Shown piece by piece: positions 1-64,000 of a stretch of 64,000 nt of DNA (position 1 is its first letter; each line of letters begins with the position of its first letter). The notes beneath the pieces were generated by a model. The model did no database searches. It saw only the letters and a program-made list of their open reading frames with translations, and was not told the origin of the DNA. The stretch lies in assembly GCA_024405735.1 (NCBI GenBank), contig JAKSOF010000008.1, positions 1 to 64,000 of the forward strand. The letters run 5' to 3'. This DNA comes from Victivallaceae bacterium. Its GTDB lineage: Bacteria > Verrucomicrobiota > Lentisphaeria > Victivallales > Victivallaceae. Both the position numbers and the translations under genes were made by a program.

Positions 1-91
1 AAGAGCAAAGTCCAGCCTGTGGCTGGTTGAGGGAGCCGCGAGGGGCGAAATCAGCACCTCGCGTTCCCATTGCGTCAAAGAGTGATGATAC
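1..91. other. window edge, no gene assigned
   Basis: No convincing gene is seen. One plus-strand frame is open from the window edge to a TGA at 83-85 (27 codons), and the hairpin at 92-140 follows it, so this could be the last codons of a gene that lies outside the window. The residues match no family I recognise. The stretch could equally be intergenic. Confidence 0.3.
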
Positions 92-140
92 AAAAAGGGG
101 CTGTTGCTTTCCCCCTCAAGGTTTGGCAACAGCCCTTTTT
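92..140 (-). terminator. bidirectional intrinsic terminator, conserved-loop hairpin
   Basis: A 10-bp perfect stem (GGGCTGTTGC at 98-107 with GCAACAGCCC at 126-135) is flanked by an A-run (92-96) and a T-run (136-140), so it can terminate in either direction. It lies about 50 bp beyond the stop of the minus-strand gene at 187-1191. A hairpin with the same stem core and a related loop lies at 63831-63873 (see findings). Confidence 0.8.
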
Positions 141-186
141 GTCTATATGATTTCTGCGGAAATGTTTGTTTGGTTGAGGAAAAATG

Positions 187-1191
187 TTATTCCTCTTTCT
201 TCTCCAGCGGGATGTCGAGTTTTTTGCCGAGATCGACGAGACCGCGGTCGCGGACAGGTTGCGGTCGATTGAATTGTCTTTCCGCAGCTTTTTCTTCTTC
301 GGTAAGGAGTTTGGAAGCGGTCAGCTTGCCTTCGTTGGGGTCTTTAAAGTCGATGCCGGGATAGGCTTGTTTGCCGCCGATCAGCGTGACGACGCCGTTG
401 GCGGGATCGCGGTAGAGCATCGGGATCGTTTCGCTGGTCCGCCAGTAGGTGTTGTTGATGTTGATCCCGTCCAGACTGAAAGAAAGATAGTGGAAAATGC
501 GTGGCGAAAGCGGCATCAACAGATGGATGCGGCTCATCAGATCGACTTCGGCGTGGAACTTTTCCCTGCCGACCATTTGTCCGACGCGCAACACTCCGTA
601 GACATTTTTTTCATCTTCGACGACGAGGTAATAATAGCGGCTTGTCGATTCGGTCAGGGAGCGGATCGAATAAGTGCGGGTCTGGATGACATCATCGCTT
701 TTGCCGCCGTCGTTGTCGAGATCGGGCAGCCCGACGGTCTTTTTCCAGACGGTCACGCCGGGTTCGATGCGGAAAAGTTCATCTTCGCTTTGATATTCAT
801 GGGGAAGCAGATTGTGGGAGATGTAGGCGGCGATCCGGTAGGTGCCGCAGTTTTCCAGGTGATAATACTTTTGGACCGGGATGATCATATTTTTGATTTC
901 TCCGGGAGCAAGCACAAGACCGGTCACGGAAATTTCGCGGCCTTCGCGTTTCGGCACTTTGTTGCCGTGGACGTCGCGGATGTCGAAAAGGATGAATCCC
1001 TGCAAACGCGGATCGTTGCCGAAAAGCAACGCGCGCCCCGTATCGTTGCGGAGCGTGACGCAGGCGTAGATCGGCTCGTATTGCATGTAGACCATCCGGT
1101 TGATGCGGGTCTGGATGCTGACCGTTCCTGCGCCAAGCGTCAGAAGAAAGCTGAAAGTCAGCACCGACAACAGAAATTTTATTTTCTTCAT
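187..1191 (-). CDS. secreted protein of unknown function
   Basis: 334 residues, family not recognised. Residues 1-25 are a clear signal peptide (MKKIK, then a Leu/Phe-rich core), so the protein is exported to the periplasm or cell surface. The mature part is rich in beta-prone segments and holds stretches such as EPIYACVTLRNDTGRAL and LVLAPGEIKN. These resemble immunoglobulin-like modules that measure or bind rather than catalyse (inference). No catalytic motif, lipobox or C-terminal anchor is visible. The ATG at 1191 has a GAGGG Shine-Dalgarno 6 nt upstream. The gene begins 18 bp after the metallophosphatase gene, so the two are probably co-transcribed and end at the hairpin at 92-140. Confidence 0.7.
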   Translation of the reverse strand: MKKIKFLLSVLTFSFLLTLGAGTVSIQTRINRMVYMQYEPIYACVTLRNDTGRALLFGNDPRLQGFILFDIRDVHGNKVPKREGREISVTGLVLAPGEIKNMIIPVQKYYHLENCGTYRIAAYISHNLLPHEYQSEDELFRIEPGVTVWKKTVGLPDLDNDGGKSDDVIQTRTYSIRSLTESTSRYYYLVVEDEKNVYGVLRVGQMVGREKFHAEVDLMSRIHLLMPLSPRIFHYLSFSLDGININNTYWRTSETIPMLYRDPANGVVTLIGGKQAYPGIDFKDPNEGKLTASKLLTEEEKAAERQFNRPQPVRDRGLVDLGKKLDIPLEKKEE

Positions 1192-1209
1192 AAGGTTCCC
1201 TCGTGTTGA

Positions 1210-2022
1210 TTAACAGCCGTTTTCAAGGCGGAGTGCAAGTTTTTCGGGCAATCCCGCCGCGATGATTTTTTGTTGCGCCGCTTCGATGTCATAGGGGATG
1301 CGGTAGCGGGTGACCATACAGCGGTCGGTATCGATCACGGCAAAACTTGCCCGGGGGTCGCCGTTGCGCGGCTGCCCGATGCTGCCGATGTTGAAAAGAT
1401 ATTTCTGCGAGCGGCTGTAGGGGACGCTCAATGAATCCGCGATTTTAAAGTCTTTGTCGTTTTGAGGATGAAGCGTATTGTGCTGCCATTCCGGGATCTT
1501 GCTGATGGCTTGCTCGCCGCGCATAGCGCCGCCCGCCTTGACGAAAGCGACGGGGTAATGGCTGTGGCCGCAAAAGCAAAGTTGCGTCAGTTGATAGGAA
1601 AAATGATCCTCGGCGTGATGCGGTTCAAAGATATACCCCCAGCTCCGCGGCGAATCCAGCGTGGCGTGGACGGCGGAAATCCCGGTCCCGGAAACGATGG
1701 CGCTTTCTTTGCGGCGGAGAAAATCTTTTTCCGCTTCATTGAGTTGGGCACGCGTCCAGCGGATCGCTTCGGCGGCGACCGGATTGAAACCGGATAGTTC
1801 AATGTCTCCGGCGATCGCGAAATCATCGTGATTGCCGATCACCATTGCGCGGAAACGCAACGGCATGAGCAACTGGATACAGCGTCCGGGTTCGGCGTTG
1901 TAACCGACGATGTCGCCGAGCGAGATGTATTCGCGGACGCCGACGGCGCTGCAGCACTGAAGCACCGCTTCCAGCGCATCGGCGTTGGCGTGAATATCAC
2001 TTAAAATCGCAATTTTCGGCAT
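1210..2022 (-). CDS. metallophosphatase (calcineurin-like phosphoesterase)
   Basis: 270 residues. All dinuclear-metal motifs of the calcineurin-like fold are present in order: DIHAN at the N terminus (DxH), SLGDIVGY (GDxxG), VIGNHDD (GNHD), an AVHA histidine and CGHSHYP (GHSH). This arrangement matches YfcE-type cytoplasmic phosphodiesterases. The substrate (cyclic nucleotide, dinucleotide or phosphoprotein) cannot be read from sequence. A longer frame opens at 2109, but residues before MPKIAILSDIHAN do not fit the family and would run into the 3' end of rnpB, so I chose the ATG at 2022. No separate promoter is visible between rnpB and this gene, so read-through from rnpB is possible. Confidence 0.88.
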   Translation of the reverse strand: MPKIAILSDIHANADALEAVLQCCSAVGVREYISLGDIVGYNAEPGRCIQLLMPLRFRAMVIGNHDDFAIAGDIELSGFNPVAAEAIRWTRAQLNEAEKDFLRRKESAIVSGTGISAVHATLDSPRSWGYIFEPHHAEDHFSYQLTQLCFCGHSHYPVAFVKAGGAMRGEQAISKIPEWQHNTLHPQNDKDFKIADSLSVPYSRSQKYLFNIGSIGQPRNGDPRASFAVIDTDRCMVTRYRIPYDIEAAQQKIIAAGLPEKLALRLENGC

Positions 2023-2049
2023 CCTGTCACCCGCATTGTTGTCAATTGC

Positions 2050-2423
2050 GGAGCGCATCCCATCCGGTGTAAGCCGGATTCTGTACCGGGCAAGCCCGGC
2101 AGCGATCATCTGTCTGTGCGACCAGAACCCGGGGCTGATGACGCCGCGAGCAACGGCTCGCCCCCTATTTGGTCTTGCTGCGGGAGGAAGTTTACCCTGC
2201 GGCGGAACTCTCGTTACCGCCCGGCGGGCTCTTGCCCCGCCTTTTCACCCTTGCCTGCCGAAGCCGGCGGTTTGTTTTCTGTGGCACTGGTCTTACCGCG
2301 GTATATCGACCGCGGCATCCTTCTTTTCAAAAGGACTCCCCGCTCTGCGCAGTCCGGACTTTCCTCGACCGGTGATCCGGTAACCCGTCCCGGTCGCGAC
2401 CGCCCGCGAATGCGATGCGCTCC
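2050..2423 (-). ncRNA. rnpB: RNase P RNA, bacterial type A
   Basis: The minus strand carries the conserved core of the tRNA 5'-processing ribozyme: GGAAAGTCCGGACT near the 5' side, the purine-rich segment around TAAGACCAGTGCCACAG, and the 3' AGAATCCGGCTTAC element before the final stem. The ends follow from a perfect 10-bp P1 helix: GGAGCGCATC at the 5' end (2423-2414) pairs with GATGCGCTCC at the 3' end (2059-2050). The length of 374 nt fits type A RNase P RNA. A promoter 8-9 nt upstream (2432-2459) would start transcription almost exactly at P1. Confidence 0.93.
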
Positions 2424-2431
2424 AATTATTT

Positions 2432-2459
2432 AATATAGCGCACGAAGTGCGATATGCAA
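2432..2459 (-). promoter_or_regulatory. rnpB promoter
   Basis: On the minus strand TTGCAT (2459-2454), a 16-bp spacer and TATATT (2437-2432) lie directly before the first base of the P1 helix. The expected start site, 6-9 nt past the -10, falls at or next to 2423. Confidence 0.7.
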
Positions 2460-2610
2460 GGCAATGAAAACAAATCCGCGAATAAAAATGCAACGCTTTT
2501 ATGAAAACGCTATGCTGCGGATAAAAAAGCCGTTTTTTGTCGTAAAACAACTTTTTTCCGTAAAAAAACGAAAAAATACGAAAAATTTTAAAAAAAAATG
2601 GAAAAAACAT

Positions 2611-2639
2611 TTGCATAATTCAAAAAGTCAGCGTATTGT
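2611..2639 (+). promoter_or_regulatory. promoter of the small basic protein gene
   Basis: TTGCAT (2611-2616), a 17-bp spacer and TATTGT (2634-2639) lie in a strongly AT-rich segment. The implied leader before the ATG at 2708 is about 60 nt and ends with GGGAG 8 nt before the start. I see no other gene in 2424-2707; open frames there are short and shadow the rnpB promoter region. Confidence 0.6.
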
Positions 2640-2707
2640 TACATCAATGACAGGTGCACCGGGGTACAACGGTGCGATCTTAAAAACCAAAAAAGGGAGA
2701 AAGTACC

Positions 2708-2917
2708 ATGGATCACAAGTTTTATGACGTCAAGGCGAAGAAGGCTGTCACCACCGCGGTCACCGAAGGCAAGATCTACGGCGAAAAGAGCAATCCGCGT
2801 TATGCCGTTTGCGGCAAGACCAAAGATGGTCGCTCGCTGACCTGCTTCATCAGCAAGGCCGATTACGAAGCCTTCCAGAAGAAGGGCGTCAAATTCGCCA
2901 AGGCTGCCAAGAAATAG
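2708..2917 (+). CDS. small basic protein of unknown function
   Basis: 69 residues, lysine-rich, with no signal peptide or membrane segment. The pattern FYDVKAKK, then RYAVCGKTKDGRSLTCFISK, suggests a small beta-rich fold of the kind that binds nucleic acid or ribosomes. I know of similar short basic proteins in PVC bacteria, but I cannot name the family. The gene stands alone with its own promoter, a strong Shine-Dalgarno (GGGAG, 8-nt spacing) and a strong terminator 20 bp after the stop. This is the usual layout of an abundantly expressed single-gene unit, so it is probably a real, well-expressed gene rather than noise. Confidence 0.75.
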   Translation: MDHKFYDVKAKKAVTTAVTEGKIYGEKSNPRYAVCGKTKDGRSLTCFISKADYEAFQKKGVKFAKAAKK

Positions 2918-2937
2918 TTTCTGATTCCGCAGTTGAT

Positions 2938-2973
2938 CCCCGGTGTTCGCAGGAGCATCGGGGTTTCTTTTTT
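2938..2973 (+). terminator. intrinsic terminator after the small basic protein gene
   Basis: CCCCGGTG (2938-2945) pairs with CATCGGGG (2956-2963, one G-T pair), followed by TTTCTTTTTT. Confidence 0.8.
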
Positions 2974-3001
2974 CTGTTCCGACGGTTTTCTGCGGTATCG
3001 T

Positions 3002-3029
3002 TTGAAAAAATGTTTTTCCGTGCTATCTT
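3002..3029 (+). promoter_or_regulatory. rubrerythrin promoter
   Basis: TTGAAA (3002-3007), a 16-bp spacer and TATCTT (3024-3029) lie about 45 nt before the start codon. No PerR- or OxyR-like operator is evident by eye. Confidence 0.5.
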
Positions 3030-3076
3030 AAAGACAGGACATATCCTCTAAAACCGTTATTGAAGGAGAAAAGATT

Positions 3077-3613
3077 ATGAAATTCGTTTGCAGTATCTGC
3101 GGTTACGTTCACGAAGGCGATCAGCCTCCCGCCCAGTGCCCCCAGTGCAAGGCCCCCGCTGAAAAGTTCAAGGCGGTCGCCGGAGGCAACAGTTATGCCG
3201 CGGAGCACGTCATCGCTTCCACCGAGGGCATCGACCCGGAAATCGTCGCCGGACTCAAGGCGAACTTTAACGGCGAATGCTGCGAAGTCGGCATGTATCT
3301 GGCGATGAGCCGTCAGGCGGATCGCGAAGGCTATCCGGAAATTGCCGAAGCCTATAAGCGTTATGCGTTTGAAGAAGCCGAGCACGCCGCCAAATTCGCC
3401 GAATTGCTCGGTGAAGTGCTGACTTCCAGCACCAAAAAGAATTTGCAGATGCGCGCCGAAGCCGAATGCGGCGCCTGTGCCGGAAAAATGGACATCGCCA
3501 AACGCGCCAAGGAACTCGGCTACGATGCCATTCACGACACGGTTCACGAAATGGCGAAGGATGAAGCGCGTCACGGCAAGGGCTTCGAGGGTTTGCTCAA
3601 GCGTTATTTCTGA
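3077..3613 (+). CDS. reverse rubrerythrin (N-terminal rubredoxin domain)
   Basis: 178 residues. Residues 1-35 are a rubredoxin-like knuckle pair ([10 protein letters not shown] and CPQCKAP) that binds one iron. Residues 50-178 are a ferritin-like four-helix domain with the diiron ligands [15 protein letters not shown] and DEARHG. Classical rubrerythrin has the rubredoxin at the C terminus; this order matches clostridial reverse rubrerythrin, an NADH-linked peroxide and oxygen scavenger of the anaerobe cytoplasm. The gene is a single transcription unit (promoter 3002, terminator 3636) with a strong Shine-Dalgarno (GAAGGAG). No rubredoxin reductase lies nearby. Confidence 0.92.
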
Positions 3614-3635
3614 TCGTCGCGTCTGATTTCATCTG

Positions 3636-3672
3636 AACTGCCGCCGGAAATTGCCGACGGCAGTTTTTTATT
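3636..3672 (+). terminator. rubrerythrin terminator
   Basis: AACTGCCG (3636-3643) pairs with CGGCAGTT (3658-3665), followed by a T-rich tail. Confidence 0.75.
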
Positions 3673-3691
3673 TTGAATTTCATTTTTTTCC

Positions 3692-3719
3692 TTGAATAAT
3701 GGCGGGGAAATGATATTTT
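3692..3719 (+). promoter_or_regulatory. promoter of the ABC export operon
   Basis: TTGAAT (3692-3697), a 16-bp spacer and TATTTT (3714-3719), about 45 nt before the first gene of the operon. Confidence 0.5.
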
Positions 3720-3765
3720 ATAAGACAAACGCAATAAAAATTTTCCGGATGGAGGAATCGGAGTC

Positions 3766-4743
3766 ATGAAAAAGAAAAAATGGATCATTGGCGTCATCGT
3801 ATTGCTTGTCATTGCCGCCGCGGGAGGGTATCTCTACTGGGATTATTGTCACGATCAGGAAAGACTTCATCCGAAGTTCTACAGCGGCAACGGCCGTCTG
3901 GAGGCGACGGAAGTCTACATCGCCACGAAAAATCCCGGGCGGGTGGAAAAAGTCTACGTCAAGGAAGGCGATCTCGTCAAGGTCGGTGACAAACTGGTGC
4001 AAATGCAGATCACCACGCTGGAAGCGGAAAAGGCGGAAGTGGAGGCCAATCTGATCGTCCTTCAGGGCAGTTTGGAAATGGCGAAAGCGACGCTGGCGGA
4101 AAAGGAGAGCAATTTAGCCAATACCAAACGGGATTTCGAGCGTCAGGAAAAACTTTTCCGGCAGAATGCGCAGAGCGAAAAAATTTACGACAAGGCGTTG
4201 GCCGATATGCGTAAAGATCAGGCCGCCGTGCGTTATGCCAAGGCGAGTATCCTTTCCGCAGAGGGGATGATCGCGGCGGAAAAGGCGAAACTGCAACGCA
4301 TTGAGAGCGACATCAAGGACAGTTTGCTCGTCGCCACTTACGAAGGGCGCATCCAGTATCAGCTCGCTCACGAAGGGGAAGTGCTTTCCGCCGGCGGACG
4401 GGCGATGAATCTCGTCAATCTGACCGACGTCTATATGACATTCTTTTTGCCGACCAATATCGCCGCGCAGGTGATGCTCGGCGCGGAGGTCAAACTGGTT
4501 TTTGATGCCGCGCCCGATGACCCTGTCGATGCCAAGGTGACGTTTGTCGATCCTGTCGCCCAGTTCACGCCCAAAAGTGTCGAGACCCGGCTTGAACGGG
4601 AAAAATTGATGTTCCGTATCAAAGCGCACGTCGATGCGGAATTGCTCCGCAAATATATCGACGACGTCAAGGTCGGTCTGCCCGGCGTGGCGTATGTCAA
4701 ACTTGACCCCAATGCCGATTGGAAAGATTGCCCGATGCCGTAA
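3766..4743 (+). CDS. HlyD-family membrane fusion protein (YhiI-like)
   Basis: 325 residues. An N-terminal signal anchor (residues 6-24, after MKKKK) leads into a periplasmic body. It holds a lipoyl/barrel-sandwich half (VEKVYVKEGDLVKVGD), an alpha-helical hairpin of about 110 residues rich in Glu/Ala/Lys (80-190), the returning lipoyl half (YEGRIQYQLAHEGEVLSAGG) and a beta-barrel domain. Such adaptors join an inner-membrane pump to an outer-membrane TolC channel. The next two genes are RbbA- and YhhJ-like, as in the E. coli yhiI-rbbA-yhhJ cluster, so this is the adaptor of that exporter. The TolC-like protein at 40730-42415 is a candidate partner (inference). Confidence 0.88.
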   Translation: MKKKKWIIGVIVLLVIAAAGGYLYWDYCHDQERLHPKFYSGNGRLEATEVYIATKNPGRVEKVYVKEGDLVKVGDKLVQMQITTLEAEKAEVEANLIVLQGSLEMAKATLAEKESNLANTKRDFERQEKLFRQNAQSEKIYDKALADMRKDQAAVRYAKASILSAEGMIAAEKAKLQRIESDIKDSLLVATYEGRIQYQLAHEGEVLSAGGRAMNLVNLTDVYMTFFLPTNIAAQVMLGAEVKLVFDAAPDDPVDAKVTFVDPVAQFTPKSVETRLEREKLMFRIKAHVDAELLRKYIDDVKVGLPGVAYVKLDPNADWKDCPMP

Positions 4744-4779
4744 GGGCAACGGGGAAATCCTCTTTTGCCGGAGATCGCA

Positions 4780-7530
4780 ATGCCTCCTCTTGTTGTCGAA
4801 TCCCCCGTCGTGGAATTCCGCGACCTTTCCCTGTGTTACGGTAAAACGCAGGCGCTGGATCATATTTCGCTCGCGCTCCCGTCGAAAAAGATCATCGGTC
4901 TGATCGGTCCGGACGGCGTCGGCAAATCGACGCTCTTGTCGTTGATCATGGGGGCGCACGCGATGCAAACGGGCGAGTTGCGGGTTCTCGGCGGCGATAT
5001 GCGCGACAGCAATCACCGCACGGAAATTTGTCCGCGCATCGCCTATATGCCGCAGGGATTGGGCAAAAATCTTTATTTCACGCTGTCGGTGGAGGAAAAT
5101 CTGCAGTTTTTCGCCCGGCTTTTCGGGCAGAATGCCGAGGAGCGGCGCCAGCGGATCGACCGCCTGACGCGCAGTACCGGACTTTTCCAATTTCTCGACC
5201 GCCCGGCGGGGAAACTTTCCGGTGGTATGAAGCAGAAGCTCGGACTCTGCTGTTCGCTGATCCACGATCCCGATCTGCTCGTGCTGGATGAGCCGACGAC
5301 CGGCGTCGATCCGCTGGCACGCCGCCAGTTCTGGGATCTGATCGACTCGATCAAGGAGGAACAACCCGACTTGAGCGTCATCGTCGCGACCGCCTATATG
5401 GATGAAGCCCAGCGTTTCGACTGGCTGATCGCAATGGATGCGGGGCGCATTCTCGATACGGGTACGCCGCAGGAATTGCTCGATAAGACGCAGAGCCGTG
5501 ATCTCGACGCCGCATTCATCCGGCTGTTGCCCGAGGAAAAGCGCGCGGAACACCGCGAACTGGTCGTCCCGCCGTTGGAAACGGGCGACGAAATTTCCAT
5601 CGAAGCGGAAAATTTGACCAAGCGTTTCGGCGATTTCACCGCGGTCGATCACGTCAGTTTCAAGATTCGGCGCGGCGAAATTTTCGGCTTCCTCGGCTCC
5701 AACGGGTGCGGTAAGACGACGACGATGCGGATGTTGACCGGACTTCAGCCGGCGACCGGGGGAAGTGCGAAACTTTTCGGTCAGCCGATCGACGGCAACG
5801 ATTTAGAGACCCGTAAAAAACTCGGCTATATGACCCAGCTCTTTTCGCTTTACAACGAATTGAGCGTGCGGCAGAATCTTGAATTGTACGCTAAACTCTA
5901 CGATATTCCCGGTGAAAAAGTCGAAGAAAGCGTCGAAGCGATGCTGACGCGCTTTGACCTTACGCAATACGCAGAAACGTTGCCTGTGTCTCTGCCGCTC
6001 GGGATCAAACAGCGGATGTCGCTTGCCGCGGCGGTGATCCATCATCCGCAGATCCTCATCCTCGACGAACCGACTTCCGGCGTCGACCCGGTCGCCCGTG
6101 ACAGTTTCTGGGAACTCATCATCGAACTTTCCCGCCGCGATCACGTGACGGTTTTCATCACGACCCACTTTATGAATGAAGCGGCGCGTTGCGACCGCAT
6201 TTCCCTGATGCACGCCGGGCGTTCGCTCGCGTGCGACACGCCGGAAAATCTGATCCGTGCGCGCAAAGCGGCGACGCTCGAAGACGCTTTCATCGGTTAT
6301 CTGGAGGATGCCGACAGCGGTGCCGCCGATGCCGCCGAAGCGGCATCGTTGCAGCCGGAAAAAAGTTCCGCCGCCGCCGCGCCGAAAAGCTATTTTCAGC
6401 GGCACGTTTTCGATTTCAGCCGTTTTTACGCCTGTTTCTGGCGGGAACTTCTGGAGTTGCGCCGGGATCGGATCCGGATGACGCTCGCCCTTTTCGGCGC
6501 GATGATCCTGATGATCGTCGTCGGGTACGGCATCAATATGGATGTGGAAAAGATCGATTTCGCCGTGCTGGACAACGATCAGAGTCTTTTGAGTTGCGAT
6601 TATACGCTCGGACTTTACCATTCCCGGTATTTTCTGCCGCACAAGCCGGTTGCCGATCACGCTGAACTCGACCGGAGGATGAAAAGTGGCGAATTGCAGA
6701 TGGTCGTCGAGATCCCGCCTTCTTTTGGTCAACACGTCCAGCAGGGACGGTTGCCGTCCGTGGCGTTTTGGGTGGACGGCAGCAGGGCGGCTCCGGCGGA
6801 AACCGTTGCCGGGTATGTTTCCGCGTATCATCTCAACTGGCAGGCCCGGTGCAACCGGGAATCGGCGATGCCGCTTCCGATTGCGAATCTCAAGGTCGAA
6901 TCGCGTTACCGCTATAATCCGGATGTGTTGAGTCTGCCGGCGATGGCGCCGGCGGTGATGCCGCTTCTTTTAATGATGCTTCCCGCTATTCTTGCGGCGC
7001 TCTCGGTCGTCCGGGAAAAGGAACTTGGCTCCATCATCAATTTGTACGTCACTCCGGTGCGGCGAAGTGAATTTTTATTCGGCAAACAACTTCCTTATGT
7101 GCTGTTTTCATTTGCCAGCGCACTTCTGCTGACATTGCTCATCATTTTCCTTTTCGGGGTTCCCGTCAAAGGCAGTTTCCTGTTGCTGATGGTCGCACTC
7201 TTCGTCTATTGCATTCTCTCGACGGGGTTGGGTTTGCTCTGCTCGTCGGTGACCAAAAGTCAGATCGCGGTCATCTTTCTCGCGATGGTCGCGACCCTTA
7301 TGCCGGCGACCCAGATGTGCGGATTGACGCACCCCGTCCCCGATGACGGAAGTCTGACGGCGCTCATCGGCGCGATCTATCCGACAACGCATATGCTGTT
7401 GATCAGCCGCGGCGTTTTCAACAAGGGACTTTACCTGATTGATCTCTGGCGGCCCTTGCTGGTCCTTGTCGCGGAGATCGCTGTCATCGGCACCATCGGT
7501 GTCCTCCTTCTGCGGAAACAGGAGAAGTGA
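4780..7530 (+). CDS. ABC transporter fusion: two ATPase domains plus permease (RbbA/YhiH-like)
   Basis: 916 residues. ATPase 1 has Walker A GPDGVGKST, signature LSGGMKQ and Walker B LLVLDEPTTGVDP. ATPase 2 has Walker A GSNGCGKTT, a degenerate signature (LPLGIKQR) and LILDEPTSGVDP. The C-terminal third is an ABC-2 permease: one membrane segment near residue 570, a large extracytoplasmic loop, then about five more segments. This fused order is that of RbbA. In ATPase 1 the switch histidine position reads ATAYMDEA, while ATPase 2 keeps TTHFMNEA, so only one site may cycle normally. The ATG at 4780 has GGAG 6 nt before it; an in-frame TTG at 4765 is less likely. The stop touches the next gene's Shine-Dalgarno. 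Confidence 0.9.
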   Translation: MPPLVVESPVVEFRDLSLCYGKTQALDHISLALPSKKIIGLIGPDGVGKSTLLSLIMGAHAMQTGELRVLGGDMRDSNHRTEICPRIAYMPQGLGKNLYFTLSVEENLQFFARLFGQNAEERRQRIDRLTRSTGLFQFLDRPAGKLSGGMKQKLGLCCSLIHDPDLLVLDEPTTGVDPLARRQFWDLIDSIKEEQPDLSVIVATAYMDEAQRFDWLIAMDAGRILDTGTPQELLDKTQSRDLDAAFIRLLPEEKRAEHRELVVPPLETGDEISIEAENLTKRFGDFTAVDHVSFKIRRGEIFGFLGSNGCGKTTTMRMLTGLQPATGGSAKLFGQPIDGNDLETRKKLGYMTQLFSLYNELSVRQNLELYAKLYDIPGEKVEESVEAMLTRFDLTQYAETLPVSLPLGIKQRMSLAAAVIHHPQILILDEPTSGVDPVARDSFWELIIELSRRDHVTVFITTHFMNEAARCDRISLMHAGRSLACDTPENLIRARKAATLEDAFIGYLEDADSGAADAAEAASLQPEKSSAAAAPKSYFQRHVFDFSRFYACFWRELLELRRDRIRMTLALFGAMILMIVVGYGINMDVEKIDFAVLDNDQSLLSCDYTLGLYHSRYFLPHKPVADHAELDRRMKSGELQMVVEIPPSFGQHVQQGRLPSVAFWVDGSRAAPAETVAGYVSAYHLNWQARCNRESAMPLPIANLKVESRYRYNPDVLSLPAMAPAVMPLLLMMLPAILAALSVVREKELGSIINLYVTPVRRSEFLFGKQLPYVLFSFASALLLTLLIIFLFGVPVKGSFLLLMVALFVYCILSTGLGLLCSSVTKSQIAVIFLAMVATLMPATQMCGLTHPVPDDGSLTALIGAIYPTTHMLLISRGVFNKGLYLIDLWRPLLVLVAEIAVIGTIGVLLLRKQEK

Positions 7531-7532
7531 AA

Positions 7533-8657
7533 ATGAAAAATTTTCTGCGTCACATTTACAGTCTCGGCGTCAAGGAGATCATCGCGATTTTCCGCGATCC
7601 GATGCTCTGCTGTCTGATCATCTACTCTTTCAGCCTCGGCGTCTGTGGCGGCGCGAAGTCCATACCGGAGGGGATCAAAAATGCGTCGATCGCGATCGTC
7701 GACGAAGACAATTCGGCGTTGACGAAACGGCTGACGGATGCGTTTATGCCGCCGCTTTTCAATCCTCCGGAAAAGATCAGCCACGCCGACATGGATCGTC
7801 TGCTCGATGAGGGAAAATATACTTTCATCCTTGTTTTTCCGGCGAATTTTCAGGAAAAAGTTCTGGCGAATCATACGCCGCAAATTCAAATCAACGTCGA
7901 TGCGACGCGGATGTCGCAGGCCTTTGCCGGAAACAACTACATTCAGGAGATCCTGATGCGGGAAATCAATGCGTTTTTGCGCCAGAATGTGCCGGACGCG
8001 ACGATCTATTCGGCGCAGTCGCTGGTCAGGAACCGCTTCAATCAGAATTTGGACAAAAGCTGGGAGGGCGCGGTGAGCGAATTGATCAACAACATCGCGA
8101 TGATCGCGCTGATCCTGACCGGCGCCGCATTGATCCGCGAACGCGAACGCGGTACGCTGGAGCATCTGCTGGTGACTCCGGTGACGCCGTTGGAAATGAT
8201 GCTCGCCAAAGTGTGGTCGATGATCCTGGTGGTGATGGTGACAACACTGCTCTCGCTGTTTTTTGTGATCTATCACTTTCTGGATATTCCGATCGCGGGG
8301 TCGGTCACGCTGTTTATGGTCGGCGTATGCATCAATTTGTTCGCGATCACGTCGATGGGGATCTTTCTCGCCTGCTTTACCCGGGATATGCCGCAGTTGG
8401 GGATCCTGATGATCCTTGTTTTGATGCCGATGCAGATCCTTTCAGGCGGGACGACGTCGCAGGAAAATATGCCGCTTGTCATTCAATGGCTTATGCAGCT
8501 TGCCCCGACGACGCATTTTGTGGTGTTCAGCAAGGCGATCCTTTTCCGGGGAGCGGAATTTTCGCTGATCTGGGGAACATTTGTCAAAATGTTCCTGCAG
8601 GGCGTCTTCTTTTTCGTCATCGCCCTGATGCGTTTCCGCCGGACGGTTGCGGGATGA
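7533..8657 (+). CDS. ABC-2 type permease (YhhJ-like)
   Basis: 374 residues. It has a cytoplasmic N terminus, a membrane segment around residues 28-45, an extracytoplasmic domain of about 130 residues, and five C-terminal membrane segments. The conserved ABC-2 element ERERGTLEHLLVTPVTPLEMMLAK (trimmed form RGTLEHLLVTPV) is present. It is expected to pair with the permease half of the preceding fusion to form the channel of the exporter. The substrate is unknown; YhiI/RbbA/YhhJ-type pumps are poorly characterised, and a ribosome role was once proposed for RbbA. I chose the ATG at 7533 (GGAG 8 nt upstream) over the GTG at 7527, whose spacing would be only 2 nt. There is no clear terminator before the tRNA promoter. 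Confidence 0.88.
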   Translation: MKNFLRHIYSLGVKEIIAIFRDPMLCCLIIYSFSLGVCGGAKSIPEGIKNASIAIVDEDNSALTKRLTDAFMPPLFNPPEKISHADMDRLLDEGKYTFILVFPANFQEKVLANHTPQIQINVDATRMSQAFAGNNYIQEILMREINAFLRQNVPDATIYSAQSLVRNRFNQNLDKSWEGAVSELINNIAMIALILTGAALIRERERGTLEHLLVTPVTPLEMMLAKVWSMILVVMVTTLLSLFFVIYHFLDIPIAGSVTLFMVGVCINLFAITSMGIFLACFTRDMPQLGILMILVLMPMQILSGGTTSQENMPLVIQWLMQLAPTTHFVVFSKAILFRGAEFSLIWGTFVKMFLQGVFFFVIALMRFRRTVAG

Positions 8658-8723
8658 AAATCTGTCCGGGCGGAAAAACAGGGATGATTTCGGCAAGGTT
8701 TGCGGAAAAATCATTGTTTCGGC

Positions 8724-8752
8724 TTGACAACGCGCGCTCTGTGTGCTATATT
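8724..8752 (+). promoter_or_regulatory. promoter of the tRNA-Glu/tRNA-Val operon
   Basis: A consensus TTGACA (8724-8729), a 17-bp spacer and TATATT (8747-8752) lie about 19 nt before the first tRNA base. This is one of the strongest-looking promoters in the window. Confidence 0.8.
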
Positions 8753-8771
8753 ATATCTCACTTTCAGGCAA

Positions 8772-8847
8772 GTCTCCGTCGTCTAGAGGCCTAGGACATC
8801 GGGTTTTCATCCCGGCAACACGGGTTCGACTCCCGTCGGAGATGCCA
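8772..8847 (+). tRNA. tRNA-Glu (TTC)
   Basis: 76 nt including an encoded CCA. The acceptor arms GTCTCCG and CGGAGAT pair with a G-T end pair. The anticodon loop TTTTCAT gives TTC. The T-arm holds GGTTCGACTCC. Confidence 0.95.
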
Positions 8848-8855
8848 TTTTTTTT

Positions 8856-8932
8856 GGGCGTATAGCTCAGTTGGTTAGAGCGCTGCTTTCACACGGCAGA
8901 GGTCACAGATTCGAGTTCTGTTACGCCCACCA
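8856..8932 (+). tRNA. tRNA-Val (CAC)
   Basis: 77 nt including an encoded CCA. The acceptor arms GGGCGTA and TACGCCC are fully paired. The anticodon loop TTCACAC gives CAC. It lies 8 nt after tRNA-Glu, in the same transcript. Confidence 0.95.
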
Positions 8933-8942
8933 GTCTTCAAAA

Positions 8943-8971
8943 AATCCGGCAATTTTTGCCGGATTTTTTTT
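8943..8971 (+). terminator. tRNA operon terminator
   Basis: AATCCGGCAA (8943-8952) pairs perfectly with TTGCCGGATT (8956-8965), followed by a T-run. Confidence 0.85.
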
Positions 8972-9401
8972 CGCCTTGGCAAGCCGTAGCGAAGCCAAGC
9001 GAACCCGAAGGGGAAGACTGCCACGGCGTAATCGGCAAAGCCGATGAAGCCGGGCAAAACACTCAGAAATACCCCATTGCTTTGCGCCGCTGCTTTTTCG
9101 GACGTTTTCAACTCCGTCTCTGAAAAATCTTCGATTTTTTACTTGTTTATGACACAAATTCACGCCTCTTTCTCGCAGGAAATCTCCGGCAATTGGAAGA
9201 TATTTAAATTGGTTGTACTTGCAAGCACAGCCGCGTGGATGTCCAACGGCTGCTTGTCCGGCATCCGCTTTTCCCCGACAAATCACAACGCGGAGTGAAT
9301 TTTCCTCAATGAAAACTTGCAAATGGAACAATGCGGATGTACAGTATACTTGAGTACTGAAATATCATAAAACAACCATATTGAGATAAGCGAAAGAAAT
9401 T
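8972..9401. other. 430-bp intergenic stretch with small hairpins
   Basis: I find no protein gene here. The first 90 bp hold two small hairpins: CTTGGC...GCCAAG, and ATCGGC-AAA-GCCGAT. The rest is without a recognisable feature until a possible promoter before the kinase gene: TTGCAA at 9317-9322, then TACAGT at 9340-9345 (17-bp spacer) or TATACT at 9345-9350. The structured part may be a degraded mobile remnant next to tRNA genes or a small RNA; neither can be settled here. Confidence 0.4.
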
Positions 9402-10937
9402 ATGAGAACACTGGTCAATCGTGATTTGAAGTTTTATTTCTTTTTCTTCCTTCACCATTGGGTTTCCATTTTCCTTGTTTCCGTGATCGCGGGAGCCGTG
9501 ATGTACGGCGTTGCCAAGTTTCTGTTGCGCCCGAAGTATACCACGCAGACGATCCTTTATATCGGACGCAGCAATGAGCACACTTCAGTCGAGACGCTGG
9601 AGCCCGGGTCGGAAGCGGAATTGCGCAATGCGGTCGTCAATTTGCGCGCCGGTACGGAGATGGTCACCGATTTGAAGTTTTTGCTTCAGACGGAGCGTTT
9701 CCAGATGAAGGTCAATCAATTGTTTACTGCCAGGCATTACGGCGTAAAGCCGCAGTTTTATACCATCAATGTGGAGAATCCGAAAAATTCCCGCTATCTG
9801 TTGCTGAATGTTTCATCCACTTCCGCTGAAGAGGCGGTGGAGCTTGCCAATTTGATGGGGGACGTATTTCTCCACGAGATAGAAGATATTTTCGGCGTGC
9901 ACAACTCGCAGGTGATCGACCCGGCGCGGATGCCGAAAGCGCCGTTTTATCCGCGGGTCAAGGTGATGACCGCCGTCGCGGTGCTTCTGGCGGCGGTCGG
10001 TACGTTTCTTTTCTTTTTCCTCTTGTATTTTTTCGATTCCCGTTTGAATGGAGCCGACGATTTGCAGATGGCGGTCCAATTGCCTGTTCTGGGCGAGATC
10101 CCGCTGGATAATTTCTTGCTTCAGGAAATAGAAAACGGCGGCGCCAAACATCACATTGTCGCAACGCTGGGTGCCAAGGAGGACGCAAAACACGCCAACA
10201 TTTCCGAAGCATTCCGGATCCTCCGCAATAACGTCCGCTATACGGATACGCTGAAAGACAGTAGCGACGGGCGGGTTTTGGTAATGACCAGTTCCGTCCC
10301 CGGCGAAGGAAAAAGTTTTATCGCTTCCAATCTGGCGACGAGTTTTGCGGAGCTGGGGTATCATACCCTGGTCATCAACTGCGATTTGCACAAGGCGATG
10401 TTTCGGATGATTTTCGGAATTCCGCCCAGCGGCGGATTGGTCGATATCCTTTCTACCGGAGAAAGTTTTGAAAATTGCGTGTCGCGTAATTATATGGATC
10501 TCCCCTTGGATATTCTGCCTTGCGGCCCGATCCCGCCCAATCCGGCGAAACTGCTTGACTCCGCCGCCTTTAAAGAATTTTTGTCGCAACTGAAAAAACA
10601 GTATCAGTACATTATTCTGGACGCGCCGCCGATTTCCGCCGTCGCCGATACGATGATCCTCGGCAAACTTGCCGACGGCATCATCCTTGTCGTCCGCGAC
10701 CGCTATACCCGCGAGGAAGCTCTCAAAGCCTCCGTCGAACAACTTAAGCTCGTCGATGCGGAAGTTTTCGGCGTTATTATGAATGGTGTCGCAAGTCAAC
10801 GCAACAGTTATTACAGTTACGGCAGATATGGCTACGGTTATGGCTATGGCTATGGCGGTTCGCATTATGCCGCGGGACACGCCCGGCCCAAAGACGTTTT
10901 TCATCGGCTCCAACGCTTTTTTGCCAAGCGGAAATAA
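9402..10937 (+). CDS. polysaccharide-type tyrosine autokinase (BY-kinase, Wzc-like)
   Basis: 511 residues. A Wzz-like part is bounded by two membrane segments (about 13-38 and 187-210). A cytoplasmic BY-kinase domain follows from about 260, with Walker A SVPGEGKSF (298-306), Walker A' VINCDLHK (about 324-331) and Walker B IILDAPP (404-410). The tail carries nine tyrosines between 470 and 489 (YYSYGRYGYGYGYGY), the usual autophosphorylation cluster. Such kinases control export of surface polysaccharide. In Walker A' the first, usually conserved, Asp is Asn. The cognate phosphatase follows after 21 bp. No glycosyltransferases, flippase or polymerase lie in the window, so the polymer genes must be elsewhere. 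Confidence 0.9.
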   Translation: MRTLVNRDLKFYFFFFLHHWVSIFLVSVIAGAVMYGVAKFLLRPKYTTQTILYIGRSNEHTSVETLEPGSEAELRNAVVNLRAGTEMVTDLKFLLQTERFQMKVNQLFTARHYGVKPQFYTINVENPKNSRYLLLNVSSTSAEEAVELANLMGDVFLHEIEDIFGVHNSQVIDPARMPKAPFYPRVKVMTAVAVLLAAVGTFLFFFLLYFFDSRLNGADDLQMAVQLPVLGEIPLDNFLLQEIENGGAKHHIVATLGAKEDAKHANISEAFRILRNNVRYTDTLKDSSDGRVLVMTSSVPGEGKSFIASNLATSFAELGYHTLVINCDLHKAMFRMIFGIPPSGGLVDILSTGESFENCVSRNYMDLPLDILPCGPIPPNPAKLLDSAAFKEFLSQLKKQYQYIILDAPPISAVADTMILGKLADGIILVVRDRYTREEALKASVEQLKLVDAEVFGVIMNGVASQRNSYYSYGRYGYGYGYGYGGSHYAAGHARPKDVFHRLQRFFAKRK

Positions 10938-10958
10938 TTCTGCGGCGGGGCGCGTCAA

Positions 10959-11681
10959 ATGATTGATCTGCATTCCCATTTGCTTTTTGACGTGGACGAC
11001 GGCGCGCTTGAGGAAAATGTAACGCGCCAAATGCTGGATCGTTATGTCCGGCAGAAGGTTTCGGCCGTTGCGGCGACTTCCCATTCCCTGGTTGATTTAC
11101 CGCAGTATCAGAATGCCTTCGAGCGTGTTTCGGCAATCGCGGAACCGCTGGGAGTACGGCTTGTCCCCGGACGGGAGTATTCGCTTGCCGTCGCGGAGGA
11201 GCAAAGTGCGCATTTGCAGACGCTTGGCTCCAGTCGTTTTTTGCTTGTTGACTTGGGGCGTTTCTCCGTCAATGCCGCATTGAGCAACCGGTTGCGGGAT
11301 TTTTCCCGGCCTCTGCTTTTTGCGCATCCGGAGCGTTTATGGGGCGAAAAAGCAGTTGAAAATGCCCGTTTTCTTGCCGAACGGCACGAAGCCTTTTTTC
11401 AGTTGAACAGCGGCAGTTTTCTTGGCGAGTACGGCAAAACTGTCCGAAAAGCGGCATGGGCATTGCTGAATGCCGGTTTTTGCACGGTGATCGCTTCCGA
11501 CGCGCACGATGTTTGCGGCATCACGCTTGCCGAATGCCGGAATTTGCTGGAATCTTATTACGATGCCGCAACGGTTTCCGTTTTCTTTGAGGACAATCCG
11601 CAACGCATTTTGTCTGATTTGCCGCCGAAGCGGATCGTGCCGCATTGTTCTTGGATAAGCCGGATCCGGCAAAAATTCTGA
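10959..11681 (+). CDS. PHP-family tyrosine-protein phosphatase (CpsB/YwqE-like)
   Basis: 240 residues. It opens with IDLHSHLLFDVDDGA, the metal-binding start of CpsB/CapC/YwqE phosphatases, and continues with the family landmarks VAATSHS, VPGREYSLAV, LFAHPER and IASDAHD. It should remove phosphate from the tyrosine cluster of the kinase encoded just upstream. The kinase-phosphatase pairing is the normal layout of Gram-positive and some Gram-negative exopolysaccharide loci. The intergenic distance is 21 bp and the next gene starts 3 bp after the stop, so it sits inside an operon. Confidence 0.88.
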   Translation: MIDLHSHLLFDVDDGALEENVTRQMLDRYVRQKVSAVAATSHSLVDLPQYQNAFERVSAIAEPLGVRLVPGREYSLAVAEEQSAHLQTLGSSRFLLVDLGRFSVNAALSNRLRDFSRPLLFAHPERLWGEKAVENARFLAERHEAFFQLNSGSFLGEYGKTVRKAAWALLNAGFCTVIASDAHDVCGITLAECRNLLESYYDAATVSVFFEDNPQRILSDLPPKRIVPHCSWISRIRQKF

Positions 11682-11684
11682 TGG

Positions 11685-13325
11685 ATGCGGGCAAGTCTTA
11701 TGAGCGCAACCAGTAACATCCGTGCCGAAAAATTTATCCGGGAAGAAAAACAGTTCCATTTGGGATTTCTGCCGACGGAGCAGTCGCATTTTTTGACGGC
11801 GACGCTGGAAAAGGATTTCAAACGCTCCACCTCCGACGGCGTCCGCACGCTTCAGCGTCCCGACCGTCTGGTGCTGGAAATGGCGGAAAAAATGTTGAAG
11901 TCGCCCGAATTTGCCAAAATGGTCGATGCGGGTTTGGCGACGTTGAGGGAAAAAGGACGCATCATTTTTTCCGGATGCGGAGCGACCGGGCGGTTGAGCA
12001 TTCTGCTGGAAGCGATGTTCCGCCGCTATGCCGGAGAAAATCCCGGTTTTGACGCCGATTGTGCCGAAAGCATTATGACGGGCGGCGATTTCGCGTTGAT
12101 CCGCAGTGTCGAATCCTTTGAAGATTATCAGGTTTTCGGCAGGAAGCAGGTCGCGATGGCGGAGATGTCCGCGCGCGATATGCTCGTCGCGATCACGGAA
12201 GGCGGCGAAACAAGTTCCGTCATCGGCACCGTCAAAGAGGCGGCGGATCGCCGTTGCCGCGTTTTTTTGCTTTTCAACAATCCCGCCGCGCTGTTGCGTG
12301 AACACCTGACGCGTTGCCGCGAAGTGATCGACGACGCGCGTGTGACGGTGCTTGATCTTTCCTGCGGACCGATGGCGCTTGCCGGTTCCACCCGGATGCA
12401 GGCGACGACCGCCGAGGAATTGATCTGCGGCGCCTTTCTGGAAACCGTCATCGCCCGGATTTCCGGTCAAAAGGAGATGGACTTCGCGGCGGAATTCGGG
12501 AAACTTCTCGATCATCTCGAAAGCGACGCCGTCGTCGGGGAAATCGCCGGAGCGATCGACTTCGAGGATCGCGTTTACCGCGCGAAGGGGCGCGTCACTT
12601 ATTACGCCAAAAGCTATCTGCTCGATCTTTTCACCGATACGACCGAGCGCAGTCCGACCTTTATGCTGCCGCCGTTTAAAATTCCTTCGATCCCGGATGC
12701 GCCGGAGTCGTGGGCATACGTCAAAAACCCGATGGCGCCGGCGCCGCAGGTCTGGCGCGAGATGCTGTGCCGCGAACCCCGTTGTCTGGAGTGGACTTTG
12801 TCGGATTACAGACAAATGGGTGCCGCGCCGGAAATTCTCGCCAAAGTGCCCCGCATCGGAGTGGAAAATCTGCTGGCGATGCCTGTCGGCAACGAAAAAG
12901 TCCCGGCGCGTTACGATCGTGCGGCGGACGTTTCGGTTTTGGTGATGCTCGACCGTGCCCCGGACAACGCGGCGCTGATCGCCGCCGCGCCCGCGTGTCA
13001 ATATAAGATCGTCATTTCCAGCGGCTGTGCCGATTCGCCGTTGCATTTGATGGATCATCTTGCCGTCAAATTGTTTATGAATACGCTGTCGACGGGGACG
13101 ATGGTGAAAAACGGCCGCGTTTCCGGCAACTGGATGAGTTACGTCAGCGTTTCCAACAAAAAGCTGATCGACCGCGCGATCCGGCTGATCGCCGAACTCG
13201 GAAACATCTCCTATGAAGAAAGTTGCCGCGCGCTCTTTGCAAGCATCGAGGAACTTGCCGCGTTGCCCGTGTCGCAGGAAATGCCGTCGCCCGTACAGTA
13301 CACTTTGAAAAAATTCCGGAAATAA
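11685..13325 (+). CDS. MurQ/GCKR-like protein with two SIS domains
   Basis: 546 residues. The first SIS domain has the sugar-phosphate loop IIFSGCGATGRLSILLEA, a second loop ITEGGETSSVIGTV and the MurQ/GCKR helix AGSTRMQATTAEE. MurQ (N-acetylmuramate-6-phosphate etherase) is about 300 residues; this protein is nearly twice that and carries a second SIS-like half (about 300-540), the layout of animal glucokinase regulatory protein. It therefore binds a phosphorylated sugar, but whether it is an etherase, an isomerase or a regulator is unclear; LSCGPMALAGS replaces the usual TGPE-type element. An internal ATG at 11700 is an alternative start. Operon context: tyrosine kinase and phosphatase upstream, secreted CBM9-like protein and MFS downstream. 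Confidence 0.75.
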   Translation: MRASLMSATSNIRAEKFIREEKQFHLGFLPTEQSHFLTATLEKDFKRSTSDGVRTLQRPDRLVLEMAEKMLKSPEFAKMVDAGLATLREKGRIIFSGCGATGRLSILLEAMFRRYAGENPGFDADCAESIMTGGDFALIRSVESFEDYQVFGRKQVAMAEMSARDMLVAITEGGETSSVIGTVKEAADRRCRVFLLFNNPAALLREHLTRCREVIDDARVTVLDLSCGPMALAGSTRMQATTAEELICGAFLETVIARISGQKEMDFAAEFGKLLDHLESDAVVGEIAGAIDFEDRVYRAKGRVTYYAKSYLLDLFTDTTERSPTFMLPPFKIPSIPDAPESWAYVKNPMAPAPQVWREMLCREPRCLEWTLSDYRQMGAAPEILAKVPRIGVENLLAMPVGNEKVPARYDRAADVSVLVMLDRAPDNAALIAAAPACQYKIVISSGCADSPLHLMDHLAVKLFMNTLSTGTMVKNGRVSGNWMSYVSVSNKKLIDRAIRLIAELGNISYEESCRALFASIEELAALPVSQEMPSPVQYTLKKFRK

Positions 13326-15434
13326 ATGATGAAACACCTTTTTTTGCTCTTGTCGGCACTGACACTGAGCGTGCTCGGCGCGGCGGAGATCCACCTTGAT
13401 CCGTCGGAAAATGTCCCGGTGCGCTCCGCCGCTTTTACGACGCCGGATAATGAGATGCCGGCTTTCCCCTGCGCTTTCCTTTTGCGCTTCCGCGAAAAGG
13501 AATTGGAGATCGCCGTAACGGTGTCGCGGCCGAAAAATATGCCTTACCGCATTACGGGCAAAGGGAATGACGATCCGCAGATCTTTGCCGGAGAAACGAT
13601 CGAGATCATGTTGTCGCCGGAGCCGGAAAGCGGCGTTTATTATCATTTCGGCATCAATCCGGCGGGTGCCGTCTACACGGCGAAAAAACGCGACAAGTCG
13701 TGGGGAGAGAAAATTCAGGTCAAAGCGGTGAAGCCGAGCGAACGTTTCTGGAGCGCCGTCCTTCGCATTCCCTATGCGGAATTGGGAACGGTTTTTCCCG
13801 TCAAAGGCAAACATTGGCGCGTCAACGTCGGTGCCGCCGTCGTGCAAACGGACGGCAAACTCCATACGCTGAATTGGAACGGGGCGACGAATTATCACGA
13901 CATCAATGAATTCGGCACGCTGTTTTTTGATGATGCGACTCCGACGGTCGTCGATGTCTGGTACGCTCACGCCGGACGGGTGATCGCCCTTGTGCGTCCG
14001 GCGTCCGACGCGGAAGATGTTTTCTGCCAGGTCGGCGAACGCCGTTTTACCGGAGAGCGCCGTCAGCAGATGATGGTTTTCGATTTTCAGCTTCCCGAAA
14101 GCATCGCATCGCTCCACGACCGGCTGAAGTGCCGCTTCGTGCGCGCCGACGGCAGTATCGTCCGCGAAGTCTATGCGCCCTGCCGTGAAAATCACGCCTT
14201 TGCGCTCGACGGATTTTATTACACGCCGTCGATGAAATTGAATTTCACCCACGATGCCGGAAAAGCGGATGTCCGGCTGTTGAAAGACGGTAAAATCGTC
14301 CGTGAACTGCCGGCAACGCCGGAAAAAGGGAGTTTTTCTCTGGAAAATCTTGCCGTCGGCGATTATACCGTTGAAATCGTTTCCGGCGCGTGGCGGAGCG
14401 TCCGGCTCGTCAAACTTTGTCCGGAAAATTTCGCGCCGCCCGCCATTTCCGACACTGCGGCGCTCTCGATTTCCGATGCCTTACTGAAACTTGACGGCAC
14501 GCCGCTTTTTCTTGTCGGCGGCTCCAATTATCCTGATTTTCCGCTGCCGGAGTATGCGGCATTCAATCTCGGCACCGCGAAGTACGGGATGCAGAAAAAC
14601 GCCATATCCTTTACGCCGCAACCGGGCATCCGGCGGATGATTTCCTATCCCGATCCCGATCATATCGTTGGAAATCTTTTGATCGACATCCGCAAAAGTT
14701 ATCTCGCGCATCCCGACCACCGCCGCAGTTTCGCACGGCTTTCCTACGAGGCGCAATTACCGCTTCACATCAAAACGGCAAACGGGAAAAAGTATGATCT
14801 TGCCTCTCAACCGCTTTTTTCCGAATTGTATGCCGCGCTGAAAAAGGAATTCCCCGACCGCTTGTACTCGATCCATATCGACAATCTCAATTTGATCCCT
14901 GCTTTCGGGTCTTGTTGCGACATTCTGGAATTGACCTCGTGGCGCGCCTCCTTTGCGGTCGATATGATGCGTTTCCTTGCCGAAGATATGCACCGTGCCA
15001 AACTTGCCGCCGCCAAGCCCGTCATTTTCTGGCTCGGCGGGTCGCTGCCGTCGCCCGATCAGCGGAGCGCGGAAATGCTCCGCGCCGCCATATATGAAGC
15101 GATGCTTGCGCGTATGAGCGGCGTCGTCTTTCATCTGGGGCACGGCGGGATCCCCGCAAGTTACGGCAGATTGTGGTCGCTCGTTTCCGGCATCAACGCG
15201 GAAGTCCAAAGCATCTATCCCGATTTGGCGCAGGGGGAGGACGTGCCGGATTTCATCAGGGAAATGCCGGGCGATTTCCGCGCCGTGGCGCGCCGTTGCG
15301 GCGGTCGGACGCACCTTGTCGTTTTCAACTTGAGCGAATGTGAAGCGCATTTTGAAGCGAAAACACAAAAGGGCACGCTTGCCGCCACGCTGACGCCGCT
15401 TGAAGTCAAAGTCTTTTCGTGGGGCGCTGAATAA
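13326..15434 (+). CDS. secreted protein with N-terminal CBM9-like domain
   Basis: 702 residues. A signal peptide (about 1-20, ending near GAAE) is followed by a carbohydrate-binding CBM9-type beta-sandwich (about 20-200: EIMLSPEPESGVYYHFGINPAG and AVLRIPYAELG elements). A middle beta-region comes next, then a C-terminal half that looks like a TIM barrel with a small beta cap (VIFWLGGSLPSP, LVVFNLSECEAHF). Such proteins in Lentisphaeria and Planctomycetes are often glycoside hydrolases, but I cannot identify catalytic residues with certainty, so no enzyme name is given. The ATG follows the previous stop directly and the MFS gene starts 5 bp after this one. That suggests release of a sugar and its uptake. 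Confidence 0.65.
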   Translation: MMKHLFLLLSALTLSVLGAAEIHLDPSENVPVRSAAFTTPDNEMPAFPCAFLLRFREKELEIAVTVSRPKNMPYRITGKGNDDPQIFAGETIEIMLSPEPESGVYYHFGINPAGAVYTAKKRDKSWGEKIQVKAVKPSERFWSAVLRIPYAELGTVFPVKGKHWRVNVGAAVVQTDGKLHTLNWNGATNYHDINEFGTLFFDDATPTVVDVWYAHAGRVIALVRPASDAEDVFCQVGERRFTGERRQQMMVFDFQLPESIASLHDRLKCRFVRADGSIVREVYAPCRENHAFALDGFYYTPSMKLNFTHDAGKADVRLLKDGKIVRELPATPEKGSFSLENLAVGDYTVEIVSGAWRSVRLVKLCPENFAPPAISDTAALSISDALLKLDGTPLFLVGGSNYPDFPLPEYAAFNLGTAKYGMQKNAISFTPQPGIRRMISYPDPDHIVGNLLIDIRKSYLAHPDHRRSFARLSYEAQLPLHIKTANGKKYDLASQPLFSELYAALKKEFPDRLYSIHIDNLNLIPAFGSCCDILELTSWRASFAVDMMRFLAEDMHRAKLAAAKPVIFWLGGSLPSPDQRSAEMLRAAIYEAMLARMSGVVFHLGHGGIPASYGRLWSLVSGINAEVQSIYPDLAQGEDVPDFIREMPGDFRAVARRCGGRTHLVVFNLSECEAHFEAKTQKGTLAATLTPLEVKVFSWGAE

Positions 15435-15439
15435 AACTT

Positions 15440-16594
15440 ATGTCCGATCGTTCCATTGCGGCAACGCGCTTTTTTGCGCTTGCCGCTTCTCATTTTTCCG
15501 CGGATTTTTTCAGTGCGGTGTTGCCGGGAATCCTCCCGGCGGCGTTGCTCTATTTTCATCTTGATCTCGGCTACGGCGTCATTTTATTGAGCGCGATCGG
15601 CATCGGCGCCAATTTGCTCCAGATCCCCGCTTCCGCGATCGACCGCGACAAAAGTTCACCGCGCTTACTCGTTTTCGGGATCTTGCTCGCGTCGGCGGTA
15701 TTGATTTTGCCGTTTCTGCCGGAAAAAACGCGCTTCTGGCATCTTGCGCTTTTGCTCTTTCTTGCCGGAAGCGGCATCGCTTTGGTGCATCCTCTCGGAT
15801 TGCGCGGCGTACACGCTTTGCCCTTTTCCGTCAAAGTGAGCGTGCCGCTTTTTATGACGTGCGGTTTTTTCGGTGCCGCCGTCGCGCCGTGGACAGCGTC
15901 ATTGCTCGTCACCTTTTGCGGAATGAAAGGACTTCTTTTCCTTTTTGTTCCGGTCGCGTTGATCGTGCTTCTTCTCCTCGGGAGCCGATTGAAATTGCAG
16001 ATACCGGAGGAAAACCGCATCCGTCAGGAAAATGCCGAAACAACGCCTTGGCGTTTCGGCGCGCTCTTTTTTTTCGCCCTCTTTCTCAATTGCGGAACTG
16101 CGGTTTTTACGGGATTGTTGCCGACGATGCTCCATCAATTCGGCTACACGCTGGCTTTCGGCGGATTTTGCAATACGCTTTTCGGCGTCGGGAGTTCCGT
16201 CGGCTCCATATTGCTCGGCATCGGAGCGCGCCGTTTCGCCCCGCCTAAAATGATCCTGCCGGGAATGGTGATCGGGATTTTGCTCGGAATGCTTTATCTT
16301 GAATCGGCGGAACTTTCCGTCTGGGCGGCGTTTTGCATTCCCTTGCTCGGTTTGCTGTTGAGTGCGCCGTATCCTCTTTTGGTCGCACTGTCGGTATCGG
16401 CGCCGGGGCGTTTTTCGTCGACGCTCCGTAGCGGATTGATCGTCGGCGGCACGTGGGGGATCGCCGGAGTGATGCTGCTTCCCGCCGGACAGATCGCGGA
16501 GCGCGTCAGTTTGTCCGCCGCGCTGGCAACGGGGCTGGGCTGTTATGTGATCGCCTTCGGCGTTGCCGCGCTGACTTGCCGCAAAGCAAAATAA
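15440..16594 (+). CDS. MFS transporter (Fsr/fosmidomycin-resistance-like)
   Basis: 384 residues with about 12 hydrophobic segments. The N-terminal helix pair carries LAASHFSADFFSAVLPGILPA, close to the SHFxxDxxxxxLPALLP pattern of the Fsr group (motif ASHFSADFFSAVLPG), and GSGIALVHPLGLRG matches the family's second landmark. It lies in the inner membrane and probably exports or imports a small phosphorylated or sugar-like compound; the substrate is not predictable. Being last in the operon after the SIS protein and the secreted CBM9 protein, it may serve the same pathway rather than drug resistance (inference). Confidence 0.8.
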   Translation: MSDRSIAATRFFALAASHFSADFFSAVLPGILPAALLYFHLDLGYGVILLSAIGIGANLLQIPASAIDRDKSSPRLLVFGILLASAVLILPFLPEKTRFWHLALLLFLAGSGIALVHPLGLRGVHALPFSVKVSVPLFMTCGFFGAAVAPWTASLLVTFCGMKGLLFLFVPVALIVLLLLGSRLKLQIPEENRIRQENAETTPWRFGALFFFALFLNCGTAVFTGLLPTMLHQFGYTLAFGGFCNTLFGVGSSVGSILLGIGARRFAPPKMILPGMVIGILLGMLYLESAELSVWAAFCIPLLGLLLSAPYPLLVALSVSAPGRFSSTLRSGLIVGGTWGIAGVMLLPAGQIAERVSLSAALATGLGCYVIAFGVAALTCRKAK

Positions 16595-16617
16595 GCGCAC
16601 TTTTCCTGCAAAACGGC

Positions 16618-16646
16618 TTGCTTTTTTTTCCGGGGCGGATTATACT
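16618..16646 (+). promoter_or_regulatory. addBA promoter
   Basis: TTGCTT (16618-16623), a 17-bp spacer and TATACT (16641-16646), followed by GGAG before the ATG at 16670. Confidence 0.6.
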
Positions 16647-16669
16647 ACAATCCATACTGGAGATATTCT

Positions 16670-19498
16670 ATGCCGCAACGCATTTTTCTGGGGCGTCAAC
16701 AGTTGCTCGCCGACGCGGTCGTCGGGCGGCTTTGTACGCTGATCCCGACGGAGTCGCCGATGACCGATTTCGGGCGGATCGCCGTCGTTCTGCCGGGAAT
16801 GGCGGCGCGCCGCGCCGTGCAACGGCGTCTGGCGGAAAAATTCGGCGCCTTGCTTCCCCCCGAATTTCTGATGCCGTCGCAACTTCTGCGTTACGGCGCG
16901 GAAACGGGGCATCTTGCTTCGCCGATGGAGACGGAATTGATTTGGCAGCGGGCGCTTTGCCGGGCGTTGGAAACGCCGGAAAGATTCGCCTTGCTCTTTC
17001 CCGGCGGCACGGTCGACTTGCCCCGGATGCCGGGGAAACTTTTTGCCCGTTTGCGCGAGGAATTGACGCGCGGCGGCATTTCGATTTCCGACGCCGCCGA
17101 TGCGCTGGGAAGCCGCGGAAGCGAACTTGCCGGACTGGAAAAGTTGTTTCTGGAAGAAGCGGAAAAATGCGGATTTGACGATCCGTTGCAACTGGATCTG
17201 AAAGCCGCAGGTTGCGTCGCGCCATTGGAAAATTTTGACCGCATCATTCTTGCCGGGGTGCCCGATCTGCCGCATATGCTGAAAAAACGGCTGGAAAATT
17301 TGTGTGCCGTCCGTCCGGATATATTGGAGATATGGCTTCACGCGCCGGAAAGCGAAAGCACGGCGTTTGACGATTACGGAGTCCCGCTCGCCGAGGTTTG
17401 GGCGGAGCGCGCGCTTCCTCTGGATCCGGCGGCGGTCGAAGTCGCGCTCGACGACCGTGATGCGGCAGTGCGCGCGCGGGATTTCGCCGTCGGCAGCGGC
17501 GAGCGGTTCGATCCGGAAGAGTGTGCGGTCGCGCTCGCCGATCCTGAATTGGAAACTTCCTTTGTCGAAATTTTTTCTGAAATCGGCAGTGCGACGGAGC
17601 ATTCGCTTACGGTCACGCCTTCGACCGGAGTTCCGGCGAAAAAACTCCGGCTGGCGCGTCTTGGAGCGGCGCTGGTCGATTTTTTGAAAAACCGCGACGA
17701 TTTTGCCGCGGGCGCGGCGTTGCTTGCCGAACGCGATTTTCTTGCGGCGTGTGCGGCGGAAAAGGGAAATGAAAATCAGATCCTTGCCGCGCTTGATGAT
17801 TTCCGTCAGACGTGTTACCCCGATGACTTCGAGGCGGCGTGTATTTTCCTGCGGGAAATTTCCTCACGGAGCAAATTTGCGCAAATTTTGCTGCCGCTGT
17901 TGGAAAAAATCGCCGATTTGCCGCGTCAACTGGAGCAAAGCGAAAGCGCCGCAGTTTTTCTGAAAGATTTTTTCAATTCGGTTTTCCGCCGCGAATTTGA
18001 CCGCGACGAAAAAAGTTTCGGGATCCCGCTCGGCGACGAGATCGACCTTTTCCGCCGGAAAATCGGCGAATTTTGCGCGTTGCCGCCGGAATTGGCAAAA
18101 GGGACGGCGAAATTGGCGGAACTGGAACTCTTTTTTCAGCATTTCGAGCAGGAAATGCTGCCGGTTTCCCGCGGAGATCTCGTACTGGAAGGAATGCTGG
18201 AGATCCCCTTTTTCACCTCGCGCCGCGTGATCCTTGTCGGCGTCAATGAAAAATTCTATCCCGACCGCATCGCACCGACCGCCTTTCTGACCGATTCGAT
18301 CCGCCAAAAACTGCATTTGCGGCACAACGGCGACACGTTTGCCCGGGCGATGTGCCATCTGCGCAGTCTGCTCGACCCGAGAAAGAGGGAGGAGGTGAAA
18401 TTTTTCGTCCTCAAAAATTCGTCGCAAAAGGAGGTTTTGAAACCTTCTCCGCTCTTTTTTTCGGGGGCGTTGGATGAAAAGGAGTTGCTGTCGCGGACAC
18501 GCAAATTCTTCAGTCCGGTTTCCGCCCGGGAAACGGAGCAGGGCGCATCTCAAGAGGAAAAACGTTTTACCTTTGACTGGCAAAGCGACGGGATTTCCTT
18601 TTTCCGCGATGCGCCCGTACTCGCCGTGACGGCATTCAAAAATTATCTTGCCGGTGCGGAAAGATTTTTCCTCGCCAATGTTTTACGCGCAGAGCCGACC
18701 GATTACACGCTTGCCGAGCCGGATGCAAGCGGTTTCGGCAGTATCTGTCACGCCGCGTTTGAGCCGTTGCAGAAAATTTCCTGCACCGGAGAAGAAGAAT
18801 TTTATCGCGCGCTGGAGCGGAATTTGCGCCGTTTCTTACGGGAAAATTTCGGAGAAAGGCTTCCCGTACTGATCCAGTTACAGCAGGAAAATCTGCTTCA
18901 GCGTTTTCAATACGCGGCGCGTTTGCTCGAAGCGGAGCGTCGCGACGGATTTGTTTTGCTCGAAACGGAATACCGCTTCGGCGGCGGGATGCCGATCCCT
19001 CTGGGCGAGGGTTTTGTCAAGGGCACCGCCGACCGCATCGAATACCGTGCCGCCAGTAACACGCTCCGGATCCTCGACATCAAAACGGGCAAAATCGAGT
19101 CCGTCGAAAAAGAACATTGTCAGGCGGGCAAATTCATCAATCTGCAATTGCCGCTTTATGCCATATTACTGCGGCGCGACAATGAATTTGCCCGGCGGCA
19201 TCCCGACATCGACCTTGCAAACGTTGCCATCGAATGCGGCTATTTTCTGTTGCCGCGCGCGGTGACGGAAAGCCGCATCGATTTGTGGCAGCGCGAAAAA
19301 TTCGATGCGGTGCTCGATGCGGCGCAAGCGTGCGCCGAGCGCGTCCTTGCCGAAGTGACGGAAATGAAAAACAAAATCTTTTTCGGCGAAGCGGACAACA
19401 ATGCCCTGCCGGACGCTTTGAAACAGATCGTTCCCGATTTCGCGGCGGCATTTCCCGGTATTTCCTGGCAGGAGAGGGCAGATGACGATGAAAAGTGA
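16670..19498 (+). CDS. addB: AddB-like nuclease subunit (PD-(D/E)XK family)
   Basis: 942 residues. The C-terminal RecB-type nuclease domain shows LRILDIKTGK followed by NLQLPLYAILL, the D-x-K core and the QLPLYA helix of AddB/RecB nucleases. Upstream lies an inactivated helicase-like part with VILVGVNEKFYP, the AddB counterpart of helicase motifs. Together with AddA it should process double-strand ends to Chi-regulated 3' overhangs for RecA. The four-cysteine iron-sulfur staple seen in Bacillus AddB is not visible at this C terminus. The gene overlaps addA by 17 bp. Sequence divergence is high, so the symbol rests on the nuclease motif and the neighbour. Confidence 0.8.
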   Translation: MPQRIFLGRQQLLADAVVGRLCTLIPTESPMTDFGRIAVVLPGMAARRAVQRRLAEKFGALLPPEFLMPSQLLRYGAETGHLASPMETELIWQRALCRALETPERFALLFPGGTVDLPRMPGKLFARLREELTRGGISISDAADALGSRGSELAGLEKLFLEEAEKCGFDDPLQLDLKAAGCVAPLENFDRIILAGVPDLPHMLKKRLENLCAVRPDILEIWLHAPESESTAFDDYGVPLAEVWAERALPLDPAAVEVALDDRDAAVRARDFAVGSGERFDPEECAVALADPELETSFVEIFSEIGSATEHSLTVTPSTGVPAKKLRLARLGAALVDFLKNRDDFAAGAALLAERDFLAACAAEKGNENQILAALDDFRQTCYPDDFEAACIFLREISSRSKFAQILLPLLEKIADLPRQLEQSESAAVFLKDFFNSVFRREFDRDEKSFGIPLGDEIDLFRRKIGEFCALPPELAKGTAKLAELELFFQHFEQEMLPVSRGDLVLEGMLEIPFFTSRRVILVGVNEKFYPDRIAPTAFLTDSIRQKLHLRHNGDTFARAMCHLRSLLDPRKREEVKFFVLKNSSQKEVLKPSPLFFSGALDEKELLSRTRKFFSPVSARETEQGASQEEKRFTFDWQSDGISFFRDAPVLAVTAFKNYLAGAERFFLANVLRAEPTDYTLAEPDASGFGSICHAAFEPLQKISCTGEEEFYRALERNLRRFLRENFGERLPVLIQLQQENLLQRFQYAARLLEAERRDGFVLLETEYRFGGGMPIPLGEGFVKGTADRIEYRAASNTLRILDIKTGKIESVEKEHCQAGKFINLQLPLYAILLRRDNEFARRHPDIDLANVAIECGYFLLPRAVTESRIDLWQREKFDAVLDAAQACAERVLAEVTEMKNKIFFGEADNNALPDALKQIVPDFAAAFPGISWQERADDDEK

Positions 19499-22400
19499 AA
19501 AAAACCGCTTTTGTTTCTGCCCGGCGCAAGTTCGGGCGAACTGCACTTGCTCACGTTGTAATTGCCTGTGCTTCAACGGTTTCAAACGTCTGCGCGTCAT
19601 TATGGCGAGTGCCGGGACAGGCAAAACGTTTCAGTTGGCGATGCGCTTCATCCAACTGCTTTGTTTCGGAGTGGATCCGTCGGAGATCCTCGCCGTCACC
19701 TTTACCAAAAAAGCGGCGGGGGAAATTTTTGACAAGATCATCGGCCGTCTGCTCGAACTTGCCGATGCGTCCGGAAAAAGTGAGCCCTGCAATATCTGTG
19801 AAAATTTTTCCCGCGCACAGTTTCTCGATATTCTGCACCGGCTTCTGGAAATGCGCCGGGAACTTCAGATCGGCACGATCGACAGTTTTTTCCGCAAACT
19901 CACCGACGTTTACGCGCCCGAACTCGGCATCTGGGGCGGCATTTCGCTCATCGACGCCAAAGACCGGAGTTACCGTCGCCGCACGCTTCGCAAATGGTTG
20001 CGTCAGATCGGCGGCGGAGCCGAACTCAGCGCCTTGCGCGAGTTGCTCAAGATGGCGAACCGCGACGAGCAAAAAAGTTTTTCCGCGACGATGGATGAAT
20101 TGGTCGATTGCTGTTATCCCTTTTTCCTCTCGCACGAAACCGAACATTTGATCTGGGGCAAAGTGCCTTTCCTCTTTGGCGGCGATCAGGAGGAGTTGCC
20201 GCAGGACGCCGTGACGGAGCTTGCCGGCCGCCTCGACGCCGCGATGGAAGTGTTTAAGGAAAGCGAAGAAAAATGCGATGCCGTCGCCGTGCGCCGGCTT
20301 CAGGAACTGGCGAAATTCTGCGCTTCGGGCGCGGAAACGATCGGGCGGCTTCCCGACGATGTCAAGTCGCTCTTTCAGAATCTTGCCAAATACAATCTGC
20401 CCGGATGGGAAAAAGATTCCGGCAAAGATCTTTTGGTTGCCCGGAAATGGGGTTTGACGGGAAGCATCGGAAATCTTGTACGGCAACTTTTCTGCCACAT
20501 CCGCGCCATTTTGATGCGGCAAGCGCGCAAACGCTCCAGCGCCGTTTACCAGTTGATGGCAAGTTACGACCGGATCTATCATCGCGAAGTGCGTGCCGCG
20601 GGACTGCTCACGTTTGCCGACATCCCGTATCTTTTGCAATCCGGCGGCGGCGAAGCGGGATTTCAGCTTTTTGCCAACGACAGCGTCAATCTGGAGGAGC
20701 GTCTCGACGCCCGGCTCAATCATTATCTCTTTGACGAATTTCAGGATACGAGCGACATCCAGTGGAACGCCTTTGACAATCTGCTCGACGAATTGGTCAA
20801 TGACCGCGAAAGCGATTTCCGCACCTTCTTCTGTGTCGGCGACATCAAACAGTCGATCTACCGTTTCCGGCAGGGCAATCCCCGGCTTTTCGACCGCGTG
20901 ATCGGCAAGATGAAAACCGAAGCCGATACGCTCACTTTGTCGCGCCGTTCCGCGCCGCAGGTGATGGAACTCGTCAACCGCGTTTTTGTTTCCCCGGAGG
21001 GTGGTCGCGGTTTTCTGCATGCGCTTCCCCGTCTGAAATTTGAGAAACACGAGGCGTATCATCAGGATATGCCGGGATTTGCCGCGTTGATCCAGTTTGA
21101 AAAAGCCGACCGCTCCGACCGGTGCGAAAAAGCCAAGGCGGATTTTATTTTGTCGGTGCTGTGCGACGTGCGGCCTTTTGACAAAAATCTTTCCGTCGGG
21201 ATCCTGATGCGCAACAACCGCCATTTGCGCGAATTTGCCCAAGTGTTGCAGGAGTCGATCCGCGAAAGGGCTCTGCCTTTTACGGTTTCCGTTGACGGGA
21301 CGCTTTCCGTACTGGAAAGCACGGCGGTGGAAATCTTTTTGCAGTTGCTGACGCTGGCTTCCCATCCGGCGGATCGATCGGCGCGGACTTTTCTGCATCT
21401 CGCGCAGTGGGGAAACGAGGCATTGTCGTGGGAGCAATGGGGAAAGTGTCTCCATCTTGGCAATATCGGCGACGCCGATGCTTTGTCGCAGGCGCTCCGC
21501 CATATCATCAACGCCGACGGCATCATCGAACTTGCCGACCGCTTCCAGGCAAGTTTCGGCAGTTCTTTCGGCGATTTCGACCGCAAAAGATTTGACGCAT
21601 TGCGCAAGATGGCAAACTCTTTTTCGGGCGCGATTGATGATTTCCGCGAGCAGTTGCAATGGCAGGAGGACGAGGAGAAATCGCTCGCCGGAACGATCCA
21701 GCTGATGACGATCCACAAGTCCAAAGGTCTGGAATTCGATCTGGTGTTTCTGCCGGAATTCGATTCGCGGCACCGCAACGTTTCTTTAGTGCCGGAAACC
21801 GACATCCCCGATGTGCGGCAAATCGATGCGAAACGGCGCTGGATCGGTTATCTGCCGGACGAATCGGTCGCGTCGTCGCTGCCCGATGCCGCCGCTTATT
21901 TTGCCGCCCGGGAAAAAGAGGAGCAGTATGACGACTGCTGTACCGTTTACGTCGCGCTGACCCGTGCCAAACGGGGACTTTATTTGTTGTTTGCCACTCC
22001 GGGCAAAAATTCACAGCAGCCGGAAGCGGCGCTCGTAGAGGCATTGGCGACCGACGATATGGCGGCGCATCGCGCCAAACACGATTTCGCTGAACGTTTG
22101 CCGTTGCCCGATCCGGCGTGTTACAATGTCCGTTACGCCGCAGGACAAAGTGATTTTTACGCCGCGATCCCCGACCGGGAAGAAACGCTTCCTCCGGTTG
22201 TCGCGCGCGATCCGGAAAAGATTTCCGTCGTATCGCGCCGTCTTGATTTTGCGCGTCCCTCGGCGGCGCACGGCGTGCGCGTGTTTTCGGAAAACTGTTT
22301 TGAACTGGCGCACGGCGCGGAAACGGGCACTCTCATTCACGCCCTCTTTGAAAAAATCGACTTTATCGGAGAGGATTTCGACGCCGGGATTTTTCTCGCC

Positions 22401-22796
22401 GGAAATTTTGCCGGCGGCGACGGGGAAGCCGGAAATCTTTTCATCTCCTCGCTGGCAAGCCCGGAGATCCGGAATGCGCTCAAGCGTCCCGCCTCCGACG
22501 TTATTTTATGGCGGGAAAAGAATTTTCTTCACCACACGGCAAACGGAGTCGTTTCCGGCACATTTGACCGCGTGGTACTGATCCGCGAAAACGGCAAGAT
22601 CGTCCGCGCGGAAATTTTGGACTACAAGAGCGACCGTCTGACGGCGCCGGAAGATTTTCTGGCGCGCCACGCCGCCCAACTGAAGATCTACCGCGCCGCG
22701 CTGGCGGCAATGACGCATCTTGAACCTTGCCGGATCGCCTGTACGCTGCTTGCGCTCCGGCTCGGGAAGGCGGTCAGCGTGCCGCTTGCCCGATGA
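19482..22796 (+). CDS. addA: AddA-like helicase-nuclease (UvrD/RecB family)
   Basis: 1104 residues. All superfamily 1A motifs are legible: Walker A ASAGTGKT (42-49), Ia AVTFTKKAAGEI, II FDEFQDTSDIQW, III VGDIKQSIYRFRQGN, V TIHKSKGLEFDLVF and VI YVALTRAKRGLYLLF. The C-terminal nuclease carries EILDYKSD and AQLKIYRAAL. It unwinds and degrades broken DNA ends with AddB. An unusual Cys-rich stretch precedes Walker A: seven cysteines between residues 11 and 30. The family normally has only a few residues there, so the true start could be later (no good ATG until residue 41) or the extension is real. The 3' end overlaps aroQ on the opposite strand by 23 bp. Confidence 0.9.
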   Translation: MTMKSEKNRFCFCPAQVRANCTCSRCNCLCFNGFKRLRVIMASAGTGKTFQLAMRFIQLLCFGVDPSEILAVTFTKKAAGEIFDKIIGRLLELADASGKSEPCNICENFSRAQFLDILHRLLEMRRELQIGTIDSFFRKLTDVYAPELGIWGGISLIDAKDRSYRRRTLRKWLRQIGGGAELSALRELLKMANRDEQKSFSATMDELVDCCYPFFLSHETEHLIWGKVPFLFGGDQEELPQDAVTELAGRLDAAMEVFKESEEKCDAVAVRRLQELAKFCASGAETIGRLPDDVKSLFQNLAKYNLPGWEKDSGKDLLVARKWGLTGSIGNLVRQLFCHIRAILMRQARKRSSAVYQLMASYDRIYHREVRAAGLLTFADIPYLLQSGGGEAGFQLFANDSVNLEERLDARLNHYLFDEFQDTSDIQWNAFDNLLDELVNDRESDFRTFFCVGDIKQSIYRFRQGNPRLFDRVIGKMKTEADTLTLSRRSAPQVMELVNRVFVSPEGGRGFLHALPRLKFEKHEAYHQDMPGFAALIQFEKADRSDRCEKAKADFILSVLCDVRPFDKNLSVGILMRNNRHLREFAQVLQESIRERALPFTVSVDGTLSVLESTAVEIFLQLLTLASHPADRSARTFLHLAQWGNEALSWEQWGKCLHLGNIGDADALSQALRHIINADGIIELADRFQASFGSSFGDFDRKRFDALRKMANSFSGAIDDFREQLQWQEDEEKSLAGTIQLMTIHKSKGLEFDLVFLPEFDSRHRNVSLVPETDIPDVRQIDAKRRWIGYLPDESVASSLPDAAAYFAAREKEEQYDDCCTVYVALTRAKRGLYLLFATPGKNSQQPEAALVEALATDDMAAHRAKHDFAERLPLPDPACYNVRYAAGQSDFYAAIPDREETLPPVVARDPEKISVVSRRLDFARPSAAHGVRVFSENCFELAHGAETGTLIHALFEKIDFIGEDFDAGIFLAGNFAGGDGEAGNLFISSLASPEIRNALKRPASDVILWREKNFLHHTANGVVSGTFDRVVLIRENGKIVRAEILDYKSDRLTAPEDFLARHAAQLKIYRAALAAMTHLEPCRIACTLLALRLGKAVSVPLAR

Positions 22797-23208
22797 GGAA
22801 ATCGATCGCGCGCAAGTAGCCGTCAAATCCCATTCCGGCAAAACGTTGACAGCACGCCATGCCGGCGTAGGAGATCTTACGGAAATCTTCGCGGTTGTCG
22901 ACATCGGAAAGATGCACTTCGACGGCGGGAAGCGCGACCGCTTTGAGCGCGTCGAGGATCGCGATGCTCGTATGCGTATAGGAGGCGGGGTTGATGATGA
23001 TCGCATCGAAATTGCCAAGACAATCCTGGATGGCATCGACGATCGCCCCCTCGCTGTTGGATTGAAAGATTTCGACTTCAACGCCGTGCATTTGTGCGTA
23101 ATCCGAAATGCATTGCTTCAGCGCCGCATAATTTTGTTTGCCGTAGATGGCGATTTCGCGGATGCCGAGCAGATTGAGATTGGGACCGTTGATCACTTTA
23201 ATTTTCAC
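22774..23208 (-). CDS. aroQ: 3-dehydroquinate dehydratase, type II
   Basis: 144 residues, the normal length for the small dodecameric type II enzyme that converts 3-dehydroquinate to 3-dehydroshikimate. Family signatures run in order: INGPNLNLLG, GKQNYAAL (catalytic Tyr region), NPASYTHTSIAILDAL, EVHLSDVDNREDFR and GFDGYLRAIDF. The start is a GTG at 23208 with GAGG 6-7 nt upstream; longer frames would run through aroK in another frame. It overlaps the end of aroK by 11 bp, which points to translational coupling at the end of the aromatic operon. Confidence 0.93.
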   Translation of the reverse strand: MKIKVINGPNLNLLGIREIAIYGKQNYAALKQCISDYAQMHGVEVEIFQSNSEGAIVDAIQDCLGNFDAIIINPASYTHTSIAILDALKAVALPAVEVHLSDVDNREDFRKISYAGMACCQRFAGMGFDGYLRAIDFLIGQAAR

Positions 23209-23692
23209 GGTAAGCCTCGACGATTTTTTCCGCCGCCAGATCGGGGCAGATGTTTCGGGTATTGGATACGGCGGCATCCGCCGCTCTTTCGTAGAGCGCA
23301 CGGCGTTCGCGATAGAGTTTGGCGACAGCTTCCTGCGTGGTGGAGAGCGGACGATCCCCGCCGACGGCAAGTTCCTCCAGCGGACGGTCGATAAGACAGA
23401 CGAATCCGACCCGGCGGAGCAAGGCGACGTTTTCCGGATCGAGGACGATGCCGCCCCCGGTGCCGATGACGGTGCGGGAAACGCCTTCCAGTTTCAGCAC
23501 GGCTTTTCTTTCCAGCTGACGGAATCCCGCTTCGCCGAAACGGGAAAAAATTTCCGGGATCGGCATATTCGCCATTTTCACGATCTCGTCGTCAAGGTCG
23601 ATGAAAGAAAAATCAAGAATTTTTGCAACCCGTTGCCCCAACGTGCTTTTGCCGCTTCCGGGCATCCCGATCAGAATCAGATTGTCGCGCAT
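23198..23692 (-). CDS. aroK: shikimate kinase
   Basis: 164 residues. P-loop LIGMPGSGKST at the N terminus, then FIDLDDEIV (Mg/shikimate Asp), GEAGFRQLE (shikimate-binding Arg), IGTGGGIVL and the lid GGDRPLS. It phosphorylates shikimate in the chorismate pathway. I chose the ATG at 23692 because GAGGTG sits 7 nt before it; the GTG at 23701, which would overlap the aroC stop, lies within that Shine-Dalgarno. Confidence 0.93.
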   Translation of the reverse strand: MRDNLILIGMPGSGKSTLGQRVAKILDFSFIDLDDEIVKMANMPIPEIFSRFGEAGFRQLERKAVLKLEGVSRTVIGTGGGIVLDPENVALLRRVGFVCLIDRPLEELAVGGDRPLSTTQEAVAKLYRERRALYERAADAAVSNTRNICPDLAAEKIVEAYREN

Positions 23693-23697
23693 GGATG

Positions 23698-24792
23698 TCA
23701 CCTCAAAAAATCCGGTTTTTCCGTAAGCAGGAAATCAAGCAGGACAAGACTTGTCACCGCTTCGACGACCGGCACCGCGCGGATCGCGACGCAGGGGTCG
23801 TGCCGCCCCCCGACGGCAAGTGTCGTTTCTTTCATCAAACTGAGATCGACGCTTTTTTGCTCTTTGGCGATCGACGGCGTCGGTTTGAATGCGGCGCGCA
23901 ACAAGATCGGCATCCCGCTTGAAATGCCGCCGAGAATGCCGCCGTGACGGTTGGTCGCGGTGCGGATATTGCCGTCGGCAAGACAAAAAGCATCGTTATT
24001 TGCCGAACCTTTGAGCAAGGCGGCGGCGAAGCCGTTGCCGAATTCCACTCCGCGCACGGCGGGAATGCCGAAAAGTACCTTGCCGAGACCGCACTCGATG
24101 CGGTCAAACATCGGCGAACCGACGCCTTCCGGAAAGCCGATGACGCCGCATTCGACGACTCCGCCGAGCGAATCGCCCTCCATCGCCGCCGTTTCAATGG
24201 CGCGTTGCATCAAAAGTCCCGCCGCATCATCGCAGACGGGGAATTCTTTTTCTCCTGGGGCAAGCAAGGTTTCGCGCTCCAGTTTTACGGCGTCAAAGGC
24301 ACGGTCGGTGATATTCCAGACGCTTGCCAGATGCGCGCCGACGTAGATGTTTCTCCGCGCGAGGATCTGCCGCGCGATCGCTCCCAGGGCGACCAGCGGT
24401 GCCGTCAGCCGTCCGGAAAAGTGTCCGCCGCCCCGCCTGTCGGCGGCTTCGCCGTAACGCAACAGCGCGGCGTAATCGGCGTGACCGGGGCGCGGGACAT
24501 TTTTCAATGTTTCATAGTCGCGGCTGTACATATCGCAATTGCGGATGACGACGCTGACGGGAGTTCCGGTCGTTTGGTCGTTATAGACTCCGGAAAGGAT
24601 CTCCGGCAGATCGCTTTCGGCGCGCGATGTCGTGTTTTTCTGCCCGGGACGACGGCGTGCGAGCATTTTGAGAAGTTCTTTTTCGTCGATTTTTTCGCCG
24701 GGGGGGAAACCGTCGGCGACGCCGCCTGCCGCCGCGCCGTGCGATTCACCGAAAATACTGATTTTCAAGGTGTTGCCAAATGTGGATGACAT
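23698..24792 (-). CDS. aroC: chorismate synthase
   Basis: 364 residues, standard length. It begins SSTFGNTLKISIFGESHG, the first chorismate-synthase signature (GESHG), and continues with RRPGQ, the FMN/EPSP-binding RPGHAD, GGGHFSGRLTAPLV and DGNIRTATNRHGGILGG (trimmed RTATNRHGGILGG). It makes chorismate from EPSP using reduced flavin, which suits an anaerobe. The gene lies 3 bp after aroA in the same operon. Confidence 0.95.
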   Translation of the reverse strand: MSSTFGNTLKISIFGESHGAAAGGVADGFPPGEKIDEKELLKMLARRRPGQKNTTSRAESDLPEILSGVYNDQTTGTPVSVVIRNCDMYSRDYETLKNVPRPGHADYAALLRYGEAADRRGGGHFSGRLTAPLVALGAIARQILARRNIYVGAHLASVWNITDRAFDAVKLERETLLAPGEKEFPVCDDAAGLLMQRAIETAAMEGDSLGGVVECGVIGFPEGVGSPMFDRIECGLGKVLFGIPAVRGVEFGNGFAAALLKGSANNDAFCLADGNIRTATNRHGGILGGISSGMPILLRAAFKPTPSIAKEQKSVDLSLMKETTLAVGGRHDPCVAIRAVPVVEAVTSLVLLDFLLTEKPDFLR

Positions 24793-24795
24793 CTT

Positions 24796-26037
24796 TTAAA
24801 GCTCCTTGTTTGCCGGAAATATCCGGGTGAAAAAATCGGGCAGTGACTTGTTGACGGCTTCCCATCCCGTCAGGGAAACGGGGCGTTGAGCGGCAAGTCC
24901 GGCGAGCGTCGCCGCCATTACGATCCGGTGGTCGCCGCATCCGGAAAGCGTACAGCCACCCGGGATGACACCGTTGCCGTGAATTTCAATAAAGTCTTTT
25001 CCTTCAACGGCTTGTACTCCAAGTTTTATCAACATTTCCCGGATCGCCGACAAGCGGTCGCTCTCTTTGATGCGGAGCCGCCGCGCGTTGCCGAGCGTCG
25101 TGACGCCGTTCGCCTTGGCGGCGACGACCGCCAATACCGGAGCGAGGTCGATCGTCGCATCAATGTCGAGAATTCCTATGCCGGAAAGGGGGGCTTTTTC
25201 CACCGTGATCTCCTGACCGATTTGCGTCACTTTTGCGCCGAAACGGCGCAAAATTTCCACGATGCGGCGGTCGCCCTGCCGGGAATCGGGATCAAGACCG
25301 CCGACCGTGACGCGCCCCGCCATGGCGCCGAGGGCGAGATAGGCACCTCCGTTGGACCAGTCGCCCTCCACGGCGATATTTTGCGGCGAAACGAATTTGC
25401 CGTTTACGGTAAAACCCGACGCCGTGGTTTCGACGGTGATACCGAATTTTTGCAGAATTTCTATCGTAAGATTTACGTAATCAACGCTTTGCAGTTTTGA
25501 TGAAAGGATGATCTCGCCGCCGCCCGCCGCCGCCAGCGCAAAGAGAAATCCCGTGACGTATTGACTGCTGACGTTGCCGGGAAGCGTGATTTTGCTCTTT
25601 TCAGGCAGTTTGCCCGACAGGGAAAGGGGAAGCCGAAAATGGCTTGATTTTACGCCGCATTGTGCGAGCGCGTCAAGCAGTTCCTGAAGCGGACGCTCCG
25701 GCAATCTGCCTTTGCCGGAAAAAATTCCGGTCGCCCCCGACGCCGCCGCGACGGGCAGAAAAAAGCGGAGCGTCGAACCGCTTTCCCGGCAGGGGAAATC
25801 ACTCTGTACGCCTTGTTTCGGCGTGACGGTGACAAAATTCTGATGCCGCATGGTTTGCGCGCCGAGTCCGGCAAGGCAATTGAGCGTCGCCGCAACGTCT
25901 TCCCCGAAATCGCAACCGAGATCAATGCGTGTCGGTGTGTCGCAGAGTGCCGCCGCTAGCAATATCCGGTGCGCCGCCGATTTGGAACGCGGCGCGTCGG
26001 TTTTTAGCGTAATATCTTGCGGATGAATGACTTTCAT
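24796..26037 (-). CDS. aroA: EPSP synthase (3-phosphoshikimate 1-carboxyvinyltransferase)
   Basis: 413 residues. It shows the shikimate-3-phosphate loop APRSKSAAHRILLAAAL (the consensus begins PGSKS, so Gly is Arg here), SGSTLRFFLP, the RIKESDRLSA signature and DHRIVMAATLAGL. It joins PEP to shikimate-3-phosphate. The PRSKS substitution is seen in some divergent EPSP synthases and is not by itself evidence of inactivity. The start overlaps the stop of aroB by 4 bp (ATGA). Confidence 0.93.
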   Translation of the reverse strand: MKVIHPQDITLKTDAPRSKSAAHRILLAAALCDTPTRIDLGCDFGEDVAATLNCLAGLGAQTMRHQNFVTVTPKQGVQSDFPCRESGSTLRFFLPVAAASGATGIFSGKGRLPERPLQELLDALAQCGVKSSHFRLPLSLSGKLPEKSKITLPGNVSSQYVTGFLFALAAAGGGEIILSSKLQSVDYVNLTIEILQKFGITVETTASGFTVNGKFVSPQNIAVEGDWSNGGAYLALGAMAGRVTVGGLDPDSRQGDRRIVEILRRFGAKVTQIGQEITVEKAPLSGIGILDIDATIDLAPVLAVVAAKANGVTTLGNARRLRIKESDRLSAIREMLIKLGVQAVEGKDFIEIHGNGVIPGGCTLSGCGDHRIVMAATLAGLAAQRPVSLTGWEAVNKSLPDFFTRIFPANKEL

Positions 26038-27077
26038 TTTGTCAAAAAGTCTTTTAAGTCATGGATGGAAACGGGGAACAATTCGCATTTGCCCGTATCG
26101 CGCGGTATGACGAATTCCAGAATTTCGCCGTGCCGTTTTTTATCGTTGAGCATCGTCTGCAATATCGTATCGACCGGATAGGGATTTTCCGTCGGCAGAT
26201 GAAGATTTTGAAGTGCCGTTTGTAAGTTTTCCGCCGTTTGCTTCGGGCAAAGGCCGCGTCGGCAGGCGATCCGGGTGATCTCCATCATCCCGATGGCGAC
26301 GGCGCTGCCGTGCGAAACGGCAAAATGCGAGGCGGTTTCGATCGCGTGACCGAGGGTATGACCGAAATTGAGCAACCGCCTTTCGCCCCGGTCAAAAGTA
26401 TCGCGCTGAACGATGGACGCCTTGATTTCGATACAGCGCGCGATGATGTTTGCGGCATCGCTTCGCAATGCGTTTGCGGCGATCGCGTGAAAAAGTTTCC
26501 GATCGCAGATCATCCCGTATTTCAACGCTTCCGCCGCGCCGTCGGCAAAAATGGCGTCGGGAAGCGTCGCGAGCGTTTCGGGATCGGTGAAAATTTTCTG
26601 CGGCTGATAAAATGTGCCGCAGAGATTTTTGCCCGCCGCGAGATTGATCGCCGTCTTGCCGCCGATACTGCTGTCGACCATCGCGAGGAGAGTCGTCGGG
26701 ATCTGATAAAACGGTACGCCGCGCAGAAACGAAGCCGCGGCGAATCCGGTGAGGTCGCCGACGACGCCGCCGCCGAGGGCAAGGAGCGCGTCGCTTCTGG
26801 TAAAGTGCTGTGCGGCAAGGAATTCCACAAGTTTTTCCAATACGGGAAACGATTTGGAAACTTCCCCGGGCGCCACCGTGAAAACAACAAAGTTTATCTT
26901 TGTTTCATCCAGCGAGCGGCGCACGTCGTCGAGGTAGAGCGCGGAAACATTGTCATCGGTGACGATCGCCGCGCGGAAACTTTTTTCCGGATTGGCGGCG
27001 CGCAGAAATTCTCCGATCTTGTGGCGGATACCGGAAGTGATCTCGGCACGGCAGGGCGGGATTTCGATGGACGGCAT
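26034..27077 (-). CDS. aroB: 3-dehydroquinate synthase
   Basis: 347 residues. NAD and metal motifs are intact: LGGGVVGDLTGFAA, YQIPTTLLAMVDSSIGGKT and LLNFGHTLGHAIE, followed by HGSAVAIGM. It closes the DAHP ring to 3-dehydroquinate, with a Zn or Co ion held by the Glu and two His residues of these motifs. It starts 2 bp after tyrA in the same operon. Confidence 0.95.
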   Translation of the reverse strand: MPSIEIPPCRAEITSGIRHKIGEFLRAANPEKSFRAAIVTDDNVSALYLDDVRRSLDETKINFVVFTVAPGEVSKSFPVLEKLVEFLAAQHFTRSDALLALGGGVVGDLTGFAAASFLRGVPFYQIPTTLLAMVDSSIGGKTAINLAAGKNLCGTFYQPQKIFTDPETLATLPDAIFADGAAEALKYGMICDRKLFHAIAANALRSDAANIIARCIEIKASIVQRDTFDRGERRLLNFGHTLGHAIETASHFAVSHGSAVAIGMMEITRIACRRGLCPKQTAENLQTALQNLHLPTENPYPVDTILQTMLNDKKRHGEILEFVIPRDTGKCELFPVSIHDLKDFLTK

Positions 27078-27079
27078 CG

Positions 27080-27946
27080 TTACTTTCCTTTTGTTTCGCG
27101 GAAAGTCCGCAGACTTTCGATCGTCGCCTTGCGCTGTGCGCCCTGCGTGAAAAGTTCGACGAGTTGCTCCCGGTCGTTTTTCCTGAGCGCCGTTTCAAAT
27201 TCCGCGAGACGGGAGATCAGCGTATGGATCTCGCGTTGCAGATTGTCGCGGTTGTCGAGAAAGAGGTCGCTCCACAACTGCGGATCGACCGAGGCGACGC
27301 GGATCATATCGCGGAAACTTCCCGCCGAAAAACCGGCGTGCTCGTCCGCAGTCGGACTTTTGACGAAACTTGCCGACAGCGCGTGGGCAAGCTGGGAAGT
27401 GTAGGCGATGAGCCGGTCGTGTTTTTCCGGCGTCGTCGTGACGACGCGGGCAAATCCGAGATCGAGAAAAAACTTTTTGATTTTTTCCAGTCGGGCAAGT
27501 TGCGGGATCTCCTCAAAAACGAGGAGCATTGAGGCGTTGTTGTAAAGCGCGTCGCTCGCGCGCTCGAAACCCGAACGCTCCTTGCCCGCCATCGGGTGAC
27601 CGCCGATGAAAAGAAAGTTGTTGGCATCGGCGATCCGCCACGCTTCGGGGCAGATCGTGCGTTTGACGCCGGCGCAGTCGATGACTATGGCGTCTTTTTT
27701 GAATTTTGCGGCATATTCACGCAAAAACGGCACAACGGCGTGCGGCGGCAGTGCGATGAGGACAAGGTCGCAGTTTTTCAGCGTTTGGGCATTTAGTCTG
27801 CCGTCGATCGCGTTTTCCAGTTCCGCCCGGCAGAGCGCGCTTTCATTTTGGTCAAAGGCGAGGACGCGGCAATCGGTTTTCGTTTTGACCGCCTTGGCGA
27901 AACTGCCGCCGATCAATCCGCATCCGGCAATTCCGATGGTTTTCAT
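27080..27946 (-). CDS. tyrA: prephenate/arogenate dehydrogenase
   Basis: 288 residues. An N-terminal Rossmann motif (IAGCGLIGGSFAKAV) is followed by GGHPMAGKERSGFERA, the TyrA-family substrate loop, and a helical dimerisation domain (SFRDMIRVASVDPQLWSDLF). It oxidises prephenate or arogenate towards tyrosine. There is no fused chorismate mutase or ACT domain, so feedback control by tyrosine would need another protein. The ATG at 27946 forms an ATGA overlap with the upstream DAHP synthase gene; longer frames lie inside that gene. Confidence 0.9.
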   Translation of the reverse strand: MKTIGIAGCGLIGGSFAKAVKTKTDCRVLAFDQNESALCRAELENAIDGRLNAQTLKNCDLVLIALPPHAVVPFLREYAAKFKKDAIVIDCAGVKRTICPEAWRIADANNFLFIGGHPMAGKERSGFERASDALYNNASMLLVFEEIPQLARLEKIKKFFLDLGFARVVTTTPEKHDRLIAYTSQLAHALSASFVKSPTADEHAGFSAGSFRDMIRVASVDPQLWSDLFLDNRDNLQREIHTLISRLAEFETALRKNDREQLVELFTQGAQRKATIESLRTFRETKGK

Positions 27947-28947
27947 TTTGTCAATGTCCCGCGCAAAATAGCGGCTTTGCGGCTGATCGCATCGAATTGC
28001 TCCGGCAGGATCGACTGCGGACCGTCGCAGAGCGCGTGTGCGGGGTCGTTGTGGACTTCGATCATCACGCCGTCGCAACCGCAGGCGATCGCCGCCATCG
28101 TCATCGGTTCGACCAGCCGGGCGATGCCGGTGGCGTGGCTCGGATCGACGACGACGGGCAGATGCGAGAGCGAGTGGAGCATCGGTACCGCCGCGAGGTC
28201 GAGCGTATTGCGCATCGCCGTTTCAAAGGTGCGGATGCCGCGTTCGCAGAGGATGACGTTGTTGTTGCCGCCCGCCATGATGTATTCGGCGCTCATCAAA
28301 AGCTCCTTGATCGTGCTGGCGAAACCGCGTTTCAGGAGGATCGGTTTCCGGCAATGGCCCAACTGCTTGAGCAACTCGAAATTCTGCATATTGCGGGCGC
28401 CGACCTGAATGAGGTCGATGTCGGCAAAGAGGTCGAGTTGCGAAATATCCATAATTTCGGTGACAACGGGAAGTTGCGTCTCTTTTTTCGCTTCGAGCAG
28501 CAGTTTGATGCCCTCGGCGCGCAATCCCTGAAAGGCGTAGGGGCTGGTGCGGGGCTTGAAAACGCCGCCGCGCAGGATCGCCGCGCCCGATTTTTTGACA
28601 TCTTCGGCGATGGAAATGATCTGCTCTTCGGATTCGATGGAGCACGGCCCCGCGATCAGCGCGAAATTGCCGCCGCCGATTTTGGCGTTTCCCACTTCGA
28701 CGACGGTGTCGAGCGGATGGAATTTGCGGTTGGCGCTTTTAAACGGGTCCTGGATGCGCACGACGTCCTCGACGATCTCAAGCGCGCGGATGAGATCCAT
28801 ATCGACGCCGCTGGTGTCGCCGACGAGCCCGAGAATGGTCTGGTGGACGCCGCTGCTGGTGTGGATCTGGAGATTCTGGCTCTCAAGCCATTTGGTGAGA
28901 TTTTCCAGCTGTTTGGGATCGGGATTTTCCTTTAAGATGACGACCAT
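27943..28947 (-). CDS. aroG: DAHP synthase, type I-beta with regulatory N domain
   Basis: 334 residues. A ferredoxin-like N-terminal domain of about 75 residues (MVVILKENPDPKQLENLTKW) precedes the aldolase barrel with IAGPCSIES, GGVFKPRTSPYAF, QVGARNMQNFELLKQLG and VVDPSHATG. This is the Thermotoga-type I-beta layout, in which the extra domain binds Tyr or Phe and shuts the enzyme. It catalyses the first step of the pathway (PEP plus erythrose 4-phosphate) and is the first gene of the operon, with a strong promoter upstream. The symbol aroG is used for function; aroF would serve equally. Confidence 0.93.
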   Translation of the reverse strand: MVVILKENPDPKQLENLTKWLESQNLQIHTSSGVHQTILGLVGDTSGVDMDLIRALEIVEDVVRIQDPFKSANRKFHPLDTVVEVGNAKIGGGNFALIAGPCSIESEEQIISIAEDVKKSGAAILRGGVFKPRTSPYAFQGLRAEGIKLLLEAKKETQLPVVTEIMDISQLDLFADIDLIQVGARNMQNFELLKQLGHCRKPILLKRGFASTIKELLMSAEYIMAGGNNNVILCERGIRTFETAMRNTLDLAAVPMLHSLSHLPVVVDPSHATGIARLVEPMTMAAIACGCDGVMIEVHNDPAHALCDGPQSILPEQFDAISRKAAILRGTLTK

Positions 28948-28974
28948 AATGAAAACTCCTTTTGACTTTTTCTA

Positions 28975-29003
28975 AATATACTTGCTGTTGGCTTATCTTA
29001 CAA
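28975..29003 (-). promoter_or_regulatory. aro operon promoter
   Basis: On the minus strand TTGTAA (29003-28998), a 17-bp spacer and TATATT (28980-28975). The leader is about 20-25 nt and contains AGGAG before the ATG. No room is left for a Trp- or Tyr-type attenuator. Confidence 0.7.
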
Positions 29004-29014
29004 CTTGATACGGT

Positions 29015-29052
29015 AAAAAAAAACGCACTGCCGGATCTTGCCGGAAGCGCGC
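29015..29052 (-). terminator. terminator of the phosphoesterase gene
   Basis: On the minus strand a hairpin with CCGG/CCGG and outer CGC/GCG pairs, separated by small bulges, is followed by nine T. The stem is imperfect; the T-run and its position between two genes support the call. Confidence 0.55.
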
Positions 29053-29073
29053 GGAAAAATTTTGAGAAAAACG

Positions 29074-30123
29074 TTATGATCGCTTGCGCGCCGCCGTCAG
29101 CAATCCGAGCCCGACGGCAAGAAAGAGCCACGCGCAGTAATAATATCGGCAGTTTCCCGGAATTTCAACGACAAGATAGTTGAGGAAATAATTGCGACCG
29201 CGCTTCAAGCCGGGCAGAAAGGAGGGGATCGCCTCGATTTTGCCGGATCCGGTGAAGTGAAGCGTCAGATAACCGAAATCGGGATGGAGTGTGTCGCGCA
29301 TTTTCTGTCCGCTGCAGGGCACGTGATAAACGGGGACTCCCTCGAAATCGCTTTGCCCGCTAGTGTGTAAATGTCCGGAAACGATCGCGTCGATCGGGAA
29401 ACGCTTGAGCAACGGTTTCAACTGATGCGCGACAATGGTTGTCTGGATATGGCGGTATACGGCAGGTGGCGCAACGGGCGGACGGTGCATTACGAGAACA
29501 CAGCGGCGGAAATCCTGCCGGTACCGGCTCAAAACGCTTTCAAGCCACGCCAATTCTTCGTCGTCCATTCCGCTGACGTGCTTCGGGTTTTTCCGTTGGA
29601 CTTCCGGCAAAAGAAGCTGAAGTGTCTCCGGCGTCGCTTTTATGGGAACATTGTCGTTGAGCATAATAAAAAGCGTATCGCCAAAGGAGAAGAAATAGTA
29701 CGGATTTCCGAAAAAATGGCAGTATGTTTTCAGATTTCCTTTCCCGAGAATGTCGTGGTTGCCGGGGATGGCGCACATCGGGACCGAGAGATTTTCCTGC
29801 AGGAGTTCGACGAGATAAGCTCCTTCGGCGCCTCGGATGGTGCGGAACATATCGCCGACGGATATGGCGAAATCAATCCTGTCGGCGGATATTTGTTTCA
29901 AAACGGGGACGATCACGTCTGTCTGCATTGCGAAATCGCCGAAAAACGCGATGCGGAAATCTTTCTTTTGCGCGGCGAGATGTTTTGATGCCGGAGGGAT
30001 AATGCTTGCGGTATTTCCGAAACGGCAGCAAAGATAGGCGCCTGCCGCCAGCATCGCGATCCCGGAAAGAATTGCGATGATCCCTGAAATTGCCGCCAAG
30101 CGGCGTCCGATGTCTTTGCGCAT
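29074..30123 (-). CDS. membrane-anchored metallophosphoesterase
   Basis: 349 residues. A hydrophobic segment at about 12-34 and a second at the C terminus (YYYCAWLFLAVGLGLLTA) enclose a calcineurin-like phosphoesterase domain: FFGDFAMQ, SVGDMF, IPGNHDILG, VMHRPPVAPP and VSGHLHTSG. The layout suggests a catalytic domain outside the cytoplasmic membrane, held at both ends, similar to purple-acid-phosphatase-like proteins. The first motif has D-F in place of the usual D-x-H, so one metal ligand may differ. The substrate is unknown. The gene has its own promoter (30151-30178) and terminator (29015-29052) and does not belong to the aro operon that follows. Confidence 0.8.
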   Translation of the reverse strand: MRKDIGRRLAAISGIIAILSGIAMLAAGAYLCCRFGNTASIIPPASKHLAAQKKDFRIAFFGDFAMQTDVIVPVLKQISADRIDFAISVGDMFRTIRGAEGAYLVELLQENLSVPMCAIPGNHDILGKGNLKTYCHFFGNPYYFFSFGDTLFIMLNDNVPIKATPETLQLLLPEVQRKNPKHVSGMDDEELAWLESVLSRYRQDFRRCVLVMHRPPVAPPAVYRHIQTTIVAHQLKPLLKRFPIDAIVSGHLHTSGQSDFEGVPVYHVPCSGQKMRDTLHPDFGYLTLHFTGSGKIEAIPSFLPGLKRGRNYFLNYLVVEIPGNCRYYYCAWLFLAVGLGLLTAARKRS

Positions 30124-30150
30124 AAAAATTCCCTCTTAATGATTGCTTGT

Positions 30151-30178
30151 AATATACGGCGAAAAAGCGGAAAGTCAA
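30151..30178 (-). promoter_or_regulatory. phosphoesterase promoter
   Basis: On the minus strand TTGACT (30178-30173), a 16-bp spacer and TATATT (30156-30151), with GAGGG before the start codon. Confidence 0.65.
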
Positions 30179-30538
30179 ATTTTTTTGCCGTATTCTCCGG
30201 AATTTGCCGCATTGCTTTTTTTGCGCGATCCGATTGATTTTGTTGAAAAAGAAACCGCAAAACGGTTCGTCGTTTTTTTGTTTTTCTGAAAAATTTTATC
30301 TTTTTATTAATATAAGGAAACGTTGTTTTTTCTACTTAAAAAGTTGAAATCAGTATTGTTTTGACCAATATATAACGAATATTTATTCGTTATTGAATCG
30401 ATTAAAGTTAAGCAATATATTAATTTCATCCGCTTGAAAAAAGACGGAAATTTTTTGGGAACGCGGAAAAAAGGTTGACAACCGCTTCCTTGAGTGAAAC
30501 AAGAACAAAAGAGCGGCGATGCGCCGCCGGAGGTGAAT
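30179..30538. other. AT-rich intergenic region before the phage module
   Basis: 360 bp, clearly richer in A and T than the genes on either side, with no coding frame I trust. It carries the palindrome described at 30372-30393. A TTGACA at 30475-30480 has no matching -10. I see no attachment-site repeat, integrase or repressor gene here. Confidence 0.5.
30372..30393. promoter_or_regulatory. 22-bp palindrome, candidate operator
   Basis: ATAACGAATA and TATTCGTTAT are perfect inverted 10-bp arms around TT. A possible promoter (TTGACC at 30361-30366, 17 bp, TATTCG at 30384-30389) overlaps it. It lies about 150 bp before the first phage gene. Symmetry of this length suits a dimeric repressor; which protein binds is unknown. 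Confidence 0.45.
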
Positions 30539-30937
30539 ATGGATCAGTATGCGATAAGCGTTTTGCCGAAATGGGAGTCGATCCGCGCCTTTTTGAGTGC
30601 GGGCGGCCCGGAAAGCGATCTGCCGCGGCGGTTGAATCTGTCGGCGGCGACGCTTCGCCGCTACCGCAAAAAATATCCGGAATTCGCGGCGATGCTCGAC
30701 GAATGCCGTGCGGAAGCGGCGGCTCTCGCCGATGATCAGGTCGAAGCCGCGCTTTTCCGCCGGGCGACCGGATACGATACGGAGGATGCGGATTCTCCCC
30801 GTCACGTCCCCGCCGACGTCAAAGCGGCGATATTCTGGCTGAAAAACCGGCGGCCGGATCTCTGGCGCGACCGCAAAGTAGTTGCGCTGGACGAACCGGT
30901 AAAGATCACTTTGTCCGCCGAAGAAAAGGAGTTGTGA
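30539..30937 (+). CDS. phage terminase small subunit-like protein
   Basis: 132 residues. The N-terminal half is a homeodomain-like helix-turn-helix (LPRRLNLSAATLRRYRKKYPEF). The C-terminal half has VEAALFRRATGYD and AAIFWLKNRRPDLWRD, elements I associate with small terminase subunits that recognise the packaging site. I chose the ATG at 30539, which has GGAGGTGA just upstream, over the GTG at 30494. The stop shares one base with the portal start (TGATG). It is the first gene of the head and packaging module. Confidence 0.75.
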   Translation: MDQYAISVLPKWESIRAFLSAGGPESDLPRRLNLSAATLRRYRKKYPEFAAMLDECRAEAAALADDQVEAALFRRATGYDTEDADSPRHVPADVKAAIFWLKNRRPDLWRDRKVVALDEPVKITLSAEEKEL

Positions 30938-32331
30938 TGAAAGATTTTCTGTTTTCGGGTGGCAAATTCCATTGTCACCGGGAGTATCTCCGTCACCGTG
31001 ACAACTGGCTCCACAGCCGCGACGCCTATTCCGGCGGCGAAAGCTATCTGGATTCGGCGCTGATCCGTCACGTTTCGGAAATCGACCTCGAGTTTGCCGA
31101 AAGACGGCGGCGCGCCTATTACTTCAACTACCCGCGCTCGATCGCGCGGCGGATCACCCAGAGCGTGCTCGGCGTCGAACCGCTCCGCAAGCACGCCGAT
31201 CCGCTTCTCGTGGAGGATTGGAGCCGTACCGGATGGCGCACGACGGGGGTGATGCGTCAGCTTTCGACGATGCTCAACGTCTACGGACGCGCTTATTTAT
31301 TCGTCGAATCGCCCCGTTTCGAGGGGGAAGTGTCGCTGCAGCGCGCCGCCGACGAGCGGTTGCGCCCCTATGTGCGTGCGCTTTCTCCGCTTGAAGTGCC
31401 GGACTGGGCTTACGCCGCCGACGGGAAACTGCTCTGGGCGCTGGTTCTGGAGGAAGCGGTCGATCATCAGAACCCCTTTGCGGAACCCGTAATTTGTGAA
31501 AGAGTGCGCTTGCTGGAGCGTGACCGGTATCGCGTCTTTGAGTCGCGCAACGGCGATTTCCGCGAAGTGGCGCACGGCAAAAATCCCCTCGGCGAAGTGC
31601 CGCTCGTATGCGTCGAGGAAGCCGACGGTTTCGGGATGGACGCCAATCACTGGTTCGAGGACGTCGTGCGCATCAGCGAAGCGATCTTCAACAACGAATC
31701 CGAGGCGCAGATGAATATCGTCAAGCAGATGTTCGGGATGCTCGTCGTTTCCGATACCTTTGCCCGGGGCGCCCGCAAACTGGGCAACGGCGCCGCCGCC
31801 GGAAATTTTTCCGCCACCGTCGCCCGCAGCGCCGCGATCATCGAATCCGTCGAGGAAAAGGGCATCAGCCGTTTCATCAGTCCCTCCGGCGTCCCCGGCG
31901 ACGTGATCCGGCAGGAAAACCGTCAGCTCAAGCAGGAACTTTACGAAGTCGTCGGGCTTGCCGTCGACGGTTACGGACGGGAAACCCGGAGCGCGGAATC
32001 CAAAGAATGGGATTTTCAGCACGTCAACTGGTTCCTTGCCGAACGCGCCGCGCTTCTGGAGGAGGCGGAAATTGCCGCGTGGAAACTCATTCACGGTTTC
32101 GATGCCGGGATCCCCGTGCCCGACGTCGCCTACAACCGCGAATTTTCGGTGCGTGATCTGGAAAAATCGATTTCCGGACTTTTACAGCTTGCTCAAGTGA
32201 GCGACGATCAGAATTACCGCAACGCGGTCCGCGGCGCGGCGATCCATCTGCTCGATGACATTTCCCCTTTGTCTGCAGGTGAAAAACATCACTTGCAGAA
32301 AAACGACAATCCCCAAGGAGGCAATCAATGA
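30937..32331 (+). CDS. phage portal protein
   Basis: 464 residues. The length, the Arg/Tyr-rich N terminus, the central segment with ISEAIFNNESEAQMNIVKQM, and the long helix before SAESKEWDF fit SPP1 gp6/DUF4055-like portal proteins, the dodecameric ring through which DNA enters the head. Assignment rests on these patterns plus position between TerS and scaffold; no catalytic motif exists to confirm it. The ATG at 30937 has AAGGAG upstream; the GTG one codon before is less likely. Confidence 0.7.
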   Translation: MKDFLFSGGKFHCHREYLRHRDNWLHSRDAYSGGESYLDSALIRHVSEIDLEFAERRRRAYYFNYPRSIARRITQSVLGVEPLRKHADPLLVEDWSRTGWRTTGVMRQLSTMLNVYGRAYLFVESPRFEGEVSLQRAADERLRPYVRALSPLEVPDWAYAADGKLLWALVLEEAVDHQNPFAEPVICERVRLLERDRYRVFESRNGDFREVAHGKNPLGEVPLVCVEEADGFGMDANHWFEDVVRISEAIFNNESEAQMNIVKQMFGMLVVSDTFARGARKLGNGAAAGNFSATVARSAAIIESVEEKGISRFISPSGVPGDVIRQENRQLKQELYEVVGLAVDGYGRETRSAESKEWDFQHVNWFLAERAALLEEAEIAAWKLIHGFDAGIPVPDVAYNREFSVRDLEKSISGLLQLAQVSDDQNYRNAVRGAAIHLLDDISPLSAGEKHHLQKNDNPQGGNQ

Positions 32332-32858
32332 ATTTGAATCCGTTATGGAAAAAAGCCGTCGCTTCCTCGACGCTGAGCGACAGCGAAAAGGAAGCGCTCT
32401 ATCAGATCGATCCCGACGCATTGCGTCAAAGTGTTTCGGCGTTGCAGAAACAGCTCGACGACGCTGAAAACGCCCAGTTGAGCGAAACGGAAAAATTGCA
32501 GAAGGAGTTGACCAAAGTGCGCGACGAGCGCGAAACGCTCGACCGGAATTACCGCGCTCTTTTCCGCCAGCACCGCATCGCTGCGATCGCGCGGAAATTC
32601 GGATGCGCGGAACCGGATTACCTTGATTTCCTCGCCGCCAGAAGTTCCGTCGATCTGGAGGATGACGCGGCGGTCGCGGCGATGGTCGGTCAACTCCAGA
32701 AAAGCCATCCCTTCGCCTTTGTTTCCCAACTGAAAAGCGGCGGCGGCGCGGGAAGTCCCGAAACGCTCGAAAAGCAGGAAAATTCTTTGCCGCGCGATCC
32801 GGAATCGCGGATCGGGATCCTGATGCAGACGATCGGCAAGGTGCCGTTCCAGGAGTAA
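32328..32858 (+). CDS. phage scaffold-like coiled-coil protein
   Basis: 176 residues. A charged coiled coil (about 35-85: LQKQLDDAENAQLSETEKLQ and following) and a small helical C terminus are typical of capsid scaffolding proteins (GP20-like), which shape the prohead and then leave. It sits between portal and capsid genes, the usual place. No prohead protease gene is present, so the scaffold would have to leave intact. AAGGAGG precedes the ATG at 32328, which overlaps the portal stop by 4 bp. Confidence 0.65.
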   Translation: MNLNPLWKKAVASSTLSDSEKEALYQIDPDALRQSVSALQKQLDDAENAQLSETEKLQKELTKVRDERETLDRNYRALFRQHRIAAIARKFGCAEPDYLDFLAARSSVDLEDDAAVAAMVGQLQKSHPFAFVSQLKSGGGAGSPETLEKQENSLPRDPESRIGILMQTIGKVPFQE

Positions 32859-32882
32859 TACAACCAAAGAAAGGACTCCAAA

Positions 32883-33940
32883 ATGTTGTACAGTTACAGT
32901 TTTTCCAACAAAAAACGCGATCTTTCGGACGTGTTGTCGCAGGTCGTCAAAGACGAACCGCGCTTCATTTCCAATTTCCGCCGCGGCGCCGATGCGACTA
33001 GCCGCAAGCACGAATGGCTGGAGGATCAGCTGACCGGGCGCGGCATCACGGCGAGCGCGCCGCCAACGGCTCGACGCTCACCGCCGCAACGCTGACGGCA
33101 GGCAAATTCATCATCGTTTCGACGCCGATGTCCGAAGCGAGCGTCAACGGTGACGGCGAAGAAAACTACGCCGTCGCCGGCACCGAATACAACACGACTC
33201 AGATCTTCCGCAAAGAGATCGTTCTTTCCGGTTCCGCACTTGCCGTCGGCGTTTACGGTTCGGTCGACAATCAGCTGAACCGGCAGACCGCTTTCGCGTT
33301 GAGCGAACTTGCCCGCGACCTCAACCGGGTCGCCCTTTTCGGACGGCGTGTCGAAGCGACGGCGAGCGTCCGCGGCGAAGCGGGCGGGCTTTACTACTTC
33401 GGCACCCGGCAGGGCGCGCTTTCGCTCGATGCCCAAAACAAGCCGATCGACAGTTATCTCATCAACGATGCCGCGCAGATGCTCCTTGCCGAAGGCGGCG
33501 ATCCGGTACAGATCCTCTGCAGTCCCGGACAGGCGCGGGTGATCTCCAACGAGTACAAGGACCGCCTGCAAGTCCTCCGCAGCGACGACCGCCGCGGTGC
33601 CTACGTCGCCGTGATCGTCAATGAGATCAACGGCCGCGGCATCACCGTGATGGCGGACCCCGACGTCCCGCAGAACGATGTCTGGCTGATCGACCCCGCC
33701 GGTTTCGCGCTCTGCAATCTGCGCAACCGTGCGATCACCGACAGCGATGCGACGCCCAAGGGCTTCGACGGAGTGCGCCGTACCGCGCTCGGTGAACTCA
33801 CCTTTGAGTTCAAAAACATCAAACAGCGCGTCTGCCGTATCACCAACGTCCAGAATGCCGCCGATGCGATTTCGGCGATGCGCACGGCGATCCCGGGCGG
33901 TACGGTCGCTCTGCCCGGCGGTACGTCAAGCGAAAACTGA
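32883..33940 (+). pseudogene. major capsid protein, broken by a -1 frameshift
   Basis: The first frame (ATG 32883, after AAAGGACTCC) encodes RRGADATSRKHEWLEDQL, typical of DUF5309-type phage capsid proteins, and ends at a TGA at 33093-33095. The continuation (TLTAATLTAGKF onward to SSEN, stop 33938-33940) lies in the -1 frame. Joining the frames near 33050-33065 gives a continuous product of about 350 residues. The shift falls in the run GCGCGCCGCC, where one lost base would explain it. No standard slippery heptamer is present, so programmed frameshifting is unlikely. The cause is either a real mutation in a decaying module or a sequencing error. A strong terminator follows the gene. Confidence 0.75.
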
Positions 33941-33965
33941 TCGCGCTGACGCCGAGCCGTTTTTA

Positions 33966-34008
33966 CCCGGCGGGAAAAGGAGATCCCGCTTCCCGCCGGG
34001 CGTTTTTT
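33966..34008 (+). terminator. terminator after the capsid gene
   Basis: A perfect 11-bp stem (CCCGGCGGGAA at 33966-33976, TTCCCGCCGGG at 33990-34000) with six T at 34003-34008. It lies inside the phage module, so genes downstream depend on read-through or on another promoter. Capsid genes are often followed by a terminator to raise their own output. Confidence 0.85.
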
Positions 34009-34032
34009 ACCTTTTTTCAGGGAGAAATGCTG

Positions 34033-34413
34033 ATGATTTCCGACACCACTTTGCAAAATTACTTCAACCGCCATTTGCTTGCACCGACGCTCAATGCCTT
34101 TTCCGCGGCGGAAAGAAATGCCGCGTGTTTCACCGCCGATCTGGATGTCGCCGCCGTTTTCGGCCGTTCGGTCAATGACGGTGACGATGCGTTGCTTTGC
34201 GCCGCCGTCGCCGAACAGGCGATCCATCTTTTACTGCACCGCGACACTTTGTCCCGCGCCGAAACGCAGACGGATCTGGTCTCGGAAACCATCGACGGCG
34301 TCGGGAGCCGTTCCTACCGCGTCAGCCGCCGCGAGCCGGAATTGCTTTGCGAACGCGCCAAAAAGCTTCTTTCCGGCGCGATGACCGCGCAACTGTCATT
34401 GAAGCGGGGTTGA
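34033..34413 (+). CDS. phage head-completion/connector-like protein
   Basis: 126 residues, mostly helical, no catalytic motif. Size, composition and position directly after the capsid gene suggest a head-tail connector or adaptor (gp6-like), but the sequence alone does not prove it. I chose the ATG at 34033 (GGAG 8 nt upstream); the ATG at 34027 is too close to that site. Confidence 0.5.
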   Translation: MISDTTLQNYFNRHLLAPTLNAFSAAERNAACFTADLDVAAVFGRSVNDGDDALLCAAVAEQAIHLLLHRDTLSRAETQTDLVSETIDGVGSRSYRVSRREPELLCERAKKLLSGAMTAQLSLKRG

Positions 34414-34415
34414 AA

Positions 34416-34970
34416 ATGGCCCCCGATACATTCAGCGACGCGCCGGATTGTTACGGCACTTTTGAAAAAAACAAAGCCGGTTGCAAATCGTGTGTTTATG
34501 CTTCGTCCTGTTGCTATTACCGGAAAACGGAAGCCAAAATGGAAGAAAGGCTCCATATGGTGAGATTTGAATTCGTCCAGAATTGGAGCGAATTGCTCGC
34601 CGATACGAGCCACATTCCCGGCGAGGAGGAACCGGTCGCGGCGACATCCCGCCGCCGCCGCGATCTTCCGGCGGATACGGATATTGCCGATATGGCGCAG
34701 TTTTTGCATTTCATCCTTGAACTGGATGATTATACGCTTGCGATCCTCGCGCAGATCATCGTCCCCGGAAAAGATGCCGTTCAGACGTGCTCCATGGCGG
34801 AACTCGCGAGGATCCACCATTGCACGCGGCAGGCGATCCACCGCAAGTTTTTGCGGACGGCGCACCGCAATCCGGAACTTGCCCGGTTGCTGCAGCTGAC
34901 TTTGCGCAAAGTGCGCACGAGCCGCAGCGCCTTTTTGCGCGGACACGCGGCGGCGGGGAGGCGCGCTTGA
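34416..34970 (+). CDS. phage-module protein with Cys cluster and helix-turn-helix
   Basis: 184 residues, family not recognised. An N-terminal cysteine cluster (DCYGTF, then GCKSCVYASSCCYY, five to six Cys in about 30 residues) looks like a zinc or Fe-S binding knuckle. The C-terminal third carries a helix-turn-helix candidate (SMAELARIHHCTRQAIHRKF) followed by a basic helix. This suits a DNA-binding protein acting with the terminase or regulating late genes (inference). It starts 3 bp after the connector gene and its TGA overlaps the TTG start of terL. Confidence 0.6.
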   Translation: MAPDTFSDAPDCYGTFEKNKAGCKSCVYASSCCYYRKTEAKMEERLHMVRFEFVQNWSELLADTSHIPGEEEPVAATSRRRRDLPADTDIADMAQFLHFILELDDYTLAILAQIIVPGKDAVQTCSMAELARIHHCTRQAIHRKFLRTAHRNPELARLLQLTLRKVRTSRSAFLRGHAAAGRRA

Positions 34971-36220
34971 AAGAATTCCATTATACTGCGGCGCAGCAGA
35001 AAGCGTTGAAATTGATCGCATCCGGCGCCTCGCGCGTGATGCTTTTCGGCGGCAGCCGGAGCGGTAAGACCTTTTTGCTCTGCTGTGCCTTGCTGGTGCG
35101 GGCGATGCGTGCGCCGGGGAGCCGCCACGCGATCATCCGCCGCCACTTCAACAGCGTCAAGACTTCGGTCGGGATGGACACGCTGCCTAAAGTGCTCGAC
35201 TGCCGCTTTCCCGGCGTGAAAGCCGAATTCAACAAGACGGAATGTTTTTTCCGTCTGCCCAACGGCGCGGAAATCTGGCTGATCGGGCTGGACGACGACC
35301 GCCGGGCGGAAAAGATCCTCGGCAAGGAATTTTCCACGCTCTATTTCAACGAGTGCAGTGAATTGGATTATGCGAGCGTCCAGACCGCGCTGACCCGCTT
35401 GGCGCAGAATGCGCCGCCCTTGCGCAACAAGGCGTTTTTTGACTGCAATCCGCCGGGAAAAAGTCATTGGACGTACCGGCTTTTCATTGAGAAACTCAAT
35501 CCCGTCGATCGCACCGGACTGCGCGACGGGGAAAATTTCGCCGCGATGCGGATCAATCCCGCCGACAATGCCGAAAATCTGCCGGAGGATTACATTTGTT
35601 TCACCCTCGCCAATTTGCCGGCGCGTCAGCGCGAACGGTTTCTTGAAGGACGTTTCCTCGACGAGTGTCCCGATGCATTGTGGCATTACGACGGGATCGA
35701 TGCCGCCCGCGTCGTGCGCGCTCCCGAAAATCTCGTGCGCATCGTCATCGGCGTCGATCCCGCCGTTACCGCCCGTACTTCCAGCGATGCGACCGGCATC
35801 ATCGCCGCCGCGACCGGAAGCGACGGGGATTATTATGTTTTACGCGACGCAAGCGGCGTTTATCCTCCGCTGGTCTGGGGACACCGCGTGGTCGATCTCT
35901 ACCACGAACTCGGCGCCGACCGCATCGTCGGAGAGGTCAACAACGGCGGCGACCTGATCGAAGCGATGCTCCGTCAGATCGATCCCGATTTGAGTTTCCG
36001 CTCCGTGACGGCAAGCCGCGGCAAGATCGCCCGCGCCGAACCGATCGCCGCCCTTTACGAAAAAAAGAAAGTCCATCACGTCGGCGTCTTTCCCGAACTG
36101 GAGGACGAAATGACCGGATTTTCCCCGGCGACGGCGACTTATTCCCCCGACCGGATGGACGCGCTTGTCTGGGCGCTGACGGAGCTGGGCAAAGAAGGTC
36201 CGAAATTTATTCTGGCGTAG
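34967..36220 (+). CDS. terL: phage terminase large subunit
   Basis: 417 residues. The packaging ATPase has Walker A FGGSRSGKT and a Walker B region TLYFNECSEL; the C-terminal RNase H-like nuclease begins IGVDPAVTA and ends with PDRMDALVWAL, which carries the last acidic residue. It translocates and cuts phage DNA. The frame is open from 34787, but the protein begins after a TTG at 34967, preceded by GGGGAGG at 5-nt spacing and overlapping the previous stop (TTGA), so coupling is likely. It is unusual for terL to come last, after capsid and connector genes. Confidence 0.87.
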   Translation: MKEFHYTAAQQKALKLIASGASRVMLFGGSRSGKTFLLCCALLVRAMRAPGSRHAIIRRHFNSVKTSVGMDTLPKVLDCRFPGVKAEFNKTECFFRLPNGAEIWLIGLDDDRRAEKILGKEFSTLYFNECSELDYASVQTALTRLAQNAPPLRNKAFFDCNPPGKSHWTYRLFIEKLNPVDRTGLRDGENFAAMRINPADNAENLPEDYICFTLANLPARQRERFLEGRFLDECPDALWHYDGIDAARVVRAPENLVRIVIGVDPAVTARTSSDATGIIAAATGSDGDYYVLRDASGVYPPLVWGHRVVDLYHELGADRIVGEVNNGGDLIEAMLRQIDPDLSFRSVTASRGKIARAEPIAALYEKKKVHHVGVFPELEDEMTGFSPATATYSPDRMDALVWALTELGKEGPKFILA

Positions 36221-36269
36221 GAAAACGGGATGAAAGATGAACTTTTTCCGGAGAAGGTGTGCGATGGAT

Positions 36270-36749
36270 CTACTGCAGTTTCTTCCGGATCGCCTCTCCC
36301 ACCGGAGCCGGGACGTAGATGTCGAAATCGCCGCCGAGCGAGGCGATCTCCTTGACCAGACTGGAGGAAACAAAGGAATTTTTGAGCGTCGGCGTCATAA
36401 AGATGGTCTCGCAACCGGGAAGCAAGCGGCGGTTCATCAACGCCATCTGCAATTCGTACTCGTAATCGGAAAAAGCGCGGAGACCGCGCAAAAGGGCTTG
36501 CGCGTCATATTCCTTGATGGCATTGACGATCAGCCCCTCCGTGGCGACGACTTGGACTTTTTCCCCGAGGTCGCGACAGCTTTCGGCGATGAGGTCGCGG
36601 CGTTCCTGCAGTGAAAAAAGCGGATTTTTGCCGGGATTGACCGCGACGGCGACGATGACCCGGTCGAAAAGGCGGCACGCGCGCTGAACCAGATCGAGGT
36701 GTCCGTTGGTGAAAGGGTCAAAGGATCCGGGATAGATGACGGTTTTCAT
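36270..36749 (-). CDS. coaD: phosphopantetheine adenylyltransferase
   Basis: 159 residues, standard length. It begins VIYPGSFDPFTNGHLDL, the T/HxGH nucleotidyltransferase motif, and ends with SFVSSSLVKEIA, the ISSTxVR-like motif (here SSSLVK). Other family points are ALLRGLRAFSDYEYELQMA and the catalytic Arg/Asn region. It makes dephospho-CoA in the fourth step of coenzyme A synthesis. It is convergent with terL, 49 bp apart, and marks the right edge of the phage module. Confidence 0.95.
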   Translation of the reverse strand: MKTVIYPGSFDPFTNGHLDLVQRACRLFDRVIVAVAVNPGKNPLFSLQERRDLIAESCRDLGEKVQVVATEGLIVNAIKEYDAQALLRGLRAFSDYEYELQMALMNRRLLPGCETIFMTPTLKNSFVSSSLVKEIASLGGDFDIYVPAPVGEAIRKKLQ

Positions 36750-36770
36750 GACTTTCGCAAAACTCTTTCT

Positions 36771-36799
36771 TTGACATATGACCGTGCAGAATGTATTTT
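36771..36799 (+). promoter_or_regulatory. ribF promoter
   Basis: TTGACA (36771-36776), a 17-bp spacer and TATTTT (36794-36799); TATACT at 36801-36806 is a weaker alternative. It starts only 21 bp from the coaD start, so the two genes are divergent with overlapping control regions. Confidence 0.6.
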
Positions 36800-36837
36800 A
36801 TATACTATACGCTGTAAATGATGAAAATGCAATTTTT

Positions 36838-37761
36838 ATGATGATCCGTTTTTTGACCGAAGCTCCTCGTGCGGATGCGCCGCTTGTGCTGGCGCTCGGG
36901 GTGTTTGACGCCGTCCACCTCGGACACAGGGAAATCATTTCCCGTGCCGCGCTGCTGGCAAAAGAGCATGACGCAAAAGTGGTGGCGGTCACCTTTTTTC
37001 CGCATCCGCGCGAAGTGCTTGCCAAAACGCCTCCGGTTTTACTGTTGCCGAAAGAAGCGAGGATCGTTCTTTTGCGGAATGCCGGAGCCGATGCGGTGGG
37101 AACGATCGACTTTTCGCGGGAATTTGCCACTTGGAGCGCGGAAAAATTCTGTCAGATGCTTTGGCGGGAATTTCCGCATCGTATCGCGGGCATCGTCGTC
37201 GGGAGCAATTGGCGTTTCGGCAAAGGCGGCGAAGGCAATGCCGCGTTTCTGCAAAAATTTTTCGCATCCTTTCATGTGGAAACGCTCGCCGTCATTGAAA
37301 AAAGTTATCAGGAAAAAATCATTTCCGCAAGCCGGATCCGCGAAGCGATTGCCGCAGGGGATTTCGATTCCGCCACCGCGATGCTCGGTCGTCCGGTCGC
37401 CCTGTACGGCATCGTCCGCCACGGTTTCGGCGATGCCGGAAAACTCCTGGCGGCGCCGACGCTCAATCTGGAGGTGGTGGCAGGGGTTTTCCCCCCCGAT
37501 GGCGTTTACGCCGGGCGCATCATGCTTCCCGACGGACGGTTTTTCCCCGCCGCCGTAAACTGCGGCATCGCGCCGACATTCGGCGACCGCACCCGCAGGA
37601 TCGAAGCGCATCTCATTGATTTTTCCGGCGATCTCTACGACAAAAAAGTAAAACTTGAATTTTGCCGTTTCATCCGTGCCGAAAAACGTTTTTCCTCGGT
37701 CGGGGAATTGAAAGCGCAGATCGCGCGCGACATCGCGTTCTGCCGGGAAGCGGCGAAATGA
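36838..37761 (+). CDS. ribF: bifunctional riboflavin kinase / FAD synthetase
   Basis: 307 residues. The FAD synthetase half has LALGVFDAVHLGHREII, VTFFPHPREVL and ISASRIREAIAAGD. The kinase half has GRPVALYGIVRHGFG, KLLAAPTLNLE (family pattern GFPTANL), VNCGIAPTFG and a helical tail. It makes FMN and then FAD in the cytoplasm. The open frame begins at 36778, but that lies inside the promoter, so the start is the ATG pair at 36838/36841. No good Shine-Dalgarno precedes it. The stop overlaps the next gene (ATGA). Confidence 0.92.
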   Translation: MMIRFLTEAPRADAPLVLALGVFDAVHLGHREIISRAALLAKEHDAKVVAVTFFPHPREVLAKTPPVLLLPKEARIVLLRNAGADAVGTIDFSREFATWSAEKFCQMLWREFPHRIAGIVVGSNWRFGKGGEGNAAFLQKFFASFHVETLAVIEKSYQEKIISASRIREAIAAGDFDSATAMLGRPVALYGIVRHGFGDAGKLLAAPTLNLEVVAGVFPPDGVYAGRIMLPDGRFFPAAVNCGIAPTFGDRTRRIEAHLIDFSGDLYDKKVKLEFCRFIRAEKRFSSVGELKAQIARDIAFCREAAK

Positions 37762-38462
37762 AAACGGTCGGCATCACGGGGATCAGCGGTTTTCTCGGGA
37801 AACATCTCGCCGCTCGCTGTGAACGGGAAAATTTTACCGTCATCGGGATCGGCCGGGACGCATTTGCCGACGAAGTCCGTCTTGCCGGACTTGTGACGCG
37901 CTGTGACGACGTCGTCCACTTCGCCGGACTGAGCCGCCACGAAAACGGGGAATATCTCTATCAGATCAATCTGTCGCTCGGGCAAAAACTTGTGCGCGCG
38001 GCGCAAAAAAATCCGGGGAAAACGCCCCGCATTATCCTCGGCTCGACGACGCATATCGACCGCGACACGCTTTATCACCGCTCCAAGCGCGACCTTGCCG
38101 CGCTTTTTGCCGCAAGCGGCAAAGAGAATGTGGAACTTCTGATGCCGAATACATTCGGTCCCGGCGGCAAAGCCTTTTACAATTCCGTTGTTTCGACCTT
38201 TTGCCGTTTGTGTTGCGATCACGCGACGCCGGAAAGGATCGACGACGTGCCGCTTGCCCTGATCTACGTCGACCGTTTGATGGATGAGATCGTCAATATC
38301 CTGCGCGAACCGGAAAAAACAGGAAAAGTCGTCATTTCCGACCAATACCATGTCCGGCTCCCCCGGGTCTGGGAGATATTGACGCATCTTGCGGACAACG
38401 CCGTACCCGCCGACGATTTTGAACGCGATCTCGCTTTGACGCTGAGATCCTACCGGCGTTAA
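37758..38462 (+). CDS. CapF-like NAD(P)-dependent sugar epimerase/reductase (short SDR)
   Basis: 234 residues. Rossmann motif ITGISGFLGKHLA, then VVHFAGLSRHENG, ILGSTTHIDRDTLYHRSKRDLAALF (trimmed DTLYHRSKRDLA, the YxxxK-like pair) and NTFGPGGKAFYNS. These are typical of the CapF/WbjC group, which reduces UDP-sugars for capsule or LPS. The protein is shorter than full CapF (about 370) and lacks its C-terminal cupin domain. It is translationally coupled to ribF by an ATGA overlap, an odd pairing. Its last bases overlap the opposite-strand D123-like gene by 4 bp. Confidence 0.75.
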   Translation: MKTVGITGISGFLGKHLAARCERENFTVIGIGRDAFADEVRLAGLVTRCDDVVHFAGLSRHENGEYLYQINLSLGQKLVRAAQKNPGKTPRIILGSTTHIDRDTLYHRSKRDLAALFAASGKENVELLMPNTFGPGGKAFYNSVVSTFCRLCCDHATPERIDDVPLALIYVDRLMDEIVNILREPEKTGKVVISDQYHVRLPRVWEILTHLADNAVPADDFERDLALTLRSYRR

Positions 38463-39187
38463 AAACTTACGTTGACGTCGCCGTTGAGTTGCACCGGGGG
38501 CGCCATCAGCAGGATGCCGAAAGTCCGGTTCCAGTCCTGATCCCACGTTTTGAGCATCAATGGATCGGTGGGCGCGCCCCACAAATTGAAGTCGATGATG
38601 AGGATCTCGTTGCCCGACGTGATGTAAATATCCATCACGATTTTCCCGTCGGGGAGTCGGTCGGCGATTTTTCCGACGAATTTTTCCGCCATCTGCCAGT
38701 ATTTGACGCGCACGCCCTCCAATCGGCGGTAATGGCGGTCAAGGTGGTACTGGCTCATTGCGTGAAGTTCCCCGTCGACGATGAAAAGACGGAATTCCCG
38801 GGGCCAGGTCATCCGGCGGAAGGGACGGATGCAGAAGTTTTTGACCAGTCCGTTCCGGGCGGCTTCGCGGACTTTTTCACTGGCAGCCAAGTTGGCAAAA
38901 GTGCTTTGCGCCGAATAGGTTGCGCCGCGTTTCCCCGCGTAACGCTCCGTATCGGTCGGGGCGCAGGTGTCGACGCAGGCGAAACAGTTGCCGGGGACTT
39001 TTTCCAACACCTTTTTCAATTCGGCGATCATTGAGTAGGAAAGCGTATTTTGCAGAATGGCTTCCATATCTCCGGTGCCGATGAGTTTGGCGAGATCGGG
39101 ATCGACGGGGACGAAGCGGGTCGGAAAGGCGTATTCGCCGAGAACCGCATACCATTCGGGCATTTGGCAGAATTTTTCAATTGTCAT
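38459..39187 (-). CDS. Cdc123/D123-family ATP-grasp protein
   Basis: 242 residues. Landmarks match the eukaryotic D123 (Cdc123) family: an N-terminal WY...FPTRFVPVD segment, then PREFRLFIVDGELHAMSQYH, MDIYITSGNEILIIDFN and FNLWGAPTDPLMLKTW (D123: EFR-F...ISQ, D-Y...LIDFNPFG..TD.LLFTW). These residues line the ATP site of an ATP-grasp fold. Eukaryotic Cdc123 is an assembly chaperone for the translation factor eIF2; the bacterial function is unknown to me. The ATG at 39187 has GGAGG upstream. It is the last gene of def - DUF1189-like - D123, a unit that begins with a translation-related enzyme. Confidence 0.78.
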   Translation of the reverse strand: MTIEKFCQMPEWYAVLGEYAFPTRFVPVDPDLAKLIGTGDMEAILQNTLSYSMIAELKKVLEKVPGNCFACVDTCAPTDTERYAGKRGATYSAQSTFANLAASEKVREAARNGLVKNFCIRPFRRMTWPREFRLFIVDGELHAMSQYHLDRHYRRLEGVRVKYWQMAEKFVGKIADRLPDGKIVMDIYITSGNEILIIDFNLWGAPTDPLMLKTWDQDWNRTFGILLMAPPVQLNGDVNVSF

Positions 39188-40085
39188 AAAAACCTCCACT
39201 GTGATCGGGGTTGTTTTCCTGTTGCCAGGTCGATTCGATGCGGCGTACGATCCATATCCAGTAGATGAACGTCGCGAAAAGATAAATCTGCGGGTAAGAG
39301 AAAACCGGCAGATCGAAAAGCGGGAAACATCCGGCGATCACCATTGCGGGAAATCCGGCGTAAAGGGCGCTTTTCCACAGATCGATCCCGCGCAGAATGC
39401 GGTTGCTGTTGATCGAAAAGATCAGCGCGGCGCTTCCCGTCGCGATGATGCCGAGGAAAAGGGCGTCGAAAAACTGTTGTAAAAAAGCGAGAAGCCAGCA
39501 GACGACGCGAATGATCCCGGCGAGGTCGGCAACGGCGATTTTCCGGTTTTCCGGAAAAACTTTTTCCGGTTGCAGTTCCGACTCCTCAAAGAGAATCTTC
39601 AGTGCGGCGCGGTCGCCGGAAATATTCGTGACCATCCGCTTTTCGCCGGGGCGGAAGATCCCCCATTGATCTTCTCCGGAGCGGACGGCGCAAAAGAATT
39701 TGCCGTTGCGCCAGAGGATGAGATAGCGGAGCCCGCCGAGATCGTTGACGACCGCTTCGCTCTGATCGGCTCCGGTGTAGCAGAGCCGTCCTTTGTAGGG
39801 CAATACGATGGATCGGGCTCTCGTTTCGTCGTGTTGCGGGTAAACGCCGTTGCCGCGAAGCACGATTTCCTGACCGAAGGCCCCGGTAAAACTGCTTTCG
39901 GAATCCTCGATCCAGCGTTGCATTCGCGTGTATTGTCCGATCGCGACCAAAACGGAAACGATCACACACAAAAGCAGAAATTGCAGAAAAACTTTCCAAA
40001 ACGGATTCCGCACCAGTCGCGGAGCATCCGCCGTCCCGCGGCAGAGTGAAAAGAAAGCGGCGAAAAATCCCGGCGTTTCCGTCAT
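39177..40085 (-). CDS. DUF1189-like integral membrane protein
   Basis: 302 residues. An N-terminal amphipathic element (FFAAFFSLCRG) is followed by a membrane segment (FWKVFLQFLLLCVIVSVLVA, about 29-48), an outward soluble domain of about 140 residues, and three or four C-terminal membrane segments. This pattern, including the aromatic start, matches DUF1189 proteins, whose function is unknown. The ATG at 40085 overlaps the def stop (ATGA), so residues in the longer open frame upstream are not used. Its end overlaps the D123-like gene by 11 bp. Confidence 0.7.
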   Translation of the reverse strand: MTETPGFFAAFFSLCRGTADAPRLVRNPFWKVFLQFLLLCVIVSVLVAIGQYTRMQRWIEDSESSFTGAFGQEIVLRGNGVYPQHDETRARSIVLPYKGRLCYTGADQSEAVVNDLGGLRYLILWRNGKFFCAVRSGEDQWGIFRPGEKRMVTNISGDRAALKILFEESELQPEKVFPENRKIAVADLAGIIRVVCWLLAFLQQFFDALFLGIIATGSAALIFSINSNRILRGIDLWKSALYAGFPAMVIAGCFPLFDLPVFSYPQIYLFATFIYWIWIVRRIESTWQQENNPDHSGGFYDN

Positions 40086-40669
40086 TTCTTCTTGGTCCTC
40101 AAGTAGTTGACGCGTTTGCCGCGTTCGCGGAGCTGTTGCAGTTCCGGAGCGATGCGCTCCGCTTCTTTGGGCGCGAGACGGTCGGTGAAAACGATGCCGT
40201 GCAAGTGGTCGATCTCGTGCTGAAGACAACGCGCAAGCAAGTGATCGCACTCGATCTCGATCTCCTGATTGGCGAGCGAGGTAAAGTGGACGACGACCCG
40301 TTCGGGGCGGACGACTTCGGCATAAATGCCCGGCACCGACAGACATCCTTCCTCTTTGCCGACCATTTTTCCCGCGCTGGAAACGATGCGCGGATTGACG
40401 AGCGCAAGCGGCATCTGATGCAGCAGCAATTTTTCCCCGGGGGAAAGCGCGACATCCTTTTCCGGCGGCGGGACATCGACGACGACCAGTTGCCTGGCAA
40501 TGCCGATCTGCGGCGCGGCAAGCCCGATGCCGTCAAAGAAATACATCGATTCGACCATATTCCGGGCGAGATCGACGATTTCCGGCGTAATGGCTAAAAC
40601 CGGCTCCGCTTCCTGCGCGAGCACCGGATCGCCGCTGGTGCGGACGGGGTATTTCACTTTGCTTTTCAC
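40082..40669 (-). CDS. def: peptide deformylase
   Basis: 195 residues. The three deformylase motifs are intact: GIGLAAPQIG, EEGCLSVPG and CLQHEIDHLHG, giving the Cys and two His metal ligands and the catalytic Glu. It removes the formyl group from new proteins. The start is GTG at 40669 with a weak Shine-Dalgarno. The tolC terminator lies about 15-45 bp upstream, so its promoter must overlap that region or def depends on read-through. Confidence 0.93.
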   Translation of the reverse strand: MKSKVKYPVRTSGDPVLAQEAEPVLAITPEIVDLARNMVESMYFFDGIGLAAPQIGIARQLVVVDVPPPEKDVALSPGEKLLLHQMPLALVNPRIVSSAGKMVGKEEGCLSVPGIYAEVVRPERVVVHFTSLANQEIEIECDHLLARCLQHEIDHLHGIVFTDRLAPKEAERIAPELQQLRERGKRVNYLRTKKK

Positions 40670-40684
40670 GATGTTCTGAATCCG

Positions 40685-40716
40685 AAAAAAAAGCCGTCGG
40701 TCATTCCCCGACGGCT
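40685..40716 (-). terminator. tolC terminator
   Basis: On the minus strand AGCCGTCGG pairs with CCGACGGCT (40716-40708 with 40700-40692), followed by eight T. Confidence 0.85.
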
Positions 40717-40729
40717 GGTCAAAAACGTT

Positions 40730-42415
40730 TTATCTTTGCTCCGTCGCCGAGGCGGGAATTGCGACCGGCTGGACTTTTTGCGGCTCCGCCTGCGGCGCGG
40801 GCGCCGGAGCGTCATCCGTTTTCACGGCTTCGGGAGCGGATTTTTCCGTCGAAGAGATCCCGGAGGGCAACGCCGATTCCTTTTGCGGTACGACCGGTGC
40901 CGTTTCCTTGGAGTCGGAAAATTGTTCCGGCGGCAGGCTTTCCATGCCGGGAGCGAGTTTTGCGTCGATCTTTTCCGGCTGATTTTCGTAGTAGCTTGCG
41001 TTGTTGACGCCGACCGCCGCGTCCAGTTGCGCGCGGGCGTTCTGGATGCCGATGTAACTGGTGGCGAGATTCGCCTCGGCGTCGACGAAGTCGCGCTGAG
41101 CTTCGTTGAGACGGGTCAATTCAGTATTTCCGGCGCGGTATTCGTCATCGACGAGATCGCGCTGTTTGGCGGAAAGGTCGCGGACCTGCTGCAGAAGTTT
41201 CGTCGCGCGGGTACACTGGACGTAGGACGCGTAAGCGGTGCGGACATCGTTGACCACCTGGAACCACTGTGCCGCCGCCTGATAGTCGGCGATGGCGAGA
41301 TTCGCCTGATACTCGCGCATCTTGTTGTAACGCGCCAGACCGCTGAAGATCGTCCAGTCCGCCTGGATCCCGTAGCTGATCGAAGTATTGTCGCTGCGGG
41401 AACGGGTGTCGTAATCATTTGTGTAAGAGGCATTGGTGCCGAATCCCCAGTTGAAAAAGGCGTTGACCGTCGGCGAAAACGAGGCGTACTGCTGATAGAG
41501 CTGATATTTGGCGATCTCAAGCTGTTCGCGGTAGCCTTTGAGGTCTGGGCGGTTCGCCAATGCCGTGTCGAGGTAGACGTCAACGGCGGGCAGTTCGACG
41601 AAATCGGTTTTGATGTGGCCGGAAAATTTCACTTCCTTGGGGAAAGTCCCGTCGGGATAGCCCATCAGAAGCGCGAGCGCGTAGAGCGCGCTCTCGTAGT
41701 TGTACTCCGCTTTGACGACGTTGACTTCGGCGTTGTTCATCAATATGGCGAAGTTCAGCACACTGCTCAGCGGCACCGCGCCCGCGTCGAATTTGTATTG
41801 CGTGTCGCGCAACGAAGTCATCTGGAATTTGCGGTCTTCTTCGGCGATGCGGCGGTTTTCGATCTGGAGCAGAACGCTGTTGTACGCCTGTGCCACGGCG
41901 AGCATCATCGTGCGGCAGGCGTTTTCGTCGAGCCGCTGATAGTATTTTTCCGAATGGCTTGCCGCCATCACGCCGAATTCGCGGTTCAGACCGTCGAAAA
42001 GCAGCATCGTCGCCTGAACTCCGACGTTGGTGTTGAGACTGTCGGTGCGCGGATGACGTACCGGCGAACCGAAATCGTTTGAGTTGGTGCCGACCTTGGT
42101 ATTCCATGAATCACTGCCGGTCAGCGAGAAACTCGCGGTGATCCGGGGCATGTATCCGGCGAAACTCTGTAAATAGCGCATATGCGCCGCCGCGACGGAG
42201 TGGTGCGCCGCGATGTAAGTCGGGTTGTTGTGCAATGCGATGCGCTGGGCGTCCGCAAGCGACAAACTGGTGATGTCCTTGAACATCTCGTCCGCCTCGT
42301 CGCGCTGACGCTGCGAATAAGTCTCTCCGAGCGTGGAAACCGGCGGCGGCGGATAATCATAGCACCCGCCGAGCATTGCCGCGGCGATCAGAGCGAAAAA
42401 AGAATGTTTTTTCAT
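40730..42415 (-). CDS. TolC-family outer membrane efflux lipoprotein
   Basis: 561 residues. A lipoprotein signal (MLGGC, Cys at about 18) means acylation of the mature N terminus. The body is a TolC/NodT-type repeat of long amphipathic helices and beta strands (SLSLADAQRIALHNNP opening, TELTRLNEAQRDFVDAEANLA second repeat). The last 75 residues are a Pro/Ala/Glu/Lys-rich, probably unstructured tail not usual in TolC. It forms the outer-membrane duct for a periplasmic adaptor such as the HlyD-like protein at 3766-4743. No pump gene adjoins it, so it may serve several exporters. It has its own promoter and terminator. Confidence 0.88.
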   Translation of the reverse strand: MKKHSFFALIAAAMLGGCYDYPPPPVSTLGETYSQRQRDEADEMFKDITSLSLADAQRIALHNNPTYIAAHHSVAAAHMRYLQSFAGYMPRITASFSLTGSDSWNTKVGTNSNDFGSPVRHPRTDSLNTNVGVQATMLLFDGLNREFGVMAASHSEKYYQRLDENACRTMMLAVAQAYNSVLLQIENRRIAEEDRKFQMTSLRDTQYKFDAGAVPLSSVLNFAILMNNAEVNVVKAEYNYESALYALALLMGYPDGTFPKEVKFSGHIKTDFVELPAVDVYLDTALANRPDLKGYREQLEIAKYQLYQQYASFSPTVNAFFNWGFGTNASYTNDYDTRSRSDNTSISYGIQADWTIFSGLARYNKMREYQANLAIADYQAAAQWFQVVNDVRTAYASYVQCTRATKLLQQVRDLSAKQRDLVDDEYRAGNTELTRLNEAQRDFVDAEANLATSYIGIQNARAQLDAAVGVNNASYYENQPEKIDAKLAPGMESLPPEQFSDSKETAPVVPQKESALPSGISSTEKSAPEAVKTDDAPAPAPQAEPQKVQPVAIPASATEQR

Positions 42416-42471
42416 CGTCTTTCCTCAAAGTTCACGATTATTAAAAACTTTAAATGCTAAACAATTGCTTA

Positions 42472-42500
42472 AATATAACATCAAAAACCTTGTTTTACAA
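42472..42500 (-). promoter_or_regulatory. tolC promoter
   Basis: On the minus strand TTGTAA (42500-42495), a 17-bp spacer and TATATT (42477-42472). The -35 lies inside the palindrome at 42493-42509. Confidence 0.65.
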
Positions 42501-42509
42501 GTTGTAAAA
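42493..42509. promoter_or_regulatory. 17-bp palindrome between tolC and thiI
   Basis: TTTTACAA-G-TTGTAAAA is perfectly symmetric. It covers the tolC -35 and ends 12 bp before the thiI -35, so a bound protein could repress or activate tolC. No candidate regulator is encoded beside it. Confidence 0.45.
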
Positions 42510-42520
42510 GGGGAAAACGC

Positions 42521-42548
42521 TTGAAAAATCGCGTTTTTCCGATATATT
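42521..42548 (+). promoter_or_regulatory. thiI promoter
   Basis: TTGAAA (42521-42526), a 16-bp spacer and TATATT (42543-42548). Its -10 abuts the in-frame ATG at 42549, so that ATG cannot be the translation start. Confidence 0.65.
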
Positions 42549-42587
42549 ATGAACCGCGAAATCAACCTTTTCAGGGGTCTGTCGAAA

Positions 42588-43784
42588 ATGTACAACTGCG
42601 TCATCTGCCGTTATCACGAAATCGCCACCAAAGGCAACAACCGCGCGATGTTTGAGCGCGTTTTTGTCGACAACATCCGCCATCAGCTGAAAACGCTCCC
42701 CGATTTGCGCGTCGGACGGGTGCGCGGCCGCGTCTGGATCGACCACAAAAGCGGCGTTGATTTTTCCGACGCCGAGGAGCAGACGATCCGCGAAGCGCTG
42801 GTGCGCGTCTGCGGACTGGCGAGTTTTTCCTTCGTCGTCCGTACCGCAGTCGACATCGACGCCGTCCGGAATGCCGCAGTCGCTCTTGCGCCCCGGCTTT
42901 TTGCCGGAAAAAGCGCCGGAGCGACTTTCCGCATCCGCGCCCGCCGGAGCAACAAACGCTTCCCGATGCGTAGCCGCGACATCGAGATCGACCTCGTCAG
43001 CCGCATCGCCGGAGTTCCCGGCATCGCCCCGTTTGAGATCGACCTTGACAACGCGGAAATCACGCTCGGCGTCGAGGTGCGCGACGAATTTGCGATCCTT
43101 TATGCCGAAAGCATCCCCGGTCCCGGCGGATTGCCGACGGGGAGCAATCCGCGTGTGCTGACGTTGCTTTCCGGCGGGATCGATTCGCCGGTCGCCGCTT
43201 ATTTGATGATGAAACGCGGTTCGCCGACGGATTACATCAGTTTTCACAGCGCCCCCTACACGCCGCCGGAAACGACCGACAAGGTGACGCGCATCGCGAA
43301 GCATCTCAATCAGTTTCAGATATCGGGAAAACTTTATCTCGTCAATCTCGCCGAATTCCAGAAGCAGGTGCGCGATTGCTGTGAAGAGCGTTTCCGCACC
43401 GTGCTCTACCGCCGTGCGATGATGCGCATCGCGGAAAAGGTCGCGCTCGCGCACAAATGCCGCGCACTGGCGACGGGGGAAGCGCTCGGTCAGGTCGCCA
43501 GTCAGACGCTCGTTAATTTAGATGTGATCAACCGCGCGATCGACATGCTGATTTTGCGTCCGGTGATCGGCGAGGATAAGCTCGACACCATCGCCACGGC
43601 GGAAAAGATCGGGACGATGACGCTTTCCGCGCCGCAGGTGCCCGACAGCTGTACCGTTTTCGCTCCGGCAAGTCCGGCGACGGCGGCTCCGTTGAAGCAG
43701 ATCGAGATCCAGGAGTCGCGCATTCCCGGCTACGGAGAATTGATCGACAAAATCGTTTCCGAAGTCGAAACGGTCGAAGTGTAG
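42588..43784 (+). CDS. thiI: tRNA 4-thiouridine synthetase ThiI
   Basis: 398 residues. It has an N-terminal ferredoxin-like/THUMP region (ICRYHEIATKGNNR, a signature ThiI opening) and a PP-loop ATPase with LTLLSGGIDSPVAAYLMMKRG (core SGGIDSPVA). The length shows the version without the C-terminal rhodanese domain, common in anaerobes and archaea, so sulfur must come from another carrier. It thiolates U8 of tRNA and may feed thiamine synthesis. I chose the ATG at 42588 because the earlier in-frame ATG falls on the promoter -10. Confidence 0.92.
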   Translation: MYNCVICRYHEIATKGNNRAMFERVFVDNIRHQLKTLPDLRVGRVRGRVWIDHKSGVDFSDAEEQTIREALVRVCGLASFSFVVRTAVDIDAVRNAAVALAPRLFAGKSAGATFRIRARRSNKRFPMRSRDIEIDLVSRIAGVPGIAPFEIDLDNAEITLGVEVRDEFAILYAESIPGPGGLPTGSNPRVLTLLSGGIDSPVAAYLMMKRGSPTDYISFHSAPYTPPETTDKVTRIAKHLNQFQISGKLYLVNLAEFQKQVRDCCEERFRTVLYRRAMMRIAEKVALAHKCRALATGEALGQVASQTLVNLDVINRAIDMLILRPVIGEDKLDTIATAEKIGTMTLSAPQVPDSCTVFAPASPATAAPLKQIEIQESRIPGYGELIDKIVSEVETVEV

Positions 43785-43788
43785 ATTT

Positions 43789-45924
43789 TTACGGTTTCGC
43801 GTCGGGGAGACGTTCGAGGTCGATGACTTCGGCGTAAAGCCACTTCATCTTGCGCACCGGAAAAAAGAGGAAAAGTTTTTTTCTGCCGCGGACCGTGCCG
43901 GTCGTGTCGCCGAAACCTTTTTTCATCGCCGCAAGATAGAGCGCGCGGTATTCGGTTGACTTGACGTTGATCAGGGGATCGGCGTCCAATTCCCGGATGG
44001 GATTCCCGTCGCGGTCGGCGGAAACCAGGATATTGCCGTCGGCATCAAGAAGAAGTCGCGCCTCGACCGACGTCGCGTCGGCGCCGTACTGCGCCATGAT
44101 CTCGCGGAAACGCTCGAGGACGACGTCGAGCGCGCAGACGCCGAGCAGACGCTCTCCTTTACGGCACGCCTGCGTACAAGTCATCATCCGCTTTTTGACT
44201 TGCAATCCGAGGTAGGGTTTTCCCCAATGGAGCTGATCGTCGGCAAAGGCTTTGCCCGCGATGAACCAGTTGCGGTCGCGCGGATCGTAGTCTCCGGGCA
44301 ATGCGTCGCTTCCCGGATATTGGAGCAGAAATCCCGCTTCCGAGGCGATGTAGAACCAGAGCATCATATTGCCGTCGCGGAGCATTTCCTCCTTGAGGAG
44401 CGGCAGACTTTTCTTTTCATCGGGGCGCGTGGAGCCGGTTTCGAGGAAACGCGGCACGATTTTTTCCATTGCCGGAGCAAGTTGGGCGATCTCTTTTTTG
44501 GCGCGCTTTTCATCGACGTTTTTCGCCGCCATACGCAACGCGGCGCGGTCGATTTGGAGCCAATGCCCGTAATAGGATGAAAAATGAACGCCCGGATCGC
44601 GATGCGCGGCTTCGTCTGAAATAAATTCGGCGGGCTTCGGCGCATCGGCGGGGGGCGGAAAATCCATTCTCGCCGCCGCTTCGGCGGAAAATTCCCGCAT
44701 CAAAGATTCCAGAGCGCCGAATTTCTTTTCGATCTGATAGGCGGCTCTTGCGGTCTTTGCCGAAAGTTGTGTCAGCGCATTTTCGTATTGACGCCGGGCG
44801 ATCTCGTCGTTGCGCTGACGGTAGAAATTCCACGCCGCATTGCCGAGAAAGGCGAATAAGATCAGCGCGACGACCGCCGCCGTGATATTGTGATGTTTTA
44901 TCATTGCGCGGCTGATTTTGCCGAAAAAGCGGTCGGGGAGGGCTGTGGTTTCCTCTCCGGCGAGGAATTTGCGCAGATCGCCGCTCAATTCCCCGACCGT
45001 CTGATAACGTTCCGTTTTGTCAAACGCCATCGCCTTTTTGACGATCGCGGCAAGTTCGCGGGAAACGCCGATGCCGAAAGCGTGACAAAAAGAATTGCTC
45101 CGGCAATTGGCGACTTGAGAGATCAATTCCTCCGGGGTCGTGCCGGAAAAAGCGGATTTGAGAAAGACGATGTCAAATAAAATCACGCCGAGGGCAAAAA
45201 TATCCGCACGCTGATCGCTTGCTTCTTTTGCCAGGACTTCCGGCGCCATATAAGGGGGCGTTCCCAATGTGTTGGGCGGTGCGCCGGGATCGGTGCCGCG
45301 GATCGGTGCGGCGATGCCCCAGTCGATCAGGTAGACTTCGCGGTATTCCCCGATGATGATGTTGCCGGGTTTGAGGTCGCGGTGCATCAGATTGCGGTGA
45401 TGGACGTAACTCAAGGCATCGCAGACGCGCAAAAAGAGTTCGAGCCGGTCGCGGAGCGCCGAATTTTCATCGTATTTCGCGATGCCGTTTTCGCGGTAGC
45501 GGCGGCAGGTTTCGTCGAGGTGGTCGGAGAGCGTCACGCCCCGGAGTATTTTCATTGCAAGGTGAAGCCCGTTTTTTTCATCGCCCGTCAGGGAATAGAT
45601 CGGGACGATCGCGGGGTGCTCCAGTTGCGCGGTGATTTTCGCTTCCGCGAGAAAACTTTTCCGCGCCCGTTCGTCGCCGAGCAATTCGGCGCGGAGCGAC
45701 TTGACGGCGACGACGCGGTCAAGTGATTTGTCCTTGGCGCGAAAGACGATGCCCTGTCCGCCCTCGCCCAGAATGTCCCCGTTTTCATAGAGCAACTCTT
45801 TATCAGGCAGTTGCGGATGCAGTTCCGCCGTGTCCAAGCGGATGTCGCCGGGCAAAAAATCCTTTTTTTTCTCCGGGCGGGATATTTTTTGCGTCTTGTC
45901 GGAAAAATTTTCGGACATCATCAT
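43789..45924 (-). CDS. Ser/Thr protein kinase with transmembrane segment and Cache-like sensor
   Basis: 711 residues. The cytoplasmic N-terminal kinase domain (about 50-320) has GEGGQGIVFRA, the VAVKSL lysine, HRDLKPGNIII, IDWGIA (DWG for DFG) and YMAPEVLAKE. A single membrane helix follows (about 346-368, AAVVALILFAFLGNAAW). The remaining roughly 340 residues lie outside the membrane and look like a double-Cache sensor: a long helix, then GHWLQIDRAALR, WFYIASEAGFLLQYPGSD, DYDPRDRNWFIAGKA and LLDADGNILVSA. A Cache ligand domain is usual on chemoreceptors and histidine kinases and rare on Hanks-type kinases. The start has three consecutive ATGs; GAGG fits the second best. Divergent from the secreted protein gene at 46072. 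Confidence 0.85.
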   Translation of the reverse strand: MMMSENFSDKTQKISRPEKKKDFLPGDIRLDTAELHPQLPDKELLYENGDILGEGGQGIVFRAKDKSLDRVVAVKSLRAELLGDERARKSFLAEAKITAQLEHPAIVPIYSLTGDEKNGLHLAMKILRGVTLSDHLDETCRRYRENGIAKYDENSALRDRLELFLRVCDALSYVHHRNLMHRDLKPGNIIIGEYREVYLIDWGIAAPIRGTDPGAPPNTLGTPPYMAPEVLAKEASDQRADIFALGVILFDIVFLKSAFSGTTPEELISQVANCRSNSFCHAFGIGVSRELAAIVKKAMAFDKTERYQTVGELSGDLRKFLAGEETTALPDRFFGKISRAMIKHHNITAAVVALILFAFLGNAAWNFYRQRNDEIARRQYENALTQLSAKTARAAYQIEKKFGALESLMREFSAEAAARMDFPPPADAPKPAEFISDEAAHRDPGVHFSSYYGHWLQIDRAALRMAAKNVDEKRAKKEIAQLAPAMEKIVPRFLETGSTRPDEKKSLPLLKEEMLRDGNMMLWFYIASEAGFLLQYPGSDALPGDYDPRDRNWFIAGKAFADDQLHWGKPYLGLQVKKRMMTCTQACRKGERLLGVCALDVVLERFREIMAQYGADATSVEARLLLDADGNILVSADRDGNPIRELDADPLINVKSTEYRALYLAAMKKGFGDTTGTVRGRKKLFLFFPVRKMKWLYAEVIDLERLPDAKP

Positions 45925-45958
45925 AAACCTCTTTGCCGCAAAATGCGTTCACTCCATT

Positions 45959-45987
45959 AACATAAGTCCGCGACAGGCAAAATACAA
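45959..45987 (-). promoter_or_regulatory. kinase gene promoter
   Basis: On the minus strand TTGTAT (45987-45982), a 17-bp spacer and TATGTT (45964-45959). Confidence 0.6.
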
Positions 45988-46007
45988 ACGGTTTTTCCGG
46001 AAAGAAC

Positions 46008-46035
46008 TTGCATTGACGGGAAACGGCATTATATT
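46008..46035 (+). promoter_or_regulatory. promoter of the secreted protein gene
   Basis: TTGCAT (46008-46013), a 16-bp spacer and TATATT (46030-46035). It lies 20 bp from the kinase promoter, pointing the other way. Confidence 0.6.
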
Positions 46036-46071
46036 TTTGAAACGTAAAAATGAATTTTTCAAAGGGAAAAT

Positions 46072-47028
46072 ATGAAAAAACGGTTGCGCTCCGTACTCGC
46101 GTTGCTTGCTGTGTTGTGGATGTTTTTTCCGCTTCACGCCTCCGGTCTGCCCGGCTATGCCCCCAAAAACACCGGGATCATCGTTTTCGCCGATCTGAAG
46201 CGAATCTCCGACAGCCGTCTGGTGCGGAAAATTTTTTCGAAAAATCCCGAGTTGCGGGAAATACGGAACGGGATCGATCAGGAAATCAGAGAGCAATTCA
46301 ATGCGGAACCGGAGGAGTTGTTTGATTCCGAGGTCTGTGCCTTTATTGATGTGATCGCTCCCGACGATATCGGTTGTCAGATATTTTTTGTCAATCATCC
46401 CGGTCGCGCGAAAAAGATTTTCGACTTCGCCGCCGCCGCCGGCCGCAACTCCGGCAATCCGGCTTTTTTCGTTGGGAAAACGGGAGATGTGCCGTTTGTC
46501 CGCAACGAAAAATGGATCTTGTTGCAGACCGATCCCCGGACGCTTCAATTTTCCTTTTCCGGCAACGATCCCGCGCGCTTTGTGCCGTTGACAAAAACCG
46601 CCTCTTTGCTTGCCGGAGAGATCGATACCGGCGCTTTGCTGGGGATCGCCGTCGATCTGGCAAAAGTCCCCGTGCCGGATGATCTGCAACAGGATGAAAA
46701 TTTCAAGGAGATGCTCCGCGGTCTTGTCAAAGTGACGTTTCATTTTACGGAAAAAGACGATACGCTTGTCTTTCGCACCGTTGCCGTTTACCGCGACGAA
46801 AAAAGCGCGGCAAAAGCCAAAGCCGCCGCCGACCGCCTGAATGAGGCGGTTCAAAAGACGCTTTCAGGATCTGCCGGAGAAAATGATCGCCTGCCGTCGC
46901 AGTTGCAGAAACTTACCGTAAGCGACACGATGACGCTCGACGGTGTCCGCCTGACCGGGACTTCCGTGATCGACCGCGATCTCGCGATCGGATTTATCCG
47001 CGCGTTATTCGTTAAAAAAGCGGAATAA
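46072..47028 (+). CDS. secreted protein of unknown function
   Basis: 318 residues, family not recognised. A signal peptide (residues 1-26, cleavage probably after HASG) precedes a soluble mixed alpha/beta body with no cysteines paired in an obvious way and no catalytic motif. Segments such as NTGIIVFADLKRISDS and a later TLVFRTVAVYRDEKSAAKAKAAADRL recall periplasmic proteins made of repeated alpha/beta units, but I cannot assign a domain. It is transcribed divergently from the kinase-Cache gene, so a shared signal or substrate is possible (inference). The next gene, rex, has its own promoter. Confidence 0.65.
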   Translation: MKKRLRSVLALLAVLWMFFPLHASGLPGYAPKNTGIIVFADLKRISDSRLVRKIFSKNPELREIRNGIDQEIREQFNAEPEELFDSEVCAFIDVIAPDDIGCQIFFVNHPGRAKKIFDFAAAAGRNSGNPAFFVGKTGDVPFVRNEKWILLQTDPRTLQFSFSGNDPARFVPLTKTASLLAGEIDTGALLGIAVDLAKVPVPDDLQQDENFKEMLRGLVKVTFHFTEKDDTLVFRTVAVYRDEKSAAKAKAAADRLNEAVQKTLSGSAGENDRLPSQLQKLTVSDTMTLDGVRLTGTSVIDRDLAIGFIRALFVKKAE

Positions 47029-47104
47029 AAAAGCATTTTCACGTTTCCTGCCGGAGGAAGACGGTCTTAAGACTTAAAAAAGATATTTTTTTATTATTTC
47101 GGCA

Positions 47105-47138
47105 TTGAAAAGATGCCGTTTCTGTGGTATTTTATAAT
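47105..47138 (+). promoter_or_regulatory. rex-hyd promoter region
   Basis: TTGAAA (47105-47110) with TATTTT at 17 bp (47128-47133), or the perfect TATAAT at 47133-47138 without a good -35. A Rex-type inverted repeat (TTGTGA...TCACAA) is not visible here. Confidence 0.5.
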
Positions 47139-47165
47139 ACTTGCAATATCGATAGAGGACTTTTT

Positions 47166-47849
47166 ATGCAACGGGACAAGATTTTGAATACGCCGACCAT
47201 CCGCCGGATGCCGACGTATCTTCACAAATTGCTGAAGATGCAGTTGGAAGGCAAGACCCGTGTCTCCTCGACCGAACTTGCCGAATATATGAATATCGAG
47301 CTGATCGTCGTCCGCAAGGACATCGCGCTCACCGGAATTTCCGGACAGCGCCGCGTCGGCTACGAGATCGACGAATTGATCCGCTACATCAAAGCCTATC
47401 TCGGCTGGGAAAACACCATCTATGCGACGCTGATCGGGGCGGGCAGTCTCGGCAGTGCGCTTTTGGGCTACGACGATTTCCGCCACTACGGCTTGGAGAT
47501 CGATACGGTTTTCGACCGCGACCCCGCAAAGATCGGGCACGAGATCCGCGGCCGCGAAGTCTTTGATATTGAAAGTCTTGAAACGCGTCTGGCGACCAAG
47601 GTCCCCGAAATCGCGATCCTCTGCGTCTCCAATCCGGCGGCGCAACAGATCGCCGACCGTCTGGTGAAACTCGGGGTGCGCTACATCTGGAATTTCGCCA
47701 ACGTCGCATTGCAGGTGCCCGACGGCGTGATCGTCCAGCGCGAAGTGATCGCGGGCGGACTTGCGATGCTGACGGTGCGCATCAAAAATGAACGGATGAA
47801 GTCGGAAACTTCCGGATTGAGCAAATTTTTCCGGAAGCTGAAAAAATAG
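47166..47849 (+). CDS. rex: redox-sensing transcriptional repressor Rex
   Basis: 227 residues. An N-terminal winged helix (TPTIRRMPTYLHKLLKM, then RVSSTELAEYM and VVRKDIALTG) precedes a Rossmann NADH-binding domain (LIGAGSLGSALLGY) and a C-terminal swapped helix. Rex senses the NADH/NAD+ ratio and represses fermentation and hydrogen genes when NADH is low. The start at 47166 has GAGG 8 nt upstream; the longer frame begins within the promoter. It lies 40 bp before hydC, so it probably heads the hydrogenase operon. Confidence 0.93.
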   Translation: MQRDKILNTPTIRRMPTYLHKLLKMQLEGKTRVSSTELAEYMNIELIVVRKDIALTGISGQRRVGYEIDELIRYIKAYLGWENTIYATLIGAGSLGSALLGYDDFRHYGLEIDTVFDRDPAKIGHEIRGREVFDIESLETRLATKVPEIAILCVSNPAAQQIADRLVKLGVRYIWNFANVALQVPDGVIVQREVIAGGLAMLTVRIKNERMKSETSGLSKFFRKLKK

Positions 47850-47889
47850 ATTTTCCCATTAACCCTTTTATATAAGGTAAACAAAAAGT

Positions 47890-48405
47890 ATGTGTTGCAA
47901 AAAATTGTCGGAAGCGGCGGCGGCCAAATTCGCCGAACTTGACGCTTTCATCGACGGTCTCGGCATCGACCGCGATGATCCGCGTCGGCGCGGCCGTCTG
48001 ATCCAGGTGCTGCATCGGGCGCAGGCGATTTTCGGTTACCTGCCGCGTGAAGTCCAGCTCCACGTCGCCGGGAAACTCTTTCTGCCCGAGGCCGCAGTTT
48101 CGGGCGTCGTGAGTTTCTACAACTACTTCACCACCGAACCCAAGGGCAAGTACTGCATCGACGTCTGCCTCGGCACCGCCTGCTACGTCAAGGGCTCGGA
48201 AAAGGTCTTGTCCGAGATCGAACGCGTCCTCGGCATCAAGGCGGACACCAAGCCGACCGACGACGGGCTTTTTTCGATCAACGCGTTGCGTTGCGTCGGC
48301 GCCTGCGGTCTCGCTCCGGTGATGATCGTCAACGGCAAGGTCTACGGCAAAGTCACCCCCGCGAAAGCGGTCGAAATCGTCAACGAATACAAGAAGCTGG
48401 GCTGA
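47890..48405 (+). CDS. hydC: [FeFe] hydrogenase gamma subunit (NuoE-like)
   Basis: 171 residues. A thioredoxin-like [2Fe-2S] domain with the NuoE ligand pattern: CLGTACYVKGS, then RCVGACGLAPV (C-x4-C ... C-x3-C), after the helical N domain with GYLPREVQ. In trimeric electron-bifurcating hydrogenases (HydABC) it transfers electrons beside the flavin subunit. It starts 40 bp after rex and ends 3 bp before hydB. Confidence 0.9.
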   Translation: MCCKKLSEAAAAKFAELDAFIDGLGIDRDDPRRRGRLIQVLHRAQAIFGYLPREVQLHVAGKLFLPEAAVSGVVSFYNYFTTEPKGKYCIDVCLGTACYVKGSEKVLSEIERVLGIKADTKPTDDGLFSINALRCVGACGLAPVMIVNGKVYGKVTPAKAVEIVNEYKKLG

Positions 48406-48408
48406 AAT

Positions 48409-50340
48409 ATGGATAAGATCAATTCGCAGGAAGCGTTGCTCGCCGCCTATGCCGCGTGCAAGGGCAGTCTGGCGCTCCGCTGCATCGACAAGCACGACAT
48501 CAACTCCCCCAAAAAGGAGATCCTCTGCTGCGGCGGTACCGGTTGTCACGCCTCCAATTCCAAGGAGCTGATGGATAATCTCCGCAAGGCGATCAAAGAG
48601 CACGGTCTGGACAACGACGTCAAAGTCATTCAGACCGGATGTTTCGGTTTCTGCGCGCAGGGACCGATCGTCAAAGTGATGCCCGACAATGTTTTCTACG
48701 TTCAGGTGACGCCGGAGGACGCCGCCGAGATCGTCGAAAAGCACATCGTGGGCAAACAGCTCGTCGAGCGGCTCCTTTTCGTCGAGCCGATGCTCAAGGA
48801 ACGCATCCACGACTACGCCAAGATGAGTTTTTACGCCAAGCAGGAACGCATCGCGTTGCGCAACTGCGGTCTGCTCGACCCCGAAAACATCAGCGAATAC
48901 ATCGCCAACGAGGGTTATCAGGCGCTCGCCAAGTGCCTCTTTCAGATGAAGCCCGCCGAGGTCGTTCAGGAAGTGCTCAATTCCGGCATCTGCGGCCGCG
49001 GCGGCGCCGGTTTCCCGACCGGGATGAAGTGGAAGATCGCCGCCGGAGTCCAGGCGGATGAAAAGTACATCGTCTGCAACGCCGACGAGGGCGACCCCGG
49101 CGCCTTTATGGACCGCTCCATTATGGAGGGCGACCCCAACAGCATCATCGAAGCGATGGCGATCGGCGCCTACGCGATCGGCGCCCAGCACGGACTGGTC
49201 TACATCCGCGCCGAGTATCCGCTCGCCGTTTCCCGCTTGCAGATCGCGATCGACGAAGCCCGCAAATGCGGTTTGCTCGGCGATCACATCATGGGGACGG
49301 ATTTCTCCTTTGACATCAGCATCAAACTCGGCGCGGGCGCATTCGTCTGCGGCGAGGAAACCGCGTTGATCCACTCGATGGAGGGTCTCCGCGGCGAACC
49401 CACCACCAAACCGCCTTTCCCCGCGAATATCGGCGGCGGTTACTGGGGATGCTCGACCAACGTCAACAACGTCGAAACTTACGCTTCGATCCCCGTCATC
49501 ATCCGCAAGGGCGCGGCGTGGTACAGCAAGATCGGCAACTGGCAGCCCGAACTGGATGAAAACGGCAACTTCAAGCGCACGATTTCCGGCAACGCCGGCA
49601 CCAAGGTTTTCGCGCTCGCCGGACAGATCAACAACGTCGGGCTTGTCGAAGTTCCGATGGGGACGACGCTCCGCGAGATCATCTACGAGATCGGCGGCGG
49701 CATTTCCGGCGGCCACGAATTCAAAGCCGTCCAGACCGGCGGTCCTTCCGGCGGCTGTATCACCAAGGAAAACCTCGATACCCCGATCGATTACGGCAAT
49801 TTGTCCAAAATCGGTTCGATGATGGGTTCCGGCGGTATGATCGTGCTTTCCGACAAGGACTGCATGCCCGCGATGGCGAAATTCTACCTCGGTTTCACCA
49901 AGGATGAGTCCTGCGGCAAATGCACGCCCTGCCGTATCGGCACCCGCCGGATGCTCGAAATGCTCGAAAAGATCTGCGACGGCAACGGCGATGAAAAGAT
50001 GCTCGACGATCTGGAAAGACTCGCGAAAACGATCGCCGACACCGCGCTCTGCGGTCTCGGTCAGACCGCGCCGAACCCGATCCTCAGCACCTTGCGTTAC
50101 TTCAAGGACGAGTACATCGCCCACGTCCGCGACAAGAAGTGCCCCGCGGGCACCTGCCGCAAACTTTTCACGCTGACGATCACCGACGGCTGCATCGGAT
50201 GCACCAAGTGCAAACGCAACTGCCCCGTCGGCGCGATCACCGGGGAACTCAAACAAAAGCACGTGATCGATCAGACGAAGTGCATCAAGTGCGGCGCCTG
50301 CATTGATGGATGCCCGAAGAAAGCTATTGTCAAGGATTAA
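48409..50340 (+). CDS. hydB: [FeFe] hydrogenase beta subunit, flavin/NADH module (NuoF-like)
   Basis: 643 residues. An N-terminal [2Fe-2S] thioredoxin-like domain (CCGGTGCHAS, later QTGCFGFCAQGP) is followed by the NuoF core with GRGGAGFPTGMKW (FMN/NADH glycines), CNADEGDPGAFMDR and CGEETALIHSMEG. Then come the [4Fe-4S] site SCGKCTPCRIG and two C-terminal ferredoxin clusters (CIGCTKCKRNCP, CIKCGACIDGCP). This composition is that of HydB in Thermotoga and Acetobacterium, the subunit where NADH and ferredoxin electrons are confurcated. The hydrogenase catalytic gene follows 5 bp after the stop. Confidence 0.93.
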   Translation: MDKINSQEALLAAYAACKGSLALRCIDKHDINSPKKEILCCGGTGCHASNSKELMDNLRKAIKEHGLDNDVKVIQTGCFGFCAQGPIVKVMPDNVFYVQVTPEDAAEIVEKHIVGKQLVERLLFVEPMLKERIHDYAKMSFYAKQERIALRNCGLLDPENISEYIANEGYQALAKCLFQMKPAEVVQEVLNSGICGRGGAGFPTGMKWKIAAGVQADEKYIVCNADEGDPGAFMDRSIMEGDPNSIIEAMAIGAYAIGAQHGLVYIRAEYPLAVSRLQIAIDEARKCGLLGDHIMGTDFSFDISIKLGAGAFVCGEETALIHSMEGLRGEPTTKPPFPANIGGGYWGCSTNVNNVETYASIPVIIRKGAAWYSKIGNWQPELDENGNFKRTISGNAGTKVFALAGQINNVGLVEVPMGTTLREIIYEIGGGISGGHEFKAVQTGGPSGGCITKENLDTPIDYGNLSKIGSMMGSGGMIVLSDKDCMPAMAKFYLGFTKDESCGKCTPCRIGTRRMLEMLEKICDGNGDEKMLDDLERLAKTIADTALCGLGQTAPNPILSTLRYFKDEYIAHVRDKKCPAGTCRKLFTLTITDGCIGCTKCKRNCPVGAITGELKQKHVIDQTKCIKCGACIDGCPKKAIVKD

Positions 50341-50345
50341 GACAA

Positions 50346-52085
50346 ATGAATATGGTCAATCTTACTATCAACGGCAAGCCGGTTTCCGTGCCGGCAAATT
50401 CCACGATCCTCGATGCGGCGCGTGAACTCAACATCAAGATCCCGACGCTCTGCCATTGCAAACTCGGTTGCGGCGTCACCAATCAGCCCGCTTCCTGCCG
50501 CGTCTGCGTGGTCGAAGTCGAGCGCCGCCGCAATCTGGCGCCCGCCTGCGCGACTCCGGTCATGGAGGGAATGGTCGTCCACACCAACACCCAGCGTGCG
50601 CTCAACGCGCGCCGGACGGTGCTTGAACTGATGCTCAGCGATCACCCGCAGGACTGCCTGACCTGTCCCAAAAATCAGGAGTGCAGTCTTCAGAAACTCG
50701 CCGCCGAATTCGGCATCCGCGAGATCGAGTACAAGGGCGAAGTCAATCACTTCGACGTCGATACTTCGAGCGAAGCGATCATGCGCGATCTTTCCAAGTG
50801 CATCATGTGCCGCCGTTGCGAAACGGTCTGCAACAAGGTTCAGACGGTCGGTACGCTGACAGGCTTCGGCCGCGGATTTTCCGCCAAGGTCGGTACGCCC
50901 AATCTGATGCCGCTCGCCGACACCAGCTGTACTTTCTGCGGACAGTGCGTCAATGCGTGTCCCGTCGGCGCGATCACCGGCATCAGCTATGTGAAAAAAG
51001 TCTGGGCGGCGATCAACGACCCCTCCAAGACCGTCATCGTCCAGACGGCGCCCGCCGTCCGCGTCGCGGTCGGTCAGGAATTCGGCTTTGAACCCGGCGT
51101 GCCGGTGACCGGGAAACTGGTTTCGGGCTTGCGCGCGCTCGGTTTCGACAAGGTTTTCGACACCAATTTCTCCGCCGACCTCACCATTATGGAGGAGGGG
51201 CACGAGATCGTCGAACGCGTCAAGAGCGGAAAAAATCTGCCGATTTTGACCAGTTGCTGTCCCGGATGGATCAACTTTATCGAACACAACTTCCCCGACT
51301 TGCTCCACATCCCGTCGAGCTGCAAATCTCCGCAGCAGATGTTCGGCGCGATCGCCAAGAGCTACTACGCCGAAAAGATCGGCGTCAAGCCGGAAGACCT
51401 CATCGTCGTTTCGGTGATGCCCTGTCAGGCGAAGAAATACGAAGCCGCCCGTCCGGAATTTTCCCGCGACGGCGTCCGCGACGTTGACTATGTGGTCACG
51501 ACGCGCGAACTCTGCCGGATGTTCCGGGAAGCCGGCGTCAATCTCGCCAATATGGATGATTCCGAGTACGACAGCCCGCTCGGCGATTCGACCGGAGCCG
51601 CCGATATTTTCGGCGTGACGGGCGGCGTGCTGGAAGCTGCGTGCCGTTCGGTCTACTATATGCTCAACGGCAAGAATCTCGAGGGCGATGCGATCAACTT
51701 CCGCGCCGTCCGCGGTCTCGACGGCATCAAGGAAGCCACCGTCCGCATCACTCCGGACAAGAGCATCAACGTCGCCGTCTGCTCCGGATTGGGCAATGCC
51801 CGCAAGGTGCTGGAAATGGTGCGCAAGGAGCCCGGCCGCTTCCAGGCGATCGAGATCATGGCGTGTCCCGGCGGTTGCATCAACGGCGGCGGTCAACCTT
51901 TCCTCCACGGCGAGACCGACCTCTTGGAAAAGCGCATGAAAGGCCTTTACTGCGAGGATGAGCGCAAGACGAAACGCTGCAGCCACGACAACCCCGATAT
52001 TCAGAAACTCTATCAGGAATATCTCGGCGAACCGGGTAGCGAAAAAGCGCATCACTTGCTGCATACGGTCTATCATCAGAAATAA
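50346..52085 (+). CDS. hydA: [FeFe] hydrogenase catalytic subunit, group A3-like
   Basis: 579 residues. N-terminal [2Fe-2S] (LCHCKLGCGVTNQPASCRVC region), a His/Cys cluster (HPQDCLTCPKNQECSLQ), two [4Fe-4S] ferredoxin sites (CIMCRRCETVC, CTFCGQCVNACP) and the H-cluster motifs TSCCPGWI (L1), MPCQAKKYE (L2) and MACPGGCINGGGQ (L3). It makes or uses hydrogen in the cytoplasm with HydB and HydC. No maturation genes (hydE, hydF, hydG) lie in the window. Start at 50346: AAGGA lies 9 nt upstream, while the open frame from 50310 overlaps hydB without a signal. Confidence 0.95.
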   Translation: MNMVNLTINGKPVSVPANSTILDAARELNIKIPTLCHCKLGCGVTNQPASCRVCVVEVERRRNLAPACATPVMEGMVVHTNTQRALNARRTVLELMLSDHPQDCLTCPKNQECSLQKLAAEFGIREIEYKGEVNHFDVDTSSEAIMRDLSKCIMCRRCETVCNKVQTVGTLTGFGRGFSAKVGTPNLMPLADTSCTFCGQCVNACPVGAITGISYVKKVWAAINDPSKTVIVQTAPAVRVAVGQEFGFEPGVPVTGKLVSGLRALGFDKVFDTNFSADLTIMEEGHEIVERVKSGKNLPILTSCCPGWINFIEHNFPDLLHIPSSCKSPQQMFGAIAKSYYAEKIGVKPEDLIVVSVMPCQAKKYEAARPEFSRDGVRDVDYVVTTRELCRMFREAGVNLANMDDSEYDSPLGDSTGAADIFGVTGGVLEAACRSVYYMLNGKNLEGDAINFRAVRGLDGIKEATVRITPDKSINVAVCSGLGNARKVLEMVRKEPGRFQAIEIMACPGGCINGGGQPFLHGETDLLEKRMKGLYCEDERKTKRCSHDNPDIQKLYQEYLGEPGSEKAHHLLHTVYHQK

Positions 52086-52110
52086 GAGAAAAACTCCTTT
52101 TTCTGAAACG

Positions 52111-52149
52111 CGGCGCCGTGATCCTGATTTCCCCCGGATCGCGGTGCCG
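52111..52149 (+). terminator. hyd operon terminator (hairpin)
   Basis: CGGCGCCGTGATCC (52111-52124) pairs with GGATCGCGGTGCCG (52136-52149) through two G-T pairs. The following TTATTCTT is only moderately T-rich, so termination may be partial. Confidence 0.6.
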
Positions 52150-52176
52150 TTATTCTTCAAATCATCGGAGCGAAAA

Positions 52177-53151
52177 ATGGTTTTTCCGGAAAAAGTCCTC
52201 GTGACGGGCGGTGCGGGTTTCATCGGGAGTTTTCTCGTTGAAGCATTGCTGTCGCGTCATTGTCAGGTTTTCGTCGCCGATGATTTTTCGACGGGAAGCC
52301 GCGAGAATCTCGCCGCCGTCGCCGATTACCCCGATCTCGTCGTCGAGAAATTGGACATCACGTGCGATACGGAAAAATTAGCCGCTTTGGTGCAACGCGC
52401 CGATGCCGTCGTCCATCTCGCCGCCGCCGTCGGCGTCGAATTGATCATCAATGACCCTGTCCGTTCGATCACGACCAACGTCCGCGGTACGGAAAATCTG
52501 CTGACTTGTGCCGCCAAATACGGCAAGCGCACGATAATCGCTTCGACGAGCGAAGTCTACGGGAAATCGGAAAAAGAACTTTTTTCCGAAAAGGACGATC
52601 CGGTTTTGGGATCGCCTTATTTTTCGCGCTGGAGTTACGCCTGCGGCAAACTGCTCGACGAATTTCTGCTGATGGCGCTCTGCCAAAGCCGGAATTTTCC
52701 CGGTACGGTCGTCCGCTTTTTCAATACGGTGGGGCCCCGGCAGACGGGGCGGTACGGAATGGTTTTGCCGCGTTTTGTTGCCGCCGCGCTCAAAAATGAG
52801 CCGCTTCGCGTTTTCGGCGACGGGAATCAGTCGCGCTGTTTCTGCCACGTCGGGGACGTTGTGCGCGCCCTGATGCTGTTGCTCCCGGAGGAAAAAAGCT
52901 TCGGCAACATCTACAATATCGGGAGCGATGAATTGATTTCGATCTACGATCTCGCCCGGCGCGTGATCGACCGCACGGGAAGTTCCTCTCCCATTGAAAA
53001 AGTGCCTTACCATGTGGCGTATCCTGCGGGATTTGAGGATATGCGCCGCCGGAAACCCGATACGCGCGCACTTTCCGATTTGACCGGCTGGCAGGTCTGT
53101 CACCGACTCGACGACATCATCGACGACATCGCTTCCGGCATCAGAAATTGA
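52177..53151 (+). CDS. NAD-dependent nucleotide-sugar epimerase/dehydratase
   Basis: 324 residues, extended SDR. Rossmann motif LVTGGAGFIGSFL, acidic NAD ligand DDFSTGSREN, VVHLAAAVGVELI, catalytic pattern STSEVYGKS plus SYACGKLLDEF (YxxxK), NTVGPRQTGRYGMVLPRF and FGDGNQSRCFCHVGDVVRA. These are closest to UDP-glucuronate decarboxylase / UDP-glucose 4-epimerase-like enzymes; the exact substrate is uncertain. The ATG at 52177 has GGAG 6 nt upstream. The 3' end overlaps the opposite-strand AraC gene by 11 bp. Confidence 0.85.
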   Translation: MVFPEKVLVTGGAGFIGSFLVEALLSRHCQVFVADDFSTGSRENLAAVADYPDLVVEKLDITCDTEKLAALVQRADAVVHLAAAVGVELIINDPVRSITTNVRGTENLLTCAAKYGKRTIIASTSEVYGKSEKELFSEKDDPVLGSPYFSRWSYACGKLLDEFLLMALCQSRNFPGTVVRFFNTVGPRQTGRYGMVLPRFVAAALKNEPLRVFGDGNQSRCFCHVGDVVRALMLLLPEEKSFGNIYNIGSDELISIYDLARRVIDRTGSSSPIEKVPYHVAYPAGFEDMRRRKPDTRALSDLTGWQVCHRLDDIIDDIASGIRN

Positions 53152-54004
53152 GTTTCCCTTTGCGGTATTCCCCCGGTGTCACACCGTAGTATTGGCGGAA
53201 AATGTGCAAAAAGTGACTGGCGTCGTAGAACCCCCATTCGGAGGCGATCTCCTTGAACGGGCGGTCGCTGGATGCGACAGCATTTTTCGCATTGCTCAAG
53301 CGGTAGCGCATTTCGTACTGGCAAAAAGTCGTCCCGGTGTAGGTACGGAAAAGTTCCCCGAAACGGCTCGCACTTAAATGGCACTCCTTGGCGGCGGTTT
53401 CCAGAGAAACAGGGATCCCCGGCTGTTTGCGCGGCAGCATCAATGCGGGGCGGATGCGTTCAAATCCCGTTCCGGTTGCGGGAAGCGTTTCGGCGTGCAG
53501 AAACGGCCGTAAAAGTGCCGTGTAGATCTGGTGGATGGTCAGCCACGCTTCAAAGCGGGAACATTCGTCGGGATGTTGGATGAGCGCGAGATCGCGCAGT
53601 TTTTTCCCGAGCGAAAAAAGTTGCGGTCGCTGACTGGAATTCAGAAGCCGGTGACGCTCCCGGACGCCGTGCGAAAAAGGCGCGAGAAAAGGCAGTTCCC
53701 ATCCGGTGAAACCGTTGCCGAGATCTTCGAGCAAAAAGGAGGCGACGATCGCTTCGTGGTCGGCGGACTGCCGGATCGCGGAGTGCGGTTCAAGCGGACT
53801 GGTCAGCCAGACGTCGCCGGAGGAAAAATGCAGTTGATAACCGTCGCTCCAGCTGTCGTGCGCTCCCGCGAGTATAATGCCGAGATGGATGTGACTGTGC
53901 ATGTCGATTTCCGCCGTCGGCAGCAATTTTCCCTTCGGGAAGTATTCCAGAAGAAATGGCGTTTTGGCGGTGAAGCGGGTCGGATAGTAGACATAGCGTG
54001 CCAT
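53141..54004 (-). CDS. AraC-family transcriptional regulator
   Basis: 287 residues. A cupin-like sugar-sensing N domain (MHSHIHLGIILAG, SSGDVWLTSPLEPH) precedes the double helix-turn-helix of AraC: VSLETAAKECHLSASRFGELFR and FKEIASEWGFYDASHFLHIFRQYYGVTPGEYR (trimmed FYDASHFLHIFRQYYG). It probably senses a carbohydrate and activates the divergent MFS/glycosidase operon. Its promoter overlaps that of the transporter gene. Confidence 0.9.
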   Translation of the reverse strand: MARYVYYPTRFTAKTPFLLEYFPKGKLLPTAEIDMHSHIHLGIILAGAHDSWSDGYQLHFSSGDVWLTSPLEPHSAIRQSADHEAIVASFLLEDLGNGFTGWELPFLAPFSHGVRERHRLLNSSQRPQLFSLGKKLRDLALIQHPDECSRFEAWLTIHQIYTALLRPFLHAETLPATGTGFERIRPALMLPRKQPGIPVSLETAAKECHLSASRFGELFRTYTGTTFCQYEMRYRLSNAKNAVASSDRPFKEIASEWGFYDASHFLHIFRQYYGVTPGEYRKGKLNF

Positions 54005-54045
54005 AATGCGATCTCAAACGTTGTTTTTTACAATTTTCCCGTCAG

Positions 54046-54103
54046 CATATACACTTGGGAAATCCTTGCAGGCAAAGGTTTTTCCGTGTATGTTATAAAC
54101 ATA
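54046..54103. promoter_or_regulatory. divergent promoters with inverted repeat, AraC/MFS
   Basis: Plus strand: TTGCAG (54066-54071), 17 bp, TATGTT (54089-54094). Minus strand: TTGCCT (54075-54070), 18 bp, TATATG (54051-54046). The inverted repeat TATGTT-ATA-AACATA (54089-54103) covers the plus -10. The -35 elements overlap, so one bound regulator could affect both genes. Confidence 0.45.
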
Positions 54104-54164
54104 GCCCGAAAATGAAAAAATACAAGTCGGATTCAAGGAATTTTTTCCGCAGGAGGAGTCGGGT

Positions 54165-55319
54165 ATGTTGAAATTTTTTACCCGTAGCATACCGGTCGTC
54201 GTCAATTTCATTCAACACGGATTCGGTCTCTTTTTCGCCGCGCTGATCGCGACGATGGGGGGGGATGGCTGGCAGGTCAGTCTGCCGGGCGTCGCCGCCG
54301 GAATTGTTTATCCTGTGTCGACGTTTCTCGTCGGCAAACTCATCACGCAGAAACGGTTGACAGCGCTCATCGCCGCAAGCGGCATCCTCATCTCGACGGC
54401 GGCGACGGGAATTTTCTTTTTGAACAGTTTCTGGTGGCTTGTCGCGTGGAGCATCGTCGTCAACGTCGCCGTGACACTGCACGCGGTGCCGATCCAGCTT
54501 CTGATCCGGCGCGTACAAGGCGATCGTCCCGGAGGAAACGGTCTGATCAAAACGGTATCGATCTATCTTGTCGGCGTCAGCATCGGTCAGGGGCTCGGCG
54601 TCCTTTTTTGCGGACATATTTCAAGGGCGACATTTTGTGCGGCGGGTTGCGGACTCGGACTTCTGATGGTCGCCGTGATGATATGGGTCGCCCGCGGCTA
54701 TCCCCCCTCGGCTGAACTTCCGGCGGCAACAGCGGAAAAAGCGCCGGAAACTTCCACCGGAAAAATTCCGGGACCCGTCATCGCGGGGTGGGTGCTCGTC
54801 GGCTTGATCTCGCTGGGATTGTCGATGATGACGGCGAGCGTCACTTATCGCGGCAACATTCTCGGTTTTTCCGAGGCGGTACGTGCCGACGTGCTGTCGG
54901 TGCGCTCATTCGTCGAGGGGATCGTCGTATTTCTTTTGATCTTCTCCCGGAAATGGGTCGATTTCCGTCAGGTTCCCGCCGGACTGGCGACGGTTTTCGC
55001 CGTAAGTTTCGCCTTTTTTGCCTTCGGCACGACGGCGTCGTTTTTTTACGCGGCTTCCATTCTTTTCGGCATTGCCCTGGGAATGGGGCTTTTTTACGTC
55101 AGTTATCACGCGCTTCAATCCTCGGGAAGCAACGGCAAATATTGCGTCGTCAGCGAGATCATCATCGGCGTGACGCAATTTCTCGGTCCCGTCTGCGGCG
55201 CCGTTGCGACGCCGCAAACAAGCGGACTTCCCTTTGCGATCGCGGCGGCGGTTGCCGTTGCCGTGACGCTTTTTTTCATTTTCTTTCTGCGCGGGCAAGA
55301 CAAGGTTTTTACGGCATAA
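54165..55319 (+). CDS. MFS transporter
   Basis: 384 residues with about 12 membrane segments split by a Pro/Ala/Glu-rich cytoplasmic loop (ELPAATAEKAPETSTGK). Family-level MFS features are present, but I do not recognise a substrate signature. Lying between a divergent AraC regulator and a large secreted glycosidase-like protein, it probably imports the released sugar (inference). AGGAGG precedes the ATG. The gap to the next gene is about 56 bp and includes AAAGGAG. Confidence 0.8.
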   Translation: MLKFFTRSIPVVVNFIQHGFGLFFAALIATMGGDGWQVSLPGVAAGIVYPVSTFLVGKLITQKRLTALIAASGILISTAATGIFFLNSFWWLVAWSIVVNVAVTLHAVPIQLLIRRVQGDRPGGNGLIKTVSIYLVGVSIGQGLGVLFCGHISRATFCAAGCGLGLLMVAVMIWVARGYPPSAELPAATAEKAPETSTGKIPGPVIAGWVLVGLISLGLSMMTASVTYRGNILGFSEAVRADVLSVRSFVEGIVVFLLIFSRKWVDFRQVPAGLATVFAVSFAFFAFGTTASFFYAASILFGIALGMGLFYVSYHALQSSGSNGKYCVVSEIIIGVTQFLGPVCGAVATPQTSGLPFAIAAAVAVAVTLFFIFFLRGQDKVFTA

Positions 55320-55375
55320 AATTTGCGGATGAATAAAAAAGAGAGTACCTTATAAAAAATAAAGGAGAAATCGTG

Positions 55376-58300
55376 ATGAAAAAAAGTTGTCTGTTTTTGG
55401 GAATGTTGGCATTTGCCGTGTCCGCCTTTGCGGCGGAATTCCGCATCGAGCCGGAATTTTTCAATGACTTGAAGTTCTGGCGCAAAAGTCTGGATGCCAA
55501 CACTTCCGGACGCTGTCAGATCACGGCGGACAAAACCGCGAAAAACGCGATCAGCGAAACCTACCAACTCCCCGAAGCCGGTACTTATTACGTCTGGGTG
55601 CGGAGTTTCAGTTACGGTGCGAACAGCCGTAAATTCAAACTTTTCATCAATAACAAGGGGCTTGGCTCTTTCGGCGACGGCGTGATCCCCTCCGGACAGG
55701 AAACGCCGTCTCTCTGCTGGGAAAAGGCAAAAAAATCCCTCGAACTTCCCGCCGGAAATCTCAAACTCCAGATCTCGCCGATCTCCCCTTACAGCCGCAT
55801 CGACACGGTGATTTTGACGACCGACGCCGATTTCGTGCCTTCCAACGTCAAGACGGAGATCGATACCGTGACCGAATTGCCTCCGCCGAAAATGGATCCC
55901 GGAGAAGTGGCAAAAAAGCTGTTTCCCCATCCCAAAGCCAAGGGCAACGGCGAAGCGATGCTCATTCTTTCCGGCGGCCGTCCGTGGACGGGAGCGGAAT
56001 TCGGCGACTGCTACGTCGATGCCGGAGCCAAAGTCCTGACGCTGACTTCCACGCATCTTGCGGGCGAGGGCGGCGCGCCGATCCGCGCGATGCTCAACGA
56101 CAGCGTTGAACCTCCCGCCGCCGACGGCGTCACGGTCGAATTTCAGCGTCTTGCCGATTACAAATGCGTTGTCATCAACAACATCCCGGCGGCAAATCAG
56201 GAGAAACTTTTGACCGCCGACCGCATTGCCGCCTTGACGCGCTTTGTGGAAGACGGCGGCACGTTGCTGCTGACGGTCAACGCGCCCTCCGCGCTCGGCG
56301 ATCTTTTGCCCGTCGTTGAAAAAGAGGGCGCCGATTACGACGATGCTGTTTTCGTCGACCGCCCGGAGGGCGAAAACTTCGCCTTTCTGCCGGAAAAATG
56401 GCGCAGTTTCGATCCTTTCAAAAACGTACTGGCGAAACCGGGGGCGAAAGTCCTCGCGCAGTTGAAGTCATCCGACGGTCAGGTGATCTCCGACTATATC
56501 GTGATGCAGACGATCGGCAAGGGGCGCGTGCTCTTTCTCAACGACAGTTTTTCCCGTTACAATAAAGTGGCGATGCTTTACAGCTGGGCATACGGCCGCG
56601 CGCTGATGGCGGCGCTGGTCAATGAAGTTGCCGGTTTCAAACTCGACGTGCAGAAGCTGATCTACCGCCAGTCGCCCTGTCCCGAGCCGCAAACGCTTGC
56701 CGCTGTTTCAACGAAAATCGCCATTCCAGAAATGACGCTTGCCGACAGCGAGGGTGAAGTCCGGATCGACGGCAACACCGCGTTTTTCGCCGACGGTGCG
56801 AAACTGGAAGTCAACGGTCGCGGCGCGGTCGCGCTGACGATGTCGGGCGCATCCAAGCCCTACGCCGTCGATTTCAAGCCGCCGCAACTTTATCTCTCGA
56901 CGACACAGCAGAAACTTACTTCGGGGACGAGCGAAGCGGTCGATGTCCAGAGCAAAGGCGTTTCCAAAACGGTTTGGCAGTTTGACGGCATTGCCGCCGA
57001 CGGCAAATACGCGGTCTTGAATTACTCCGCCGTCAACGGCGCAAAAATGCAGTGGGTCTTCAAAAGCGGTAAACTTGATCTTGACGGACGTACTTATAGT
57101 GGCATCGCGCAAAAGGCGAAGATCCTTGCCGCGCCGACGCAGGTAAGTTCATTGATCTCCTCGTGCAAACTTGATATTGACGCCACGATTTGCCGCCGGA
57201 TGAATTGCTATCAGCCGCCGCGCGGTTATGTGGAGATCGACTTGAGCGGCAAGGCCGCCGCCGACACCCGGTCCTGCAATTTCTTTGTCAGCAGTCAGCC
57301 TTTCGGCTACATTCATACGCAACAGGGCATCTACGCTGAAATCATCGAAAAGCCCTTTTCGACCGAGATCCGCTATACGGTGGAAAAAGGCGCATCGCAA
57401 GTTCGCTCCGAAACCAAACAGTTGATCGGCCGCCGCAACGCGCCCGTCGAGGATGAATTTTTCTGGCAGCTTTACAGTCCGGGCAAAGAGAACGGCTGCA
57501 ACGAATATCTCGCCTTGTGGCAGTTTGTCCGGCATCATCTGCGTCAAAGCGCCGGTCTGCGCGAATATCCGATCCGCCCCGCCGCCGGATATACCAATAT
57601 GGCGACCAATGCCGAAGCCGTCGAAGCGATCAAAGCCGCCGGGAAACTCGGCGTGAGTTTCTTTTATCTGCCGCTTTGCCCCTCGTCGATCAGCTCGCTC
57701 GACAGCGACGCGCTGATGGAGCGTTATGCGCAGATCAACTCCTGCGGGATGAAAACTTATCCATGGACGGCGTGCGACTACACCGAGGGTACGGGCGACT
57801 GGATCTTTCAAAATCATCAGGATTGGCTGATGCGCGATGAAAAAGGCGGTATTTACGCCTATTTCGGCAATCACCGCGTGATCGACCTCGCCAATATCGA
57901 CTTCCTCAACTGGTATTTTGAAAAACTCAAACGCATTTTTGATGCCGGAGTCGGTTACGTTTATCTGGATATGGGCGGTCAGGCGTCGACCAATGTCAAT
58001 TTTGCCGGAGTTGAAAGCAACGCCGGATTGATGAATCAGATCCCGATTTTCAAATACTACCATCAGAATGACGTCGTTTGCGGCGTCGAAGGGATGAATC
58101 CCCTCGTCATCGACAATTACTGGTATCGCGAAAAACTTTACGTCCCGATGGGCGGCAAGGAGTTCGCCACGCTCGGCAGCAATCTCGGCACGAACGAAGA
58201 CGCGTCGTTTGTACTCAATTATTTCCGCGTTGCGATGTTCGGCACTTATCCGAAGTTTTTCACCGACGGTTACGCGCAGGGCTTTGAACGTTCCCCCGGC

Positions 58301-58588
58301 GAGATCGCCAAGATTGACCACGTCGCCAAAATGCTGCCCGCCATTCAGACGGCACTGGATTTCGGCGTGCCTTTCATCCGCACGACCGAATACGGCACGA
58401 CCTGGATCAACGGTCAGGGCGGTGCGGTCTACGTCTGGGACAATGTCGGCAAACTCGACATCGAGCTTCCTGCGGGATATGAATTTTGCAAAACCCAAGT
58501 CAGCGATCAGGCGATGCGCGATTTCACGCCGGACGATCTGAAAGACGTGAAGTCCGAAACGATTTTCATCATCGGCAAAAAGAAATGA
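55376..58588 (+). CDS. large secreted glycoside-hydrolase-like protein
   Basis: 1070 residues. A signal peptide (1-20, AFAVSAFAAEF) is followed by four parts. Part 1 (about 20-150) is a CBM35-like galactose-binding fold (TYYVWVRSFSYGANSRKFK, then LPAGNLKLQISP). Part 2 (about 190-420) is a glutamine-amidotransferase-like or ThuA-like alpha/beta domain (MLILSGGRPWTGAEFGD, FVEDGGTLLLTV). Part 3 is a beta-rich domain. Part 4 (about 750-1000) is a TIM-barrel-like region with LGVSFFYLPLCPSS, MKTYPWTACDY and GVGYVYLDMGG, the last resembling the nucleophile strand of clan-D glycosidases (GH31/GH36). No exact GH family can be named. I chose the ATG at 55376; a GTG lies one codon earlier. Confidence 0.7.
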   Translation: MKKSCLFLGMLAFAVSAFAAEFRIEPEFFNDLKFWRKSLDANTSGRCQITADKTAKNAISETYQLPEAGTYYVWVRSFSYGANSRKFKLFINNKGLGSFGDGVIPSGQETPSLCWEKAKKSLELPAGNLKLQISPISPYSRIDTVILTTDADFVPSNVKTEIDTVTELPPPKMDPGEVAKKLFPHPKAKGNGEAMLILSGGRPWTGAEFGDCYVDAGAKVLTLTSTHLAGEGGAPIRAMLNDSVEPPAADGVTVEFQRLADYKCVVINNIPAANQEKLLTADRIAALTRFVEDGGTLLLTVNAPSALGDLLPVVEKEGADYDDAVFVDRPEGENFAFLPEKWRSFDPFKNVLAKPGAKVLAQLKSSDGQVISDYIVMQTIGKGRVLFLNDSFSRYNKVAMLYSWAYGRALMAALVNEVAGFKLDVQKLIYRQSPCPEPQTLAAVSTKIAIPEMTLADSEGEVRIDGNTAFFADGAKLEVNGRGAVALTMSGASKPYAVDFKPPQLYLSTTQQKLTSGTSEAVDVQSKGVSKTVWQFDGIAADGKYAVLNYSAVNGAKMQWVFKSGKLDLDGRTYSGIAQKAKILAAPTQVSSLISSCKLDIDATICRRMNCYQPPRGYVEIDLSGKAAADTRSCNFFVSSQPFGYIHTQQGIYAEIIEKPFSTEIRYTVEKGASQVRSETKQLIGRRNAPVEDEFFWQLYSPGKENGCNEYLALWQFVRHHLRQSAGLREYPIRPAAGYTNMATNAEAVEAIKAAGKLGVSFFYLPLCPSSISSLDSDALMERYAQINSCGMKTYPWTACDYTEGTGDWIFQNHQDWLMRDEKGGIYAYFGNHRVIDLANIDFLNWYFEKLKRIFDAGVGYVYLDMGGQASTNVNFAGVESNAGLMNQIPIFKYYHQNDVVCGVEGMNPLVIDNYWYREKLYVPMGGKEFATLGSNLGTNEDASFVLNYFRVAMFGTYPKFFTDGYAQGFERSPGEIAKIDHVAKMLPAIQTALDFGVPFIRTTEYGTTWINGQGGAVYVWDNVGKLDIELPAGYEFCKTQVSDQAMRDFTPDDLKDVKSETIFIIGKKK

Positions 58589-58600
58589 GACTTGGATGAA

Positions 58601-58630
58601 ACCGCGAATACACGCGAATGAACACGAATA
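58601..58630. repeat. three tandem copies of a CGAAT-core unit
   Basis: Three 10-11 bp units (ACCGCGAATAC, ACGCGAATGA, ACACGAATAG) lie between the convergent glycosidase and DUF4037 genes. Short CGCGAAT/CACGAAT repeats of this kind occur between genes in many bacteria (from memory). No other function is seen in 58589-58660. Confidence 0.5.
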
Positions 58631-58660
58631 GGGCAAAAGAGACAAGATGCTCCCGTTTCG

Positions 58661-59593
58661 TTATGCCCCCTCCATAATGTGCAACGAGGCGATCTCGCGG
58701 TTGACGATGGCACATCGGAGTTCAAAGGCGAATTTTTCGAGATCGTTGCCGTTGCCGGAAACCAGTTGCTGACGTTTCAGTTCCGCGATGATTTGAGTTG
58801 CGATCAATTCGACGACTTCGGTTTTGGCGGCGGAGTCGTCATTGCCGGTCAGCAGAAATTCCAGTGCGTCGGCGAGATCACCGAGGCGCGGCAGAGCGCG
58901 CATTGCGCGAAAGAGCCATTTGTAGTAACAGCCGAAAGCGTGATTGAGCAAAAAGAGCGCGTTCCCTGCGGCGCGGACGAATTCGTCGAGAGCGAGGTGG
59001 GCGGCGCCTTTTTCGCCGTGTTTCAGACAGCGCGGATAATTGTACTGACCGCTTTGCGCGGCAGTTGCGAGATAAGCGGCGAGTTTTTTCAGCCGGACGT
59101 CGCGCGGCATCCCGGTGGCGATTTCGTTTCGGATGCGGGAAAATTCGCCGCTCCCGTCATAAAAAACGGCGCCGTTGAGAGCTTCGGCAAAGGCGTAGTC
59201 GGGGGTGTAGAGCCATTCGCGCCAGTTGCGGGGGGCGCCGGGGATGCCGAGGTGGCGGAGAAAGAATTTTTCGATGGTGGTGACGCCGTATTCCGTCTCG
59301 CCGAGGGCGCTTTCGCGGGAAGCGATTTTTTGCGGCGGGACATCTTTCAGGAGTTTCAAGTAGGCGCGCCCCAGAGCAAAGCCGTATTTTTCCTCGTCTT
59401 CGCGCGAAAGATAGATCGTGAAACCGATCTTGAAATCGTGATCGCGGGAAATTTCGTCGTCGAAGCCGAAACATTCGGAGCCGTGCCCCGCCATCCCCGC
59501 GGCGAGGCGTTGCCACAATTCGGGAAAATCGCGCTGCAGCATCGGTTTGCCCGCGCGCTCGAAGTATTCGCGATCAAGGTCAATTCCGCGCAT
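58661..59593 (-). CDS. DUF4037 protein (nucleotidyltransferase-like)
   Basis: 310 residues. The N-terminal GHGSECFGFDDEISRDHDFKIGF (core SECFGFDDEISRDHDF) is the hallmark of DUF4037, a family related to nucleotidyltransferases through a GS...D-x-D type motif (here GSECFGFDDEISRDHD). The rest is helical (CLKHGEKGAAHLALDEFVRAA). The biochemical role is unknown. The ATG at 59593 gives the usual family opening (MRGIDLDREYFER); an ATG three codons upstream is possible. It overlaps the preceding TPR gene by 14 bp, so the two are translated together. Confidence 0.8.
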   Translation of the reverse strand: MRGIDLDREYFERAGKPMLQRDFPELWQRLAAGMAGHGSECFGFDDEISRDHDFKIGFTIYLSREDEEKYGFALGRAYLKLLKDVPPQKIASRESALGETEYGVTTIEKFFLRHLGIPGAPRNWREWLYTPDYAFAEALNGAVFYDGSGEFSRIRNEIATGMPRDVRLKKLAAYLATAAQSGQYNYPRCLKHGEKGAAHLALDEFVRAAGNALFLLNHAFGCYYKWLFRAMRALPRLGDLADALEFLLTGNDDSAAKTEVVELIATQIIAELKRQQLVSGNGNDLEKFAFELRCAIVNREIASLHIMEGA

Positions 59594-60398
59594 AGATTTC
59601 ATCCGCCCGTCGGTTGAGTTCCGCCTCGTCCGCAAAAAAACCTAAAAAACCGTAAGCGGGAGCGACTTTGCGGCAAGTGTGCGCGTAATAATGGTCGCGC
59701 ACGGCGCCGGGTGCGTCGAAACACGCCGTCGCAAGATGCAAATTTTCTTCGATGCGGGGATCTTCGGGATCGATTTGGTGATAAAGTTGCGCCAGATTGA
59801 CGTAAGTTACCGCACGGTCCGGCAAATTGCCGCATTGCTTTAAAATGTCGAGCGCCTTTTCATAGTAGACCTCGGCGTGGCGGATCTCGCCGTTGTCGAG
59901 ATATGCCGCCGCCATATTGTTGAAAAGTCCGGCGAAACGTTTGTCGCCGGGAGCAAGCGATCTGCCGTAGGCGCGGCTCGCGGCGGCATAACAGGTAAGC
60001 GATTCCTGCGTGTCGCCGAAAGCCTTGAGCGCGGTCGCCGCGTTGAGTAAAATGGTGCCCCCGGACGCCGTGTCGGCGCAATGAAGTTCTTTGAGCAATG
60101 AAAGTCCGTCGCGGACAACGGGGATGCCGCGCTCCGGGTCGCCGGTCATGCGGTAGTAGCCCATCAATTCGTTCAAAAGGCTCAATTCGCTTTTTTTGTC
60201 GCCGCATTCGTGCGCTTTTTTGCGCCAGAAGCGTAAATGATCCCCGAGCGACGCCATATCTTCGTTGCCGGCGAGACGGTCGCACTCGGCGATGACGCCG
60301 GCAAGCGGGATCGTCCCGTGCGGCGTTTCCGCCGCGGGGCGGTTGCCGTCATCCATTGCGAGCAGGCACGGCGGCTCCCGATAATCGGTTTTATCCAT
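59580..60398 (-). CDS. tetratricopeptide-repeat protein
   Basis: 272 residues, all helical, with at least four TPR units, for example LSLLNELMGYYRMTGDPERG, FAGLFNNMAAAYLDNGEIRHAE and AVTYVNLAQLYHQIDPED. It has no signal peptide, so it acts in the cytoplasm, most likely as a binding partner. TPR plus DUF4037 gene pairs also occur in other bacteria, in my recollection, which suggests one functional unit. Its own promoter (60425-60453) and AAGGA before the ATG make it the first gene of the pair. Confidence 0.85.
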   Translation of the reverse strand: MDKTDYREPPCLLAMDDGNRPAAETPHGTIPLAGVIAECDRLAGNEDMASLGDHLRFWRKKAHECGDKKSELSLLNELMGYYRMTGDPERGIPVVRDGLSLLKELHCADTASGGTILLNAATALKAFGDTQESLTCYAAASRAYGRSLAPGDKRFAGLFNNMAAAYLDNGEIRHAEVYYEKALDILKQCGNLPDRAVTYVNLAQLYHQIDPEDPRIEENLHLATACFDAPGAVRDHYYAHTCRKVAPAYGFLGFFADEAELNRRADEIYARN

Positions 60399-60424
60399 AA
60401 AAAATCCTTGATATTTGTTTTTTT

Positions 60425-60453
60425 AATAGAGCATTGCGGGAGGTTTTTTGCAA
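60425..60453 (-). promoter_or_regulatory. TPR-DUF4037 promoter
   Basis: On the minus strand TTGCAA (60453-60448), a 17-bp spacer and TCTATT (60430-60425). Confidence 0.55.
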
Positions 60454-60534
60454 ATGAAAATGCTGTCAAATTTTTTCTCCTGCGGGAACGGAAAAAAGTT
60501 GAAAAATTTTTCTTGAAAATTCTTGAAAAAGGAC

Positions 60535-60563
60535 TTGCAAGGATGAAAAGAGAGGGCTATATT
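60535..60563 (+). promoter_or_regulatory. nrdGD promoter
   Basis: TTGCAA (60535-60540), a 17-bp spacer and TATATT (60558-60563). The expected start site, near 60570, falls inside the first NrdR-like box. Confidence 0.7.
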
Positions 60564-60565
60564 GA

Positions 60566-60613
60566 TAACAAGATGTTGTGGTAAGATTGCTCTTTTACAA
60601 CAATATATAGTGT
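60566..60613 (+). promoter_or_regulatory. tandem NrdR boxes
   Basis: Box 1 TAACAAGATGTTGTGG (60566-60581) and box 2 CAACAATATATAGTGT (60598-60613) fit the NrdR consensus acaCwAtATaTwGtgt. Box 2 matches 14 of 16 positions, and box 1 keeps the most conserved bases (11 of 16). The boxes are 32 bp apart centre to centre, three helical turns, the normal NrdR spacing. They overlap the transcription start, so NrdR (gene not in this window) should repress nrdG-nrdD when dATP is high. Confidence 0.75.
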
Positions 60614-60653
60614 AAAAAGCTGAAATCCCCTGAAAATAAGAGAGTTGGGAAAA

Positions 60654-61346
60654 ATGCGCTTCGGATTGCAGAAATTGACGTTGCTGGACTACCCGGGAAA
60701 GGTCGCGTGTACGGTCTTTACCTGCGGCTGCAATTACCGCTGTCCTTTTTGCCACAACGCGATGCTGGTGACGGGGCGCGACGAAGAGATGGCGTTCAGC
60801 CGCGAAGAATTGATCTCTTTTTTGAAAACGCGCACGAAGATCCTCGACGGCGTGGCGATCACAGGGGGTGAGCCGCTTCTGCACGCCGGATTGCCGGAGC
60901 TGATCCGCGAAATCAAAGATCTCGGCTTTGCGGTGAAACTCGACACCAACGGGAGTTTCCCCGATGCGCTTAAGAATTTGATCGATGCGAAACAGATCGA
61001 CCGCGTCGCCGTCGACATCAAAAATTCGCCTGCTAAATACGCGATGACCTGCGGTTCGGAAACCGCGTTGGAAAAGGTGCGCGCAACAGTCGATTTGCTG
61101 AAACGCGACGTCGTTGATTATGAATTCCGCACGACGGTGGTCGGCGGTTTTCACGAAAAAGGCGATTTCGCCGAAATCGGCAAATGGATTGCCGGAGCGA
61201 AAGCCTACTTTTTACAGAAGTTCACCGATTCGGGCGAAGTGCTCGCTTTGACGCCGGAAATGGGAAGCATCACCGATGCCGACTTGGAAAATTTCCTCGC
61301 CGAAGTGAAACCTTTTGTCCCCGATGCGGCGATCCGCGGAAAATGA
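60654..61346 (+). CDS. nrdG: anaerobic ribonucleotide reductase activating protein (radical SAM)
   Basis: 230 residues. It begins MRFGLQKLTLLDYPGKVACT and carries the radical-SAM cluster motif CNYRCPFCHN (CxxxCxxC), then ITGGEPLLH. It uses S-adenosylmethionine to form the glycyl radical in NrdD. It resembles the NrdG2/PflA-like subgroup. I chose the ATG at 60654 over a TTG at 60645 because GGGA lies just before it. The gene precedes nrdD by 56 bp, an order opposite to E. coli nrdDG. Confidence 0.9.
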   Translation: MRFGLQKLTLLDYPGKVACTVFTCGCNYRCPFCHNAMLVTGRDEEMAFSREELISFLKTRTKILDGVAITGGEPLLHAGLPELIREIKDLGFAVKLDTNGSFPDALKNLIDAKQIDRVAVDIKNSPAKYAMTCGSETALEKVRATVDLLKRDVVDYEFRTTVVGGFHEKGDFAEIGKWIAGAKAYFLQKFTDSGEVLALTPEMGSITDADLENFLAEVKPFVPDAAIRGK

Positions 61347-61402
61347 TTTTTTTTTGCCCTTAAACCATAAAACCGACAAAAAACAAGGAGAAAAACGGAA
61401 AA

Positions 61403-63811
61403 ATGTATCAGGTTCAGAAACGGAACGGCAAAAACATCGATTTTGATTTAGTCAAGATTTCCGACGCGATCAAGATGGCGTTTGAAGCGCAGGAAAAGCA
61501 GTACAATCAGTCGATCATCGACTTCCTCGCGCTCAAAGTGACGGCGGATTTCGAGCCGAAAATCAAAGAGGGACTCATCAACGTCGAAGATATTCAGGAC
61601 AGCGTCGAGTCGGTGCTCGTCCAGGCGGGCTACGGCGACGTCGCCAAGGCTTACATCCTCTACCGTCGTCAGCACGAAAAACTGCGCAACGCAAAATCGA
61701 CCATCCTCGACTTCAAAAAGACCGTTGACGACTACGTCAAGATCAACGACTGGCGCGTCAAGGAAAACTCGACCGTCACCTACTCGGTCGGCGGCTTGAT
61801 CCTTTCCAACTCCGGCGCGATCACGGCGAACTACTGGTTGAGCGAAGTCTACGACGACGAGATCGCCAACGCGCACCGCAACGCCGACATCCATCTGCAC
61901 GATCTCTCGATGCTGACCGGATACTGCGCCGGATGGTCGCTCAAACAGCTCATCAAGGAAGGTCTCGGCGGCGTGCCCGGCAAGATCACCTCGGCGCCGG
62001 CTTCGCATCTGGCGACGCTCTGCAACCAGATGGTGAACTTCCTCGGCATCATGCAGAACGAGTGGGCGGGCGCGCAGGCGTTTTCCTCTTTTGACACCTA
62101 TCTCGCGCCTTTCGTCAAGGTGGACAATCTTTCCTACGATCAGGTCAAAAAGTGCATCGAATCTTTCATTTTCGGCGTCAACACGCCGTCGCGCTGGGGC
62201 ACGCAGGCGCCCTTTTCCAACATCACGCTCGACTGGACGGTACCCCGCGACCTCGCGGAACTCAACTGCATCGTCGGCGGCAAGGAAGTCGATTTCAAGT
62301 ACAAGGACTGCAAAGCCGAAATGGATATGGTCAACCGCGCATTCATCGAAACGATGATCGAGGGCGATGCCCAGGGACGCGGTTTCCAGTACCCGATCCC
62401 GACCTACTCGATCACCCGCGATTTCGACTGGTCGGAAACCGAAAACAACAAACTGCTCTTTGAGATGACGGCGAAGTACGGCACCCCCTACTTCTCGAAC
62501 TACGTCAACAGCGATATGGAGCCGAGCGATATCCGCAGTATGTGCTGCCGTCTGCGCCTCGATCTGCGCGAATTGCGCAAGAAATCCGGCGGTTTCTTCG
62601 GCAGCGGCGAAAGCACCGGTTCCATCGGCGTCGTCACGATCAATCTGCCGCGCATCGCCTACCTCGCGGCGGACGAAAAAGACTTCTACACGCGGCTCGA
62701 CCATATGATGGATATTTCGGCGCGTTCGCTCAAAGTCAAACGCGGCGTCATCAACAAACTGCTCGAAGAAGGGTTGTATCCCTACACGCGCCGCTACCTC
62801 GGCAAATTCGACAATCACTTTTCGACGATCGGCATCGTCGGGATGAATGAAGCCGCGCTCAACGCCAAATGGGTCCGTCAGGATCTCACTCACGAAGAGG
62901 CGCAGAAATTCGCCCAGGACGTTTTGAACCATATGCGCGAACGTCTTTCCGACTATCAGGAAATGTACGGCGACTTGTACAACCTTGAAGCGACTCCGGC
63001 GGAATCGACTTCCTACCGGCTCGCCAAGCACGACAAACGGCGTTTCGGCGACATCATCACCGCCGCCGGCGATTGCGGGACTCCCTACTATACCAACAGT
63101 TCCCATTTGCCCGTCGGCTATACCGAAGACATCTTTGCCGCGCTCGATATTCAGGACAACTTGCAGACGCTCTACACTTCCGGCACCGTTTTCCACGCCT
63201 TCCTCGGCGAAAAGATGCCCGACTGGCGCGCCGCCGCGACTCTTGTCCGCAAGATCGCCGAGAATTACCGTCTGCCCTACTATACGCTGAGCCCGACGTA
63301 CTCGATCTGTCACAGCCACGGTTATATTGCCGGAGAGGCGTTCAAATGCCCCGACTGCGGCGGTTCGACCGAAGTCTACAGCCGCATCACCGGCTACTAC
63401 CGCCCGGTGCAGAATTGGAATGACGGCAAGGCGCAGGAATACAAAGACCGCAAAGTCTACAATGCCGGATTGTCGATGAAACGCCATTTCGTCGACGGCG
63501 ACGGCAAAGTCGTTTCTCCGGCGCCGGAAACGGCGTGCGGTTGCGGACATCACGACGCGAAAGAGGCGAAACTGACGCTCTTTACGACGAGTACCTGTCC
63601 CAATTGCCGGATCGCCAAAAGTTTCCTCGACAAGGCGGGGATCGCCTATGACGTCGTCGTTTCCGATCAGGAACCGGAGAGGGCGCGCGCACTCGACATC
63701 CGTCAGGCGCCGACCCTGGTGGTCGAAAGCGCCAACGGGGTGGAAAAGATCGTGAATCTTTCCAACATCCGCCACTTCGTCGATGAACAGACGAAATCAA
63801 TGGCAGTATAG
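61403..63811 (+). CDS. nrdD: anaerobic ribonucleoside-triphosphate reductase with fused glutaredoxin-like domain
   Basis: 802 residues. An N-terminal ATP-cone (YQVQKRNGKNIDFDL) gives allosteric control. The catalytic barrel is followed by a zinc site (CHSHGYIAGEAFKCPDCGG) and the glycyl-radical loop RITGYYRPVQNWNDGK. The last 80 residues or so form a glutaredoxin-like domain with TLFTTSTCPNCRIAKSF (CPNC) and APTLVVE. NrdD enzymes use formate or a thioredoxin/glutaredoxin as reductant; a fused glutaredoxin domain suggests the latter. AAGGAG precedes the ATG. A terminator follows. Confidence 0.95.
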   Translation: MYQVQKRNGKNIDFDLVKISDAIKMAFEAQEKQYNQSIIDFLALKVTADFEPKIKEGLINVEDIQDSVESVLVQAGYGDVAKAYILYRRQHEKLRNAKSTILDFKKTVDDYVKINDWRVKENSTVTYSVGGLILSNSGAITANYWLSEVYDDEIANAHRNADIHLHDLSMLTGYCAGWSLKQLIKEGLGGVPGKITSAPASHLATLCNQMVNFLGIMQNEWAGAQAFSSFDTYLAPFVKVDNLSYDQVKKCIESFIFGVNTPSRWGTQAPFSNITLDWTVPRDLAELNCIVGGKEVDFKYKDCKAEMDMVNRAFIETMIEGDAQGRGFQYPIPTYSITRDFDWSETENNKLLFEMTAKYGTPYFSNYVNSDMEPSDIRSMCCRLRLDLRELRKKSGGFFGSGESTGSIGVVTINLPRIAYLAADEKDFYTRLDHMMDISARSLKVKRGVINKLLEEGLYPYTRRYLGKFDNHFSTIGIVGMNEAALNAKWVRQDLTHEEAQKFAQDVLNHMRERLSDYQEMYGDLYNLEATPAESTSYRLAKHDKRRFGDIITAAGDCGTPYYTNSSHLPVGYTEDIFAALDIQDNLQTLYTSGTVFHAFLGEKMPDWRAAATLVRKIAENYRLPYYTLSPTYSICHSHGYIAGEAFKCPDCGGSTEVYSRITGYYRPVQNWNDGKAQEYKDRKVYNAGLSMKRHFVDGDGKVVSPAPETACGCGHHDAKEAKLTLFTTSTCPNCRIAKSFLDKAGIAYDVVVSDQEPERARALDIRQAPTLVVESANGVEKIVNLSNIRHFVDEQTKSMAV

Positions 63812-63830
63812 AAAAAAGTCATAGACAAGA

Positions 63831-63873
63831 GGACTGTTGCAAAACCATTGAGGCAAAGCAACAGTCCTTTTTT
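63831..63873 (+). terminator. nrdD terminator, conserved-loop hairpin
   Basis: GGACTGTTGC (63831-63840) pairs perfectly with GCAACAGTCC (63858-63867), followed by six T. The loop (AAAACCATTGAGGCAAA) read on the minus strand resembles the loop of the hairpin at 92-140. The same structure may also end the minus-strand gene beyond it. Confidence 0.8.
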
Positions 63874-63899
63874 GTATCGCCATGTGGCGTACAAAGAGC

Positions 63900-64000
63900 T
63901 TATTTTTCCGTGTAAATGCCGTGAGCGGTTTTGACGGAAACAAGTTCGCGCAGACGGTCGTCGGGGAAAATTTCCGGCATCAGATTGCCGATCGCGTCGC
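63900..64000 (-). CDS. 3' end of an unidentified gene (partial)
   Basis: The minus strand is open from the window edge to a TAA at 63902-63900, coding 33 residues that end EIFPDDRLRELVSVKTAHGI, then YTEK. The terminator at 63831-63873 lies about 30 bp beyond. The fragment is too short for a function, but codon use matches the other genes here. Confidence 0.5.
   Translation of the reverse strand, partial: DAIGNLMPEIFPDDRLRELVSVKTAHGIYTEK

Follow-up and report, generated by a model that had tools for sequence, protein, structure and literature searches.

A D123/Cdc123-family ATP-grasp protein of the Lentisphaeria encoded in a peptide deformylase operon

Human CDC123 is an assembly chaperone of eIF2 (PMC12860950, PMC8844851). 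Up to 2022 eukaryotic Cdc123 had no identified enzymatic activity (PMC8844851); later work reports ATP hydrolysis by the human protein and puts R111 close to the ATP (PMC12860950). Bacterial CDC123 proteins, including a member from Lentisphaera araneosa, were reported by Burroughs et al. in 2015. These authors listed the lentisphaerae, defined the R2K clade by a RAGNYA unit with two lysines, predicted peptide-ligase chemistry and suggested that the proteins act in T6SS toxin loci or are effectors (PMC4431377). Therefore, the bacterial family is not new, and a preliminary description of the locus studied here, which regarded the bacterial role as undescribed, does not hold in this respect. To our knowledge, bacteria possess no eIF2.

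The D123 gene analyzed here lies in a window of 64,000 nucleotides from a Victivallaceae bacterium (Table 1). Its product belongs to the same family as the R2K.1 proteins of 2015 (PMC4431377). Those were read as T6SS-linked or effector-like, whereas the window gene is housekeeping-like and its relatives are linked to def or to map and ffh, independently of T6SS. Not covered by that publication are the housekeeping distribution, the gene order with def, a missing pair of basic residues and a conserved C-terminal peptide. A published account of a def-linked bacterial D123 protein was not found in the open-licence literature searched.

Table 1. Positions of the D123 gene, its protein regions and other genes in the window.
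Feature	Position	Strand	Evidence
Phage terminase large subunit	34787-36220	+	Pfam, E = 5e-15
Epimerase-like gene	37752-38462	+	
D123/Cdc123-family ATP-grasp protein, 242 aa	38459-39187	-	Pfam, profile, AF2, fold match
Conserved C-terminal tail, residues 231-242, ending GDVNVSF-COOH	38462-38497	-	alignment, model
Kinase-like half with Mg-ATP residues E131-x-R133, D186, D199-x-N201; residues 129-203	38579-38803	-	
RAGNYA strand-2/loop region, residues 70-86, ACVDTCAPTDTERYAGK	38930-38980	-	alignment of 54 relatives
DUF1189-like membrane protein, 302 aa	39177-40085	-	Pfam DUF1189, E = 8.8e-6, below cut-off
Peptide deformylase (def)	40082-40669	-	Pfam, E = 7.8e-48
Outer-membrane efflux (TolC-like) protein, upstream of def	40730-42415	-	Pfam OEP, E = 9.4e-53
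Ser/Thr protein kinase with Cache-like sensor region	43789-45924	-	

Family membership and predicted fold

The D123 reading frame starts with an ATG at 39187 and ends with a stop codon at 38459-38461. Its product matched the Pfam family D123 (PF07065) with 61.8 bits (cut-off 24) and an E-value of 7.8e-17, and the D123 profile was matched by all 54 relatives. For the window protein D123 was the best-scoring profile, ahead of R2K.2 (PF18299) and R2K.3 (PF14243), which matched the kinase-like half more weakly (29 and 16 of the 54 members, respectively). The single window protein already found human CDC123 (8phd) by phmmer with an E-value of 3e-5. With the profile of the 54 relatives this value improved to 1.3e-20, covering profile positions 7-215 of 238, and S. 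pombe Cdc123 was matched at about 1e-12.

The AlphaFold (AF2) model of the protein had a mean pLDDT of 96.2. The ten PDB folds nearest to it were all Cdc123 (E-values of 1e-12 to 1e-13), and the next fold followed at 1.7e-5. Eukaryotic Cdc123 (human 8phd/8phv; S. pombe 4zgn, 4zgo, 4zgp, 4zgq) is homologous over nearly the full length and has the same fold, with TM-scores of 0.72-0.80 on the query. Beyond Cdc123 the model next resembled Ddl, LysX, RimK and PurK, which have the general ATP-grasp fold in common with it but match far more weakly (E about 1e-4 to 1e-5, TM 0.3-0.5). These enzymes carry classical phosphate-binding lysines, which are absent from the window protein. Giant-virus Cdc123 proteins also matched the model by fold; these are the known NCLDV homologues. 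Thus, by sequence, profile and predicted fold the window protein is a true D123/Cdc123-family member by descent, on evidence well beyond chance, in agreement with the ATP-grasp assignment of the preliminary description.

Active site and C-terminal tail

The 356-residue PDB chain of human CDC123 seems to have 20 extra N-terminal residues, and with this inferred offset the aligned residues match the published K104, A109, R111, D233 and D246-x-N248. The metal- and ATP-binding residues of the human protein have nearly invariant counterparts in the bacterial proteins: ExR corresponds to E131-x-R133, D233 to D186 and D246-x-N248 to D199-x-N201. E131, R133 and D186 occur in 54/54 relatives, D199 and N201 in 53/54. 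The window protein does not contain the ExGD motif of R2K.3 and has DxN there instead. Also aligned is the SQ pair (S145/Q146), of which Q146 is invariant. The D123 landmarks named in the preliminary description, among them EFR (E131-R133), thus align with human residues; what it left out is that a K/R pair is missing from the N-terminal half.

This pair lies in the RAGNYA strand-2/loop region. Human K104 corresponds to C71 of the window protein, a position which varies among the relatives (S, F, G, C, H and others), and human R111 corresponds to T78, which is T in 51 of 54; lysine or arginine occurs at neither position in any of them. The strand-2 lysine of the R2K clade is thus not found in these proteins. 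D73, P77 and D79 are invariant, and the window protein keeps the equivalents of human A109, P110 and D112. The loop of residues 80-90 contains K or R in every one of the 54 relatives, most commonly R82 and K86, and these residues may have taken over from the lost cations, as we infer from the alignment. Loss of both R2K basic positions is probably specific to the class Lentisphaeria, because an Aneurinibacillus homologue keeps R and K there. Ligase activity should not be assumed since both positions are missing, and catalysis may be weak or lost because they serve other R2K members. The lineage shows that long-term retention of a D123 protein does not need the two R2K basic positions.

Alignment with the human protein stops at residue 285 of 356, and the window protein is shorter and ends in a tail without counterpart in the human chain. 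The terminus reads G-x-[VI]-x-VSF-COOH in 50 of 54 relatives; of the exceptions, three members of family f8 end earlier and one protein ends in VSP. The last 12 residues are the least confident part of the model (pLDDT about 72-82). The simplest reading of the conserved terminus is that of a putative partner-docking peptide. A pattern search of this genome found no other protein ending in GDVxVSF, so that a tag shared by several proteins was rejected. At the three f8 loci (L064, L065, L112) the def operon is retained together with a D123 gene lacking the VSF tail.

Gene order and distribution

The D123 gene is the third in an overlapping set of genes in the order def, DUF1189-like and D123, since one gene separates it from def. 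The ATG of the DUF1189-like gene overlaps the stop codon of def (ATGA), and its own stop falls 11 nt inside the D123 start. The def operon of the preliminary description was thus found, with one gene in between. At the other end the stop codons of D123 and the convergent epimerase-like gene overlap by 4 nt. The deformylase is the sole one found in this genome (a single match), and the idea of a specialized second def was rejected for this reason. At one locus (L043, genome G029) another deformylase-like reading frame lies on the far side of D123, at a distance of about 3 kb; it was seen in this one genome only. The DUF1189-like protein has predicted transmembrane segments around a beta-rich domain (AF2 pLDDT 89.5), and its model matched no PDB fold below E = 0.001. 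Its gene adjoins def throughout the class, including genomes without D123, and relatives often have the TolC-like gene there as well.

Within the order the arrangement is strongly conserved. The three genes follow each other on one strand in 41 of 44 loci; the exceptions are a contig end (L040), a D123 gene beside other genes (L045) and a locus from which def is gone (L059). The gap between the DUF1189-like gene and D123 is -20 to +30 nt in 37 of 43 cases, and the coupling is retained in six families of the order. The survey of neighbours which had been proposed with the preliminary description therefore did not reveal a loss of the def linkage in relatives. The def-DUF1189 pair is likewise found in further families of the class, where D123 is missing or lies elsewhere, and for this reason D123 looks like a later arrival beside this pair. 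The def linkage of D123 is a derived, order-level arrangement.

Outside the order the contexts differ. In family f11 (5 genomes, 3 genera) the operon consists of type I methionyl aminopeptidase (map), ffh and D123, and among the ffh loci examined map adjoins ffh solely at these D123 loci. D123 is thus tied to N-terminal processing genes a second time and independently. Two such links are unlikely to arise by chance (a rough post hoc estimate gave ~1e-4), although housekeeping genes do cluster. In four of the five f11 loci (L099, L100, L101, L102, L097) an acyl-CoA synthetase-like gene and pdxJ follow D123. Families f12 and f13 have an AMP-binding (acyl-CoA synthetase-like) gene and/or DAHP synthase after D123. 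In f15 an ABC ATPase and a lipoprotein precede it, and in f9 it is outside any operon. Where D123 stands alone in these other families, it is near lpxK. Because of these unrelated neighbours the context of D123 is not uniformly translational.

D123 is present in 35 of 40 close relatives, with one copy per genome. In a sample of 289 genomes of the phylum it was found in 72, namely in 61/67 genomes of the same order (counting those of at least 90% completeness) and in 11 from other families of the class; none was seen outside the Lentisphaeria in this sample, and the 197 genomes not listed individually gave no match. Among the class members listed, those without a match belong mainly to family f10. 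Six genomes of the order have no D123 match. Three of them (G288, G157, G173) also lack the DUF1189-like gene, so that the locus may be missing from these assemblies; the other three (G039, G203, G209), all of genus g17, have lost D123 alone and kept def-DUF1189. From a relative in UBA1791 with 83% identity the genome was judged to be that of a Lentisphaeria bacterium. A contig scan with the single protein gave only one near relative, and the distribution rests on whole-genome searches.

Mean identity across the loci was 49% for D123, 47% for def and 23% for the DUF1189-like protein. Pairwise distances of D123 track those of def (41 loci, Mantel r = 0.75, 0/2000 permutations), which is what vertical inheritance gives and by itself no proof of interaction. 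A plasmid search returned one Aneurinibacillus and one Sinorhizobium match, and no relatives were found in the phage records and viral contigs searched. D123 is here a vertically inherited, single-copy, housekeeping-like gene characteristic of the class Lentisphaeria.

Proposed function and other genes of the window

Most likely, the window protein is an ATP-dependent factor acting on a protein client, and a link to translation is suggestive. The link to translation drawn in the preliminary description gained from the conserved order with def and from the independent map-ffh-D123 operon of f11; it lost ground because the def linkage is derived and D123 alone was lost in g17. Our best guess is an ATP-dependent protein that either chaperones or modifies a client among nascent chains or in translation. 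Mg-ATP would be bound via the intact kinase-like half, with basic residues of the loop after strand 2 standing in for the missing lysines. The tail would dock the protein on a partner, and ATP might be used to assemble, remodel or modify the client in the translation and nascent-chain processing setting of def, map and ffh. Taken as a whole, a housekeeping ATP-using factor that docks via its tail and acts on such a client has a probability of roughly 0.4. Against this reading, def functions without D123 in many relatives (the f10 genomes and genus g17), and D123 has neighbours unrelated to translation in other families.

Alternatively, the protein might be an active ATP-grasp ligase. It would then attach a short peptide or a single amino acid to some housekeeping protein, for example one of the ribosome or of translation, and lysines at shifted loop positions would do the work of those that were lost. 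The ExR motif is typical of peptide-bond-forming ATP-grasp enzymes, and it is retained in nearly all members together with D186 and D199-x-N201. The basic residues of the 80-90 loop and the next-best fold resemblance to Ddl, LysX, RimK and PurK fit as well. Nevertheless, we consider such a ligase rather unlikely: all 54 proteins lack both the strand-2 lysine and the second cation, the activity reported for Cdc123 since 2022 is ATP hydrolysis (PMC12860950), and no gene supplying a substrate is conserved across the contexts. Comparing the two chemistries, we lean slightly towards a chaperone/ATPase mode, like that reported for eukaryotic CDC123 on eIF2, over amide-bond ligation. The class-wide loss of both phosphate-contacting basic positions and a tail that is conserved yet of lower model confidence would also suit a pseudoenzyme or ATP-sensing scaffold which binds ATP without catalysis, docks by its tail and acts as a partner or stability subunit. 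The near-invariance of the metal-binding and ExR residues would be unexpected in such a protein, which makes this improbable.

It is also quite unlikely that D123 rides along in the def operon as a passenger whose own role is in unrelated metabolism, in which case the linkage would reflect shared housekeeping expression only. The class-wide def-DUF1189 pairs without D123 and the other neighbours of D123 in other families speak for a passenger; the tight coupling in six families of the order and the independent link to map and ffh speak against it. A conflict-system protein, either a toxin or accessory protein delivered by T6SS or an effector, would agree with the loci assigned to other bacterial CDC123 proteins (PMC4431377). 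In the window, however, the neighbours are def and the DUF1189-like gene, and the gene is near-universal in the order, single-copy and co-inherited with def. The T6SS marker VipA is absent from this genome and from 37 of 40 relatives (present in 3), a search of the PADLOC defence library gave no match, and phage and viral relatives were lacking as described above. Consequently, a T6SS role does not fit this lineage; this origin is largely refuted and has hardly any probability left.

More specifically, D123 could take part in co-translational N-terminal processing as an ATP-dependent factor peculiar to the class. At the ribosome it would work together with Def, Map or SRP by means of a re-arranged R2K site and a docking peptide. 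It would then be a possible bacterial counterpart of the eukaryotic translation-factor assembly chaperone; in this full form the proposal is unlikely. The published view links bacterial CDC123 to toxins and effectors, whereas the Lentisphaeria show housekeeping behaviour. A housekeeping lineage that is twice independently coupled to N-terminal processing or targeting genes offers a setting in which the ancestral activity could be measured.

Further along the window there is a gene for a Ser/Thr protein kinase with a Cache-like sensor region (Table 1). The phage terminase large subunit gene lies near coaD and is likely the edge of a prophage or of a prophage remnant.
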